The notes under the pieces are model-generated. The model worked only from the letters and a program-made list of their open reading frames with translations, did not search any database and was not told where the DNA came from. The translations under genes were made by a program, and so were the position numbers. From positions 248,001 to 312,000 of the forward strand of contig NZ_JAUCMN010000001.1 in assembly GCF_030363035.1 (NCBI RefSeq): a DNA stretch of 64,000 nucleotides, given 5' to 3'. The DNA comes from Curtobacterium caseinilyticum. GTDB lineage: Bacteria; Actinomycetota; Actinomycetes; Actinomycetales; Microbacteriaceae. Of the stretch, positions 1 to 64,000 are shown in pieces; position 1 is the first letter of the stretch; the number at the start of each line of letters is the position of its first letter.

Positions 1-1402
1 CGTCCGGGACGGCTGCGTCCTCGTCGAGACGGGCCAGACGTCGCGAGAGCACCTGGTACATGCTGTCGGTGTCGTCGGTCGTCTCGGCGATCGTGTACCG
101 CCGGTACTGGTCCTTCCGCGGGAGCCCGTCCTCGAACACCACCATGGAGGCCACGACGTTCGTGCCCTGCAGGTGCGAGATGTCGTAGCACTCCATCCGC
201 AGCGGCGCCTCGGTCATGCCGAGGGCGTCCTGGATGTCGGCCAGCGCGGCCGAGCGGGTGGTGTAGTCGGCGCTCCGCTTCGTCTTGTAGAGCATGAGGG
301 CCTGCGCCGCGTTCTGGGCGGCGGTCCGGGCCAGGCCGGCACGGTCGCCGCGCTGCGCGGTGCTGAGCTTCGTGCCGCGGCCGCCACGGCGTTCGCTGAG
401 CCACTGCTGCAGGGCCTCGGCGTCCTCGGGCAGCTCCGGCACGACTACCTCGCGCGGGACGTCCTCGCTCGTCGCGTACTGGCCCTGCACGATCTGCTCG
501 ACGAGGTCGCCCGTGCTGATGTCGAGCTCCTTGTCGACGACCCAGCCACGGACACCACGGATGCGTCCACCCCGGACCGAGAACAGCTGCACGGCGGCCG
601 CGAGCTCGTCCTCCGCGACGCCGAACAGGTCGAGGTCGACGGAGTCGCGGAGCACCACCGCGGACTTCTCGAGGACGGCTTCGAGCGCACCGACCTGGTC
701 GCGGTACTTCGCGGCCTGCTCGTAGTCCATCGCGTCGGCCGACGCGGCCATGCGCTGCCGCAGCGTGGTGATCACGCGTCGGTCGTAGCTGCCCATGAAG
801 CGGACGAACTCCTCGACGATCGCGCGGTGCTCGGCGATCGTGACCTTCTGCGAGCACGGGCCGCCGCACTTGCCGATCTGCCCCGGGAAGCACGGCTTGC
901 CGGTCTGCATCGCCTTCTTGTACGAGGAGTCCGAGCAGGTGCGGATCGGGAACACCTTGATCATCAGGTCGATCGTGTCGTGCACCGCCCAGATCTTCGG
1001 GTACGGCCCGAAGTACTTCGCACCCTTGATCTTCCGGTTGCGGGTCACCATCACCCGCGGCGACTCCTCGCCCAGGGTGATCGCCATGTACGGGTACGAC
1101 TTGTCGTCCCGGAACTTGACGTTGAACGGCGGGTCGAACTCCTTGATCCACGTGTACTCGAGCTGCAGGGCCTCGATCTCGGAGCCGACCGTGGTCCACT
1201 CGACGCTGCGGGCGGTCAGCACCATCCGCCGCGTGCGCTCGTGGAGCGTCGGGAGCGGCGCGAAGTAGTTGCTCAGCCGTGCGCGGAGGTTCTTCGCCTT
1301 GCCGACGTAGAGCACCCGTCCGGCCTCGTCACGCCATCGGTAGACGCCCGGGTCGGTCGGGATCTCCCCCGCCTTCGGCCGCCAGGAGACGGTGTCCGCC
1401 AC
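1..1402 (-). CDS. uvrC: Excinuclease ABC subunit C, partial (C-terminus beyond the left edge)
   Basis: UvrC makes the two incisions around DNA damage marked by UvrA and UvrB. The visible N-terminus reads [20 protein letters not shown], followed by YRW...[10 protein letters not shown], the GIY-YIG nuclease pattern. The GTG start at 1402 lies directly against the uvrA stop codon at 1403, so the two genes are probably translationally coupled. About 467 codons are in the window; the rest of the gene lies beyond position 1. It is last in the order uvrB, SDR gene, uvrA, uvrC on the minus strand. Confidence 0.93.
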
Positions 1403-4400
1403 CTACCGAGCACCTGCCTTCTGCTTGCCCTGCTGCTGCTTCTGGGTCGCCTGACGTGCGCCGACGGCCTGCTCCTTGCCGACCCGTGCGTCCTGCGCGT
1501 CGAAGATCTCGCGCAGGAACACGCCGGTGTGGCTCTCCGGCACGTCGGCGACGTGCTCGGGGGTGCCGACGGCCAGGACGGTCCCGCCACCCGCGCCGCC
1601 CTCGGGGCCCATGTCGACGAGCCAGTCCGCCGACTTGATGACGTCGAGGTTGTGCTCGATCGTGATGACGGTGTTGCCCTTGTCGACCAGGCTCTGCAGC
1701 ACGAGCAGCAGCTTCCGGACGTCCTCGAAGTGGAGACCGGTCGTCGGCTCGTCGAGCACGTAGACCGTCCGTCCGTTCGAGCGACGCTGGAGCTCGGTCG
1801 CGAGCTTGACGCGCTGCGCCTCGCCCCCGGAGAGCGTCGTGGCACTCTGCCCGAGCCGGACGTACCCGAGGCCCACGTCGACGAGGGTCGCCATGTAGCG
1901 GTGGATCGCGGAGATCGGCTCGAAGAACTCGGCGGCCTCGCTGATGGGCATGTCGAGGACCTCGGAGATGTCCTTGCCCTTGTAGTGCACCTGCAGCGTC
2001 TCGCGGTTGTACCGAGCACCACCGCAGACCTCGCACGCGACGTAGACGTCCGGCAGGAAGTTCATCTCGATCTTGATGGTGCCGTCGCCGGAGCAGTTCT
2101 CGCAGCGACCGCCCTTGACGTTGAAGCTGAAGCGACCCGGCTGGTAGCCGCGCGCCTTCGCCTCGGGCGTCTCGGCGAAGAGTTGCCGGATGCGGTCGAA
2201 GACGCCCGTGTAGGTCGCCGGGTTCGACCGCGGCGTGCGACCGATCGGCGCCTGGTCGACGTGCACGACCTTGTCGAGCTGGTCGAGCCCCTTCACGCGG
2301 GTGTGCTTGCCGGCGATGTGCCGCGCACCGTTGAGCTGGTTCGCGAGCACCTTGTACAGGATGTCGTTGACCAGGGTCGACTTGCCGGAACCGCTCACGC
2401 CGGTGACTGCCGTGAACACCCCGAGCGGGAAGTCGACGTCCACCTGCTTGAGGTTGTTCGCGCGGGCGCCCTGCACGCTGATGACGCGCTTCGGGTTGAT
2501 CTTCCGCCGCTCGGCGGGGACCTCGATGGCGCGACGACCCGCGAGGTAGTCACCCGTGATGGACTCGCGGTTCGCGATGATGCCCTCGTAGGAACCGGAG
2601 TGCACGACGTTGCCGCCGTTCACGCCCGCGCCGGGTCCGATGTCGACGACCCAGTCCGCGGTCCGGATGGTGTCCTCGTCGTGCTCGACCACGATGAGCG
2701 TGTTGCCGAGGTCCTTGAGCTTGACGAGCGTGTCGATGAGCCGGCGGTTGTCGCGCTGGTGCAGACCGATGCTCGGCTCGTCGAGCACGTAGAGCACGCC
2801 GGTCAGGCCGGAGCCGATCTGCGTCGCCAGTCGGATGCGCTGGGCCTCGCCGCCGGAGAGTCCGCCGGCACCGCGTGCGAGCGTCAGGTAGTTGAGCCCG
2901 ACCTCGAGCAGGAACTCGAGCCGTGCGCGGATCTCGCGGAGCACCGCTGCAGCGATGTGCGCCTCACGCTCGGTCAGCGTGATTTCCTCCATGAAGCCGT
3001 ACGCCTGGTCGAGCGACATGTCGGTCACGTCCGCGATGCTGCGGCCGTCGACCGTCACGGCGAGGACCTCGGGCTTCAGGCGCGTGCCGTCGCAGACCGG
3101 GCACGGGACCTCGCGCAGGTAGCCCTGGAAGCGCTGACGCTGCGAGTCCGACTCGGCCTCGGCGAACTTGCGCTCGATGTAGGGCATCACGCCCTCGAAC
3201 CCGCTCGTGTACCGCATCTCACGGCCGAAGCGGTTCTTCCACGACACGGAGACCTGGAAGTCCTTGCCGGTCAGGATCGCCGCCTGGACCGACGGGTCGA
3301 GCTGGCTCCACGGGGTGTCGAGGCTGAACCCGAGGTCCTTGCCGAGGCCCGCGAGGAGCTTCTCGAAGTACGAGTAGAGCCCGCTCGTGCCCGTCCAGGG
3401 CAGCAGCACGCCGTCGCGGAGCGACGCCTCGGGGTCGCCGAGCACCAGGTCGGGGTCGACCGACATGCGGGTGCCGAGACCCGAGCACTCAGGGCACGCA
3501 CCGAACGGCGCGTTGAACGAGAACGTGCGGGGCTCGATCTCGGTCAGCGCGAGCGGGTGGTTGTTCGGGCACGAGAGGTTCTCGGAGTAGGTCCGCACCG
3601 CGCCGGGGCCCTCGTGGTCGACCAGGTCGATCGCCACGGTGCCGTTGGTCAGGCGCAGGGCCGTCTCGAGCGAGTCGGTGAGACGCCCGAGGATGTCGTC
3701 GCTCGCGACCAGACGGTCGACGATGACGGAGATGTCGTGCTTGACCTGCTTCTTCAGCTTCGGCGGATCGCTCAGCTGGACCCGCTCCCCGTCGACGATC
3801 GCGCGGGCGTAGCCGGACGCGGCGAGTTCCTGGAAGAGGTCGACGAACTCGCCCTTCTTCTTCGAGATCACGGGTGCGAGCACCTGGAAGCGGGTGCCCG
3901 TCTCGAACTCCATGAGCTGGTCCGCGATCTGCTGCACGCTCTGCTTGCTGATCACCTCGCCGCAGACGGGGCAGTGCGGGACGCCGATGCGCGCCCAGAG
4001 CAGACGCATGTAGTCGTAGACCTCGGTGATGGTGCCGACCGTCGACCGCGGGTTGCGGTTCGTCGACTTCTGGTCGATCGAGACCGCGGGCGACAGGCCC
4101 TCGATGAAGTCGACGTCCGGGCGGTCCACCTGCCCGAGGAACTGGCGCGCGTAGGCGGAGAGCGACTCGACGTAGCGGCGCTGCCCCTCGGCGAAGATGG
4201 TGTCGAACGCGAGCGAGGACTTGCCCGACCCGGACAGTCCGGTGAAGACGACGAGCGAGTCGCGCGGGATCTCGAGGTCGACGTCGCGGAGGTTGTGGAC
4301 GCGGGCACCGCGGACGCTGAGCGTCGAGGTGCTGTGCGGTGCCGTCCCGCCCGGGATGTGGAGGTCGGCAGGCTCGCCGAAGGCGGTCCGGCCCGGGGTC

Positions 4401-4429
4401 GCGGTTCCGCGGTCAGAAGTGATGGTCAT
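1403..4429 (-). CDS. uvrA: Excinuclease ABC subunit A
   Basis: UvrA is the damage-sensing ATPase of nucleotide excision repair. The 1008-residue protein has a Walker [10 protein letters not shown] at residues 64-72 and a second one (GVSGSGKST) in the C-terminal half. Two ABC signatures (LSGGEAQR) and zinc-finger cysteine pairs (CPVC, CPNN...CPEC, CENC...CEVC) are visible. ATG at 4429 ([13 protein letters not shown]) was chosen. The frame stays open upstream to 4741, but that stretch is arginine-rich, runs antisense to the SDR gene and shows no family similarity. An SDR gene lies just upstream, and uvrC follows with no gap. The length is slightly above the usual 940-980 because of an N-terminal extension of about 35 residues. 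Confidence 0.97.
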
Positions 4430-4488
4430 CGCAGACGATTGTACGAAGCCCCGCCGACATCCGTCCGGGCGTGGCGCCCGGGATCGCC

Positions 4489-5410
4489 TCAGTCGAGTGC
4501 GTCGAGAGCGAACGCGACGCCCGTCGCACGCTCGCTCGCCGTCCAGAGCTGCGCCGCCACGGTGCGGTCGTGTGCACGGGTCCGGGCACGGACCGGAGCG
4601 GCCGGCCCCGCGAGCTGCAGCGGACCGGCGGGTCCCCAGTACTCCCCCGACCGGACACCGTCGCCGACGGCCGCGTGCACGAGCGGCCACGCTCCGGCGT
4701 CCTTGCCCTGCGCGACCCAGCCGGACCCCACGCGCATCCACGCCGGCTCGGACCGCGTCGGTGCGACGTCCGGGCGGGGTGGCGCGGCGGCGTCGAGGGC
4801 CAGCCCGGGGTGCGCGACGACGCTGCGGACACCGGACCCGGCGTCACCGAGCCGTTGCGCGAGCTCGAAGCCGAACAGCATCACCGCGAGCTTGCTCCTG
4901 GCGTACTGGCGGTGTCCCTCGTACCGCCCCACCGCGAGCGGCTCGCTCCGGTCCAGCCGCGTGAACCGGTGCGCGATCGAGCCGACGTGCACGACCCGAC
5001 CGGTCTCCTGGTCGAGCAGCGGCATCGCCAGCGCGGTCCAGGCGAAGTGCCCGAGGTGGTTCGTCCCGACCTGCAGTTCGAAGCCCTGCACGGTGTCCTG
5101 CCGCTCGGCGGAACCGACGACCCCGGCGTTGTTCAGCAGGGCGTGCACGGGGCCGAGCCCGGCGAGTTCGGACGCGGCGGCACGGACGCTGTCCAGGTCC
5201 GCCAGGTCGAGGTGCAACTGCACCAGGTCCGCGTGGTCGACGTGCCTGCGGATGCTCCGCTCGGCTGCAGCGCCGCGCTCGGCATTCCGTGTCGCGAGGA
5301 CGACACGGTGGCCCTGCGCCGCGAGCTGCTCCGCGGCGTGGTACCCGAGACCCGCGCTCGCACCGGTCACGACGACGGTGCGACGGCCCGCCGCCGGGTC
5401 GCCCTCGGTG

Positions 5411-5421
<11 letters not shown>
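4489..5421 (-). CDS. Short-chain dehydrogenase/reductase (SDR family)
   Basis: This 310-residue protein is a predicted NAD(P)-dependent oxidoreductase. It carries the Rossmann motif TGASAGLG (residues 19-26), NNAG (97-100), a catalytic Ser near 148, and the YxxxK pair Y173/K177 (YARSK). The pattern resembles the retinol dehydrogenase/WW-oxidoreductase-like branch, but the substrate cannot be read from sequence. The start ATG overlaps the end of uvrB by 11 bases, and uvrA begins 59 bases downstream. It is therefore embedded in the excision-repair cluster and probably co-transcribed with uvrB. Nothing indicates a repair role; this could be a chance insertion. Confidence 0.88.
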
Positions 5422-7495
<2,074 letters not shown>

Positions 7496-7591
7496 GACGT
7501 CAACGGTAGTCGGCACCGCTGACACCACGCGGCCCTGATCGCCCACAGCAGAGCGCCGGAACGCGGCTGCCCCGGACCGGCGGTGGAGCGG

Positions 7592-8194
7592 TCACCCGGC
7601 GATGCGCGTCCAGACCTCGTCCGCAGACCGGACGGTGTCGCCCTCGGTCCCCGTGGCGTCGACCACGTGGTCGGCGAGGGCCAGCCGGTCGGCATCCGAG
7701 GCCTGCGCGGCGACGCGACGCTCGGCCTCGTCGCGGGGCATCCCCCGGTGCTCGACGAGCCGCTCGACCCGCACCGCGGCCGGCGCGTCGACCACGACGA
7801 CCGCGTCGAAGCGGATCGGCCGGCTCCCCCGGGCCTCGGCCAACAGGGGGACGTCGTACACGACGACCGCGTCCGGGTCGGCAGCCTCGGCGGCGTCGAA
7901 CGCCTGCTGCGCCAGCCGCCAGACCTCGGGGTGCGTGATCCCCTCGAGGTCCTTCCGCGCGGCCGGGTCCGCGAACACGATGCTCCCGAGCGCCGGGCGG
8001 TCGAGCGACCCGTCAGGGGCCAGCACACCCCGGCCGAAGCGTTCGACGACCCGCGCCAGCCCTGGACTGCCGGGCTCGACCGCGCGGCGCGCGAGCTGGT
8101 CCGCGTCGACGACCACCGCTCCGTGCTCGGCCCAGCGACGGGAGACGGTGGACTTGCCCGCGGCGATGCCGCCTGTCAGACCGATGATGCGCAC
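7592..8194 (-). CDS. coaE: Dephospho-CoA kinase
   Basis: CoaE phosphorylates the ribose 3'-hydroxyl of dephospho-CoA, the last step of coenzyme A synthesis. The 200-residue protein begins MRIIGLTGGIAAGKST, with the P-loop at residues 8-16. It continues with VVDADQLAR, the family's substrate-side Asp motif, and ITHPEV. The start is GTG at 8194. It sits downstream of rpsA, separated by a strong hairpin (8222-8261). The rpsA-coaE order is common in actinobacteria, so some read-through past the hairpin is likely. Confidence 0.96.
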   Translation of the reverse strand: MRIIGLTGGIAAGKSTVSRRWAEHGAVVVDADQLARRAVEPGSPGLARVVERFGRGVLAPDGSLDRPALGSIVFADPAARKDLEGITHPEVWRLAQQAFDAAEAADPDAVVVYDVPLLAEARGSRPIRFDAVVVVDAPAAVRVERLVEHRGMPRDEAERRVAAQASDADRLALADHVVDATGTEGDTVRSADEVWTRIAG

Positions 8195-8221
8195 CGCCCC
8201 AGGCTACCGAGCCCGGGAACG

Positions 8222-8261
8222 CCGGAAGCCCGGCACCCCGTCAGGGGTGCCGGGCTTCCGG
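8222..8261 (-). terminator. rpsA terminator hairpin
   Basis: This is an 18-bp perfect inverted repeat (8222-8239 and 8244-8261) with a 4-base loop, starting 20 bases after the rpsA stop codon. There is no T-tract, as is usual in high-GC actinobacteria. Confidence 0.8.
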
Positions 8262-8280
8262 TACGGTGCGACCCGCTCGA

Positions 8281-9753
8281 TCAGTTGTTCGAGCTGAGCT
8301 TCTCGCGGAGCGCCGCGAGCGAGGCGTCGTCGGCCAGGGTGCCCTGACCGTTCGACTCGCTCGAGAACGACGACGAGGAGGACGCGGTCGACGCGGCGGC
8401 CGGGAGGTCGAAGCCACCCTGCGCCTCGTCGGCGATGGTCTTCGCGACCTGGGCCTTGTGGGCCTCCCAACGCGACTGGGCGGCCGCGTACTGGCCCTCC
8501 CACTCGGTGCGCTGGGTGTCGTAGCCCTCGAGCCACTCGTTCGTCTCCGGGTCGAAGCCCTCGGGGTACTTGTAGTTGCCCTGCTCGTCGTACTCGGTCG
8601 GCATGCCGTAGAGCGCCGGGTCGAACTCGGTGCCCTCCGGGTCCACGCCCTCGTTGGCCTGCTTGAGGCTGAGCGAGATGCGGCGACGGTCGAGGTCGAT
8701 GTCGATGATCTTGACGAAGACCTCGTCACCGACGGAGACGACCTGCTCGGCGAGCTCGACGTGCTTGTTCGAGAGCTCCGAGATGTGGACGAGGCCCTCG
8801 ATGCCGTCGGCGACGCGGACGAAGGCACCGAACGGCACGAGCTTCGTGACCTTGCCCGGTGCGATCTGGCCGATCGCGTGGGTGCGGGCGAAGACCTGCC
8901 ACGGGTCCTCCTGCGTGGCCTTGAGCGAGAGCGACACGCGCTCGCGGTCCAGGTCCACCTCGAGGATCTCGACGGTGACTTCCTGACCGACCTCGACGAC
9001 CTCGCTGGCGTGCTCGATGTGCTTCCAGGAGAGCTCGGAGACGTGGACGAGACCGTCGACGCCGCCCAGGTCGACGAACGCACCGAAGTTGACGATCGAC
9101 GACACGATGCCCTTGCGGACCTGGCCCTTGTGGAGGTTGTTGAGGAAGGTGGTGCGCGACTCGGACTGCGTCTGCTCGAGCAGGGCGCGGCGCGAGAGGA
9201 CCACGTTGTTGCGGTTCTTGTCGAGCTCCAGGATCTTCGCCTCGAGCTCCTGGCCCAGGTACGGGGTCAGGTCGCGGACGCGACGCAGCTCGATGAGCGA
9301 GGCCGGGAGGAAGCCACGGAGGCCGATGTCGACGATCAGGCCGCCCTTGACGACCTCGATGACCGTGCCGGTCACGACGCCGTCGGACTCCTTGATCTTC
9401 TCGACGTCGCCCCACGCGCGCTCGTACTGCGCACGCTTCTTCGACAGGATGAGGCGGCCTTCCTTGTCCTCCTTCTGGAGGACCAGGGCCTCGACCTCGT
9501 CGCCGACCTCGACGACCTCGTTGGGGTCGACGTCGTGCTTGATCGAGAGCTCGCGCGAGGGGATGACACCCTCGGTCTTGTACCCGACGTCGAGGAGGAC
9601 CTCGTCGCGGTCGATCTTCACGACGGTGCCGGAGATGAGGTCTCCGTCGTTGAAGAACTTCAGGGTCTTCTCGACCTCGGCCAGGAAGTCATCAGCCGAG
9701 CCGATGTCGTTGATGGCGACCTGCTTGGGAGCCTTGGTCGTGGTGGTTGTCAT
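8281..9753 (-). CDS. rpsA: 30S ribosomal protein S1
   Basis: S1 binds mRNA on the 30S subunit. The 490-residue protein carries four S1 (OB-fold) repeats, roughly at residues 44-113, 130-196, 217-285 and 302-371. Each shows the G.V..I...G.FV.L/VG...GLVH.SE.S pattern. An acidic, Ser-rich tail follows the repeats. ATG at 9753 (MTTTTTKAPKQVAIND) was chosen over an in-frame ATG at 9777. A GGAG lies 11 bases upstream of the chosen start, and the extension is not family-like. The four-repeat form is typical of actinobacteria (six repeats in enterobacteria). Confidence 0.96.
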   Translation of the reverse strand: MTTTTTKAPKQVAINDIGSADDFLAEVEKTLKFFNDGDLISGTVVKIDRDEVLLDVGYKTEGVIPSRELSIKHDVDPNEVVEVGDEVEALVLQKEDKEGRLILSKKRAQYERAWGDVEKIKESDGVVTGTVIEVVKGGLIVDIGLRGFLPASLIELRRVRDLTPYLGQELEAKILELDKNRNNVVLSRRALLEQTQSESRTTFLNNLHKGQVRKGIVSSIVNFGAFVDLGGVDGLVHVSELSWKHIEHASEVVEVGQEVTVEILEVDLDRERVSLSLKATQEDPWQVFARTHAIGQIAPGKVTKLVPFGAFVRVADGIEGLVHISELSNKHVELAEQVVSVGDEVFVKIIDIDLDRRRISLSLKQANEGVDPEGTEFDPALYGMPTEYDEQGNYKYPEGFDPETNEWLEGYDTQRTEWEGQYAAAQSRWEAHKAQVAKTIADEAQGGFDLPAAASTASSSSSFSSESNGQGTLADDASLAALREKLSSNN

Positions 9754-9879
9754 GTAGAGATTGCTCCGAACGGACATGAGTCGGGCCGTGACGGCGAGGG
9801 AGCGACCCCCTGGTCCGCACCTGACACAGGTGCGAGCCGCCGCAGCGGTTGATTGGATGACGCAGATTGCGCCGATCGA

Positions 9880-9908
9880 GTCTAACCGCAGCGCAGAGGC
9901 GCTGACAA
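9880..9908 (-). promoter_or_regulatory. Candidate promoter of rpsA
   Basis: On the minus strand there is TTGTCA (9908-9903), a 17-base spacer and TTAGAC (9885-9880). This is close to the vegetative sigma consensus and lies about 127 bases upstream of the rpsA start codon. The call rests on motif match only. Confidence 0.5.
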
Positions 9909-9954
9909 CCGGGCGTGTCGCCGCGTGTCGCGGAACGGACGAGCCCCGACCGGT

Positions 9955-10003
9955 GACGGCCGGGAGGCACGTGGCGGGGCCCGCCCCGCGCCTCCTGTCC
10001 GTC
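9955..10003 (-). terminator. 3' hairpin of the DUF885 gene (GGGAGGC family)
   Basis: This imperfect inverted repeat has a GACGGCCGGGAGGC left arm and a GCCTCCTGTCCGTC right arm around a GCGGGG/CCCCGC inner stem. It lies 68 bases past the DUF885 stop codon. It shares the GGGAGGC/GCCTCC core with the hairpins at 11902, 20374, 22383 and 31568. Confidence 0.6.
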
Positions 10004-10017
10004 AGCCCTCGGTGCGG

Positions 10018-10080
10018 AGCCGCCGGCCGTCGGTCGCGAGCCGCCGGCCGTCGGTCGGGAGCCGCCGGCCGTCAGCCGAG
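10018..10080. repeat. Three tandem 21-bp repeats
   Basis: The unit begins AGCCGCCGGCCGTCGGTC and occurs at 10018-10038, 10039-10059 and 10060-10080, with the third copy diverging at its end. The array runs into the last codons of the DUF885 gene, whose stop is at 10072, and looks like slipped-strand expansion at the gene's 3' end. Confidence 0.85.
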
Positions 10081-11751
10081 CAGGGCGCTCCGGAGCGTGT
10101 CCAGGCCGACACCGCCGAGCGCGAGCGCCCGGTGGTGGAACGCCTTCAGATCGAACGCGGCGCCCTCGCGGGCGGCGACCTCGTCGCGGATCGACTCCCA
10201 CACACGCTGGCCGACCTTGTAGGACGGTGCCTGTCCGGGCCACCCGAAGTAGCGGGCGACCTCGAACTGCACGAACTCGGGGGCCATGTTGACGTTCTGG
10301 CCCATGAAGTCGAGCGCGTACTCCCAGGTCCAGCCGCCGCCGTCGGGGTTCGTCTTCTGCAGGTGCACGCCGATGTCGAGCACGACGCGCGCCGCGCGCA
10401 TCCGCTGCCCGTCGAGCATGCCGAGGCGGTCGCCGTCGTCGTCGAGGAAGCCGAGCTGTTCCATCAGGCGCTCGGCGTACAGCGCCCAGCCCTCGACGTG
10501 GCCGGACGGACCGGCGAGCTGCCGACGCCACGTGTTGAGCTCCCCGCGGTTGTGGACCGCCTGGCTGATCTGCAGGTGGTGGCCCGGGACGCCCTCGTGG
10601 TAGACCGTGGTCTTCTCGCGCCAGGTGCCGAACTCGGTCACGCCCTGCGGCACGGACCACCACATGCGGCCGGGCCGCGAGAAGTCGTCGGACGGGCCGG
10701 TGTAGTAGATCCCGCCCTCCTGCGTCGGGGCGATGCGGCACTCGAGGCGCTTGATCGGGTCGGCGATGTCGAAGTACTCCCCGTCCATCGCGCGGATCGA
10801 CGCGTCGCTCGTCTCCTGCATCCAGCGCTGCAGTGCGTCCGTTCCGCGCAGGACCCGGGCCGGGTCGGCGTCGAGCACCTCGATGGCGCGTGCGACCGAG
10901 GCGCCGGACTCGATGCGGTCGGCGATGCGCTCCTGCTCGTCGCGCATGCGGGCGAGCTCCTCGATCCCCCACTCGTACGTCTCGTCGAGGTCGACCACGG
11001 CGCCGAGGAACCGCCGGGAGTGCAGCGCGTAGTCCTCGCGGCCGACGGCGTCGACGGGGGTGGCGAGCGGCAGCAGCTCGTGCTCGAGGAAGCCGCCGAA
11101 CGACCGGTAGGCGGCGGCGGCCACCTCGGCACCACGGGTCAGCTCGGCCTGCAGCGTCCCGGGCAGCGGCGCGCCGCCCTCGAGCGTCGCGCCGTCGACG
11201 AGCTGCCGGAAGAACCCGCCCTCGGCACCGTTCCGCGCGGCCTGCTCGGCGATGAGGGCGACCTGGCGGCGGGCCGGGGTGACCTGTTCGCGCGTGCCCT
11301 GCAGCAGCGTCTCGCGGTACCCCTCGAGCGCGTCGGGCAGCGCGTGCAACCGTCCGGCGACGTCCTGCCAGTCGTCGGTGGTCGCGGTGGGCATGAGGTC
11401 GAGCACGTCGCGGAGCTCCTGCGCCGGGCTCTGGATGACGTTGAGGTCGCGCAGGTGCAGCTTCCGCTCGTGCGACTCGACGACGAGGTCGAGCTCGGCA
11501 CCGAGGTCGGTCTTCGTCACACGGTCGACGTCGTCGGACGACTCGGCGGCGTCGAGGGCCCGACGCGCGGCACGGGCGGCGTCGGCGAGGGCGTCCGCGC
11601 CGGCGGGCGAGGTGTCGCCGTAGCCGTCGGTCCGTCCGGGGACGCCGATGTACGTGGCGACGGTGGGGTCGAGGTCGACGAGGGTGGTCACCCAGTCCTC
11701 GGCGACGCGGTCGACGGCGGAGGGCTGGCGGACGGGTCGGTCTTCGCTCAT
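10072..11751 (-). CDS. DUF885 family protein, putative metal-dependent hydrolase
   Basis: This 559-residue protein matches the DUF885 family pattern. The core is YHEGVPGHHLQ, with HEGVPGHH at residues 385-392, followed by HVEGWALYAE (from about 418), an HExxxHH-like zinc site with a downstream glutamate. DUF885 members are thought to be metallopeptidase-like, but the substrate is unknown. No signal peptide is seen, so the protein is probably cytoplasmic. It is a single gene between polA and rpsA, with hairpins on both sides. The ATG at 11751 is the only good start, since the family N-terminus (DRVAEDWVTTLVDLDP) follows closely. Confidence 0.87.
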   Translation of the reverse strand: MSEDRPVRQPSAVDRVAEDWVTTLVDLDPTVATYIGVPGRTDGYGDTSPAGADALADAARAARRALDAAESSDDVDRVTKTDLGAELDLVVESHERKLHLRDLNVIQSPAQELRDVLDLMPTATTDDWQDVAGRLHALPDALEGYRETLLQGTREQVTPARRQVALIAEQAARNGAEGGFFRQLVDGATLEGGAPLPGTLQAELTRGAEVAAAAYRSFGGFLEHELLPLATPVDAVGREDYALHSRRFLGAVVDLDETYEWGIEELARMRDEQERIADRIESGASVARAIEVLDADPARVLRGTDALQRWMQETSDASIRAMDGEYFDIADPIKRLECRIAPTQEGGIYYTGPSDDFSRPGRMWWSVPQGVTEFGTWREKTTVYHEGVPGHHLQISQAVHNRGELNTWRRQLAGPSGHVEGWALYAERLMEQLGFLDDDGDRLGMLDGQRMRAARVVLDIGVHLQKTNPDGGGWTWEYALDFMGQNVNMAPEFVQFEVARYFGWPGQAPSYKVGQRVWESIRDEVAAREGAAFDLKAFHHRALALGGVGLDTLRSALLG

Positions 11752-11901
11752 GCCCCGACCCTACCGAGCGGTGCGGCGGGGGCGGGAGGTCCTGCTCACG
11801 AGTCGGGGGCGTCGACGCGCGGCGACGCGGTCGCGTCCGCGGTGTCCGGTCGGCGAGACGGGGGTCGACGCGATGTGACCGCGGCGCGAGGCGAGCCGAC
11901 G

Positions 11902-11947
11902 ACGGACGGGAGGCACGGTACCCGCTGGCACCGTGCCTCCCGTCCGT
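11902..11947 (-). terminator. polA terminator hairpin (GGGAGGC family)
   Basis: This is an 18-bp perfect inverted repeat (11902-11919 and 11930-11947) around a 10-base loop, with arm core GGACGGGAGGCACGGT. It starts 28 bases past the polA stop codon. It is the cleanest short member of the dispersed GGGAGGC hairpin family. Confidence 0.8.
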
Positions 11948-11975
11948 GAGCCGGTCGCGTCGCGACCCGTGCGCG

Positions 11976-14648
11976 TCAGTGCGCCGCGGCCTCCCAGTTC
12001 GCGCCGACGCCGACGGACACGTCGAGCGGGACGCTCAGCTCGGCTGCCGCACCCATGCGGGTGCGCAGGATCTCCTCGACGCGCTCCTGCTCACCGGGTG
12101 CGACCTCGAGGATGAGCTCGTCGTGCACCTGGAGGAGCAGGTGCGACTCGAGGGACCCCTCGCGCAGGTCCGCGTCGACCCCGAGCATCGCGATCTTCAT
12201 GATGTCCGCGGCGGACCCCTGGATCGGGGCGTTCAACGCCGCTCGCTCGGCGTTCTCGCGCAGGACGCGGTTCGGGCTCTTCAGGTCCGGGAACGGACGG
12301 CGACGGCCGAAGATCGTCTCGGTGTAGCCGTCCTCCCGTGCCTGCTCGACGACGCCGCGGAGGTAGTCGCGGACCGCGCCGAACCGGGCGAAGTACTCGT
12401 TCATGAGCGTCCGCGCCTCGGACTGCTCGATGCGGAGCTGCTTCGACAGGCCGAAGGGGCTCAGGCCGTACGCCAGGCCGTAGGACATCGCCTTGACCTT
12501 CGTGCGCATCTCCGGGCTGACGTCAGCCGGCTCGACGCCGAACACGCGGGCGCCGACGAAGCGGTGCAGGTCCTCGCCCTCGTTGAAGGCCTGGATCAGC
12601 CCGGGGTCGCCGGACAGGTGCGCCATGATGCGCATCTCGATCTGCGAGTAGTCGGCGGTCACGAGCGTCGTGTACGGCTCGGCGACCGCGAAGGCCGAAC
12701 GGACCCGGCGGCCCACCGCGGTCTTCACCGGGATGTTCTGCAGGTTCGGGTCGGTCGACGAGATCCGGCCCGTGCTGCTGCCGGTCTGCTCGTAGCTCGT
12801 GTGGATGCGGCCGTCCACCACGGCGGCGTCGAGCGTGTCGACGATCTGCCGGAGCTTCGTGGCGTCGCGGTGCCGCAGCAGCAGACCGAGGAACGGGTGC
12901 GGGTGCTGCTCCTGCAGGTCGGCGAGGCTCGCAGCGTCGGTCGAGAAGCCCGTCTTGGTCTTGCGGGTCTTCGGCATCGCGAGCTCGGTGAACAGCACCT
13001 CCTGCAGCTGCTTCGGCGATCCGAGGTTCACCTCGTGCCCGATCTCCGCGAAGGCCTGCTGCGCGAGCTCGGCGGCGCGCTCCCCCAGGTCGTGCGACAG
13101 ACCGGTGAGCACGGGACGGTCGATGCCGACGCCGATGGTCTCCATGCTGGCGAGGACCGGGACGAGCGGGAGCTCGATGGTGTCGAGCACCCGGAGCGAG
13201 GACTCGTCGACGCGGGCGCGCAGCGCGGTGTCGACGCGGAGGACGTACCAGGCGTGCACGCCGATGTTGACCGGCTCGGTCTCGGGCACGAGCTGGTTCG
13301 GGTCGGCGGTCGGCAGCTCCTCGCCGAGCTCCTGGTAGACGAGGTCGGCGAGGGGCTGGCCCTGCTTGCCGGGCTGCGCGAGCCAGCCGGTCAGGCGTGC
13401 GTCGCCGGCGATGCCCGCGACCGTGATGCCGACGGTGCCGAGCGCCTTGATGGCGGCCTTGGCGTCGTGGAAGTGCTTCGGTGCGTCGGAGGCGAACCAC
13501 GCGGCGAGCTGCTCGTAGTCCTTCGCGCCGCTGCCGCCGGGCACCAGGACGGCGTCGTCGTGCGTGGCGATGCCGATCGCGCTGAGCCGGCCGTCGACGA
13601 CCTCGACCGCGACGCCGAAGCCGTTCTCGGCGTCGTTCGCCCCCTTGCGCTCGAGCCAGTGTCCGAGCTCCTCGTCGATCACGGTCTTCACCGGCGGCGG
13701 GGTCGGCGCACCGTTGTCGACCGATCCGGTCGTGTCGGTGGCCTCGGCCGGCTCGCCCGTCCCGGCCACCTTGAACACGCGGTCGAGCAGCGTGCGGAAC
13801 TGCAGCTTCGCGAAGAGGTCGCGCACCGCCTGCTCGTCCAGCGGGCGGAGGGCGACGTCGGCCGGCCCGACGGGCAGCTCGACGTCGTCCACCAACCGGT
13901 TCAGCTTCCGGTTCCGGATCGCCCGGTCCTTCTGCTCGCGGAGGTTGTTGCCGACCACACCCTTGATCTCGTCCGCGTGCTCGAGCACCCCGTCGAGCGA
14001 GCCGTAGGCGGTGACCCACTTCACCGCGGTCTTCTCGCCGACCTTGTCGATGCCGATCAGGTTGTCACTCGTCTCCCCCACGAGCGCCGCGATGTCCGGG
14101 TACTGGTGCGGCTCGATGCCGTACCGCTCGTAGACCTTGTCGCGGTCGTACCGGGTGAGCTCGGAGACGCCGCGGACCGACGGGTACAGCAGCGTGACGT
14201 CGTCGTTCACGAGCTGGATCGAGTCGCGGTCGCCGGAGACGACGTACACCTGGTAGCCCTGCTCCGAGCCCTGACGGGCGAAGGTGGCGAGGATGTCGTC
14301 GGCCTCGTAGTCCTCCTTCGTCACCGTCGTGATGCCCATCGCCTCGAGCGCCTGCTGCAGGAGCGGGATCTGGCCCTTGAACTCGGGCGGGGTCTCGGAG
14401 CGGGTGCCCTTGTAGTCCTCGTACTCACGGGTGCGGAACGAGAACCGGGAGATGTCGAACGCGACCGCCAGGTGGGTCGGCTTCTCGCGCTGCAGGAGCA
14501 TGAGCAGCATCGAGATGAAGCCGTGGATGGCGTTCGTGTGCTGCCCCTCGCGGTTCACGAAGCTGTCGACCGGGAGCGCGTAGAAGGCCCGGAAGGCGAG
14601 CGAGTGGCCGTCGATGACCATGAGGGTAGGCTTTGCGGAGTCCGACAC
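11976..14648 (-). CDS. polA: DNA polymerase I
   Basis: PolA fills gaps during excision repair and processes Okazaki fragments. In the 890-residue protein the N-terminal 5'-3' exonuclease domain shows IDGHSLAFRAF, DYEADD and GDRDSIQLV. Polymerase motif A (DYSQIEMRI) begins at about residue 666, motif B (KAMSYGLAYG) at about 718, and motif C (HDE) at about 842. The central 3'-5' exonuclease-like domain (about 320-500) reads VAVEVVDGRLSAIGIA where active enzymes carry a DxE pair, so proofreading is probably absent, as in other actinobacterial PolA. The GTG start at 14648 gives the N-terminus VSDSAKPTLMVIDGH. The gene is divergent from the thioesterase gene. Confidence 0.97.
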   Translation of the reverse strand: MSDSAKPTLMVIDGHSLAFRAFYALPVDSFVNREGQHTNAIHGFISMLLMLLQREKPTHLAVAFDISRFSFRTREYEDYKGTRSETPPEFKGQIPLLQQALEAMGITTVTKEDYEADDILATFARQGSEQGYQVYVVSGDRDSIQLVNDDVTLLYPSVRGVSELTRYDRDKVYERYGIEPHQYPDIAALVGETSDNLIGIDKVGEKTAVKWVTAYGSLDGVLEHADEIKGVVGNNLREQKDRAIRNRKLNRLVDDVELPVGPADVALRPLDEQAVRDLFAKLQFRTLLDRVFKVAGTGEPAEATDTTGSVDNGAPTPPPVKTVIDEELGHWLERKGANDAENGFGVAVEVVDGRLSAIGIATHDDAVLVPGGSGAKDYEQLAAWFASDAPKHFHDAKAAIKALGTVGITVAGIAGDARLTGWLAQPGKQGQPLADLVYQELGEELPTADPNQLVPETEPVNIGVHAWYVLRVDTALRARVDESSLRVLDTIELPLVPVLASMETIGVGIDRPVLTGLSHDLGERAAELAQQAFAEIGHEVNLGSPKQLQEVLFTELAMPKTRKTKTGFSTDAASLADLQEQHPHPFLGLLLRHRDATKLRQIVDTLDAAVVDGRIHTSYEQTGSSTGRISSTDPNLQNIPVKTAVGRRVRSAFAVAEPYTTLVTADYSQIEMRIMAHLSGDPGLIQAFNEGEDLHRFVGARVFGVEPADVSPEMRTKVKAMSYGLAYGLSPFGLSKQLRIEQSEARTLMNEYFARFGAVRDYLRGVVEQAREDGYTETIFGRRRPFPDLKSPNRVLRENAERAALNAPIQGSAADIMKIAMLGVDADLREGSLESHLLLQVHDELILEVAPGEQERVEEILRTRMGAAAELSVPLDVSVGVGANWEAAAH

Positions 14649-14691
14649 CCGGACAGCCTACCGACGCCATCCGACACGGGAGTCCTCGAGC

Positions 14692-15129
14692 GTGACCGAC
14701 GACGTGACCCACGAACCGACCACCTCCGGAGCCGTCGACGAGCGACTGTCCGACCGCGGGATGGGCGAACTGGCCACGAAGATGGGCATGGAGATCACCG
14801 AGCTCAGCGCCGAACGCGCGGTCGGGTCGATCCCCGTCGAGGGCAACCGCCAGCCGGTCGGCCTGCTGCACGGTGGCGCCTACGTGGTGCTCGCGGAGAG
14901 CCTCGGGTCGATGGCCGCGAACGTGCACGCCGGTCCCGGCCGCTTCGCCGTCGGCATCGAGCTCAGCGCATCGCACTCGCGGAGCGCCACGAGCGGACGC
15001 GTCACCGGTACGTGCACCGCGATCCACCTCGGCGGCACGCTCACCACGCACGAGATCGTGCTCACCGACGACGAGGGCCGCCGCTGCTCGACCGTGCGCA
15101 TCACCAACATGATCCGCGAGCGGCGCTGA
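14692..15129 (+). CDS. Hotdog-fold thioesterase (PaaI-like)
   Basis: This 145-residue protein is a predicted acyl-CoA thioesterase. It has the hotdog pattern NRQPVGLLHGGAYVVLAES, in which the HGG and the following acidic residue are typical of PaaI/MenI-type 4HBT enzymes. The FAVGIELSASHSRSATSG strand follows. The substrate is not deducible; menaquinone-precursor (DHNA-CoA) hydrolysis is one possibility for this family. GTG at 14692 was chosen because GGGAG lies about nine bases upstream and the next in-frame methionine would cut the family's N-terminal helix. It is divergent from polA (43 bases apart) and convergent with the GNAT gene. Confidence 0.88.
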   Translation: MTDDVTHEPTTSGAVDERLSDRGMGELATKMGMEITELSAERAVGSIPVEGNRQPVGLLHGGAYVVLAESLGSMAANVHAGPGRFAVGIELSASHSRSATSGRVTGTCTAIHLGGTLTTHEIVLTDDEGRRCSTVRITNMIRERR

Positions 15130-15145
15130 CCCCGGTCCGGACCGG

Positions 15146-15616
15146 TCAGTCCTCCGGCGGGCGCTGCAGCAGCAGTCGCGCGTCCCCGAACCCGAGCCGT
15201 CGGTAGAGCGACTCCCCCACGACGCTCGAGTGCACCACGATGCGCTCAGCGCCGAGCTCGTCCGCGGTCTCGACCAGCCGGTCGACCAGTCGGGCAGCGA
15301 CCCCGCCACCGCGCAGGTCCGGGTGCACGTAGACCGTCTGCAGTTCCGCGGCGACACGCCCCCGTGGTCGGTGCGGTGCCGGCGGTCGGGCGTTCAGCGC
15401 CAGCCAGGCCATGCCGAGCACCGTGCCGTCCCGCTCGGCGACGACGCACCGGTGCGTCGCAGCGTGCTCCCGTGCGAACGCGGTCATCGCCTCGCGGTAC
15501 TCCGCCGGCGTGACCGCCGGGGCGGTGCCGTCCTCGTCCACGCTCCACCGCCACCGGAGGTCGGCCACCGCAGGCATGTCCTCCAGCCGGGAGGCACGGA
15601 TCACCACGTCGTCCAT
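15146..15616 (-). CDS. GNAT family N-acetyltransferase
   Basis: This 156-residue protein has the GNAT acetyl-CoA fold. The beta4-alpha3 motif reads VYVHPDLRGGGVAARLVD, followed by GAERIVVHSS and a terminal SLYRRLGF, the usual C-terminal tyrosine motif. The acceptor substrate is unknown. The start at 15616 (MDDVVIRASRLEDMPAVADL) has a nearby GGTGGAG. Upstream in-frame codons run through a strong palindrome and are rejected. The stop lies 16 bases from the convergent thioesterase stop. Confidence 0.88.
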   Translation of the reverse strand: MDDVVIRASRLEDMPAVADLRWRWSVDEDGTAPAVTPAEYREAMTAFAREHAATHRCVVAERDGTVLGMAWLALNARPPAPHRPRGRVAAELQTVYVHPDLRGGGVAARLVDRLVETADELGAERIVVHSSVVGESLYRRLGFGDARLLLQRPPED

Positions 15617-15708
15617 CGCTCCACCCTGCCAGGTGGTCGCCGCTGCGGCGGGGCCGACCCGCGCCTCCCGTCCGACGCGCACACACGCACGGAGCCCGTG
15701 TCCCGTGC

Positions 15709-15771
15709 CCTCGGTGGAGCAGTTGCTGTCGGGTGGCGCCCGCCGACCCGACAGCAACTGCTCCACCGAGG
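15709..15771. repeat. Long perfect inverted repeat between GNAT and pdtaR genes
   Basis: Two perfect 25-base arms (15709-15733 and 15747-15771; outer sequence CCTCGGTGGAGCAGTTGCTG) flank a 13-base loop. It lies about 80 bases past the pdtaR stop and about 90 bases before the GNAT start. The sequence is unrelated to the other hairpin families in the window. It could be a back-up terminator or a mobile palindromic element. Confidence 0.8.
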
Positions 15772-15796
15772 ACCGTCGGAACGGCCGGACGACGCG

Positions 15797-15829
15797 ACAG
15801 CGCCGCCGGACGGTGTCCGGCGGCGCTGT
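15797..15829 (-). terminator. pdtaR terminator hairpin
   Basis: This is a 15-bp perfect inverted repeat (15797-15811 and 15815-15829) with a 3-base loop, beginning 22 bases after the pdtaR stop codon. There is no T-tract. Confidence 0.8.
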
Positions 15830-15851
15830 GGCGTGAGCGGTGGGTGCCGCG

Positions 15852-16457
15852 TTACTTCTTGGCGCTGAGCTGCTCGATGATCGCCTTCGCGACGTCGTGC
15901 ATGGTCAGGCGGCGGTCCATCGAGGCCTTCTGGATCCAACGGAACGCCTCGGGCTCGGTGAGGCCCATCTTCTCGTTGAGCAGGCCCTTGGCGCGGTCGA
16001 CGAGCTTGCGCGTCTCGAAGCGCTCGACCAGGTCGGCGACCTCGGCCTCGAGCGTGATGATCTGCTGGTGCCGCGAGAGGGCGATCTCGATCGCGGGGAG
16101 GAGGTCGTTCGGGGTGAAGGGCTTCACGACGTACGCGAGGGCGCCGGCCTCGGTCGCGCGCTCGACGAGGTCCTTCTGGCTGAACGCCGTGAGGAGGACC
16201 ACCGGAGCGATGTGGTTCTTGGAGAGCTTCTCGGCCGCGGAGATGCCGTCGAGCTGGGGCATCTTGACGTCCATGACGACGAGGTCCGGGCGGAGGTCGG
16301 TCGCGAGCTGCACGGCGGTCTCACCGTCACCGGCTTCACCGACCACGTCGAACCCGTTGTCGCGGAGGATCTCGACGATGTCGAGACGGATGAGCGACTC
16401 GTCCTCGGCGACGACGACGCGACGCGGTGCTGCTGGGGTTGCTTCTGTGTCACTCAC
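15852..16457 (-). CDS. pdtaR: ANTAR-domain response regulator (PdtaR-like)
   Basis: This 201-residue response regulator ends in an RNA-binding ANTAR domain. The receiver (about residues 12-130) has the acidic pair in VVVAEDE, the phospho-acceptor D63 (VVMDVKMPQ) and the lysine of VVKPFTP. A coiled linker follows, then an ANTAR helix bundle (LVDRAKGLLNEKMGLTEPEA...). The architecture matches mycobacterial PdtaR (Rv1626), which acts in transcription antitermination with the sensor PdtaS. No cognate kinase lies in the window. The GTG start at 16457 lies only a few bases after the expected transcription start of the promoter at 16468-16497, so the mRNA may be leaderless. Confidence 0.92.
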   Translation of the reverse strand: MSDTEATPAAPRRVVVAEDESLIRLDIVEILRDNGFDVVGEAGDGETAVQLATDLRPDLVVMDVKMPQLDGISAAEKLSKNHIAPVVLLTAFSQKDLVERATEAGALAYVVKPFTPNDLLPAIEIALSRHQQIITLEAEVADLVERFETRKLVDRAKGLLNEKMGLTEPEAFRWIQKASMDRRLTMHDVAKAIIEQLSAKK

Positions 16458-16467
16458 GACCGAGAGC

Positions 16468-16497
16468 CTACTAGACGGAGCGCGCGGCTTCCGTCAA
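16468..16497 (-). promoter_or_regulatory. Candidate promoter of pdtaR (leaderless)
   Basis: TTGACG (16497-16492) and TAGTAG (16473-16468) are separated by 18 bases on the minus strand. Transcription would start near 16459-16461, two to four bases before the GTG start codon, and no Shine-Dalgarno is present. Confidence 0.5.
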
Positions 16498-16528
16498 CTG
16501 TGGAGGCACCGTTCAAGGAGGCCGTTCT

Positions 16529-16744
16529 GTACGAGTGGCGGGACGCTCCGTGCGCGCAGCCCCGCACGCCGTGAGCGACCTCGTACGAGTGGCGGGACGC
16601 TCCGCGCGCGCAGCCCCGCACGCCGTGAGCGACCTCGTACGAGTGGCGGGACGCTCCGTGTGCGCAGCCCCGCACGCCGTGAGCGACCTTGTACCAGTGG
16701 CGGGACGCTCCGTGTGCGCAGCCCCGCACGCCGTGAGCGACCTT
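16529..16744 (-). repeat. Four 54-bp tandem repeats derived from the adjacent tRNA-Leu 3' half
   Basis: Units lie at 16529-16582, 16583-16636, 16637-16690 and 16691-16744, and the tRNA gene continues in register at 16745. Each unit shares GTACGAGTGGCGGGAC (the tRNA acceptor and T-stem 3' side; one mismatch in unit 4) and CCCGCACGCCGTGAG (T-stem 5' side and variable arm) with the gene. The five T-loop bases TCGAA are replaced by 15-16 bases beginning GCTCCGTG. A 7-base spacer (CGACCTC or CGACCTT) ends each unit. Units differ at only a few positions. On the tRNA strand each unit can fold as an extended T-arm. The array keeps frames open, but no protein is supported. Confidence 0.92.
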
Positions 16745-16745
16745 G

Positions 16746-16826
16746 TACGAGTGGCGGGACTCGAACCCGCACGCCGTGAGGCAGAGCATTTTGAGTGCCC
16801 CGTGTCTACCGTTCCACCACACTCGC
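16746..16826 (-). tRNA. tRNA-Leu (anticodon CAA)
   Basis: On the minus strand, acceptor GCGAGTG (16826-16820) pairs with CACTCGT, followed by discriminator A at 16746. The anticodon stem GGGCA/TGCTC encloses loop CTCAAAA, giving anticodon CAA (reads UUG). The long variable arm and the T-arm GCGGG-TTCGAGT-CCCGC are those of a class II leucine tRNA. CCA is not encoded. The gene is 81 nt long. Four tandem, altered copies of its 3' half follow it directly. Confidence 0.93.
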
Positions 16827-16867
16827 GAGGGCACCAGGCTAGCAGGGCCCGGGTCCGCCTCCGGCCG

Positions 16868-17425
16868 TCACACCGGCACCAGCGGCTGCGGCTCCCCCGC
16901 GGGCAGCTCCACACGGACGGCATCGCCGGCTCGGACCGTACCGCCGGTGACCACGACGCCCATCACGCCGCCCTTGCGCTCCACGCTGCCGTCCTCGGAC
17001 CGGCCGAGGACCGCGCGGAGCAGCCCCGGGTCGAAGTCGTTGATCTGCTGGCACGGGTTCCGGAGCCCCGTGACGCGGACGGAGGCCTCGTCACCGAGGT
17101 GGAGCAGCGTCCCGGTCGGCAACCCGAGCAGGTCGACACCGCGCGTGGTGACGTTCTCCCCCATGTCCCCGGGGACGACGGTGTGCCCGGCCGCCGCGAC
17201 CTCGTCGAACACCTCGGCGTGCAGCAGGTGCACCTGTCGGAGGTTCGGCTGCGAGGGGTCCCGGGCGACGCGGGACCGGTGCTGCACGGTGGCGCCGGCG
17301 TGGGCGTCGCCCTCGACGCCCCACCCCGCGACGAGGGTGATCTCCTCCACGACGGGCTTGCTGAAGCGGTGCTCGGCGTCGCGACCCACGGCGACGACCC
17401 GACCGGTCTCCTGACGAGTGCTCAC
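16868..17425 (-). CDS. MOSC domain-containing protein
   Basis: This 185-residue MOSC-domain protein has the conserved motifs GVEGDAHAG, GDMGENVTTRG, LLHLG and the cysteine-bearing GLRNPCQQI. MOSC domains occur in molybdenum-cofactor sulfurase C-termini and the YiiM/mARC families and are thought to carry sulfur or bind Mo-cofactor. This one is a stand-alone YiiM-type protein of unknown substrate. The GTG start at 17425 overlaps the stop of the upstream histidine kinase (GTGA). It is therefore the third gene of an RR-kinase-MOSC operon. The order is unusual and may mean that the MOSC protein's level follows the two-component system. Confidence 0.88.
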   Translation of the reverse strand: MSTRQETGRVVAVGRDAEHRFSKPVVEEITLVAGWGVEGDAHAGATVQHRSRVARDPSQPNLRQVHLLHAEVFDEVAAAGHTVVPGDMGENVTTRGVDLLGLPTGTLLHLGDEASVRVTGLRNPCQQINDFDPGLLRAVLGRSEDGSVERKGGVMGVVVTGGTVRAGDAVRVELPAGEPQPLVPV

Positions 17426-19017
17426 GCCTCCATCGTGGCAGACACGGGCGCCCGGTCGACACCCCGACCTGCTGCCGACCCGGGCTCGACGGACCGGCAG
17501 GTCCGTGGCAGGCGGAGCACGAACCGGGCGCCACCGAGCGTGCCGTCGTCCCCGTGGACGAGGGTGCCGCCGTGGGCGACCGCGATGCCGCGGGCGATCG
17601 GCAGACCGAGTCCCGCACCACCCGACCGGACGTCGCGAGCGTCCTCGAGCCGCACGAGCCGGTCGAAGACCCGCTCCCGGTCCCCGAGCGGGATGCCGGG
17701 GCCGTCGTCCTCGACCTCGAGCACCGCTCCGTCACCGTCGGCGGCGAGGGACAGCCGCACGGTCCCCGTCCCACCCGTGGCGCGTGCGGCGTTGTCGACG
17801 AGGTTGGCGAGCACCTGCGCGAGCCGGTCGGGGTCCACGTCCGCACGGACGGGTCCGGACGGCAGCTCGGGACGCAGGGCGGTACCCGGCAGCCGGAGTC
17901 CGAGCCGGTCGACCTCGGCACGCAGCCACGCGACGAGGTCGGTCGGCCGTCGGTCGAGGGCGATCCCACGGTCCAGGCGGGCCATGGTGAGCATGTCGTC
18001 CACGAGGCGCGCTGCACGGTCCGCCTGCCGGACGACGTGCACGGCGAGGACCTCGGTCGTCGCCGGGTCGTCGCCGCCGCTCCGCACGAGGGTGTCCGCG
18101 GCCGCGCGGACCCCGGCCACCGGCGTGCGGAGTTCGTGTGCGGCGTCCGACAGGAACCCGCGGACGCGCTCCTCGGCCGCCACGGCCTGGGCCTCGGCGC
18201 CCTCGACGGCGTCGAGCATCTCGTCGAAGGCGGCGGCCACGCGGCCGATCTCGGTGTCGGTCCGTGCGGGTCGCAGCCGCCGACCGCGGTCGCCGTCGGC
18301 GATCGAGCGCGCCGTCGCCGTGACCTCGTCGAGCGGACGCAACGCGCGACGGACGACCAGGACGACACCGACCACGGCGACCCCGAGGAAGGCCGCGGAC
18401 GCCCCGCCCATCACCCACCCGAGCTGCGCGAGGGTCTCCTGCACGTCGCGCGTCCCGGCGGTGAGCGTGATGCGGGTGCCGTCGTCGAGGACGGACCGGA
18501 GCGTGAGGACGCCGTCGTCGTCGCGCACGTCGGCGGACACGACGGATGCACCGGACGTCGTCGTGGCCCCCGCCCCGGACCTGGTCGAGCCGGCCGAGGA
18601 CGATCCCGGGTCCGACGATCCCGGCGCCGACGATCCTGGGCTCGACGAGCCACCGGACGACCGCTCGCGCGCCGCCGGGCCCGGGAGCCCTGCCGGGTCG
18701 GGTGGCCCGGAGCGGAGCTGGTCGGGGGTCGGACCGGCCTCGACCGCGGCACCGTCGGACTGCACGATCCGCACGGAGAGCCCCTGCGCCGACAACCGGT
18801 CGGCCAGATCGTCGGCGTCGAGCACCCCGACGAGCGCTGCGGCGGCGGCAGCCCGGTCCCGCAGCCGGTCCTCGACCTGGGCGCGGAGCCGGGCACCGAG
18901 CACCGCCTCGACCGCGACGACGAGGCCGGCGAGCAGCACCGCGAGCAGCACGAGCACCGCCACCACGGTCCGGAGCCGCAGCGACGTGGTGCGCAACCGT
19001 CCGCCCGCCGGGATCAC
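17422..19017 (-). CDS. Sensor histidine kinase
   Basis: This 531-residue membrane sensor has a first transmembrane helix (about residues 16-38) and an extracytoplasmic region to about 200. A second helix (about 201-223) is followed by a HAMP domain. The phospho-acceptor is H294 (SDAAHELRTPVAG), and the ATPase boxes are LVDNAARAT, DDGPGIP and GGAGLGLPIARG. The sensor region has a low-complexity Gly/Ser/Pro stretch (about 121-145, GSSxPGSS repeats encoded by 15-bp units), probably a flexible linker. The GTG start overlaps the regulator's stop (GTGA), and its own stop overlaps the MOSC start. The stimulus is unknown. Confidence 0.92.
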   Translation of the reverse strand: MIPAGGRLRTTSLRLRTVVAVLVLLAVLLAGLVVAVEAVLGARLRAQVEDRLRDRAAAAAALVGVLDADDLADRLSAQGLSVRIVQSDGAAVEAGPTPDQLRSGPPDPAGLPGPAARERSSGGSSSPGSSAPGSSDPGSSSAGSTRSGAGATTTSGASVVSADVRDDDGVLTLRSVLDDGTRITLTAGTRDVQETLAQLGWVMGGASAAFLGVAVVGVVLVVRRALRPLDEVTATARSIADGDRGRRLRPARTDTEIGRVAAAFDEMLDAVEGAEAQAVAAEERVRGFLSDAAHELRTPVAGVRAAADTLVRSGGDDPATTEVLAVHVVRQADRAARLVDDMLTMARLDRGIALDRRPTDLVAWLRAEVDRLGLRLPGTALRPELPSGPVRADVDPDRLAQVLANLVDNAARATGGTGTVRLSLAADGDGAVLEVEDDGPGIPLGDRERVFDRLVRLEDARDVRSGGAGLGLPIARGIAVAHGGTLVHGDDGTLGGARFVLRLPRTCRSVEPGSAAGRGVDRAPVSATMEA

Positions 19018-19706
19018 GCCGCGCCCCGGTCCACCGCGAGCCGGTAGCCGAGCCCCCGGACCGTGTGCACGAGTCGGGGCCCGTGTGCCTCCATCTTGCG
19101 GCGCAGCGCGCTGAGGTGCACCTCCACCAGGTTCGGCGCGATGTCCTCGTACCCCCAGACCTGCGTCGTGATCTGCCCCTTGGACACCGTCCGGCCGCGG
19201 CTCTCGGCGAGGAAGCGCAGCAGTCGGAACTCCGTGGCGGTCAGGTCGAGCAGGACACCACCGCGTCGGACGGTCGCGCCCTCGGGGTCGACCACCAGGT
19301 CCCCGACCTCGATCACCGACGGGACCCGTCCCCGTCGACGCAGCACCGCGGTCACCCTTGCCACGAGCTCCGCCATCGCGAAGGGCTTCACCACGTAGTC
19401 GTCGGCACCCTCGGCGAAGCCTCGGAGTCGGTCGTCGAGTTCGTCGCGCGCCGTCATCATCACGACGGCCGCGTCCGACCGTTGCCGCACCCGCGCTGCG
19501 AGCAGGATGCCGCTCGGGCCGGGGAGCATCCAGTCGAGGAGCACGAGGTCGGGGGCGGCACGGTCGAGGTCCTCGGCGATCGACCGGCCGTCGGTCGCGT
19601 CGGTCACGACGAAGCCCTCGGCGCGCAGGGTCGTCGCGACGGCGGTGCGGAGGGAGTCGTCGTCCTCGACCACCAGGACACGTGCGGGTGCGTTCACGGC
19701 GGACAC
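19014..19706 (-). CDS. OmpR/PhoB-family response regulator
   Basis: This 230-residue regulator has a receiver domain (about residues 8-120) with phospho-acceptor D58 (DLVLLDWMLPGPSG) and the lysine of VVKPFAM. A C-terminal winged helix follows (about 130-225: LTATEFRLLRFLAESRGRTV, QVWGYE, VEVHLSALRRKME, VRGLGYRL). The GTG start at 19706 or a second GTG at 19697 are both possible. It is the first gene of the RR-kinase-MOSC operon. It is divergent from the Pro/Gly-rich exported protein gene, and the shared intergenic region holds a TGCTTCAG direct repeat that is a likely target. Confidence 0.93.
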   Translation of the reverse strand: MSAVNAPARVLVVEDDDSLRTAVATTLRAEGFVVTDATDGRSIAEDLDRAAPDLVLLDWMLPGPSGILLAARVRQRSDAAVVMMTARDELDDRLRGFAEGADDYVVKPFAMAELVARVTAVLRRRGRVPSVIEVGDLVVDPEGATVRRGGVLLDLTATEFRLLRFLAESRGRTVSKGQITTQVWGYEDIAPNLVEVHLSALRRKMEAHGPRLVHTVRGLGYRLAVDRGAA

Positions 19707-19757
19707 GCTAGGTGGGAACTGCCCGCAAGGAGCATGGAGGACGCTGGAGGACCCCTG

Positions 19758-19776
19758 TGCTTCAGTCCTGCTTCAG
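19758..19776. promoter_or_regulatory. Candidate response-regulator operator (direct repeat)
   Basis: TGCTTCAG occurs at 19758-19765 and again at 19769-19776, an 11-base period (one helical turn). Tandem repeats of this spacing are typical of OmpR-family binding sites. It lies between the regulator gene and the divergent exported-protein gene, about 70 bases before the latter's start codon. Confidence 0.5.
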
Positions 19777-19846
19777 ATTCGAGCTCGACCGTCGTCCTCG
19801 TCGCCGGACCGACCCGGTCCCGCGACACCGACACGGAAGGCACACC

Positions 19847-20356
19847 ATGCAGGACGAACGACACGCCCAGCCCGTCTCCGCTCCCGAGCGCCGTCGACGC
19901 ACGCTGCGTCGCGTGGGGATCGGCTCCGCTGCTGCCGCGGCACTGCTCCTCGGCGGTCTCGGCGTGACCGCGGCCGTCGCCGACGGCACCGGCACCTCGA
20001 GCACGCCGAGCGCGCCGACGGGGGCTCCCAGTGGCGCACCCAGCGGCGCACCGAGCGGCGCTCCCACCCCGGGCGCAGAGGGCGCCCCCGGCCCGGGTGC
20101 CGAGGGCACGGGCCCTGGCGCTGCTCCGGCTCCCGGTTGCGTGGCGGCCCCGCCAGCGGCGGGCGACGCACCGAAGCCGGAGGACGGCAAGGGCCCCACC
20201 CCGCCGACGGGCACGGACGCCCCGACCCCGCCGACGGGCACGGATGCCCCGAAGCCGAAGGACGGGCATGCTCCGAAGCCGAAGGACGGCGACGCACCCA
20301 CCCCGCCGAAGGGCACGGACGGCTCCGCGACGCCGGCGCCGACCTCCGGATCCTGA
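19847..20356 (+). CDS. Exported Pro/Gly-rich repetitive protein of unknown function
   Basis: This 169-residue protein has a basic N-terminus (PERRRRTLRRVG), a hydrophobic segment (IGSAAAAALLLGGLGVTAAVA, about residues 25-45) and then a disordered extracellular region. The disordered region contains GAPS repeats, PPTGTDAPT repeats and PKPKDG repeats. A single cysteine lies in the middle. The hydrophobic segment could be a signal peptide or a membrane anchor. ATG at 19847 has GGAAGG nine bases upstream. It is not similar to a family I recognise. Its position opposite the two-component regulator suggests it is a regulated surface protein, possibly wall-associated. Confidence 0.75.
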   Translation: MQDERHAQPVSAPERRRRTLRRVGIGSAAAAALLLGGLGVTAAVADGTGTSSTPSAPTGAPSGAPSGAPSGAPTPGAEGAPGPGAEGTGPGAAPAPGCVAAPPAAGDAPKPEDGKGPTPPTGTDAPTPPTGTDAPKPKDGHAPKPKDGDAPTPPKGTDGSATPAPTSGS

Positions 20357-20373
20357 GCGGAGCACGCCCGGTG

Positions 20374-20423
20374 CGGGAGGCGCCCGCCGTCGGCCGCACG
20401 GTCGACGCACGGCGCGCCTCCCG
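20374..20423 (+). terminator. 3' hairpin behind the exported-protein gene (GGGAGGC family)
   Basis: Arms CGGGAGGCGC (20374-20383) and GCGCCTCCCG (20414-20423) are separated by 30 bases, 17 bases past the stop codon. The loop is longer than in the other family members. Confidence 0.5.
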
Positions 20424-20516
20424 GCCGGACCGGGGTGCCCCGGTCTCGACAGCGGACGCCGAAGCGCTCCCACGGGTACCGTCGGTGTCCACGCGGACCG
20501 AGCGGAAGGGGCACCC

Positions 20517-21056
20517 GTGGACTCTCGTGCCGTGCGGTCGTTCCGCGCGTTCGTCGTCGTCACGGCCGTGGTCGCGATCGCGCTCGGCATCGTCGCCGTC
20601 GTCTGGCCCCAGCCGTCCCTCGTCCTCGTCGCGCTCGTCTTCGGCGTCTACCTGGTGGCGGCGGGTGCGATGCGCGTGGTCGCGGCGGTGCGCGGACACG
20701 GTACGTCCGCCGTCTGGCGGTGGACGTCGGGGGTCGTCGGCGGCCTGGTCGCAGTCGCCGGCCTGGTGACACTCGTCGATCCGGCGATCCCCCTGCTGGC
20801 CTACGCCGTGCTGGCGGGGGTGGCGTTCCTGCTCGAGGGCGTCGCCGCGCTCGTCGGTGCAGTCGTCGGGCACCCGGGTTCCTCGCGGCTGCCGACCGCG
20901 GTGAGCGGTCTGCTCTCGGTCATCGGCGGGGTCGTCGTGCTCGTCGCGCCGGGGCTCGCGCTCACGGTGTTCACGGTGTTCTCCGGCATCGCGCTCGTCG
21001 TCGTCGGCGCTGCGGCACTCCTGCTGCTGCCGCCGCGCGCGGCTGCCCGCCGCTGA
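20517..21056 (+). CDS. HdeD/DUF308 family membrane protein
   Basis: This 179-residue protein is almost entirely hydrophobic, with about six transmembrane helices arranged as pairs (FVVVTAVVAIALGIVAVVWP, LVLVALVFGVYLVAAGAM, then VVGGLVAVAGLVTLV and further pairs). This is the pattern of the HdeD/DUF308 family, linked to acid resistance in enterobacteria but of unknown role in actinobacteria. GTG at 20517 has GGAAGGGG just upstream and gives a short N-terminus before the first helix. It converges with the VIT1-like gene (30 bases between stops). Confidence 0.83.
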   Translation: MDSRAVRSFRAFVVVTAVVAIALGIVAVVWPQPSLVLVALVFGVYLVAAGAMRVVAAVRGHGTSAVWRWTSGVVGGLVAVAGLVTLVDPAIPLLAYAVLAGVAFLLEGVAALVGAVVGHPGSSRLPTAVSGLLSVIGGVVVLVAPGLALTVFTVFSGIALVVVGAAALLLLPPRAAARR

Positions 21057-21086
21057 GGCGTCGGGCAACAGCCGCTCACGACGGCG

Positions 21087-22163
21087 TCACGCGCTCCCGG
21101 TCCCGAACAGCAGGCCCAGCCCGTACGTGACCACGGCGGCTCCGAACCCGATGGCGAGCTGCCGCAGCGCGCGCTTGAGCGGTGAGGCCCCGCTGAGCAC
21201 GCCCACGACGGCGCCGGTGCCGAGGAGCGCGATGCCGACCAGCACGGCCGCGAGGACGATCGCCGGCCACCCCTCGAGCCCGAACAGGTACGGCAGCACC
21301 GGGATGATCGCACCGGAGGCGAAGAAGCAGAAGCTCGACACCGCCGCGCTCGTGCCGCTCCCCACCGCCTCGTGCTCGTCGGTCGCGGTGGCGGCCGTGA
21401 CCGTGCGACCGCCGAGGACCTCTGCCGCGTGTTCCCGGGCAGCGGCCTCGTCCATCCCACGAGCCCGGTACACCAGCGCGAGCTCGTTCGCGTCGACGTC
21501 CAGGTCGGCCACCGCCCGTCCGGCCTCGGGGTGCGGCGCGGACGCGTCGAGCAGTTCGCGTTGTGACCGCACCGACACGTACTCCCCCGCACCCATCGAC
21601 AGCGCACCGGCGAGCAGCCCGGCGATGCCGCTGAGGAGCACGAAGTGCCGGTCTGCTCCGGAGGCGCTGATGCCGATGATCAACGCGAGGTTCGACACGA
21701 GCCCGTCGTTGGCGCCGAACACCGCTGCGCGGAAGGTGCCCGACAAGCGCATCCGCCCGCGGTTCGCGAGGCCGCGCACGACCTCCCCGTGGATCCGCTC
21801 GTCGGCCGCCATCCGCGCGGTCGCGTCGTCGTCCTCGGCGTACGGCGAGCGGTCCTCGGCGCGCTGCATGAGCGCGAGCACGAACACCGAACCGAAGCGC
21901 TTCGCGAGCGCGGCGAGCACCCGGGTGCGCAGGCTGCCGCGGAGCGGCCGCCCGACGTCGTCGCCGAGCAGGTCGAGCCAGTGCTGCTCGTGGCGTCCCT
22001 CCGCGTCGGCGAGGGCGGCGAGGATCTCGCGTTCCTCACCGGTCCTGCGGGTCGACAGGTTGCGGTAGACCGCGGCCTCCGCCCGCTCGTCCGCCAGGTA
22101 GCGGCGCCAGCGGCGGACGTCCGCTGCGGTGGGTGTGGTGGGGCGTTCGTCCTGGAGGCTCAC
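21087..22163 (-). CDS. Ferritin-like/VIT1-CCC1 family membrane protein
   Basis: This 358-residue protein has two parts. The N-terminal ~140 residues are ferritin-like helices with metal-ligand spacing (RYLADERAEAAVYRNL, then DAEGRHEQHWLD and ADERIHGEVV). A VIT1/CCC1 transporter domain follows, with FGANDGLVSNLALIIGIS, MGAGEYVSVRSQREL and three hydrophobic helices at the C-terminus. Proteins of this type (bacterial MbfA and plant/yeast VIT1/CCC1) export or store iron or manganese; the metal here is inferred, not shown. ATG at 22163 starts MSLQDERP. The upstream region carries an 8-bp repeat array about 43 bases before the start codon. Confidence 0.88.
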   Translation of the reverse strand: MSLQDERPTTPTAADVRRWRRYLADERAEAAVYRNLSTRRTGEEREILAALADAEGRHEQHWLDLLGDDVGRPLRGSLRTRVLAALAKRFGSVFVLALMQRAEDRSPYAEDDDATARMAADERIHGEVVRGLANRGRMRLSGTFRAAVFGANDGLVSNLALIIGISASGADRHFVLLSGIAGLLAGALSMGAGEYVSVRSQRELLDASAPHPEAGRAVADLDVDANELALVYRARGMDEAAAREHAAEVLGGRTVTAATATDEHEAVGSGTSAAVSSFCFFASGAIIPVLPYLFGLEGWPAIVLAAVLVGIALLGTGAVVGVLSGASPLKRALRQLAIGFGAAVVTYGLGLLFGTGSA

Positions 22164-22205
22164 AGCACCGATCCTGCCCGGTCCCGTCGGCGGGTGGTCG
22201 CGCCG

Positions 22206-22269
22206 GCGCGGCGGCGCGGCGGCGCGGCGGCGCGGCGGCGCGGCGGCGCGGCGGCGCGGCGGCGCGGCG
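22206..22269. repeat. Eight perfect tandem copies of GCGCGGCG
   Basis: Eight exact, head-to-tail copies of the 8-bp unit GCGCGGCG lie about 43 bases upstream of the VIT1-like start codon. An 8-bp unit changes spacing by most of a helical turn per copy, so length changes could alter promoter geometry. Confidence 0.92.
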
Positions 22270-22382
22270 CCGAGGCTCGGCCAGGCGGACGCTCCCGCAC
22301 CCGTCGGGGCACGAAGGTGTCCGGAGAGACGAGGCTCGCCCTCGCGGCGCGGCGCGGCGCGAGGCGCCGCGAGGGTGGGACG

Positions 22383-22445
22383 CGACAGGGCGCGGACGGA
22401 GGCCGAGCGCGGTGTCGCGCCGTGCCTCCCGTCCGCGCCCTGTCG
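22383..22445 (-). terminator. pyk terminator hairpin (GGGAGGC family)
   Basis: Arms 22383-22403 (CGACAGGGCGCGGACGGAGG and C) and 22424-22445 pair over 21 bp with one bulged base. The hairpin begins 24 bases after the pyk stop codon. Confidence 0.78.
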
Positions 22446-22469
22446 GCGTGTCCGAGTGCGGTGACCAGG

Positions 22470-23915
22470 TCAGTCCCGCACGTAGGCGGGCGCCGCCTCG
22501 GCGTGCGCGTCGCCGACACGGTGCACACGGAGGTCGTTGGTCGACCCCTCGATGCCGGGAGGCGAACCGGCCGTCACGATCACCCGGTCGCCGGGAGCAG
22601 CGAGACCGTTCGCGAGCAGCACGTCGTCGACCTGCGAGAAGAGTTCGTCCGTGTGGGTCTTCCGCTCGACGAGGAACGACCGCACGCCCCACGTGAGTGC
22701 CATGCGGCGACGCGTGGCCTCGTTGGGGGTGAAGGCGATGATCGGCAGGCCGTGGCGCAGTCGCGACATGCGGCGCGCCGAGTCGCCGGACTCGGTGAAG
22801 ACGCAGAGGTACGACGCCTCGGTGAACTCCGCGATCTCGACCGCGGCGAGGGTGATCGCGCCGCCGAGCGTGCGCGGCTTCGTGCCGAGCGGGGCGATGC
22901 GCTCCAGGCCGTGGTCCTCGGTGGACTCGACGATGCGCGCCATCGTGCGGACCGTCTGCACCGGGTACTCGCCGACGCTGGTCTCACCCGAGAGCATGAC
23001 CGCGTCCGCGCCGTCGAGGACGGCGTTCGCGACGTCGGAGGTCTCCGCGCGGGTCGGGATCGGCGAGGAGATCATCGACTCGAGCATCTGCGTCGCGACG
23101 ATGACCGGCTTCGCCATCCGGCGGGACAGCTCGACCGCGCGCTTCTGCACGATCGGGACGGCCTCGAGCGGGAGCTCGACACCGAGGTCACCGCGGGCGA
23201 CCATGATGCTGTCGAACGCGTCGATGATCTCCTCGAGCGCGTCGACGGCCTGCGGCTTCTCGACCTTGGCGATGACGGGGAGGCGCTTGCCCTCCTCGTC
23301 CATGATCTCGTGGGCGCGCTCGACGTCGGCGGCGTTGCGCACGAACGACAGCGCGATCAGGTCGGCGCCCTGACGGATCGCCCAGCGGAGGTCCGCCTCG
23401 TCCTTCTCGCTCAGCGCGGGGACGTTCACGGCGACGCCGGGCAGGTTGATGCCCTTGTTGTTCGACACGGTGCCGGCGACGACGACCTCGGTGCGCACGC
23501 GCACGCCGTCCGTGTCGAGCACGCGCAGACGGACACGGCCGTCGTCGATGAGCAGCGGGTCGCCGGGCTTGACGTCCTGCGGCAGGCCCTTGAACGTCGT
23601 GCCGCAGATCTCCTTCGAGCCGGGGACGTCCTCGGTCGTGATCGTGAAGACGTCGCCGACGGCGAGCTCGTGCGGGCCGTCGGCGAACTTCGCCAGGCGG
23701 ATCTTCGGGCCCTGCAGGTCGACCAGGATCGCGACCGGCTTGCCGAGCTCCTCGGCCGCGCGGCGCACGTTCTCGTAGTTGGCCTCGTGGACGCTGTAGT
23801 CACCGTGGCTGAGGTTGAGGCGGGCGACGTCGACGCCCGCTTCGATGATCTCCTTGACGGTCTCGTAGTCCGACGTAGCCGGACCGAGCGTCGAAACGAT
23901 CTTTGCGCGTCTCAA
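22470..23915 (-). CDS. pyk: Pyruvate kinase
   Basis: Pyruvate kinase converts phosphoenolpyruvate and ADP to pyruvate and ATP. The 481-residue protein has the N-terminal KIVSTLGPATSDYETV and DVARLNLSHGD motifs. The active-site block is VIAKVEKPQAVD, then MVARGDLGVELP with the metal/substrate residues, and KPVIVATQMLESM. The C-terminal allosteric domain is present. The start is TTG at 23915, with GAAGGA about six bases upstream and the canonical N-terminus LRRAKIVS. It lies downstream of gltBD, separated by a hairpin at 23977-24016. Confidence 0.96.
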   Translation of the reverse strand: MRRAKIVSTLGPATSDYETVKEIIEAGVDVARLNLSHGDYSVHEANYENVRRAAEELGKPVAILVDLQGPKIRLAKFADGPHELAVGDVFTITTEDVPGSKEICGTTFKGLPQDVKPGDPLLIDDGRVRLRVLDTDGVRVRTEVVVAGTVSNNKGINLPGVAVNVPALSEKDEADLRWAIRQGADLIALSFVRNAADVERAHEIMDEEGKRLPVIAKVEKPQAVDALEEIIDAFDSIMVARGDLGVELPLEAVPIVQKRAVELSRRMAKPVIVATQMLESMISSPIPTRAETSDVANAVLDGADAVMLSGETSVGEYPVQTVRTMARIVESTEDHGLERIAPLGTKPRTLGGAITLAAVEIAEFTEASYLCVFTESGDSARRMSRLRHGLPIIAFTPNEATRRRMALTWGVRSFLVERKTHTDELFSQVDDVLLANGLAAPGDRVIVTAGSPPGIEGSTNDLRVHRVGDAHAEAAPAYVRD

Positions 23916-23976
23916 TGGATTCCTTCGTGTGGTGGATGGTGCCGGGTTTCCGCGCTGTGGGGCCGCGCGGAACGAG

Positions 23977-24016
23977 AGCAGGCCACCAGCACCCTATCGA
24001 GTGCCGGTGGCCTGCT
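23977..24016 (-). terminator. gltBD terminator hairpin
   Basis: Two 16-base arms (23977-23992 and 24001-24016; outer AGCAGGCCACC/GGTGGCCTGCT) with one mismatch and an 8-base loop lie 39 bases past the gltD stop codon. Confidence 0.78.
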
Positions 24017-24055
24017 GGTCACTGTCGGACCGGTGTTCCGTGCTGGTTCACGAGG

Positions 24056-25513
24056 TCAGATCGTGAGGGCACGGTCGGTCGCCTTGACGGGGGCGGGCAG
24101 GATCGTCGAGCCCTCGAGGTACGCGTCGACCTTCGAGGCGGCCGCACGGCCCTCGGCGATCGCCCACACGATGAGCGACTGTCCGCGGCCGGCGTCCCCG
24201 GCGACGAACACGCCGGGCTCGTTCGTCGAGTAGTCGGCCTGCCGCGCGACCGCGCCGGACACCGTGGCGGGGAGCCCGAGCTGCGGCTCGATCGTGTCGG
24301 TCTCCGGACCGGTGAAGCCCATCGCGATGAGCACGAGGTCCGCCGGGATCTCACGCTCGGTGCCCGCCTTCGGCACGCGGCGTCCGTCGAGGTACTCCGT
24401 CTCGGCCACACGCAGGGCGCGGACCTCGCCGGCGGCGTTGCCGAGGAACTCGACGGTCGAGGCGAGGAAGTGCCGCTCGCCGCCCTCCTCGTGGGCGCTC
24501 GTCACCTCGAACACCGTCGGGAACATCGGCCACGGCTGGTCGGATGGACGCTCCAGCGGCGGCTGCTTGCCGATCGCCAGGTTCGTCACGCTCAGGGCGC
24601 CCTGTCGGTGAGCGGTGCCGATGCAGTCCGCACCGGTGTCGCCGCCGCCGATGACCACGACGTGCTTGCCCTCCGCGGTGACCTGGTTGTCGACCGTCGT
24701 GCCGGCGACCGCCTTGTTCTGCTGGACGAGGTAGTCCATCGCGAAGTGCACGCCCGCGAGGTCGCGGCCCGGGATGGGCAGGTCGCGCGGCACGGTGGCG
24801 CCGGTGGCGACCACGACCGCGTCGTAGCGCGACTTCAGGTCGTCCCACGTGATGTCGACGCCGATCTCCACACCCGCGCGGAACCGGGTGCCCTCGGCCT
24901 GCATCTGGGCGAGGCGCGCGTCGATCTGGCGCTTCTCCATCTTGAAGTCCGGGATCCCGTAGCGGAGCAGACCACCGATCCGGTCGTCACGCTCGTACAC
25001 GGCGACGGTGTGCCCGGCGCGGGTGAGCTGCTGCGCGGCGGCGAGTCCGGCCGGACCGGAGCCGACGACCGCGACCGTCTTGCCGGTCAGCCGCTCCGGC
25101 GGGTGCGGGGTGACCCAGCCGTTCTTGTACGCCTCGTCGATGATCGAGACCTCGACCTGCTTGATGGTCACCGGCGGCTGGTTGATGCCGAGCACGCAGG
25201 ACGCCTCGCACGGAGCCGGGCAGAGCTTCCCGGTGAACTCCGGGAAGTTGTTCGTCGCGTGCAGCCGCTCGATCGCCTGCCGGCCCTCGCCGCGCCACGT
25301 CAGGTCGTTCCACTCGGGGATCAGGTTGCCGAGCGGGCAGCCCTGGTGGCAGAAGGGCACACCGCAGTCCATGCACCGGCCGGCCTGTCGCTTGAGCGCG
25401 CCGGAGTCCTGCTGCTCGTAGACCTCCTTCCAGTCCATGAGCCGCAACGGCACGGGACGACGGGGCGGGAGCTCGCGCTCCTGCACCTTGAGGAAGCCCT
25501 TCGGGTCAGCCAT
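24056..25513 (-). CDS. gltD: Glutamate synthase, small (beta) subunit
   Basis: GltD passes electrons from NADPH to the large subunit for glutamate synthesis. The 485-residue protein has two N-terminal cysteine clusters for Fe-S centres (CMDCGVPFCHQGCP and CPAPCEASC). An FAD-binding GxGxxG site (VVGSGPAGLAAAQQL) and an NADPH site (VVIGGGDTGADC) follow. ATG at 25513 has AGGAGG six bases upstream. It is the second gene of gltBD, 65 bases from gltB. Confidence 0.96.
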   Translation of the reverse strand: MADPKGFLKVQERELPPRRPVPLRLMDWKEVYEQQDSGALKRQAGRCMDCGVPFCHQGCPLGNLIPEWNDLTWRGEGRQAIERLHATNNFPEFTGKLCPAPCEASCVLGINQPPVTIKQVEVSIIDEAYKNGWVTPHPPERLTGKTVAVVGSGPAGLAAAQQLTRAGHTVAVYERDDRIGGLLRYGIPDFKMEKRQIDARLAQMQAEGTRFRAGVEIGVDITWDDLKSRYDAVVVATGATVPRDLPIPGRDLAGVHFAMDYLVQQNKAVAGTTVDNQVTAEGKHVVVIGGGDTGADCIGTAHRQGALSVTNLAIGKQPPLERPSDQPWPMFPTVFEVTSAHEEGGERHFLASTVEFLGNAAGEVRALRVAETEYLDGRRVPKAGTEREIPADLVLIAMGFTGPETDTIEPQLGLPATVSGAVARQADYSTNEPGVFVAGDAGRGQSLIVWAIAEGRAAASKVDAYLEGSTILPAPVKATDRALTI

Positions 25514-25578
25514 GGTTCGCCTCCTGCTCGTTCTGGTTCAGGGTGGGGTGGTCGGTACTGGGACGCGCCGTGGACGTG

Positions 25579-28500
25579 TCAGCCACCGGTCACCTCCAGG
25601 ATGCGGTTCCAGACGACGGTGCCGTCGGGGTCGAGGCCCTCGTCGACCGCCTGCCGTCGGGTCTCGAGCACCGCGGCGTAGTCGCGCGGGAGCACCTTGA
25701 CGAAGTCGCCCAGGTCGCCGGACTCGAGCAGGTCGCCCGCGAGGGTCGACCCGGTCTCGGCGTGGTGCTGCCGGAGCAGGTCGGTGACGATCTCGACGTC
25801 GGCGCTGTCGACTTCCCCGAGCCGCAGCTCGCCACTCGCCAGGGCGTCCGCGTTGACGTGCTCGCGTCGGAGCCCGCGCACGTACGCCGTACCACCGGAC
25901 ATGCCGGCGCCGAGGTTGCGGCCGGTCTCGCCCAGGATCAGCGCGAGACCACCGGTCATGTACTCGAGCGCGTGGTCGCCCACGCCCTCGACGACGGCCG
26001 TCGCGCCGGAGTTGCGGACGAGGAAGCGCTCTCCCACGATGCCGCGGATGAACATGCTGCCCTGGGTGGCGCCGTAGCCGATGACGTTGCCGGCGATGAC
26101 GTTCTCCGACGGCTCGAACGCGGACTCGGAGTCCGGTCGGACGACGATCGCGCCCCCGGACAGGCCCTTGCCGACGTAGTCGTTGCTGTCGCCGACGAGA
26201 CGGAGCGTGATGCCGGCCGGCAGGAACGCGCCGAGCGACTGCCCGGCCGATCCGCGCAGCGTGATGTCGATCGACCCCGCGGGCAGCCCGTGCTCGCCGT
26301 GGCGGAGCGTGACCTCGTGGCCGAGCATCGTGCCCACGGCGCGCTCGGTGTTCCGGATCGGCAGGTCGAGTGCGACGGACCCGCCGTGCTCGAGGACGTC
26401 AGCGGTGCGCTGCACGAGCTGGACGTCGAAGTGCTCGTCGAGCTCGTGGTCCTGCTCGCGGAGGTGACGGCGCGGCTCCTCACGACCGAACTCCGGGCCG
26501 TGCAGCACCGGTGCCAGGTCAAGCCCGGACGCCTTCCAGTGCTCGACGGCACGGTCGGTGTCGAGCGCGTCGACCTGTCCGATCGCCTCGTCGAGAGACC
26601 GGAAGCCGAGCTCGGCGAGGAGCTCGCGGACCTCCTGGGCGATGAACTCGAAGAAGTTCACGACGAACTCCGGCTTGCCCGTGAAGCGCTTGCGCAGCTC
26701 CGGGTTCTGCGTGGCGACGCCCACCGGGCAGGTGTCGAGGTGGCAGACCCGCATCAGGATGCAGCCCTCGACGACGAGCGGTGCCGTCGCGAAGCCGTAC
26801 TCCTCGGCACCGAGCAGCGCCGCCACGACCACGTCGCGGCCGGTCTTCATCTGCCCGTCGACCTGCACGACCACGCGGTCGCGCATCCCGTTGAGCATCA
26901 GGGTCTGCTGGGTCTCGGCGAGGCCGATCTCCCACGGTGTCCCCGCGTGCTTGAGCGAGTTGAGCGGCGACGCACCCGTCCCGCCGTCGTGGCCGGAGAC
27001 GAGCACCACGTCGGCGAGTGCCTTGGTCACGCCGGCCGCGACCGCGCCGATGCCGGACTGGCTCACGAGCTTCACGTGGACGCGTGCGGACGGGTTCGCC
27101 CGCTTCACGTCGAAGATGAGCTGCTTGAGGTCCTCGATCGAGTAGATGTCGTGGTGCGGCGGCGGCGAGATGAGTCCCACGCCGGCGGTCGCGTGCCGCG
27201 TGCGGGCGACCCACGGGTACACCTTGGTCGGGGGCAGCTGACCGCCCTCACCCGGCTTCGCGCCCTGCGCCATCTTGAGCTGGATGTCCGTCGCGTGCGT
27301 CAGGTACATGCTCGTGACGCCGAAGCGGCCGGAGGCGACCTGCTTGATCGCGCTGCGACGCTCGGGGTCGAGCAGGCGCTCGACGTCCTCGCCGCCCTCG
27401 CCGGTGTTCGAGCGCGCGCCGAGCCGGTTCATCGCGATCGCGAGGGTCTCGTGCGCCTCCTGTGAGATCGACCCGTACGACATCGCGCCGGTGTTGAACC
27501 GCTTGACGATGGACTCGATCGGCTCGACCTCGTCCAGCGCGATCGGCTCCCGCACGCCGTGGCGGAAGCGGAACAGGCCGCGGAGCGTCATGAGCTCCTC
27601 GGACTGGTCGTCCACCGCGCGCGAGTACTCACGGAAGATGTCGTACCGGCGGGCACGCGTCGCGTGCTGCAGGCGGAAGACCGTGTCCGGGTTGAACAGG
27701 TGGGGCGGCCCCTCGCGGCGCCACTGGTACTCGCCACCGGTCTGCAGGCGCTCGTGCGAGAGCACCGCGCCGTCCTGCGGGTACGCCTGCGCGTGCCGCT
27801 CGGCGTTCTCCTTCGCGATGACCTCGATGCCGACGCCGCCGAGGATCGACGAGGTCCCCGTGAAGTACCGGTCGACGAAGTCCTGGCTGAGCCCGACCGC
27901 TTCGAACGCCTGCGCGCCGGCGTAGCTGGACACCGTCGAGATGCCCATCTTCGACATGATCTTCAGGACGCCCTTGCCGAGCGCCTTGATGACGTTCTTC
28001 ACGGCCTGCTCGGGCGTGATGCCGGTGATCATGCCCGAGCGCACGAGGTTCTCGCACGTCTCCATCGCCAGGTACGGGTTGATCGCCGAGGCGCCGTACC
28101 CGATCAGGGTCGCGACGTGGTGGACCTCGCGGACGTCGCCGGCCTCGACGATGAGCCCGACCTTCATGCGCTGCTCCGTGCGGATGAGGTGGTGGTGCAC
28201 GGCGGCGAGGAGCAGCAGGCTCGGGACCGGCGCCTGCTCCGCGTTGCCGTCGCGGTCGGACAGCACGATGAACTGCTTGCCCGACTCGATGGCCTGGTCG
28301 ACCTCGTCGCAGACGGCCGCGATGCGCTTCTGCATCGCCTTCTTGCCCGCGTCGACGCGGTACAGGCCCTTGATCGTGACGGTCAGGTGGCGTCCGGACG
28401 TCGTCTCGAAGTGCTGGATCTTCGCGAGCTCGTCGTTGTCGATGACCGGGAAGTCGAGCACGATCTGCTTCGCGTGCTCCGGACCCGCGCTCAGCAGGTT

Positions 28501-30195
28501 GCGCTCCGGACCGAGGCCCATGCCCATCGAGGTGATGACCTGCTCGCGGATCGAGTCCAGCGGCGGGTTCGTCACCTGGGCGAACTGCTGCGTGAAGTAG
28601 TCGAACAGCAGGCGCGGTCGCTCGGAGAGCACCGCGATCGGCGTGTCCGACCCCATGGCACCCAGCGGCTCCGCGCCGGTCTGCGCCATGGGACGCAGCA
28701 GGATGCGGACCTCTTCCTCGGTGTAGCCGAAGGCGCGCTGCCGCCGGGTCACCGACGCCGGGGTGTGCACGATGTGCTCGCGCTCGGGCAGGTCGGCGAG
28801 GTTGATGCGCCCTTCGTCGAGCCACTGCGCCCACGGGCCGGAAGCGGCGAGCTCGCGCTTGACCTCGTCGTCCTCGATGATGCGGCCGGCCTCGGTGTCG
28901 ACGACGAACATGCGGCCCGGACGCAGGCGGCCCTTGCGGACGACCTTCGCCGGCGGGACGTCGATCACACCGGTCTCGGAACCCATCACGATGAGCCCGT
29001 CGTCCGTCACGAGGAAGCGGCCGGGGCGCAGCCCGTTGCGGTCGAGCGTGGCGCCGACGATCGCGCCGTCGGTGAAGGTGATCGCAGCCGGTCCGTCCCA
29101 CGGCTCCATGAGCATCGAGTGGTACTCGTAGAACGCCCGGAGGTCCGGGTCCATCCCGACCTGGTTCTCCCAGGCCTCCGGCACCATCATCGACACGGCG
29201 TGCGGCAGGCTGCGGCCGGTCAGCGTGAGGAGCTCGAGCGTCTCGTCGAACGACGCCGAGTCGCTGGCACCGGGGCTGACGATCGGCAGCAGCGGCGCGA
29301 GGTCGCCGAGCAGTTCGCTCTCGAGCTGCGACTGCCGCGCCCGCATCCAGTTCCGGTTGCCGCGCACGGTGTTGATCTCACCGTTGTGCGCGAGCGTGCG
29401 GAAGGGCTGGGCGAGGGGCCACGACGGGAAGGTGTTCGTCGAGTACCGCGAGTGCACGATCGCGAGCTTCGACGCGAAGCGCTCGTCGCTGAGGTCGGGG
29501 TAGAACGGCTCGAGCTGCAGCGTCGTGACCATGCCCTTGTACACCATCGTCCGACTCGACAGCGACGTGAAGTAGACCTCGACGTCGTGCTCCGCGCGCT
29601 TGCGGAGCCGGAACGCCTGACGGTCCAGGGCGATCCCGTTCCAGGCGGCACCGTGCACGTCGTGCCGGGTCGAGGCGACGAAGAGCTGGGCGAACGCCGG
29701 CATCGCAGCACGGGCCAGCGTGCCGAGGACCTCGGGGCGCACGGGCACCTCGCGCCAGCCGAGGACCTTCAGGCCCTCCTCGCGCGCGATGCGCTCGACG
29801 GCACCCTGCACCGCGTGGCGCTCGTCCTCGTCCACGGGCAGGTAGGCCGTGCCGACGGCGTACTCCCCCGGCGCGGGAAGCTCGAAGGGGACCTCGTCGC
29901 GCAGGAACGCGTCGGGCACCTGGCACAGGATGCCCGCGCCGTCACCGGTGCCGGCGTCCGAGCCGACCGCGCCGCGGTGCTCGAGGTTCCGCAGCGCGCC
30001 GAGGGCGGCGTCGACGATGTCGTGCCCGGCGGTGCCGCGGAGCGTCGCGACCATCGCGAGGCCGCAGGCGTCCTTCTCGTTCGCAGGGTCGTACATGCCG
30101 GCCGCCTCGGGCACGGCCGAGAATCGGCGGTGCGCCGGCGGCAGCGGCCGGGTCGAGCGCGTCGAACGGGGGGCAGGGTCTGGCTGGAGCGCCAT
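25579..30195 (-). CDS. gltB: Glutamate synthase, large (alpha) subunit
   Basis: GltB hydrolyses glutamine, channels the ammonia and reduces 2-iminoglutarate to glutamate. The 1538-residue protein has the N-terminal nucleophile Cys at C44 ([11 protein letters not shown]) after a propeptide of about 43 residues that is probably removed. The central FMN domain carries the [3Fe-4S] cysteines in [16 protein letters not shown]. The C-terminal beta-helix (glycine-rich) domain is present. A later methionine at residue 34 would also leave a short propeptide. The length is in the normal range. The start is ATG at 30195, with GAGG about ten bases upstream. The 248 bases to lgt hold its promoter; I see no clear box in it. 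Confidence 0.97.
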
Positions 30196-30443
30196 GGGGA
30201 ACCGTCCTCACGAGGAAGTGGAACAGGGACGTCGGTGGCCCGGTGGTGCGTTCCGCCCGAGCGGGCGGGACTGGTGCCCGTGCGCGGCGTCCGGGAGGGT
30301 GCGTGGACGGCGCGCGAGGAGGGTGAGCCGCTCGTGGCGGTTCGACCGTGCGGTGGATCGTCGTGGTCGGCGGGTACCGTCCACGGGGTTCGGCGGCCCG
30401 CGACGGACCGTCCGGTCCGGCGCCGCCCCGGGGTGTCGGGGTG

Positions 30444-31439
30444 CTACCGGGCGGCGCCCGTCGCGGGTACCGGATCGGCGTCGGCGGCGGCCGCAGGAGC
30501 GTCGTCGTCGTGTTCCGACCAGGTGTCGTCCGAGTCTACATCGGTGCTCCGACGCGGCTCGCGACCCGGCAGGTACGGGCTCGGCTCCTTGCCGGTGTGG
30601 CGGCGCGACTGCACGAGGAAGACGACGATGCCGAGCAGGATCGCGGCGAACGACATCCAGACGTTCGTGCGGATGCCGAAGAACGTCTCGCTCGTGTCGA
30701 CGCGGATCGACTCGAGGACGGAGCGACCGGTGCCGTACCAGACCAGGTACAGGGCCATGACCTTGCCCCACTGCAGCCGGAAGCGCTTGTCGAGCAGCAG
30801 GATCACGACGACGCCGACGACGTTCCAGACGATCTCGTAGAGGAACGTCGGGTGGAAGAGGGTGCCGTCCGGCAGGCCCTTCGGGAACGCGGGGTTCGTG
30901 GACTCGATCTGCAGGCCCCACGGCAGGCTCGTCGGCATGCCGAACAGCTCGTGGTTGAAGTAGTTGCCGAGGCGGCCGAAGGCCTGGGCCAGCAGCACCC
31001 CCGGCGCGATGGCGTCGATGAGCGACGAGAAGCGCAGGCCGACCTGACGGCAACCGATGTACGCACCGAGCGACCCGAGGATGAGCGCGCCGAAGATCGC
31101 GAGACCGCCCTCCCACACGTAGAGGAAGGACCACGGGTCGCGCCCCGGACCGAAGTAGTCACTGACGTGGGTGAGGACGTGGAACAGGCGACCGCCGATG
31201 ATGCCCGCCGGCACCGCCCAGATGGCGATGTCGATGATGATCCAGCGCTCCACCCCCCGCGCGTTCAGGCGACGGTTCGCCAGCACGACGGCGGCGACGA
31301 TGCCCAGCAGGATGCAGATCGCGTAGGCGTGGATCCGGAAGTCGAGCGGCAGCGACCAACCGAAGACGTCGCGCAACCAGGCGGTCAGGTCGAAGTACTG
31401 CCACGCGGTGCTCGGGCTCGGGATGCTCAGGAGGGGCAT
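30444..31439 (-). CDS. lgt: Prolipoprotein diacylglyceryl transferase
   Basis: Lgt attaches diacylglycerol to the lipobox cysteine of prolipoproteins at the membrane. The 331-residue protein has about seven transmembrane helices and the Lgt signature GRLGNYFNHELFG, in which Arg, Asn and Glu are key. IIGGRLFHVLTH and GTGRSVLESIR are also present. The last ~50 residues are hydrophilic and acidic/Ala-rich, typical of actinobacterial Lgt tails. It follows trpA across a 201-base gap with a strong hairpin; the trp-lgt-gltBD order is conserved in actinobacteria. Confidence 0.96.
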   Translation of the reverse strand: MPLLSIPSPSTAWQYFDLTAWLRDVFGWSLPLDFRIHAYAICILLGIVAAVVLANRRLNARGVERWIIIDIAIWAVPAGIIGGRLFHVLTHVSDYFGPGRDPWSFLYVWEGGLAIFGALILGSLGAYIGCRQVGLRFSSLIDAIAPGVLLAQAFGRLGNYFNHELFGMPTSLPWGLQIESTNPAFPKGLPDGTLFHPTFLYEIVWNVVGVVVILLLDKRFRLQWGKVMALYLVWYGTGRSVLESIRVDTSETFFGIRTNVWMSFAAILLGIVVFLVQSRRHTGKEPSPYLPGREPRRSTDVDSDDTWSEHDDDAPAAAADADPVPATGAAR

Positions 31440-31567
31440 GGAGGTGCTGTCGCCTTTCGGTGCTGGACGGCCGCGGTGCCGCCGGAGGGGCGGCCCCGCT
31501 CACTGTAGCGCGGGAAGCGCGCGTCCCTGGAACGCGGTGGACCGTCCTGTGGGAACTGTGACCGGAT

Positions 31568-31627
31568 CGGACGGGAGGCACGGTGCGGGTGACCGCCGAC
31601 GGTCACCCGCACCGTGCCTCCTGTCCG
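31568..31627 (-). terminator. trpA terminator hairpin (GGGAGGC family, longest member)
   Basis: Two 27-base arms (31568-31594 and 31601-31627) around a 6-base loop have one mismatch. The arm starts CGGACGGGAGGCACGGTGCG. The hairpin begins 13 bases after the trpA stop codon. Confidence 0.82.
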
Positions 31628-31640
31628 GCGCCTGGTGGCG

Positions 31641-32444
31641 TCAGCCGCGTCGCGCCCCGCTGGTCAGGTCGGCGGCCCGGTCGGCGACGCCCTGGACACC
31701 GAGGTCGGCGAGGGCACGGACGAAGGCCGAGCCGATGATCGCGCCGTCGGCGTACTCGAGCACCTCGGCGACCTGGTCCGCCGTCGAGATGCCGAGGCCG
31801 ACGCACGTGCGCTCGACGCCGGCGTCCCGCAGGCGCGAGACGACCGTCCGGGCGGCGGTGTCGACGCCGACGCGGGCGCCGGTGACGCCCATGGTCGAGA
31901 CGGCGTAGACGAAGCCGCGGCTCGACGCGACGGCCTGCTCCATGCGCGTGTCCGTCGAGGACGGTGCGGCGAGGAAGACGCGGTCGAGCCCGGTGCGCTC
32001 CGAGGCGTCGATCCACGCGCGGCCCTCGTCGGGGATCAGGTCCGGGGTGATGAGACCGGACGCACCCGCGGCGACCAGGTCGTCCGCGAACCGGTCGACG
32101 CCGTAGCGCAGCACCGGGTTCCAGTACGTCATCACGAGCACCGGCACGTCGACACGGCTCGTGATCTGGTCGACCGCGTCGAAGACCTGGGCGACCCGGA
32201 ACCCGTTCGCCAGGCTCTCCTCGGCGGCACGCTGGATCACGGGACCGTCCATGACCGGGTCGGAGTACGGCAGGCCGAGCTCGATGACGTCGACGCCGTT
32301 CTCGGCGAGGGCCACCGCTGCGTCGACGCTCGTCCGCAGGTCCGGGAAGCCGGCGGGCAGGTACCCGACGACGGCGCCCGCGCGCTCGGCGTTCGCGGTG
32401 TCGATGGTCGTGGCGACCGAGCGGGTCGTACCGTGCTTCGTCAC
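31641..32444 (-). CDS. trpA: Tryptophan synthase alpha chain
   Basis: TrpA cleaves indole-3-glycerol phosphate to indole and glyceraldehyde 3-phosphate. The 267-residue protein has the catalytic Glu in [19 protein letters not shown] and Asp in the same block. [11 protein letters not shown] and the phosphate-binding [13 protein letters not shown] follow. The GTG start overlaps the trpB stop (GTGA), ensuring near-equal synthesis of both subunits. It is the last gene of the his-trp run. Confidence 0.97.
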
Positions 32445-33655
32445 AGCTGCACCGCGTTCTCGTCGAGGATGCCGAAGTAGCGGCTGGCGGACGCGACGTC
32501 CTTGTCACCGCGTCCGGACAGGGACACGAGCACGACGCCGTCCGGGCCGAGCTCCTTGCCGAGCTTGATCGCCCCGGCGAGGGCGTGCGAGGACTCGATC
32601 GCGGGCAGGATGCCCTCGGTCCGGCTCAGCAGGCGGAACGCCTCCATCGCCTCGGCGTCGGTGATCGGCTCGTACTGCGCGCGGCCGATCGACGCGAGGT
32701 AGGCGTGCTCCGGACCGACGCTCGGGTAGTCGAGGCCGGCCGAGATGCTGTGGCTCTCGATGGTCTGGCCGTCCTCGTCCTGCATGAGGTACGACATGGT
32801 GCCCTGCAGCACGCCGGTGCGGCCGAGGGAGATGCTCGCGGCGTGCCGACCGGTCTCGATCCCGTCGCCGCCGGCCTCGTAGCCGTGCAGCCGGACGGAC
32901 TCGTCGTCGAGGAAGGCCTCGAAGATGCCCATGGCGTTCGAGCCGCCACCGACGCACGCCGCGACGGCGTCGGGCAGGCGACCGACCCGGTCGAGGACCT
33001 GCTGACGCGCTTCCTCCCCGATCACCTTGTGGAACTCACGGACCATCTCGGGGAACGGGTGCGGACCGGCGACCGTGCCGAGCAGGTAGTGCGTCGACTC
33101 CACGTTCGCCACCCAGTCGCGCAGGGCGTCGTTGATGGCGTCCTTGAGCGTGCGGGACCCGGTCTCGACGGGGATCACCTCGGCGCCGAGCAGCCGCATC
33201 CGGGCGACGTTCAGGGCCTGCCGTTCGGTGTCGACCGCCCCCATGTACACGACGCAGTCCATGCCGAAGAGTGCCGCCGCGGTGGCGGTGGCGACGCCGT
33301 GCTGTCCGGCACCCGTCTCCGCGATGAGGCGGGTCTTGCCGAGCCGCTTCGCCACGAGGGCCTGTCCGAGCACGTTGTTGATCTTGTGCGAGCCGGTGTG
33401 GTTGAGGTCCTCGCGCTTGAGGATGATCCGCGCACCGCCGGCGTGCTTCGCGAACCGCGGCGCCTCGGTGATGATCGACGGCCGACCGGTGTAGTCGCGC
33501 TGGAGCTCGTCGAGCTCCTGCCGGAACGACGGGTCGGCCCAGGCCTCGCGGAAGGCGGTCTCGAGCTCGTCGAGCGCGAGGACGAGCGACTCGGGGACGA
33601 AGCGTCCGCCGAAGTCGCCGAAGTACGGACCCTGCAGGTCACGGAGTGAGGTCAC
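32441..33655 (-). CDS. trpB: Tryptophan synthase beta chain
   Basis: TrpB joins indole and serine using pyridoxal phosphate. From the chosen start (404 residues) the PLP lysine is K91 in [10 protein letters not shown], with the phosphate-binding glycine loop in [10 protein letters not shown] and the substrate Glu in [14 protein letters not shown] at 33655 ([20 protein letters not shown]) is preferred over GTG at 33688. GGGAG lies seven bases before the chosen start, and no Shine-Dalgarno precedes the longer version. trpA overlaps its 3' end, and trpC lies 62 bases upstream. Confidence 0.96.
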
Positions 33656-33717
33656 GGTGGGTCTCCCGGGGTGTGCGGCAGCGTCCACGGGGACACCGCC
33701 GGTGGGGACGGGGTCGC

Positions 33718-34527
33718 TCAGGCGCGCGGGCGGCCGGAGCCGTCCGCGGCGGCGATGAACGACGCGAGGGTGGCGGCGGGGTCGTCGCCCGTGACGAGCG
33801 CCTCCCCCACCAGGACGACGTCGGCACCTGCCGCGCGGTAGTGCGCGACGTCGGCGGGACCGGCGACGGCGGACTCGGCGACGCGGACGACCCCGTCGGG
33901 GATCCGGTCGACGAGCGAGCCGAACAGGTCGCGGTCCAACGAGAAGTCGGTCAGGTCGCGAGCGTTGACGCCGAGGATGCGGGCACCGGCGTCGAGGCCG
34001 CGAGCGACCTCGTCCCCGGAGTGCGCCTCGACGAGCACGCGCATGCCGAGCTGCTCGGCGAGCTCGTGGAGCTCGACGAGCTGACGCTGCTCGAGCGCCG
34101 CGACGATGAGCAGCACGAGGTCGGCACCCGCGGCGCGGGCCTCGAGCACCTGGTACGGCTCGGCGATGAAGTCCTTGCGGAGCACCGGCAGCGACACGCG
34201 GGCCTTGACCGCCTCGAGGTCGGCAAGGCTGCCGAGGAACTTCCGCCCCTCGGTCAGGACGCTGATCGTCGACGCGCCGCCGCGTTCGTAGTCGGCGGCG
34301 AGGGCCGCCGGGTCCTCGATCGTGGCCATGGAGCCACGCGAGGGGCTCGCACGCTTGACCTCGGCGAGGATCTTCACGCGGTCGCCGGGAGCCAGGAAGT
34401 CGAGGGCGTCGAGCGGGGACGCGACACGGTCGAGGTCGCGTTCGACGTCCGCGTACGGACGGTCGAGGCGCCGGGCCGCGGCGTCCTCGAGCGCGCCGGC
34501 GACGAGGGTCTCGAGCACGTTCGCCAT
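33718..34527 (-). CDS. trpC: Indole-3-glycerol phosphate synthase
   Basis: TrpC cyclises the anthranilate-derived ribulotide to indole-3-glycerol phosphate. The 269-residue protein shows the catalytic [37 protein letters not shown] (catalytic Lys) and [10 protein letters not shown], plus a phosphate-binding AESAV and VLVGEAL. ATG at 34527 (MANVLETLV) was chosen as the family start. It lies seven bases downstream of a small membrane protein gene. No fused TrpF domain is present. Confidence 0.95.
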
Positions 34528-34534
34528 GCGGGAC

Positions 34535-34774
34535 CTACTCGCCGTGGTGCTTGGGGACGAACTTCGGGCCGTCGACACCGTAACCGGCACGCTTCATGAC
34601 CGCGCCGACGACGAGGCCGATGACCACGACGCCTGCCGAGGCCCAGACGCCCCAGGGCTGGTCGAACCAGAAGAACAGCGTGCCTGCCGCGAATCCGATC
34701 AGCATGATCACGACGGCGGTCCAGGCTGCCGGCGAGTGGCCTTCGCCGAGTTCTGCGGGCTCAGTGTTGCTCAC
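34535..34774 (-). CDS. Small two-helix membrane protein, HGxxPAAW family
   Basis: This 79-residue protein starts VSNTEPAELGEGHSPAAWTA and contains two transmembrane helices (about 18-36 and 43-62). A short basic C-terminus (KFVPKHHGE) follows. The HSPAAW element fits the actinobacterial HGxxPAAW motif family, often seen between trpE and trpC. Its function is unknown; placement suggests a role linked to tryptophan synthesis. The GTG start overlaps the stop of the next gene upstream (GTGA). Confidence 0.82.
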   Translation of the reverse strand: MSNTEPAELGEGHSPAAWTAVVIMLIGFAAGTLFFWFDQPWGVWASAGVVVIGLVVGAVMKRAGYGVDGPKFVPKHHGE

Positions 34775-35472
34775 GGTGCTCCTCGTTCTGTTCCGGCGTC
34801 GTCGTTCGACCGACGCCCCTCCGATCCTACCGTGTCGGGCGTCGAGGACTCCCCCGCAGCGCCGCCCGCCGTGGGGTCGGAACCGGCGCTCAGGTCGTCC
34901 CAGTCGGTGATCGCGTCGCGCTCCGTGGGCGCGGCCGTGCGCGCATCGGCCGCCGCGCCGGCCGTGGCGGCGGCGTACTTCCGCGTCGGTCCGGGCCAGG
35001 AGCGCTGCACGACGAACACGACGACCCCGAGCAGCACGGCGAGCACGCCACCCGCGATCCCGACCGCGGGCCAGGCGGTCACGTCGACACGCTCCACGAC
35101 ACGGCGCACCGCGTCGGCGTCGCTCACGCCGGCGACCTTGCCCACGGCGCCCTTCGACGCGCCGACCGGGTCCGACAGCGCGGCGACGCCGGTCGCGACG
35201 ACCGCCACGCCGAGCAGCACCTCGACCGCCGCGAGGACGATGCGGAGCACCCGGCCCGCGATCGTCAGCGCGAGGAACAGCGCCAGGCTCGCGATGGCCA
35301 GCGCCGTGTACTGCGGCACGACGGCGGCGCCGTCCGCGACGACCCGCGGGACGACCGCGCTGCCGGCCTGCAGGTGCACGGTGAACCACGTCTGGGTCCA
35401 CGAGAGCATGACGATGCCCGCGACCGCGAGGCCTGCCACGACGACGAGCGGACGGGAGCGTGCCGGCGTCAC
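34771..35472 (-). CDS. Tryptophan-biosynthesis-associated membrane protein (Trp_oprn_chp family)
   Basis: This 233-residue protein has about four transmembrane helices. The first is LVVVAGLAVAGIVMLSW (residues 9-25). Further helices lie near 58-76, 79-98 and 140-160. A disordered acidic tail (about 175-233) is rich in Ser/Asp. The family is found between trpE and trpC in actinobacteria and is named for that location only; a transport or regulatory role has not been shown. It is coupled to trpE upstream and the HGxxPAAW gene downstream by 4-base overlaps. Confidence 0.85.
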   Translation of the reverse strand: MTPARSRPLVVVAGLAVAGIVMLSWTQTWFTVHLQAGSAVVPRVVADGAAVVPQYTALAIASLALFLALTIAGRVLRIVLAAVEVLLGVAVVATGVAALSDPVGASKGAVGKVAGVSDADAVRRVVERVDVTAWPAVGIAGGVLAVLLGVVVFVVQRSWPGPTRKYAAATAGAAADARTAAPTERDAITDWDDLSAGSDPTAGGAAGESSTPDTVGSEGRRSNDDAGTERGAP

Positions 35473-37013
35473 GACCGCACCTCGCGCATCCGGTTCGCGG
35501 TCGCCACGGCGCGCAGCGGGGCTGCCGCCTTGTTCACGGCCTCCACGTGCTCGGTGCGCGGGTCGGAGTCGGCGACGAGGCCGGCCCCCGCCTGCACCCG
35601 GGCGACTCCGTCCTTGATGAGGGCGGTCCGGATCGCGATCGCGAGGTCGGCGTCACCCGCGAAGTCGAAGTAGCCCACCACGCCCGCGTAGGCACCACGC
35701 TTCGACGGTTCGAGCTCGTCGATGATCTCGAGCGCACGCGGCTTGGGCGCCCCGGACAGCGTGCCGGCCGGGAACGTCGCACGGAACACGTCGATCGCCG
35801 AGGCTCCGGGTCGCACCGACCCTTCGACGCTCGACACCAGGTGCATGATGTGGCTGAAGCGCTCGACGGTCATGAACTCGGTGACCGCCACCGTGCCGGG
35901 CTCGCACACCTTCTGCAGGTCGTTGCGCGCCAGGTCGACCAGCATGAGGTGCTCGGCCCGCTCCTTCGGGTCGGCGAGCAGCTCGTCGCCGAGCCGGACG
36001 TCCTCCACCGGGGTGTCGCCGCGCGGCCGCGACCCGGCGATCGGGTGGGTGATGGCCCGGCCGTCCTGCACCTTGACCAGGGCCTCGGGCGAGGCGCCGA
36101 CGATCCAGAAGCGCTCGTCCGCCGTGTCCGACAGGGACAGGAAGTACATGTACGGGCTCGGGTTGAGGGTCCGCAGCACCCGGTAGACGTCGAGCGGGTC
36201 GGCCGTGACGTCGTGGTCGAACCGCTGCGAGACGACGACCTGGAACACGTCGCCGTCACGGATGAAGTCCTTCGACCGCTCGACCGCGGCCATGTAGTCC
36301 TCGGGCGAGGTGCGGTGCCGCGGGGTGGGCTCGGCGATCTCGAACGCCTCGGCGACGGTCGCGGGGCTCGGCTGCACCAGGTCTGCCTGCATGCGGTCGA
36401 GCCGGGACTGCGCATCGGTCCACATCGTGTCGGCGTCGTCGGTGCCGTCGTTGAGCACGCTCGCCACGAGCAGCACGAGCCCGGTGCGGTGGTCGAGCGC
36501 CGCGAGTTCGGACACGAACGCGAGTGCCTGGCCGGGTACCTCGAAGTCGGCCGCGGGCACGTTGGGCAGGTGCTCGAGCTGCCGCACGGCCTCCCACCCG
36601 ATGAACCCGACGGTGCCGCCGACGAGCGGCGGTGTCCCGGGGACCCGCGGCGTCGACCAGCGCTCGTGGAGCCGCGCGAGCACCTCGAGGGGCTCGCCGT
36701 CGAGCGAGTCCACGGCCCGCGTCGCCGGGATGCCGGTGTCGATCCACGCGGCCCGGTCGCCGTCCTGCGTGAGGACACCGAAGCTGCGGACGCCGACGAA
36801 GGACCAGCGGGACCACAGGCCGCCTTGGCCTGCCGACTCGAGCAGGAACGAACCGGGACGCCCGTCCGCGAGCTTGCGGTACACGCCGACAGGGGTCTCG
36901 CTGTCCGCGTAGAGCGCGCGGACGACGGGGACGACGCGGTGGTCGGCGAGCAGGGCGTCGAAGGCCGGACGGGAGGTCGTGCGCGGCTCCTCGGCGCCGG
37001 TCGCGCCCGTCAT
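35469..37013 (-). CDS. trpE: Anthranilate synthase component I
   Basis: TrpE makes anthranilate from chorismate using ammonia from a glutaminase partner (TrpG), which is not in this window. The 514-residue protein has the tryptophan-binding FLLESA motif near the N-terminus. [33 protein letters not shown] and the catalytic [12 protein letters not shown] block follow. ATG at 37013 ([10 protein letters not shown]) overlaps the hisI stop (ATGA); the longer frame to 37181 only reads antisense-like repeats of the hisI tail. No leader peptide or attenuator can sit before it. Confidence 0.96.
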
Positions 37014-37504
37014 CGGGTCGCCTCCACTGCCGTGGTCGCGTCCGTCGACGACGGGTCGCCGGACACGCCGTCCGGCACCGACGCGGTCGGTGCGCTCGGA
37101 GCACTCGGTGCGATCGGTGCGCTCGGTGCAGGATCGGGGGCCGACGCGGTCACCGGGTCGAGCGGGTCGACGTCGAAGCATCGGTGCGCGCCGGTGTGGC
37201 AGGCCGCACCGACCTGCTGCACGGTGACCAGCAGGGTGTCGTCGTCGCAGTCGAGTGCGGCCGCGCGGACGTACTGGGCGTGCCCGGAGGTGTCGCCTTT
37301 CCGCCAGTACTCCTGCCGAGAGCGCGACCAGAAGGTCACCCGCCCCTCGGTGAGGGTGCGGCGGAGGGCTTCCCGGTCCATGTAGCCGAGCATGAGGACG
37401 TCCTTCGTGGACTCCTCCTGCACGACGGCGGGGAGCAACCCGTCCGCACCGAACCGTGCGCGGTCGAGGACCGCGTCCGTGCTGGTGCTGGTGCTGTCGG
37501 TCAT
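37010..37504 (-). CDS. hisI: Phosphoribosyl-AMP cyclohydrolase with repetitive C-terminal tail
   Basis: HisI opens the adenine ring of phosphoribosyl-AMP in histidine synthesis. The 164-residue protein has the metal-binding DCDDDTLL and CHTGAHRCF motifs, plus GYMDREAL and [18 protein letters not shown]. The enzyme part ends near residue 115. The remaining ~50 residues are low complexity ([13 protein letters not shown]), encoded by 9-bp-period repeats, and are probably disordered. The stop overlaps the trpE start (ATGA), linking his and trp genes. HisE is a separate gene here. Confidence 0.94.
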
Positions 37505-37529
37505 GAGGCTCCTAGCCTACGGCGGCGGA

Positions 37530-38351
37530 TCAGCGGACGGGCAGGCCGGCGGTGCGCAGCGCCGCCTTGACGTCGCCGATGGTCATCTCACCGCGGTGGA
37601 AGACGCTCGCGGCGAGCACGGCGTCCGCACCCGACTCGACGGCCGGGGCGAAGTGCTCGACGCGCCCCGCGCCTCCCGAACCGATGACCGGCACCGAGGA
37701 GACCGCACGGACCGCGGCGATGAGCTCGAGGTCGAACCCGTTCTTCGTGCCGTCGGCGTCGATCGAGTTGACGAGCAGTTCGCCCGCGCCGCGCTCCACG
37801 CCCTCGCGCGCCCACGCGATCGCGTCGAGGTCGGACTCGGTCCGCCCGCCGTGTGTCGTCACGACGAAGCCCGAGGGCATCCGGTCGCTGCGCTTGACGT
37901 CGAGCGAGAGCACGACCGCCTGCGCGCCGAAGCGGTCCGCGATCTCGCCGACCAGCGCCGGGCGGGCGATGGCGGCGCTGTTCACGCCGATCTTGTCTGC
38001 GCCGCACTGCTGCAGGCGCGAGACGTCGTCGACGCTCCGGACGCCACCACCGACCGTGAGCGGGATGAAGACCTGCTCCGCGGTGCGGGTGACGGTGTCG
38101 TACATCGTCGCGCGGTTCTCGACCGTCGCGCCGACGTCGAGGAAGGTCAACTCGTCGGCACCCTGCTCGTAGTACCGCGCGGCGAGCTCGACGGGGTCGC
38201 CGGCGTCCTGCAGGTCGAGGAAGTTGACGCCCTTGACGACCCGTCCGCCCTGCACGTCGAGGCACGGGACGACCCGGACGGACACCCCGCCGGCGACACC
38301 GGCGAGGCCGCTGTCGGGCTCCGTCGCTCCGGACTGCGCCGTCTCGTTCAC
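37530..38351 (-). CDS. hisF: Imidazole glycerol phosphate synthase, cyclase subunit
   Basis: HisF uses ammonia from HisH to form imidazole glycerol phosphate and AICAR. The 273-residue (beta/alpha)8 barrel has the catalytic Asp of [18 protein letters not shown] and the second Asp in [11 protein letters not shown]. The phosphate-binding loops VGGGVRS and GSGGAG are present. The block usually read as DITAS is [15 protein letters not shown], a variant I believe is common in Microbacteriaceae. The N-terminus has about 25 extra residues; the GTG start at 38351 overlaps the hisG stop. hisH and hisA are not in the window. Confidence 0.94.
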
Positions 38352-39187
38352 AGGCGTGCGGCGTGGATCGGGCTGACCAGGATCGCGCGCGCGCCCAGGT
38401 CGTAGAGCGCGTCCATGATGAGGTTGGCGTCCTCGCGCGGGATCATCACCCGCACGGCCGACCAGTCACGGTCGTGCAGCGGGGAGACCGTCGGCGACTC
38501 GATGCCCGAGGCCACCGCCGTCGCCTGCTCGAGCAGACCGGTCGGGATGTCGTAGTCGAGCATCACGTAGCCGCGGGCGACCAGGACGCCCTGCAGCCGG
38601 CGCCGGAGGACGTCGATCCCCGGGATCGTCTCGTCGGTCGAGATGAGCAGGGCCGTCGACTCGAGGATGACCGGGCCGAAGATCTCGAGGCCGGCCGCGC
38701 GGAGCGTGCTGCCCGTCGAGACGACGTCGGCGACCGCGTCGGCCACGCCCAGGCGGACCGCGCTCTCCACGGCGCCGTCGAGCTTGACGAGGGTCGCGGT
38801 CACGCCGTGCTGCGCGAGGAACTCCCCGACCAGGCCGGGGTAGCTCGTCGCCACCCGCACGCCGTCGAGGTCCTGCAGCTCGGTGAACCGGCCGGGCGTG
38901 CCGGCGAACCGGAACGTCGAGTCGGCGAAGCCCAGCGCGTCTACCTCGTGCGCCGCCGACCCGGAGTCGAGCAGCAGGTCGCGCCCGGTGATCCCGACGT
39001 CGAGCGCGCCCGATCCGACGTACGTCGCGATGTCCCGCGGACGGAGGAAGAAGAACTCGACGCCGTTGCGCTCGTCGAGCAGGTGGAGTGCCTTCGGGTC
39101 ACGGCGACCGGCGTACCCGGCCTCCTTGAGCATCTCGGAGGCGGTCTCGGACAGTGAGCCCTTGTTGGGCACGGCGATGCGGAGCAT
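38348..39187 (-). CDS. hisG: ATP phosphoribosyltransferase (long form)
   Basis: HisG catalyses the first, histidine-inhibited step of histidine synthesis. The 279-residue protein begins [14 protein letters not shown]. It shows [10 protein letters not shown], the PRPP-binding [20 protein letters not shown] and a C-terminal ACT-like regulatory domain (about 210-279), so it is the long form that works without HisZ. ATG at 39187 is the family start; the upstream frame is not conserved. It lies 75 bases after hisE and is coupled to hisF. Confidence 0.96.
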
Positions 39188-39262
39188 CAGGTGGTCTGCT
39201 TCCTGCTGGAGGGTCGGGACGGCTGTGGTCGCGGCGGCGCCGGGGTGGCGCGGCACGCGTTC

Positions 39263-39526
39263 CTACAGATGTCGCCAGACGTCCGCCGGGGTGAGCCCCT
39301 TCGCGACCATGAGGACCTGCAGGTGGTAGACCAGCTGCGAGATCTCCTCTGAGGTGCGCTCGTCGCCCTCGTACTCGGCCGCCATCCAGACCTCGGCGGC
39401 CTCCTCCACGATCTTCTTGCCGATCTGGTGCACGCCGGCGTCCAGCTCGGCGACGGTGCCGGAGCCCTCGGGGCGCGTCCGCGCCTTCTCGATCAGCTCC
39501 GCGAACAGGTCGTCGAACGTCTTCAC
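39263..39526 (-). CDS. hisE: Phosphoribosyl-ATP pyrophosphatase
   Basis: HisE hydrolyses phosphoribosyl-ATP to phosphoribosyl-AMP. The 87-residue all-helical protein has the MazG-like metal site [16 protein letters not shown] and the C-terminal [18 protein letters not shown]. The GTG start at 39526 ([15 protein letters not shown]) was chosen because the upstream frame has no family similarity. It is the first gene of the his-trp run, with rpe upstream. Confidence 0.94.
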
Positions 39527-39639
39527 GGGGACCAGGCTACCGGTCGGCGCAGGACCCGCCGACGCACCGTCCGGACGGGAGGCCCGTCCCGCATCCGCCA
39601 CGCCGGTCGCGTCGATCGTCGGCTGGCCCGGGTCGCCGG

Positions 39640-40299
39640 TCACGCGCGCGCCGCCGCGGCTGCCGCGCGCAGGTCGGCGATGCGCTGCGACGGTTCGCCG
39701 CCGTAGACGGCGGACCCCGCGACGAGCGTGTCGGCGCCGCTCCGGACGGCCTCGGGCACGGTGTCGACCGCGATGCCACCGTCCACCTCGAGCCAGACGT
39801 CGAGCCCCGACGCGTCGACGGCCGCGCGCGCGTCGGCGAGCTTCGGCATCACCGACGGCATGAACGACTGCCCGCCGAAGCCGGGCTCGACGGTCATGAG
39901 CAGGACCATGTCGTAGGCGTCGAGGTGTCGGAGCACCTGCGTGATCGGCGTCCCGGGCTTCACCGCGACGGCGGCACGAGCACCGTTCGACCGGATCGCG
40001 GCGGCGGTGGCCACGGGGTCGGTGGCGGCCTCGAAGTGGAACGTGACGCTCGAGGCGCCCGTCTCGGCGTACTTCGGCGCCTGCGTGTCGGCGTCGGTGA
40101 TCATGAGGTGCACGTCGAGCGGCACCGTCGAGACCTCCTGCAGGCGCTGCACGATCGGCAGCCCCAGGGTGAGGTTGGGCACGAAGTGGTTGTCCATCAC
40201 GTCGACGTGCACCATGTCGGCGCTCTCGATGCGGTGCAGCTCCCGCTCGAGGTTGGCGAAGTCGGCGGACAGGATGCTCGGCGAGATGCGGATCGTCAC
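39640..40299 (-). CDS. rpe: Ribulose-phosphate 3-epimerase
   Basis: Rpe interconverts ribulose 5-phosphate and xylulose 5-phosphate. The 219-residue barrel has [52 protein letters not shown] and VDGGIAVDT, which carry the metal and catalytic residues. The start is GTG at 40299. The 113 bases to hisE contain a partial GGGAGGC-family sequence (39572-39583). A 60-bp hairpin lies between rpe and rsmB. Confidence 0.96.
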
Positions 40300-40331
40300 C
40301 AGCCGATCCTACCGATCCGCTCCCTCGCAAG

Positions 40332-40391
40332 ACGCAACGTCGGCGACTCCTCGCAGCGGTACTGCGCTGCGAGGAGTCGCCGACGTTGCGT
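40332..40391. repeat. 60-bp hairpin element, copy 1 (CGCAACGT family)
   Basis: Two perfect 27-base arms (40332-40358 and 40365-40391; outer ACGCAACGTCGGCGACTCCT) enclose the loop GTACTG. Pairing continues with one mismatch for six more bases (40326-40331 with 40392-40397). It lies 12 bases past the rsmB stop and 32 bases before the rpe start, so it may end the fmt-rsmB transcript. A related copy in the opposite orientation is at 46604-46663. Confidence 0.9.
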
Positions 40392-40403
40392 GTTGCGGAG
40401 GGG

Positions 40404-42002
40404 TCAGGCGGTGCGGCGGAACAGGGCGATGAACATCGCGTCCGTGCCGATCCGGTGCGGCCAGAGCTGCACCGTCGGGCCGTCGGCGACCTGCGGGTCC
40501 CGGGCCGCCACCGACCGGACCACACCGGCGGTGTCGAGCTGTTCCAGGACGTCACCGTGGCGGGCCACGAGCGCATCGACCTGCCCGCGCGTCTCGGCGA
40601 GGTGCGGCGAGCAGGTGACGTACGCCAGCGTGCCACCGGGTGCGAGGGCGCGGACCGCGGCGTCGAGCAGCTCGGTCTGCAGCGCCGCGAGCTCCTCGAC
40701 GTCCTCGGGCTGCTTGCGCCACCGGGCCTCGGGTCGACGGCGGAGCGCACCGAGACCGGTGCACGGCGCGTCGAGGAGGATCCGGTCGAAGCGCTCGTCG
40801 TCCGGCCGCCCGAACCGGCGTCCGTCGCCCTGGACGACCGTCACGACGTCGTCGCCCGCCACGGTCGCGAGGGCCTTGCGGACCAGTCCGGCGCGCGCCG
40901 GCACGAGCTCGTTCGCGACCAGTGTGGCGCCGCCCAGCGCGGCCTCGGCGGCCAGGAGTGCCGCCTTGCCGCCGGGTCCGGCGCACATGTCGAGCCACCG
41001 CTCCCCCGGGCGCACGGCCGACGACCTGGTCAGGGCGAGGGCGGCGAGCTGCGAGCCCTCGTCCTGCACGCGCAGCCGCCCGGCTGCGACACCGGGGACG
41101 CGTGCGGGGTCGCCGGACGTCCCGCGGATGCCGACGGGCGACACCGGGCCCGCGTCCGCCACTGCGATCGCGGCGGGCGCGTCGACCACGTCGGTCGGTC
41201 CGGGCGCGTCGGTCACGTCCGCCCCGTCGCCGTCGGCTGCCGGCACGCTGACGGGAGGCTCGTCCTCCGTCGCCGCGTCGGCGCGGGTCTCCGGAGCGCT
41301 CGGCTCCACTCCCGCTGCCGGTGCCGGCTCGCGGGTGGCGGCCTGCAGGTCCTCGCCGGTCGCCAGGCCGGGCAGCGCGACGAGCTGCACGCGCGGTGCG
41401 ACGTTGTCGGCGGCGAGCAGCGCGGCGAGCTCGTCGCGCGACCGCTCCGCCGCGAGGGCGTCCCGCAGCGCCGCGACCACCCACGCCGGGTGCGACCAGC
41501 GGGTCGCGAGCAGGGCGTCCCCGCCCCGACCGGCGGTGATCAGCGCGTCCCACTCGTCGTCGGACCGCGCGACGACCTTGCGGAGCACCGCGTTCACGAA
41601 GCCGGTGGCGCGTCGGGCCCCGACCTCCCGGGCGAGCTCGACGGTGGCGGACACCGCCGCGTGGGTCGGCGTCCGCATGCCGAGCAGCTGGTGCACGCCC
41701 AGCCGCAGGACGTCGAGGACGTCCGACTCGATGTTCTCGACCCGTCGGCCGGAGGCAGCGCCGACGATCGCGTCGTACCGGCCGAGCATCCGGATCGACC
41801 CGTAGGTGAGCTCGGTGGCGAACGCGGCGTCGCGTGCGGACAGCCCGGCACGGCGGATGCGGGTCGGCAGGAGCAGGTTGGCGTACGCGTCGTCCACCTG
41901 CACCGCGCGGAGGACGTCGAACGCGACGCGGCGGGCACTCACGGCCCGGGGACCCCGATCACTCCGCTGCCGCCGGGCCTGCTGCCGCGCCGTGTCGTTC
42001 AC
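40404..42002 (-). CDS. rsmB: 16S rRNA (cytosine-967-C5)-methyltransferase
   Basis: RsmB methylates C967 of 16S rRNA. In the 532-residue protein the N-terminal NusB-like domain spans about residues 20-165. The SAM-dependent domain has [34 protein letters not shown] and [10 protein letters not shown], with both catalytic cysteines (DAPC and TCS). An Ala/Pro/Asp-rich insertion of about 80 residues (about 220-300) separates two parts of the protein and looks disordered. The GTG start overlaps the fmt stop (GTGA). Confidence 0.95.
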
Positions 42003-42991
42003 GAGAGGACCTTCCCGTCCAGTGCGCCGAGGCCGCGCGCCCAGGCGGCGGCGTCCATGGGCTTCTTGCCGGCGGGCTGCACCTCGAGCAGCTCGAGGGG
42101 CTCGTCCGCGGTGCCGACCAGCAGCCGCCCGTCGACCAGGCCGAGCGCGCCGGGCGCGAGCGGCGTGGCGGAGGCGGACGTGTCTCTCCCCGCCGGCACG
42201 GCCTGCCCGCCGCTGACGCGTCGGTCAGGAACCGGCGGCGTGGCCCCAGACCGTCTGCTGCGCAGCAGCTTCACCCGGGTGTCCGCGAGGTGGGCGTACG
42301 CGCCGGGCTCGGGCGTGACGCCGCGCAGGTGCGCGTGCACGGCAGCCGCGGAGCGGCCGAAGTCCACGTGGCCGTCGGCGATCGTCGTCTTCGGGGCCGT
42401 CGTCGGTTCGCCGACCTGCTCGACGGCGACCGCGGTGCCGGCGGCGAGGCCGTCGACGACACGCGCCACGGTGTCGGCGCCCGTCTCGGCCATCGCGGCG
42501 AGGACCTCGCCGGCGGTCGCCTCGGGGTCGATGTCGAACGGGTCGCTCGCGTACACGGGGCCGGCGTCGAGCGCCTCGACGAGCTGGAAGACCGTCGCCG
42601 CGGTGCGGGTGTCGCCGGCCATGACGGCGCGCTGCACGGGGGCGGCGCCCCGGTACGCGGGCAGGGCGGAGAAGTGGAGGTTGACCCAGCCGAGACGCGG
42701 TGCGTCGAGGGCCGGACGACGCAGCAGTGCGCCGTACGCGACGATCACACCGAGGTCGGCGTGCAGGTCCCGCAGCTGCGCGGTGACCGCGTCGTCGACA
42801 CGGGTGGCCTCGACGACCGGCAGTCCGAGCTCCTCGGCGACCTGCGCGACGGGTGTGGGGGTCAGCACGCGCTTGCGGCCCTGCGGGGTCGGCGGGCGGG
42901 TGAGCACGGCGGCGATCTCGTGGTCGGAGGCCGCGAGGCGTCGGAGGGTGGGGACGGCCGCAGCGGGGCTGCCGGCGACGACGAGGCGCAT
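41999..42991 (-). CDS. fmt: Methionyl-tRNA formyltransferase
   Basis: Fmt formylates initiator Met-tRNA. The 330-residue protein has the N-terminal RLVVAGSPAAAVPTL, NLHFSALPAYRGAAPVQ (catalytic His and Asn) and a C-terminal OB-fold ending in LELLEVQPAGKKPM. ATG at 42991 was chosen; ATG at 43000 (MEPMRLVV) is also possible. The frame stays open further upstream through 9-bp-period repeats, but that part is not family-like. A short variable linker (about 250-275) separates the domains. Confidence 0.95.
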   Translation of the reverse strand: MRLVVAGSPAAAVPTLRRLAASDHEIAAVLTRPPTPQGRKRVLTPTPVAQVAEELGLPVVEATRVDDAVTAQLRDLHADLGVIVAYGALLRRPALDAPRLGWVNLHFSALPAYRGAAPVQRAVMAGDTRTAATVFQLVEALDAGPVYASDPFDIDPEATAGEVLAAMAETGADTVARVVDGLAAGTAVAVEQVGEPTTAPKTTIADGHVDFGRSAAAVHAHLRGVTPEPGAYAHLADTRVKLLRSRRSGATPPVPDRRVSGGQAVPAGRDTSASATPLAPGALGLVDGRLLVGTADEPLELLEVQPAGKKPMDAAAWARGLGALDGKVLS

Positions 42992-43017
42992 GGGTTCCAT
43001 GGTCCCACGAGGCGGGG

Positions 43018-43131
43018 TCCCGGTCGGACCGGTCGTGCGCGTCGGGACCGGTCGGCCCGGTCGGGCGGTCGGGGCGGTCGGATCGGTCGGACCGGTCCGC
43101 TCGGTCCGCTCGGTCGGCTCGGTCGGCTCGG
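43018..43131. repeat. Degenerate 9-bp-period repeats between fmt and the helicase gene
   Basis: CGGTCGGxx units recur over about 115 bases, with the cleanest run GGTCGGCTCGGTCGGCTCGG at the helicase end. The region separates the helicase stop (43132) from the fmt start. In one frame it would encode EPTEPTERTERT-like peptides, but no start or family match supports a protein. Confidence 0.7.
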
Positions 43132-46050
43132 TCAGGACCACTGGTCGCGGAGCGTCGGCGGGGTCCTGGTCGCGCCGGACTCCCGCCGTGCCCGGAAGAG
43201 CACCACGAGCGCGTCCGGGGAGTCCGTCTCCAGCAGCCGGCACGGCCCCACCGTGCGTGCCCAGTCGGCCGCGAACGCCTCGGCGTCCGCACGCCGGCGG
43301 CCGATCGCGCTCGGCACGGGCACGTAGCGGGTCCGTCGCGTGGTGCGTCGGGCGATCCACAGCGCGAGCGCGAGGAGCGGGGCCCGGCGCGCCCGCGCGG
43401 GTGGGGTCCGCCCGAGCTCGAGCAGGAACCGCGGTGTGCGGACCGGACCGAACACCTCGGCGAGGGCGGCAGTGACCGTCCGACGGGCCCCGATCGGCCC
43501 GCCGAGTGCCTCGATGGTGAACGAGTGCACGATCCGTCCCTCGGTGTGCGGCGTGATGCGGAGGTCGCCGTCGCCGTACGCGGGAACCCGACCGGCGCGG
43601 TGCAGCCCGTCGACGACCACCCGGACCGCCCGTCGGTAGCCGAGGGCGGTGTCGAACCGCTGTCGGAGGGCCGTCCCGAGCTGCCGGGCGACCGGCCAGG
43701 CCGCTCCGACTCCGACCGCGACGACGGCGACGGTGCCGAGGACACCCGCCACGGCTCCGGAGCGCCAGGCCTCGACGAGCCCGCGTGAAGACTGCAGCAC
43801 CACGAACAGCACGACGACCAGCACCGCGGCGAGCACCGCCTCTGCCGTGGGGCCGGTTGTGTACGGCGCGGCCCGGGGGCCGTCGAGCACCGCGGCGGCG
43901 CTCTCGCGATCGGCGTACGGCTCGCCGACCCGCCACGCGGCGCGGGTGTCGCGGCGCGAGGGGAGCTCAGCGACGACGGCGGCGTCGACGTCCGCGACGG
44001 TCGCCCGACGGTCCTTCGCCACGACGGCACCGAGCAGCCGTGCCTGCCGGTCGGTCGTCACGGCACCCGCGCCGCGGACGACCTGCGTGTCGTCCGCGCG
44101 GAGCAGTCCCCACAGCTGGTCGTGCTTGCGGTGCGCACGGGCGACGTCGGGTGCTGCCGGGAGCCGCACGTCCGACGGGACGACCGCCGTGATCGTCCAG
44201 TTGTGCGCGACCTTCTCCGGCCATGCAGGGTCGAGTCGCAGCGTCCGGCCCCGGAGCTGCTGGGTCGCCGACGAGGTCGCGACCGCGGTGAGGTCGAGGA
44301 GCGTGTTCGCCGCCGGGCAGTCCCATCCCTCGCCGAGCAGGCCGCGGGTGCCGACCACGAGCCGCGTGGTGCCGTCGGTCAGCAGGGCCGAGACCGCGCC
44401 GAGCACACGCGCGGATCCGAGTCCCGCCGTGTCGAGGGCGAGCACCGCGGGGTCGTCCCCGACCGGCGCGGCCTCGAGCATCGCCCCGACCCGGTCCGCG
44501 AGGGCGGGCAGCAGCACGTCGGCGTCCCGTGCGGCGATGCGGAGGTGCCGGGCGGTGACGAGCACCGGGTGCAGCGTGGACAGCGACTCGTCAGCGACCA
44601 CGGTCGCGAAGGTGCGGAGCGCCCCCGCCCCGTGCCCGTCGCCTCCCCGGCCGTTGCCGTGTGTGGCGTGGTCGGTGACGACGACGGCGCGCAGGCGGTC
44701 CCCGGTCTCCTGAGCGAGCTCGAGGCGCAGCACCTCGCCCACCCCGGAGTCCTTCGCGGCGGACGACGCCAGCACGGTGTCCACCGGGTCGCGGCCACGG
44801 CGGACCCCGCGGTCGGTCAGCGTGAAGCCGAAGTCGACGATCGACCGCTTGATCCGCTGCCACTGGTCGGCGCGCGCGGGGTCGGGCAGCAGGCGGTCGA
44901 GGGCGTAGCGGGCGAGGACCCGCAGGCGCTGCTCGACGTCCGGCTCGGTCCGGGCCTCGGCGGGGAGGAACGCGAGCAGCGGGTGCTCCGGCCGCACCAG
45001 GGCGAGCATCCGGACCGCCGACTCGGCGACGGCGGGGTCCGCGTCGAACGCGGCGGCGAGCCGGTGCTCGGCGTCACCCGAGCCGGGCTGGAGGGTCGCC
45101 ACCAGCCAGTCGGTGCCGTCCTGGTCCGCGAACGCGCTGCGCACGAGCTCGGCGAGCCGCGCCTCGTGGTCGCGGAGGAACGCCAGCTCGTCGGCGGTCG
45201 GCTCGACGACCCAGAGGTGGTCGCGGTAGGGCGCGAGGTTGCCCTCCTTCACGACCGCGGGCGTCGGCACCTCGTGGTCGACCTCGCCGAGGAGCGCCGT
45301 GTAGTTGTCGTGGGCGTCGCGGTCCTCGGTCGACGGCAACGTCGCGGTCAGGCCGATCAGCACCGGTTCCCGTCCCGCCGCGCGGACCGCGGCGGCGAGG
45401 TACGCGACGACGAGCGCCCAGTGGTCGAGCAGGTGGTGGCACTCGTCGAGGACGATCGTCTCGACACCGTGCGCGACGAGACGGTCCACCAGTGCCCGGG
45501 CGTTGGGGTGGAGAACGGATGCGAGGAGCGCGGGGTCCTCCTGGGCGAGCCGACGGCGGATGGTCCGTGACCGACGGGCGATCCCCTTGCGGTGCGCCGT
45601 CCGGTTCGTGCGCTCCAGGTCGTCGAGCCAGGCCGCGGCAGCCGCCGGGTCGCGACCGCCCTCGGCGAGCTCCTGGAGCCACTGCGTCCGCGCGAGGTCG
45701 GTCAGCGGGTTGCCGGTCTCGAGCACCGACAGCACCTGGTAGGTCAGCGCCGTCAGGTCGCCGGGGCGCTCCGGGTCCTCCGAGACGGTGGCGGTCCCCT
45801 CGAGACCGACCGCCGAGCGCGCCCACTGCGATCGGATCGTCGTCGTGGGGCTGAGCACCACCGCACGAGCACCGTGGCGTGCGGCGAGGAGCAGCCCGAG
45901 CAGGGTCTTGCCCGCGCCGGGCGGTGCGACGACGTGCACCGGGTCTCCCGGCACCACCGGGACGCGCTCGAGCACGTCCCGCTGGTAGGTGCGCAGCGTC
46001 CCCCGGTACCGCCAGCCCGCGAGCGGACCCGTCGCCTCCCCCGTCGTCAC
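43132..46050 (-). CDS. Superfamily 2 (DEAD/DEAH-like) helicase with two C-terminal membrane segments
   Basis: This 972-residue protein has an SF2 motor with Walker A (APPGAGKT), DEAD-type box (DECHH), motif III (TATLPS), motif V (GLLGEGWDC) and motif VI (QQLRGRTLR), all apparently intact. A long insertion separates the two RecA-like lobes. After the motor, two hydrophobic helices lie at about residues 737-753 (VLAAVLVVVLFVVLQ) and 764-785 (GAVAGVLGTVAVVAVGVGAAW). A basic C-terminal domain of about 185 residues follows. I do not recognise a characterised protein with this layout. GTG at 46050 (VTTGEATGPLAGWRYRG) was chosen; the frame is open to 46152. It is divergent from the DUF4383 gene. Confidence 0.85.
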   Translation of the reverse strand: MTTGEATGPLAGWRYRGTLRTYQRDVLERVPVVPGDPVHVVAPPGAGKTLLGLLLAARHGARAVVLSPTTTIRSQWARSAVGLEGTATVSEDPERPGDLTALTYQVLSVLETGNPLTDLARTQWLQELAEGGRDPAAAAAWLDDLERTNRTAHRKGIARRSRTIRRRLAQEDPALLASVLHPNARALVDRLVAHGVETIVLDECHHLLDHWALVVAYLAAAVRAAGREPVLIGLTATLPSTEDRDAHDNYTALLGEVDHEVPTPAVVKEGNLAPYRDHLWVVEPTADELAFLRDHEARLAELVRSAFADQDGTDWLVATLQPGSGDAEHRLAAAFDADPAVAESAVRMLALVRPEHPLLAFLPAEARTEPDVEQRLRVLARYALDRLLPDPARADQWQRIKRSIVDFGFTLTDRGVRRGRDPVDTVLASSAAKDSGVGEVLRLELAQETGDRLRAVVVTDHATHGNGRGGDGHGAGALRTFATVVADESLSTLHPVLVTARHLRIAARDADVLLPALADRVGAMLEAAPVGDDPAVLALDTAGLGSARVLGAVSALLTDGTTRLVVGTRGLLGEGWDCPAANTLLDLTAVATSSATQQLRGRTLRLDPAWPEKVAHNWTITAVVPSDVRLPAAPDVARAHRKHDQLWGLLRADDTQVVRGAGAVTTDRQARLLGAVVAKDRRATVADVDAAVVAELPSRRDTRAAWRVGEPYADRESAAAVLDGPRAAPYTTGPTAEAVLAAVLVVVLFVVLQSSRGLVEAWRSGAVAGVLGTVAVVAVGVGAAWPVARQLGTALRQRFDTALGYRRAVRVVVDGLHRAGRVPAYGDGDLRITPHTEGRIVHSFTIEALGGPIGARRTVTAALAEVFGPVRTPRFLLELGRTPPARARRAPLLALALWIARRTTRRTRYVPVPSAIGRRRADAEAFAADWARTVGPCRLLETDSPDALVVLFRARRESGATRTPPTLRDQWS

Positions 46051-46126
46051 CCGACGAGTGTCCCACGTGACCGACGTCGGACCGGTCTGCGAACGCACCG
46101 TGAACCGGCTGGGTATCGTCCGGGGC

Positions 46127-46582
46127 ATGAGTGACGTCACCACCCCCACCAACCGCTACGCCGGCTCGTCGATCCAGAAGGTCACGCTCGTCGTCGGCAT
46201 CGTGTTCCTGCTCGTCGGGATCGCCGGGTTCGTGCCGGGGCTCACCTCCGGCGACCTCGGCGGCGCCGGGCACCACTCCATGGCGATGCTGCTCGGGATC
46301 TTCCAGGTGTCGGTCCTGCACAACATCGTGCACCTCCTGTTCGGCGTCGTCGGCCTGCTCGCGGCCAACCGTGCGACCGGCTCTCGGATGTACCTCGTGA
46401 TCGGCGGCGTCGTCTACTTCGTGCTGTGGGTGTACGGCCTGTTCACGGCGGGCACGATGTCCGGTGCGAACTTCGTCCCGCTCAACTGGGCCGACAACTG
46501 GCTGCACCTCGTGCTCGCGATCGGCATGGTCGCGCTCGGCATCGTCTTCCCGCGCGAGCGTCGTCGCCCCGTCGGCGCCTGA
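46127..46582 (+). CDS. DUF4383 family membrane protein
   Basis: This 151-residue protein has four predicted transmembrane helices (about 19-38, 52-77, 86-106 and 119-138). The pattern is that of DUF4383: SIQKVTLVVGIVFLLVGIAG, LHNIVHLLFGVVGL and NWLHLVLAIGMVALG. Its function is unknown. ATG at 46127 gives MSDVTTPTNRYAG; the longer frame upstream overlaps the helicase promoter region. It converges with priA across a 60-bp hairpin. Confidence 0.88.
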   Translation: MSDVTTPTNRYAGSSIQKVTLVVGIVFLLVGIAGFVPGLTSGDLGGAGHHSMAMLLGIFQVSVLHNIVHLLFGVVGLLAANRATGSRMYLVIGGVVYFVLWVYGLFTAGTMSGANFVPLNWADNWLHLVLAIGMVALGIVFPRERRRPVGA

Positions 46583-46603
46583 CGCCTCCTCCGACCCCGC
46601 AAC

Positions 46604-46663
46604 ACGCAACGTGGGCGGTCCCTCGCAGCGCAGTACCGCTGCGAGGAACCGCCCACGTTGCGT
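46604..46663. repeat. 60-bp hairpin element, copy 2 (CGCAACGT family, inverted)
   Basis: Two 27-base arms (46604-46630 and 46637-46663) with one G-T-type mismatch enclose the loop CAGTAC, the reverse complement of the loop in copy 1 (40332-40391). Read in the same orientation, three stem positions differ between the copies with matching changes on the opposite arm. It lies between the convergent DUF4383 and priA stops, a natural place for a bidirectional terminator. Confidence 0.9.
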
Positions 46664-46683
46664 TTCGCGGAGAGCAGGGGGCG

Positions 46684-48828
46684 TCAGACCTCGGTGAAGG
46701 GCTCGGCGTCGTCGAGCCGGACGCGGAGCGCCGGGGCAGCCCGCCGTCGGTTGCCGCCGGGCAGCACGCGGCGGGTCGACGAGCGGCGGATGACCTCGGC
46801 CTTCAGGGTCGCGGCGACCTCGGCACCGTGGGCGTACGGGAACCGCACGATCGCCCGCACGGTGCCCGGGCTCGGGTCGTCGGGTACCGGGACCGGGCCG
46901 AGCACGTCCCCGACGGTCGCGTCCCCGAGCGCCTCGACCGCGGCGGTGACGGCGTCGTCCGTGCCGGTGAGCGTCGCCACCCGGACTGCCGGCGGGAAGT
47001 GCAGGGCCCGGCGGTCGACGAGCTCGTCGTGCGCGGGGCCGTCGAGCCGCCACAGCGCCATCGCCGTGGCGAGCCTCCCGCCGATCCCGACCAGGTAGAC
47101 CTCGGCGCCGGGGGCACCCTTCGCGGCGGCGCCCGTCCAGAAGCGCAGCACGTCCTCCTGCACCCGCAGGCCCTCGCGGGCGAGCATCCGCTCCCCGTCC
47201 AGGAGCAGCACGCAGGCGTAGCCGCCGGGCACGTCCGGTTCGGCCCCGCGTGTGGCCACCACGACCGAGGGGCGCGCCGGCACCTCGTCGAGCGGCCGCG
47301 ACCCGTCCGCGACGACGATGCGCGTGCCGGGGAACGCCCTGCCGAGCTCGTCGGCTGTGCGTTGCGCGCCCTGGCCGACCGCCTTCACCGTGCCGTTGCC
47401 GCAGGTCGGGCAGCGGAAGCCGACGGCGAGGGCACCGCAGAACCGGCACTGCGGCGTCGCACCGCGGTGTGGCTGCCCGAGCGGACCGCCGCAGATGCGG
47501 CAGTGGGCGCGCTCTCCGCACTGCGCGCAGACCAACCCCGTGCCGAAGCCCGGGCTGGCGACCTGCACCAGCACGGGTCCGTGCTGGCTCGCCTCGCGTG
47601 CGGCCCGCCAGGCGGTGCTCGGGATCCGGGCCTGGGCCGCGAAGCCCTCGGCGCCGGCCTGCTGCACGGTCGGGATCACCTTCGGGGTCGGCACCCGGTG
47701 CGGCGCGACCTCGTCGAGCCAGTGCAGCTCGACGAGTCGCTGCACGTCGGTGCTCCGGGCGTGCGAGACGAACAGCAGCCCGGCGCCGGACTGTGCGGCG
47801 CGGACCAGGGCCACGTCGCGGGTGTGCACGTAGGGCGCGCGGGGCTCGACGAACGAGGCGTCCCCGTCGTCCCACACCGCGATGAGCCCGAGGTCGGCCG
47901 CCGGCGCGTACATCGCGGTCCGGTTGCCGATCGCCACGACGGCGTGCGACCGGGCCTGCAGCAGCGCCTTGGCCCGCGCGCCGTTCGTCTGCTTCGCGTC
48001 GAAGCGCACCACGCGTTCCGCGGGGAGCACCGCGAGCAGGGCGCGCTCGAGGTCGGTGACGTCCCGGAAGTCGGGCACGGCCACGACGGCGGACTGCTCG
48101 GCCGCGACGGCGTGCGCAGCGGCCTGGGCGATCGTCGCCGCCCAACCCGGCACCCAGACGGGCTCCGGCCCGGCGGCGGTCGGGGGCCGCTCCGCGCTCG
48201 CGGACGGCGCGGACGTCGGTGTCGGCGCGGCCGACTCGGACCCCGCGACGGCCCCTGATCCGGAGACAGACTCGGACTCGGAGGCAGACTCGGACCCGCT
48301 GGCCGTCGCGGACCCCGTGGCCGAGCCCGGAGTCGGGACCAGTGCGACGGGGTGGGGCACGGCGGCGACCGCAGCCCGACCGTGGTCGGCGACCCGCGCC
48401 TCCAGGACGCCCTCGCCGTACCCCGCGACGGGCGGTGCCGACACCGGGGCGGGCGACCACTCCGGGTCCCGCGCGAGCCAGGCCTTCTCGGCGCGAACCT
48501 GTCGGGGCGGCACCGCGAGCCGGAGCACGTCGGACGCCACCCCGGCGGCGCGGTCGGCGACGGCACGCGCCAGCGTCCAGATCTCCGGGGCGAGGACCGG
48601 GACCGGGGAGACGACCTGCTCGATCGGGCTGAGCTCACCGGGCCAGTCACCCTCGGACACGACCTCGACGACGTACGCATCGGACATCCGTGCGCCCGTG
48701 CGCAGCGGCACCTTCACGCGAACCCCCGGCACGCAGTCGTCCTCGAGCTCGGCCGGCACCCGGTAGTCGAACAGACGGTCCAACTGCGGGAGCGGCGAGT
48801 CGAGGACGACGCGCGCGACGGTGGTCAC
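46684..48828 (-). CDS. priA: Primosomal protein N' (PriA), degenerate helicase motifs
   Basis: PriA restarts stalled replication forks in proteobacteria. The 714-residue protein has the N-terminal DNA-binding region (VVLDSPLPQLDRLFDYRVP) and eight zinc-binding cysteines (CAQC, CRIC, CRFC, CPTC). I find no Walker A GxGKT, and the DEAH position reads WDDGD, so ATPase activity is probably lost, as reported for other actinobacterial PriA homologues. A low-complexity Ser/Gly/Glu stretch lies at about residues 170-205. GTG at 48828 was chosen, seven bases after the metK stop. Confidence 0.92.
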   Translation of the reverse strand: MTTVARVVLDSPLPQLDRLFDYRVPAELEDDCVPGVRVKVPLRTGARMSDAYVVEVVSEGDWPGELSPIEQVVSPVPVLAPEIWTLARAVADRAAGVASDVLRLAVPPRQVRAEKAWLARDPEWSPAPVSAPPVAGYGEGVLEARVADHGRAAVAAVPHPVALVPTPGSATGSATASGSESASESESVSGSGAVAGSESAAPTPTSAPSASAERPPTAAGPEPVWVPGWAATIAQAAAHAVAAEQSAVVAVPDFRDVTDLERALLAVLPAERVVRFDAKQTNGARAKALLQARSHAVVAIGNRTAMYAPAADLGLIAVWDDGDASFVEPRAPYVHTRDVALVRAAQSGAGLLFVSHARSTDVQRLVELHWLDEVAPHRVPTPKVIPTVQQAGAEGFAAQARIPSTAWRAAREASQHGPVLVQVASPGFGTGLVCAQCGERAHCRICGGPLGQPHRGATPQCRFCGALAVGFRCPTCGNGTVKAVGQGAQRTADELGRAFPGTRIVVADGSRPLDEVPARPSVVVATRGAEPDVPGGYACVLLLDGERMLAREGLRVQEDVLRFWTGAAAKGAPGAEVYLVGIGGRLATAMALWRLDGPAHDELVDRRALHFPPAVRVATLTGTDDAVTAAVEALGDATVGDVLGPVPVPDDPSPGTVRAIVRFPYAHGAEVAATLKAEVIRRSSTRRVLPGGNRRRAAPALRVRLDDAEPFTEV

Positions 48829-48835
48829 ACGGTGC

Positions 48836-50050
48836 CTAGACGGCGGCGGTGACGAGCCCTGCTGCGGCGCGGAGCTCCTCGACGCGGTCGAGCTGCTCCC
48901 AGGTGAAGCCCGGCAGCTCGCGGCCGAAGTGCCCGTACGCGGCGGTCTGTGCGTACCGCGGCTTGAGCAGGTCGAGGTCGCGGATGATCGCAGCCGGACG
49001 CAGGTCGAACACCTCGGTGATCGCGGCCTCGATCGTGGCGTCGTCGACGTGCCCGGTGCCGAAGGACTCGACGTACAGGCCGACCGGCTTCGCACGGCCG
49101 ATGGCGTAGGCGACCTGCACCTCGAGCCGGTCCGCGAGTCCCGCGGCGACGGCGTTCTTCGCGACCCAGCGCAACGCGTAGGCAGCGGAACGGTCCACCT
49201 TCGAGGGGTCCTTGCCGCTGAACGCGCCACCGCCGTGGCGGGAGGCGCCGCCGTACGTGTCGACGATCACCTTGCGCCCGGTCAGTCCGGCGTCACCCTG
49301 CGGGCCACCGATCTCGAACCGGCCGGTCGGGTTCACGATCACGTCGACGTGGGACGAGTCCAGGTCGACCAGGTCGAGCACCGGACGGATCACGTGCTCG
49401 GTGATCTGCGCCGTGAGCTCGTCGAGCGTCACCGCGGGCGAGTGCTGCGTGGAGAGCACGACCGTCTCGACGGTCTTCGGCACGACGCCGTCGTAGCCGA
49501 CGGTGACCTGGGTCTTGCCGTCCGGGCGGAGGAAGTCGAGCTGCCCGCTCTTGCGGACCTCAGCCAGCCGCTCCGCCAGGCGGTGCGCGAGCCAGATCGC
49601 GACGGGCATGTACTCGGGGGTCTCGTTCGTCGCGAAGCCGAACATGATGCCCTGGTCACCCGCACCCTGGCGGTCGAGCTCGTCCACGCCCGCGCCGGAC
49701 CGGCTGTCGAGTGACTCGTCCACGCCCTGCGCGATGTCCGGCGACTGCGCGCCGATCGAGACCTCGACACCGCACGTGCGGCCGTCGAAGGACACCTCGG
49801 ACGAGTTGTAGCCGATGCCCGTGATGACGTCTCGGACCAGCTTCGGGATCTCCACGTACCCGGAGGTCGTGACCTCGCCGGCGACGTGCACCAGTCCCGT
49901 CGTCACCATCGTCTCGACGGCGACCCGGGCGTGCGGGTCGACCGTGAGCAGGGCGTCGAGGATCGTGTCCGAGATCTGGTCGCAGATCTTGTCGGGGTGC
50001 CCCTCCGTCACCGACTCGGACGTGAAGAGGCGCAGGTTGGTGCTCGTCAC
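48836..50050 (-). CDS. metK: S-adenosylmethionine synthetase
   Basis: MetK makes S-adenosylmethionine from methionine and ATP. The 404-residue protein has [31 protein letters not shown] and [19 protein letters not shown], the signature ATP and metal sites. GTG at 50050 starts [12 protein letters not shown]. It begins five bases after rpoZ. In many actinobacteria coaBC lies between rpoZ and metK; it is absent here. Confidence 0.97.
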
Positions 50051-50055
50051 CGCGA

Positions 50056-50319
50056 TCAGTCGCTGGGCTGCTGCTGCTTGGTGACGGTCAGCTTGTCCTC
50101 GTTGATCTCGTGCAGAGCAACGGACAGCGGCTTGTCGTCGATCGTCGAGTCGACGAGCGGGCCGACGTTGTCGAAGAGCGAACCCTCGTGCAGGTCGGCG
50201 TAGTAGTCGTTGATCTGGCGCGCGCGCTTCGAGGCGAAGATGACGAGCGCGTACTTCGACTCCACCTTGGCGAGCAGGTCGTCGATGGGCGGGTCGATGA
50301 TGCCCTGGGGGTTGGCCAT
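50056..50319 (-). CDS. rpoZ: RNA polymerase omega subunit
   Basis: Omega assists assembly of RNA polymerase. The 87-residue protein starts [20 protein letters not shown] and has [20 protein letters not shown], the conserved binding region, then [13 protein letters not shown] at 50319 has GGAGACACC directly upstream. It lies 56 bases after gmk and five before metK. Confidence 0.95.
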
Positions 50320-50375
50320 GGTGTCTCCAGTCGACAGAAGATGGTGCGCGCCCCGGGGGGCACGGGCGCTCCCGG

Positions 50376-51308
50376 CTAGGGCGCAGTGAACAAGTCTACG
50401 ACCTCGCGTGCCGCCGTGCCGACATGGGAGTTCACGATGCGCACGTCGAACTCGTCCTGCGCGGCGAGTTCGACCTTCGCGGTCTCGAGCCGACGGGCCT
50501 GCTCCTCGGCCGACTCGGTGCCGCGGCCGATGAGCCGGCGGACCAGCTCCTCCCACGTGGGCGGCAGCAGGAACACGAGGACGGCCTCGGGCATGGCGTC
50601 GCGCACCTGCCGGGCACCCTGCAGGTCGATCTCGAGCATCACCTTGTCGCCGGCGTCGAGCGCGCGGTCGATCGGCGGCCTCGGCGTGCCGTACCGGTAC
50701 GAGTTGTGCACGACCGCCCACTCGAGGAGCTCGCGGTCGCGGATCATCCGGTCGAACTCGTCGTCGTCCACGAAGTAGTAGTGCACCCCGTCCACCTCGC
50801 CCGGGCGGGGCTTGCGCGTGGTCGCCGAGACACTGAGGTTGACGTCCGGGTACTGCTCGCGGATGTACGCGCTCACCGTGCCCTTCCCCACGGCCGTCGG
50901 ACCGGCCAGGACGACGAGCTTCGACGCTCCGCGCTTCCGGCCGCGCGCGGCGAGCCAGTCGGCCAGGGCGGACCGCTGGCGCGTACCGAGCCCGCCGAGC
51001 CGCTTGGACGGGGCGATGCGGAGCTCCCCCATCACGGCCTCGGCACGGGCCGGTCCGATGCCGGAGATGCTGGTGAGCAGGTCCCGCACCCGCAGGGACT
51101 TCTCGGCAGGCAGGTCGTCGTCGGACCACGCGGCGCGGGCGACCTCGAGGGCGCTGCGCTCCCCCGAGGCGACCTGTGCCTTCACGGCAGCACGGGCTCG
51201 CCGCGCGGCGACCGCAGCACGGGCAGCGGCGACGCGGTCGACCTCCGGCGGGTTGCGGTGTGCCGGCAGCTCGCTCCGGTCGGGGACCGCGGGCGTCTCG
51301 TCCGTCAC
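50376..51308 (-). CDS. gmk: Fused mycobacterial-type integration host factor (mIHF) and guanylate kinase
   Basis: This 310-residue protein joins two proteins that are usually separate. Residues ~24-122 match mIHF ([58 protein letters not shown]), a nucleoid-associated DNA-bending protein with a helix-two-turn-helix motif. Residues ~129-310 are guanylate kinase: P-loop GPTAVGKGT (136-144), [20 protein letters not shown] and [11 protein letters not shown]. The enzyme phosphorylates GMP to GDP. The GTG start at 51308 overlaps the pyrF stop (GTGA). Other actinobacteria have pyrF, mIHF and gmk as adjacent separate genes, so this looks like a stop-codon-loss fusion. No second mIHF gene is in the window. 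Confidence 0.93.
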
Positions 51309-52197
51309 GCGGCAGCCCCGAGGGCCCGGCGGATGCGGTCGGCACGGTCCTGCACGAGGGCGGCGACACCCTCGGGTCCGTCCGTCAGGAGGCCACGCGA
51401 CTCGTTCACGAGCACCTGCTCGGCCCGCGCACCGTACCGGGCGCGCAGGTCCTCGATGCGGGCGCCCTGGGCACCGAAGCCCGGCGCGAGCACCGGCGCG
51501 TTGCCGATGGCGTCCGCGTCGATGCCGAAGTCGTCGAGGTCGAGGGTGGCGCCGAGCACGAGCCCGACGTCCCCGAGCGGCTGCTCGCCGCCGGTCCGGT
51601 TGTCGTCTGCCACGTCGAAGACGATACCGGCCGCGACGGACCGCCCGGCACGCGGCCCCTCCGTGAGCACGGCGGTCTGCAGCACGCGCGCCTCCGGGTT
51701 GCTCGTCGCGGCGAGGACGAACACGCCCGCGCCGTTGCGACGGGCGACGTCGACCGTGCCGGCGAGGGCCCCGTACCCGAGGTACGGCGAGACCGTCATC
51801 GCGTCCGCTCGGAACGGCCCGTCGCGGTCCAACCACGCCAGCGCGTAGTCGTCACCGGTCGAGCCGATGTCGCCCCGCTTGACGTCGGCGACGACCAGGA
51901 GGCCCGCATCACGCGCACGACGCAGGGTCGCGTCGAGCGCGCGGTAGCCAGCGACGCCCGCCGCCTCGAAGAACGCGATCTGCGGCTTGACGATCGCGGC
52001 GCGGCCTGCGGCCGCGTCGACCAGGGTCGCGCCGAAGGCGGTCAGGCCCTGCTCGTCGCGCCCGAGCCCCCACGCCGCCAGGGTGGCGGCGTGGGGGTCG
52101 ATGCCGACGCACAGGGGGGAACGCTCCCCCATCGCGGCGGCGAGCCGGACACCGAAGGAGGGCGCGCCTCCCGGCTGGGCCGTCGACACGTCGACGG

Positions 52198-52201
<4 letters not shown>
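51305..52201 (-). CDS. pyrF: Orotidine 5'-phosphate decarboxylase (type 2)
   Basis: PyrF converts OMP to UMP, the last step of de novo pyrimidine synthesis. The 298-residue protein has the catalytic [31 protein letters not shown] and a C-terminal APGFGAQG phosphate site, as in the mycobacterial-type enzyme. The GTG start at 52201 overlaps the carB stop, and its stop overlaps the gmk start, both GTGA. Confidence 0.96.
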
Positions 52202-55475
<3,274 letters not shown>

Positions 55476-55476
<1 letters not shown>

Positions 55477-56675
55477 CAGTTCGCTTCCTTGGTGATGTCT
55501 GCTGCGGGGGTCGTGGCGTCGGCGGTGGCCGCATCGAGCGGCCTGCCCTCGCGACGCGCACGGACCAGGTCCGCGAACCGGTCGAACAGGTACATGGAGT
55601 CGTGCGGGCCGGCGGCGGCCTCGGGGTGGTACTGCACGCTGAACGCGGGCACGTCGAGCGCACGGAGCCCCTCGACGACCTGGTCGTTCAGCGAGTAGTG
55701 CGAGACCTCGACCCGTCCGAACCCGGCGGGCGACTCGATGACCTCGCCGAGGGGCGCGTCGACCGCGAAGCCGTGGTTCTGGCTCGTGATCTCGACCTTC
55801 CCGGTCACGGTGTCGAGCACCGGCTGGTTGATCCCACGGTGGCCGAACGGCAGCTTGTAGGTGCCGAAGCCGAGCGCGCGGCCGAGGAGCTGGTTGCCGA
55901 AGCAGATGCCGAAGAACGGACGGCCGGTCTTCAGGGACTCCTGCAGCAGCGACACCTGGGCGTCGGACGCCGCAGGGTCACCGGGGCCGTTCGAGTAGAA
56001 GAGGGCGTCCGGCGCGAGGGCTTCGAGGGACGCGGCGGTGATGTCCTGCGGCACCACGTGCACCTCGAACCCGCGCTCCGCCAGGTACCGGGTGGTCGAC
56101 GCCTTGACCCCGAGGTCGAGCACCGCCAGCTTGCCGATCTGCTCGCCGACGGCGGGGACCACGTAGGTCTCCGGCGTCGACACGATCGACGAGAAGCTCG
56201 CGCCCGTCATCGCGGCCTGCTCGCGGACGGCACGCAGCTGCTCGTCGGCGGACAGGTCCGCGTCCGCACCGCTGAAGACGCCGCCCTTCATGGCGCCGGC
56301 GTCGCGGATGCGGCGGGTCAGCGCACGGGTGTCGATGCCGGAGATGCCGACGATGCCGTCGCGCACCAGGTGGTCGTCGAGCGTGGCGTTCGCGCGGTGG
56401 TTCGACACCACCCGGCTGGGGTCGCGCACCACGTACCCGGCGACCCAGATGCGACGGGACTCGGGGTCCTCGTCGTTGACGCCCGTGTTGCCGATGTGCG
56501 GCGCGGTCTGCACCACGATCTGTCCGGCGTAGGACGGGTCGGTCAGCGTCTCCTGGTACCCGGTCATGCCGGTCGCGAAGACGACCTCTCCCAGGGATCG
56601 GCCGCGGGCGCCGTACGCCCGTCCGTCGTAGCGGGTGCCGTCCTCGAGGACCAGTACGGCCCGTTCGCGTGTCAT
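55476..56675 (-). CDS. carA: Carbamoyl-phosphate synthase, small subunit
   Basis: CarA is the glutaminase that supplies ammonia to CarB. The 399-residue protein has the catalytic Cys in [16 protein letters not shown] and the His/Glu pair in [13 protein letters not shown], plus the N-terminal [23 protein letters not shown] at 56675 ([13 protein letters not shown]) shares one base with the upstream gene's stop codon. The C-terminal ~20 residues are Ala/Thr-rich and variable. Confidence 0.97.
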
Positions 56676-57217
56676 CAGTTCGTCCCTTCGCCCGCGGTGT
56701 GCGGGGGTTCGTGCGTCGTCGTCAGTCCCTGCAGGGCGGCGAGTGCTGCTGCGTCGCCCTCCGGGAACCGGAAGTAGGTGTCGAGGTCCGTCGCACCTGC
56801 GGCGCCGGTCGCCGTCCATCGCAGACGGACCAGCCCCCCGGGTTCGACCACGCGGTCGATGGCCGCGGTGGCCCGGTCGGCACCGCGGACGTCGGCCGCC
56901 GCGATCCAGCGGTCCGCGACCCCGGCGTGGTGCAGCACCACCCCGGTGTCGTGCACGGTCACGCCGCCGCGCCCGCGGAAGCCCAGGCCGCCTGCCGTCA
57001 TGCGCTCGAGCGGCTGGTCGGCGCGGGTCGTCGCGACGGTGAACCCGTCCCACGACCCGGCCGCCGGTCCCAGCCCGGCCGGCACCGGGACGGGAGGCAC
57101 GGCATCCGCCTGCCTCCTGGCCCGCGTCCGCCAGCTGCGCGCCATGGCGACGAACAGCAGGGCGACCAGGGCGAGGACGACCGCGCCCTCGAGCCAGCGC
57201 AGCGCGTCGCCGCTCAC
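56675..57217 (-). CDS. PH-like-domain membrane protein between pyrC and carA
   Basis: This 180-residue protein has one N-terminal transmembrane helix (about residues 9-26, [17 protein letters not shown]). A basic stretch and a soluble beta-rich domain (about 55-180) resembling actinobacterial PH-like domains follow. It lies between pyrC and carA in many actinobacteria, but no function is known. The GTG start overlaps the pyrC stop (GTGA), and its stop shares a base with the carA start, so it is made in step with the pyrimidine enzymes. Confidence 0.8.
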
Positions 57218-58569
57218 GCGCTCGCCGCCCGTGCCGCCGCCGCGCGCGCGGCGACCGTCCCGGCGTCGGTGAGCCGGCCGTCGAGGACCGTCGGGTACCC
57301 CTGGTGGAAGGTCGCGACGACCCGTCCGGGCAGGCGCATGCCGAGGTACGGCGAGTTCTGCGACTGGCCGGCGAGGTCGTCGACCGAGAACTCCCGCACC
57401 ACGGCGGGGTCGTACAGCGTCAGCTCGGCGGGGGCGCCCTCGGCGATGCCCCGGCCGTGGCCGTCGACCTGGCCGATGCGAGCCGGCGCCTCGGACAGCA
57501 CGCGGGCGACGTCGGCCCACCCGAGCTGGCCGGACTCGACGACGGCGGCGTGCACGACGCTCAGCGCCGACTCGAGACCGACCATGCCGTTCGCGGCGGC
57601 CGGCCACTCGCAGCACTTCGCCTCGGCGGTGTGCGGAGCGTGGTCGGTGGCGACGATGTCGATCGTGCCGTCGGCCAGGGCGGCGCGGAGCGCGTCGACG
57701 TCCTCGCGGGAGCGCAGCGGCGGGTTCACCTTGTAGCGGGCGTCGTACCCGGGCGCGCCGTCGACCCCGGCGATGAGGTCCTCGGTGAGCACGAGGTGGT
57801 GCGGCGTGACCTCGGCGGTGACGTCGATCCCGCGCGACTTCGCCCAGCGGATCACCTCGACGCTGCCCGCGGTCGAGACGTGGCACACGTGCAGGCGCGC
57901 ACCGACGTGGTCCGCGAGCAGGACGTCGCGGGCGATGATCGCCTCTTCCGCGACGGCCGGCCAGCCCGCGAGTCCGAGCTCCGACGACAGCCGGCCCTCG
58001 TTCATCTGCGCACCGATCGTCAGGCGCGGCTCCTGGGCGTGCTGCGCGAGCACCCCGCCGAAGCCCTTGATGTACTCGAGCGCCCGACGCATGAGCAGCG
58101 GATCCGCGACGCACGAGCCGTCGTCCGAGAACACCCGGACCTTCGCGCGACTCGTCGCCATCGCCCCGATCTCCGACAGGTGTGTGCCCTGCAGGCCCTG
58201 CGACACCGCACCGATCGGGCGGACGGTGACGTAGCCGGCGTCGTCGCCGAGCGCCTGCACCTGCTCGACGACGCCCGCGGTGTCGGCGACGGGCGACGAG
58301 TTCGCCATCGCGTTGACGGCGGTGAAGCCGCCGGCGGCCGCGGCCCGCGAGCCCGTCAGGACGGTCTCCGACTCCTCGGAGCCGGGTTCGCGCAGGTGGG
58401 TGTGCAGGTCCACGAGACCGGGCAGGGCGATCAGCCCGTCCGCGTCGACGACCGTGGCGCCGGCCGTGTCGAGACCGGACCCGACCGCGGTGATGCGCCG
58501 TGCCTCCAGGCGGATGTCGGCACGCGAGCCGTCGACCAGCTGCGCGCCGCGGATGAGGTGGGCGGTCAT
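57214..58569 (-). CDS. pyrC: Dihydroorotase (class I)
   Basis: PyrC cyclises carbamoyl-aspartate to dihydroorotate. The 451-residue amidohydrolase has the zinc motif [13 protein letters not shown], followed by [21 protein letters not shown] and [10 protein letters not shown]. The sequence between follows the class I pattern. ATG at 58569 overlaps the pyrB stop (ATGA). The C-terminus is Ala-rich. Confidence 0.95.
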
Positions 58570-59528
58570 GCGGCGGACTCCTTCGCTTCGTGCTCGCCGG
58601 TGAGGGCGAGGTACAGGACGGCCATGCGGACGGAGACACCGTTGGCGACCTGCTCGACGACCGTCGAGCGCGGGTCGTCGGCGGCGACGCCGGCGATCTC
58701 GAGGCCACGGTTCATCGGCCCGGGGTGCATGATCAGCGTGCGCTCGGACAGGGCTGCCGTCCGGGCCGCCGTCAGGCCGAAGTGGCGCGTGTACTCGCGG
58801 GGGTTCGGGAAGAAGGCGTCGTTCATCCGCTCCTGCTGGATGCGGAGCAGCATGACGACGTCCGGGTCCTCGGCGAGGGCGACGTCGAGGTCGTGGTGCA
58901 CGGCGGCTCCGAAGGGCCGGTCGACCGCGGGCAGCAGGGTCGGCGGAGCGGCGAAGGTGACCTCGGCGCCGAGCGTGCGGAGCAGCCAGGCGTTGCTCCT
59001 GGCGACCCGGCTGTGCAGGACGTCGCCGACGATCGTCACGCGGATGCCGTCGAGCGCCTTGCCGCGGCTCGCGGTGCCGTGCAGGCGTCGGCGCATCGTG
59101 AACGCGTCGAGCAGCGCCTGCGTCGGGTGCTCGTGGGTGCCGTCGCCCGCGTTCACCACGGGGACGTCGATCCAGTCCGCCTCGGCGAGGACGCGCGGGG
59201 CCCCCGAGGCCGGGTGCCGGATGACGATGCCGTCGATGCCCATCGCGCCGAGGGTCTGCACGGTGTCCTTCAGGGACTCGCCCTTGGAGACGCTCGACCC
59301 CTTCGCGGCGAAGTTGATGACGTCGGCGGACAGGCGCTTGGCGGCGGCCTCGAACGAGATGCGCGTGCGCGTGGAGTCCTCGAAGAAGAGGTTCACCACG
59401 GTCTTGCCCCGCAGTGCCGGGAGCTTGCGGACCTCGCGGGTGGCGACCTCGGCCATCTCCTCGGCGACGTCGAGGACGTGGACGGCTTCGTCGCGGGAGA
59501 GGTCGGCGGTGGAGAGGAGGTGCTTCAC
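58566..59528 (-). CDS. pyrB: Aspartate carbamoyltransferase catalytic subunit
   Basis: PyrB joins carbamoyl phosphate and aspartate. The 320-residue protein has the carbamoyl phosphate site [12 protein letters not shown], then [24 protein letters not shown] and the aspartate-side HPGPMNRG. No regulatory pyrI is present. The GTG start at 59528 overlaps the pyrR stop (GTGA). Confidence 0.97.
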
Positions 59529-60136
59529 GGCGCGACCTCCCGCTCGGGCCGTTCGGGCTGCTCGGGCCGTTCGGGCTGCTCGGGCTGCTCGGGCTGCTCG
59601 ATGACGACCTCGTCGCTGCCGTCGGTCTCGGTCAGGCGCAGCGTCACCCGCTCGTCCGACGCCGTCGGCAGGTTCTTGCCCACGTGGTCGGCACGGATCG
59701 GCAGCTGCCGGTGCCCACGGTCGACGAGCACCGCCAACCGGACCGCCCGGGGGCGCCCGATGCCCTGCAGGGCATCGAGCGCGGCCCGGACGGTGCGGCC
59801 GGAGTACAGCACGTCGTCGACGAGCACGACGACCTTGCCGTCGATGCCGCTCGTCGGGATGGTCGTGCGGTGCGGCGCCCGACCGATGCCGTGGCCGAGG
59901 TCGTCCCGGTGCATCGTCACGTCGAGTGTGCCGAGCCGCTGGTCGCGGTCCGCTGCCCAGTCGGGTTCGATGTCGGCCAGGACGCGGTCGAGCCGCTCGG
60001 CCAGGACGGCTCCCCGCGTCGGGATGCCCAGGAGCACGAGGTCCGAGGCGCCGTGGTTGGCCTCGAGGATCTCGTGCGCGATGCGTGTCAGAGCACGCGT
60101 GATGTCGGTGTGTTGCAGGACCGTTCTGGTACCCAC
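59525..60136 (-). CDS. pyrR: Pyrimidine operon regulator/uracil phosphoribosyltransferase PyrR
   Basis: PyrR senses UMP/UTP, binds RNA, and can also make UMP from uracil and PRPP. The 203-residue protein has the PRPP-binding loop [18 protein letters not shown] and [16 protein letters not shown]. It ends in an EQP/ERP repeat tail (about 180-203) encoded by 9-bp-period units that is longer than usual. The GTG start at 60136 is fixed by AGGAGGT five bases upstream. A PyrR-like RNA motif lies in its own leader (60144-60176). Confidence 0.96.
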
Positions 60137-60143
60137 GCCGACC

Positions 60144-60176
60144 TCCTTCCCCGCCTCACCGGACGGACTTAAAGGA
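60144..60176 (-). promoter_or_regulatory. Candidate PyrR-binding hairpin covering the pyrR Shine-Dalgarno
   Basis: On the mRNA strand, UCCUU (60176-60172) can pair with AAGGA (60148-60144), which is part of the Shine-Dalgarno. The loop contains UCCGGUGAGGC (60163-60153), which fits the PyrR consensus UCCNGNGAGGY. PyrR-dependent translational repression is known in mycobacteria. The pairing is short and the site is a prediction. A TTGACC (60191-60186) upstream has no convincing -10 partner. Confidence 0.5.
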
Positions 60177-60193
60177 CGCTGACGTGGTCAACC

Positions 60194-60679
60194 CTACCGG
60201 GACTCCTGGTCCCCTGCGACCGTCCGACCGGACGGTGCGGCACCGTGGTCCGCACCCTTCGACGACGGCGCACGGCCACCGGCGACGGCACCGAGGACGC
60301 CGTTCACGAAGCCGGCCGAGTCGTCCGTCGAGAGCGACTGGGCGAGCTCGACGGCCTCGGCGATCGCGACCGCGTCCGGGACCTCCGGGTTGTACCGGAG
60401 CTCCCAGACGCCCATCCGCAGGATGCAGCGGTCGAGCACCGGCATGCGGGCGATCGACCAGCCCTGCGCGTGCTCGACGATCACCTTGTCGATCGCCGGG
60501 CGGTCGTCGTCCACGCCGGTGACGATCTGGCGGGCGTAGTCCCAGCTCGAGGCGCGCTCGGGCTGGTCCAGGTGCCGCACGGTCTCGGTGGCCAGGACGT
60601 CAGCGATCGGCAGCTCACGGACCTCCGCCACGTAGAGCATGTCGAGGGCGCGCTTGCGGGCCTTCGAACGAGCACTCAT
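60194..60679 (-). CDS. nusB: Transcription antitermination factor NusB
   Basis: NusB works with S10 and other Nus factors in rRNA antitermination. The 161-residue helical protein has MSARSKARKRALDMLYVAE at the N-terminus, then ILRMGVWEL and FVNGVLGAVA. A short disordered tail follows. ATG at 60679 begins nine bases after the efp stop, so the two are co-transcribed. Confidence 0.95.
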   Translation of the reverse strand: MSARSKARKRALDMLYVAEVRELPIADVLATETVRHLDQPERASSWDYARQIVTGVDDDRPAIDKVIVEHAQGWSIARMPVLDRCILRMGVWELRYNPEVPDAVAIAEAVELAQSLSTDDSAGFVNGVLGAVAGGRAPSSKGADHGAAPSGRTVAGDQESR

Positions 60680-60688
60680 GCAGCGCGC

Positions 60689-61252
60689 CTAGGAGTTGAC
60701 GCGGCCGAGGAAGCTGCCGTCGCGCGTGTCGATCTTCACGGTGGTGCCGTTGTCCAGGTAGAGCGGGACCTGGATGCGGTGGCCGGTCGCGATGATCGTC
60801 GCGTCCTTGGTGCCGCCGGACGAACGGTCGCCCTGCAGACCGGGCTCGGTCTCGACCTCGGTGACGATCGAGGTCGGCAGCTCGATGTAGAGCGGGTTGC
60901 CCTCGTTCATCGCGATGGTGACCATCGCCGACTCGAGCAGGTAGTTCTTCGCGTCACCGACGACGGTCTCGGAGACCGGGACCTGGTCGTAGGTGTCGGT
61001 GTCCATGAAGACGTAGGACTCGCCGTCCTGGTACAGGTACTGGTAGTCACGACGGTCGACGGTCGCGGTGTCGATCTTCGCACCGGCGTTGAACGTGCGG
61101 TCGACGACCTTGCCCGACACGACGTTCTTGAGCTTCGTGCGGACGAACGCGCCGCCCTTGCCCGGCTTGACGTGCTGGAACTCGACGACCGACCAGAGCT
61201 GCCCGTCGATGATGAGAACGGCGCCGTTCTTGATGTCAGTGGTACTCGCCAT
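60689..61252 (-). CDS. efp: Elongation factor P
   Basis: EF-P rescues ribosomes stalled at proline runs. The 187-residue protein has three beta-barrel domains. The domain I tip loop reads [11 protein letters not shown], with K32 at the position modified in other bacteria, and domain III ends GRVNS. I see no modification enzyme gene in the window. ATG at 61252 starts [11 protein letters not shown]. It has several Pro-rich client proteins nearby (the exported protein, HisI tail, PyrR tail). Confidence 0.96.
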
Positions 61253-61413
61253 GGGTCTTCCGTTCGATGGTGTTGTGAAGGTCTCCCGGACGTGCGTCCG
61301 GTCCCGGTGTCGGCGGGCCGTGCCCGTGTCGACGCCCCGACGAGTGTAGCGGACGGGTGCCCACCACCCCGGGCGCGTGCCGGGCCCCTGGCCGCGTCGG
61401 CGCCGGCGCCGAT

Positions 61414-61530
61414 GGCGCGGGCTGTCCGCTCCCGGGCGGTGCCGGCGTCGACGGCGCTGGCCGTCCGCTCCCGGGCGGTGCCGGCGTCGACGGCCCGGGC
61501 CGTCCGCTCCCGGGCGGTGTCAGCGTCGTC
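61414..61530. repeat. Three tandem 39-bp repeats between the AarF kinase gene and efp
   Basis: Units at 61414-61452, 61453-61491 and 61492-61530 share the core GTCCGCTCCCGGGCGGTG. Each contains the small inverted repeat CCGC-TCCCGG-GCGG. The array begins inside the last codons of the AarF-like gene (stop at 61520) and lies about 160 bases upstream of efp. A 39-bp unit (13 codons) keeps frames open, but no protein is supported. Confidence 0.88.
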
Positions 61531-63208
61531 GGCGCGCACGCCAGGCATCGACCGCGGCCCACACCAGGAGCACGACGGCCGTGCCGCCGAGGATGCCGCC
61601 CGCCGCCCCCGTGCTCAGCACCGCGGTCGGCCGTGCCGGCGTCGCGAGGTACACGATCGCGAGCACGCCGGCCCCCGCGCCGAGCAGCACGAGCAGCACG
61701 CGGCGGACGAGCCCGGACACGACCTCGCGGTCGCGCCGGTCCGAGAAGAGCCGGATGTTGACCGCGAGCCTGCCCGACTCGAGGGCTTCGCCGATCCGGT
61801 CGACGCGGCGCGGCAACTTCCGGACCGTCGACACCACGCCGAAGAGCTCGCGGAGCGCGAGGTCGCGGACCGCCCGTGGTCGGAGCTGGTCGCGGATCTG
61901 CCGCCGTGCCAGGTCACGGGACTCCTCGAGCAGGTCGAACGACGGCGCCAGACTGCGGAGCGTCCCCTCGAAGATCGCGAGCGCACGTGCGGCCGCGACG
62001 AAGTCCGGCGGGGGCTTGAGCCGGTACCGCCCGAACACCGCGACGGCGTCGTCCACCGTCTCGACGCCGATCCGGGCACCGGGGCCGAGCTCGTCCGCGA
62101 CGAACGCGGCGATGTCACGGCGGAAGTCGGGCTCGTCCTCGGCGTCCCGCACCGGTGCCATCCGCATCACCGCGTCGGCGATCCGCTCGGTGTCGTCCTG
62201 GATGTACCCCGCCAGCAGGTCCTGCACGGTCGACCGCAGGCCGGGGTCGAGCCGCCCGACCGACCCGAAGTCGATGAGCGCCGGGCGACCGTCCGGCAGC
62301 AGCACGACGTTCCCGGGGTGGAGGTCGGCGTGGTAGATCCCGTCGAAGACGACCTGCCGCAGGAACGCGTCGAGCACCGCACGCATCGGGGCGTCGAGGT
62401 CCTCCCCCGCGCCGGCCGCCCGGAGCGCGCTCAGCGTCTCGCCCTCCAGGTACTCCATCACCATCACCCGGCGCCCGGACAGGTCCCGGTACGGCTCGGG
62501 GAACGCCACCGCGTCGGGGCGGGCGCTCCGGGCCTGGGCCGCGCGGAGGGCCGTCAGGTTGCGCATCTCGGCCGTGAAGTCGACCTGCCGGACGAGGTCG
62601 TCGGCGTACTGCTGTGCCACGTCCGCCACGCCGACCTGGCGCGCCTCGGCGCTCGTCCGCGCGAGGAAGCGGACCACCCGCAGGGCGATGTCGACGTCGC
62701 GGCGCACGGCCTGGTCGATGCCCGGCCGCTGCACCTTGACGGCGACGACCGTGCCGTCACGCAGGGTGGCGCGGTGCACCTGGGCGATGGACGCGGCGGC
62801 CACCGGCTCCGGGTCGAAGGTGGCGAACACCTCGTCGACGGGAGCCCCGAGTTCCTCCTCGAGCAGCGCGACGACCGCGGCCGGGTCGGCGGGCCGCACG
62901 CTGCGCTGCAGGTGGACGAGCCCCTCGGTCCACTCGTCGGGCAACAGGTCGTCGCGCGTCGACAGCAGCTGGCCCATCTTGACGAACCCGCCACCGGCCT
63001 CCTCGAGCGCCCGGCGGAGGTGCTCGGCCTGCCGCCGCCGCAGGTCGGCGGTCTCGGGGTCGCGGGTGAAGTCGAGCCGGCGGAACGGGACGAGCTCGTG
63101 GCGGCGGGCGATCGCGAGCAGCTCGGCGGCACGGCGGGCGCGGGACCGGAGGCTGCCGACGGCGACGTCCTGCTGGCCGAGGTCGCTCAGGCGGGGCGGG
63201 GTGGGCAC
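61520..63208 (-). CDS. AarF/UbiB (ADCK) family atypical kinase
   Basis: This 562-residue protein belongs to the UbiB/ADCK family of atypical protein kinase-like ATPases linked to quinone-lipid metabolism. It shows the family KxGQ motif ([15 protein letters not shown]), [21 protein letters not shown], the catalytic DLHPGN and IDFGSVG. Two transmembrane helices lie at the C-terminus. The client is unknown; a menaquinone role is possible. GTG at 63208 ([14 protein letters not shown]) is a best guess, since the frame is open to 63340 but that extension is not family-like. It sits between aroB and efp, where other actinobacteria often carry aroQ or a peptidase. Confidence 0.9.
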
Positions 63209-63369
63209 CGAGCCAGTCTGCTCCCCCGCCCCGCGGTCCCGCCCCGCTCCTGCACAGCCTGGAGGCGCGACGCACCGTCCACAGATCGGCCCGGGTCCTC
63301 GACGCGCTCGGTCTGACCGCTCGCCCCCCGACACGGACACCGCATCCGTGGGCGACCGAACGAGGTCGA

Positions 63370-64000
<631 letters not shown>

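Follow-up and report, generated by a model that had tools for sequence, protein, structure and literature searches.

The closest described systems are the tRNA-linked repeats of Escherichia coli (TLRs, which include the RtT RNA of the tyrT operon), first described in 1978, of which the K-12 strain carries 22 genes at ten loci, the last 18-19 bp of each being identical to the 3' terminus of the tRNA or rRNA gene that precedes it (PMC8144298). The 2021 paper states that TLRs have no known function and then presents evidence for three rRNA-linked TLRs; the rrA, rrB and rrF TLRs are reported to be transcribed and processed, with Hfq and CsrA binding to them (PMC8144298). In the E. coli regions that were read, namely tyrT/tyrV and five further tRNA regions, 12 copied tails of 18-19 nt were identified, belonging to tyrT, tyrV (two within 450 bp), argV, argZ, argQ, lysV, lysT, lysW, lysY, lysZ and lysQ, and none in the argX-proM and glyVXY regions. 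The three tyrT/tyrV copies share a composite plan, in which the T-arm 5' block AAGGTTCG is followed by a long insert and by a 19-nt tRNA tail; the lysV and lysQ copies carry a shorter T-arm match (GCAGGTT), and in seven of the 12 tails the T-arm 5' block before the insert is absent.

A comparable arrangement is found in Curtobacterium caseinilyticum. The window, that is, the whole 64-kb stretch of its genome analysed here, contains a single tRNA gene according to ARAGORN, a tRNA-Leu(CAA) in which CCA is not encoded, and four units of 54 bp (16529-16744, minus strand) follow its 3' end in exact register. The features of the locus are the following.

16868..17425, minus strand: gene upstream of the tRNA, MOSC-domain protein (Pfam MOSC, 3.6e-13)
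16745..16826, minus strand: tRNA-Leu(CAA) gene from which the repeated 3' part derives (ARAGORN; Rfam RF00005, 53.1 bits)
16691..16744, minus strand: unit 1 (spacer 16738-16744, block A 16723-16737, insert 16706-16722, block B 16691-16705, the last with one mismatch to the tRNA 3' end)
16637..16690, minus strand: unit 2, layout as unit 1, block B exact
16583..16636, minus strand: unit 3, layout as unit 1, block B exact
16529..16582, minus strand: unit 4, layout as unit 1, block B exact, with unrepeated sequence beyond
15852..16457, minus strand: downstream neighbour, response regulator with ANTAR domain and GTG start (Pfam Response_reg 8.4e-27, ANTAR 1.3e-21)

Read along the tRNA strand, a unit consists of a 7-nt spacer, a 15-nt block A (variable arm and 5' strand of the T-stem), a 17-nt insert standing in the place of the T-loop, and a 15-nt block B, which comprises the 3' strands of T-stem and acceptor stem up to the end of the gene; the last T-loop base, a T on the tRNA strand, is retained. 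The minus-strand order is thus tRNA, units 1-4, 71 bp, and the GTG of the response regulator gene. Tandem Repeats Finder (TRF) reports the array at 16529-16760 with period 54, 4.3 copies, 96% match and no indels, its score of 422 being the highest of the 49 TRF rows of the window; an independent repeat search gives copy spacings of 54, 54, 54 and 54, and the array matches one site in the host genome (E up to 0.001). The register with the tRNA and the anatomy of the units, first proposed in a sequence-only reading of this DNA, are therefore confirmed by ARAGORN, TRF and the repeat search, as is the lack of the tRNA 5' half in every unit; of what that reading said about the T-loop, the presence of an insert stands, while the bases lost are six of seven (TTCGAG) rather than TCGAA and the insert measures 17 nt rather than 15-16.

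The same reading knew of no described element of this form, which was mistaken, the form being shared by the TLRs of E. coli. In both cases the copies lie directly 3' of a tRNA gene and in its direction, several of them at some loci, and the 3' end of each copy reproduces that of the upstream tRNA; for Leu the match covers the final 16 nt, exact in units 2-4 and with the single mismatch in unit 1, and is slightly shorter than the 18-19 nt of E. coli, while the match of the tRNA-Lys(TTT) units described below (about 39 nt) is longer. The plan of the tyrT/tyrV TLRs is indeed that of the Leu unit, the T-loop being interrupted in both. The differences concern dimensions and variability: the E. coli tyrV copies recur every 178 bp, whereas the arrays considered here have periods of 44-67 bp with a copied part of about 30-50 nt, their spacers and inserts differ between species, and one array reaches 14 units (in G035). 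Like the rrA, rrB and rrF TLRs (PMC8144298), the arrays are predicted to give rise to a trailer RNA whose 3' terminus copies that of the gene upstream; those TLRs are single copies behind 5S rRNA, and the comparison is one of plan, not of sequence. The Rfam model of RtT (RF00391), which gives four matches in the E. coli control, gives none at the gathering cut-off in 12 actinobacterial loci and none in 15500-17500 of the window at E up to 1. The arrays thus resemble TLRs by position and anatomy and fall outside the RtT sequence family; what is new with respect to the TLRs of E. coli is the host group, the scale and the variation. A search of open-licence papers, mostly by title and beginning of the abstract, found no such arrays in actinobacteria.

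The interpretation that we favour, with a confidence that we would put at about even, is that the arrays are TLR-like trailer RNA modules which originated in tandem duplication; they are probably transcribed and cleaved in the manner of tRNA 3' ends, and they would represent the actinobacterial counterpart of TLRs. The units would be born by tandem duplication of the 3' part of the tRNA, which is the simplest origin because duplications breaking the tRNA are lost, and slippage or unequal exchange involving the repeated 3' ends would later raise their number or remove them. The array would be transcribed as the trailer of the pre-tRNA; indeed, read-through is likely because no terminator-like site, sought as a GC-rich hairpin with a T run, is present between tRNA and array (none in 16380-16960). 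Each copied 3' end may then be cut or trimmed by the machinery that finishes tRNAs, with the release of short T-arm RNAs, as suggested by general tRNA maturation and by a proposal made for E. coli RrB; the idea that the units act as processing signals is close to what has been suggested for the 3' end of RrB, itself a TLR (PMC8144298). Selection would keep the 3' block recognisable and, at the same time, keep the unit from being a second working half of a tRNA, the disabling change being probably the T-loop insert (Leu, Met) or the replacement of A37 by C (Lys, Arg, Met, Thr).

The distribution of the Leu units was followed in 66 Curtobacterium genomes, 65 of which gave a match to tRNA and array, the remaining one being 73% complete. 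When units are counted as block-B copies with at most 3/15 mismatches downstream of all 65 tRNA-Leu(CAA) loci, 39 loci have none, 14 have one, five have two, three have three, one has four, two have five and one has seven, the count for G003 being a lower bound as its contig ends within the array; one to seven units are therefore present in 26 of 65 loci, immediately downstream of the tRNA and in its orientation, and half units occur at a few more. Strongly diverged units would escape this search, although the short unit-free stretches (34-122 bp) leave little room for them. The start of the regulator gene lies less than 700 bp away in 64 of 65 loci, the other locus stopping at a contig end, and the distance from tRNA to regulator is 34-394 bp in the 62 loci in which it was measured. 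A scan of named species genomes with the unit pattern, from which records close to the genome of the window may have been excluded, matched Curtobacterium only, in 16 stretches; the Leu(CAA) array is found also in a genome of another genus (G274), and in the survey of the phylum described below. The complete Leu unit is dispensable, since 39 of the 65 species are without it. Its number changes between sister species (one unit in G049, five in G050), and the comparison of G060, in which the downstream sequence begins right at the end of the tRNA, with its relative G064, in which a similar sequence begins right after the sole unit, makes the units look as if they were gained or lost whole.

This rapid turnover is what would be expected of a neutral minisatellite anchored to the tRNA, which is the main rival of our interpretation and which we regard as possible but doubtful. 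According to this explanation, only those duplications that spare the tRNA survive, that is, downstream copies of its 3' part; slippage changes their number, and misalignment with the tRNA renews their 3' block. On a tree built from two neighbouring genes, with long branches and weak forks, the presence of Leu units in 65 species requires at least 17 changes (mean 20.4 with shuffled labels, 7 of 100 shuffles at or below the observed value) and that of Lys units in 48 species requires 15 (mean 14.8, 65 of 100 at or below); the presence of units carries little phylogenetic signal, and both this near-absence of signal and the fast turnover are in line with a minisatellite. The same can be said of the homogeneity of units within arrays (identity 0.90-0.98) and of the assembly break inside the G003 array.

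The conservation of the parts of the unit bears on both explanations. From 46 of 54 block-B copies that could be parsed, the first units of 22 species (of the 26 with units) were compared: block B shows a mean pairwise identity of 0.98 and block A one of 0.93, against 0.67 in the insert (0.58 when shuffled) and 0.61 in the spacer (0.51 when shuffled), and part of the constancy of blocks A and B is due to their use in finding the units. Block B is the most constant part, and in a minisatellite it would also be the one that the tRNA renews most readily. The inserts, in which position 7 is C in 22 of 22 species and position 4 is G in 21 of 22, are related between species. Moreover, pairing of their first two bases with those that precede and open block B would give a T-stem of 7 bp; both extra pairs are possible in 18 of the 22 first units, compared with 4.6 expected from shuffled inserts, which bears out the earlier suggestion of an extended T-arm and is not accounted for by a minisatellite. 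A further difficulty for the latter is that exchange within block A should restore some native T-arms, and none is present in the 65 Leu intergenic stretches. Beyond this, the Leu units gain no folding stability over versions whose spacer and insert are shuffled (mean z -0.15 over 22 species), a lack of excess that is in line with a neutral origin. The tRNA and the array folded together give z -2.2, with 4 of 200 shuffles equally good; this value was dropped as evidence of function in view of the mean of the units alone. In conclusion, the T-stem is kept and no larger structure is shown. The sequence-only reading had named, as grounds for dismissing the array as noise, copies that vary freely with no conservation of structure; copy number does vary freely, while block sequence and T-stem pairing are conserved and overall folding is no better than that of shuffles.

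The position of the array between the tRNA and the next gene, together with its GC-rich T-arm hairpins, might suggest that it serves as a terminator or insulator, as had also been proposed from the sequence. The absence of terminator-like sites in 16380-16960 leaves that proposal unsupported, and further points speak against it: the 39 species without a complete unit have only 34-122 bp between the two genes, the units show no excess of folding, and the genes downstream differ between arrays (an ANTAR regulator, an AI-2E transporter and, at one array, a gene that we take to be argG). We consider this explanation very improbable. The opposite idea, that arrays are found where terminators are missing, was also set aside, the absence of a terminator not being distinctive: a crude finder places terminators at only 7 of 39 last-of-operon tRNAs in G000 and at 17 of 41 in G037.

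Units follow several other tRNA genes as well. A survey of the 47 tRNA genes of the host genome revealed two further arrays, one at tRNA-Arg(CCT), which runs into a contig end, and one at tRNA-Met(CAT), with three 51-bp units and a diverged fourth, the insert being placed after the T-loop; both arrays come and go across Curtobacterium, as the Leu array does. Of the 48 tRNAs surveyed in G037, units are present at Lys(TTT), Arg(CCT) and Leu(CAA). The tRNA-Lys(TTT) units, which repeat about 39 nt of the tRNA 3' end, occur directly behind the tRNA and in its orientation at 30 of the 50 loci read among 66 genomes searched, the loci outside these 50 being the low-scoring ones; in G017 the unit lies behind an island. 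Pattern searches for three T-loops, which also brought up the Leu(CAA) array of G274, gave units at tRNA-Arg(TCT) in ten genomes of seven genera, eight of them verified beside the gene by ARAGORN (G391 is not among the eight, and G206 is masked), and units at tRNA-Ser(GGA) in two genomes of the family. In a two-loop search of 398 genomes of the phylum, single units or several were seen next to Met, Arg(TCT), Val, Leu(GAG) and Leu(CAA) genes. The 396 genomes searched for the order yielded one verified array from beyond the family, at tRNA-Thr(TGT) in G858, a count that leaves out matches in G878, G941, G1036, G1074 and G1146; for the class, with 393 genomes, the sole match besides the host is an unverified one in G1455. 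The surveys based on the T-loop pattern see only intact T-loop motifs and miss interrupted Leu units of the type found in the window, and matches of the three-loop and two-loop surveys resembling coding repeats or chance were dropped by eye. The Lys, Arg(TCT) and Thr units are without a T-loop insert.

The longest array seen is that at tRNA-Arg(CCT) of G035 (L262), in which 14 tandem units of 64 bp each consist of tRNA positions 26-74 and a 15-nt spacer. The units of any one array are nearly identical, spacer included, and a CRISPR-like array was accordingly rejected. A coding origin was considered for the Met array of the host, which is in frame with the AI-2E gene (L090 1544-2905), the open frame with its 17-residue repeats starting inside the tRNA gene; it was discarded on the ground that several unit lengths elsewhere are not multiples of three. 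In G000 the gene next to tRNA-Met(CAT) encodes, according to Pfam, a member of the AI-2E transporter family, and in 15 of 17 loci (L174-L190; for instance L174 of G045 and L189 of G047) a GTG resembling the start of the next gene abuts the 3' end of tRNA-Met(CAT), so that 3' processing of the tRNA would itself yield a leaderless mRNA.

In all 30 first Lys(TTT) units base 37 is C, whereas the tRNA has A37; units that reach the anticodon loop differ from the tRNA here, reading TCA for TAA, and bases 33-35 of the Lys units vary between species. The expression used for the Lys search left bases 32-37 and 59-72 free and fixed most of 38-58, which explains part of the constancy of the latter; bases 59-71, free in the search, have a mean identity of 0.970, and the spacers 0.655 compared with 0.56 when shuffled. 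A relaxed search raised the number of Lys copies to 56, in 31 of 50 loci, and 55 of them have C37, the lone exception being a shifted remnant with 9/31 mismatches. The same replacement recurs in units of Arg(TCT), Arg(CCT), Met(CAT) of G667 and Thr(TGT); the Val(TAC) units keep A37 and have A35C, the Met unit of G810 has a rearranged loop and that of G023 an unrelated loop, also with C at 37. All five tRNA types in which A37C occurs decode ANN codons, and t6A is the modification expected at their base 37.

Since the tRNA has A37, C37 cannot be maintained by copying or conversion from it, and something must therefore act on the units themselves. Thus the minisatellite explanation accounts well for the turnover and for the constancy of block B and does not account for C37: renewal from the tRNA cannot produce a base that differs from it in 30 of 30 first Lys units and recurs in other tRNA types. 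Two other causes of A37C were considered and rejected. Avoidance of the dinucleotide TA (UpA) is suggested by its scarcity in Lys spacers (0, 11.2 expected) and Leu spacers (0, 4.6 expected), less so in Leu inserts (4, 5.4 expected); it is not singled out as the cause, unit-free stretches of the genus being also TA-poor (0.13 and 0.42 of expectation), and it leaves unexplained why the replacement is always C. Retro-copying of a mature tRNA, misread at a modified base 37, would be expected to bring CCA along, and the units of the window have none; base 58 is expected to be m1A, and the A58 found in 30 of 30 Lys units, a base fixed by the search expression, also opposes this origin. Because the inserts are related and C37 is shared, we read the scattered distribution as that of old arrays lost many times rather than of many independent gains, although counts of changes cannot tell gain from loss.

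The Lys locus is also the one at which an origin from integrases must be weighed, the units being in this case leftover or decoy attachment sites, as the 3' part of tRNA genes is what tRNA-targeting integrases use. Islands with Phage_integrase genes are found in tRNA-Lys(TTT) of G017 (about 10 kb, L344 260-10397) and of G021 (about 3.7 kb, L345 209-4054), and the 3' fragments that they displace begin at tRNA position 36 or 32, close to where the Lys units have their 5' boundary; such fragments resemble the units in being a tRNA 3' part lying downstream and, as in G017 and G021, the Lys units begin near the anticodon loop. The units differ in being short and tandem, in their conserved C37 in place of A37, and in that no island or integrase is seen at the Leu locus, where the regulator starts within 700 bp in 64 of 65 cases; the suggestion that the Leu array is the scar of integration at a tRNA thus finds no support there. 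A unit of 44-67 bp is, besides, too short for an excisable circle. Most units are without the 5' arm of the anticodon stem, which such a site would need, and similar unit sizes at many loci would hardly be expected from the random decay of islands. On the whole we attach little likelihood to an integrase origin. The native fragment displaced in G017 carries A37 and adjoins an intact unit with C37; an old displaced fragment of G021 has G37. In G021 (L359), moreover, about 12.5 kb separate tRNA-Arg(CCT) from a copy of its 3' end that resembles a unit and lies beside a gene that is presumably argG; this suggests that an island was inserted between the tRNA and its array.

If the arrays are indeed trailer modules, a stronger proposal can be made, which we hold only tentatively and consider rather unlikely: arrays of disabled tRNA 3' halves would form a working class of trailer RNAs in Microbacteriaceae, buffering or timing the enzymes of tRNA 3' processing or modification, and the TLRs of E. 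coli, for the most part without an explanation since 1978, would be the same device. On this proposal transcription would run from the tRNA into the array, every copied 3' end would be cleaved, and the units would be selected both for likeness to a tRNA end (through block B) and against serving as a second tRNA half (through the T-loop insert or A37C). The same anatomy as that of TLRs occurs in a distant phylum and at several tRNA genes; related species that differ by zero to seven Leu units are natural deletions and expansions with which the role of TLRs can be studied, and the mismatch of C37 to the tRNA is a handle on what the copies are selected for. What makes the arrays interesting is these comparative data and base 37 rather than any demonstrated function.

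Two other repeats of the window deserve a brief mention: at 22199-22269 the 8-bp repeat CGCGGCGG is present in nearly nine copies with 98% match, its length not being a multiple of three, and at 61398-61536 a 39-bp repeat is present in 3.6 copies with 89% match.
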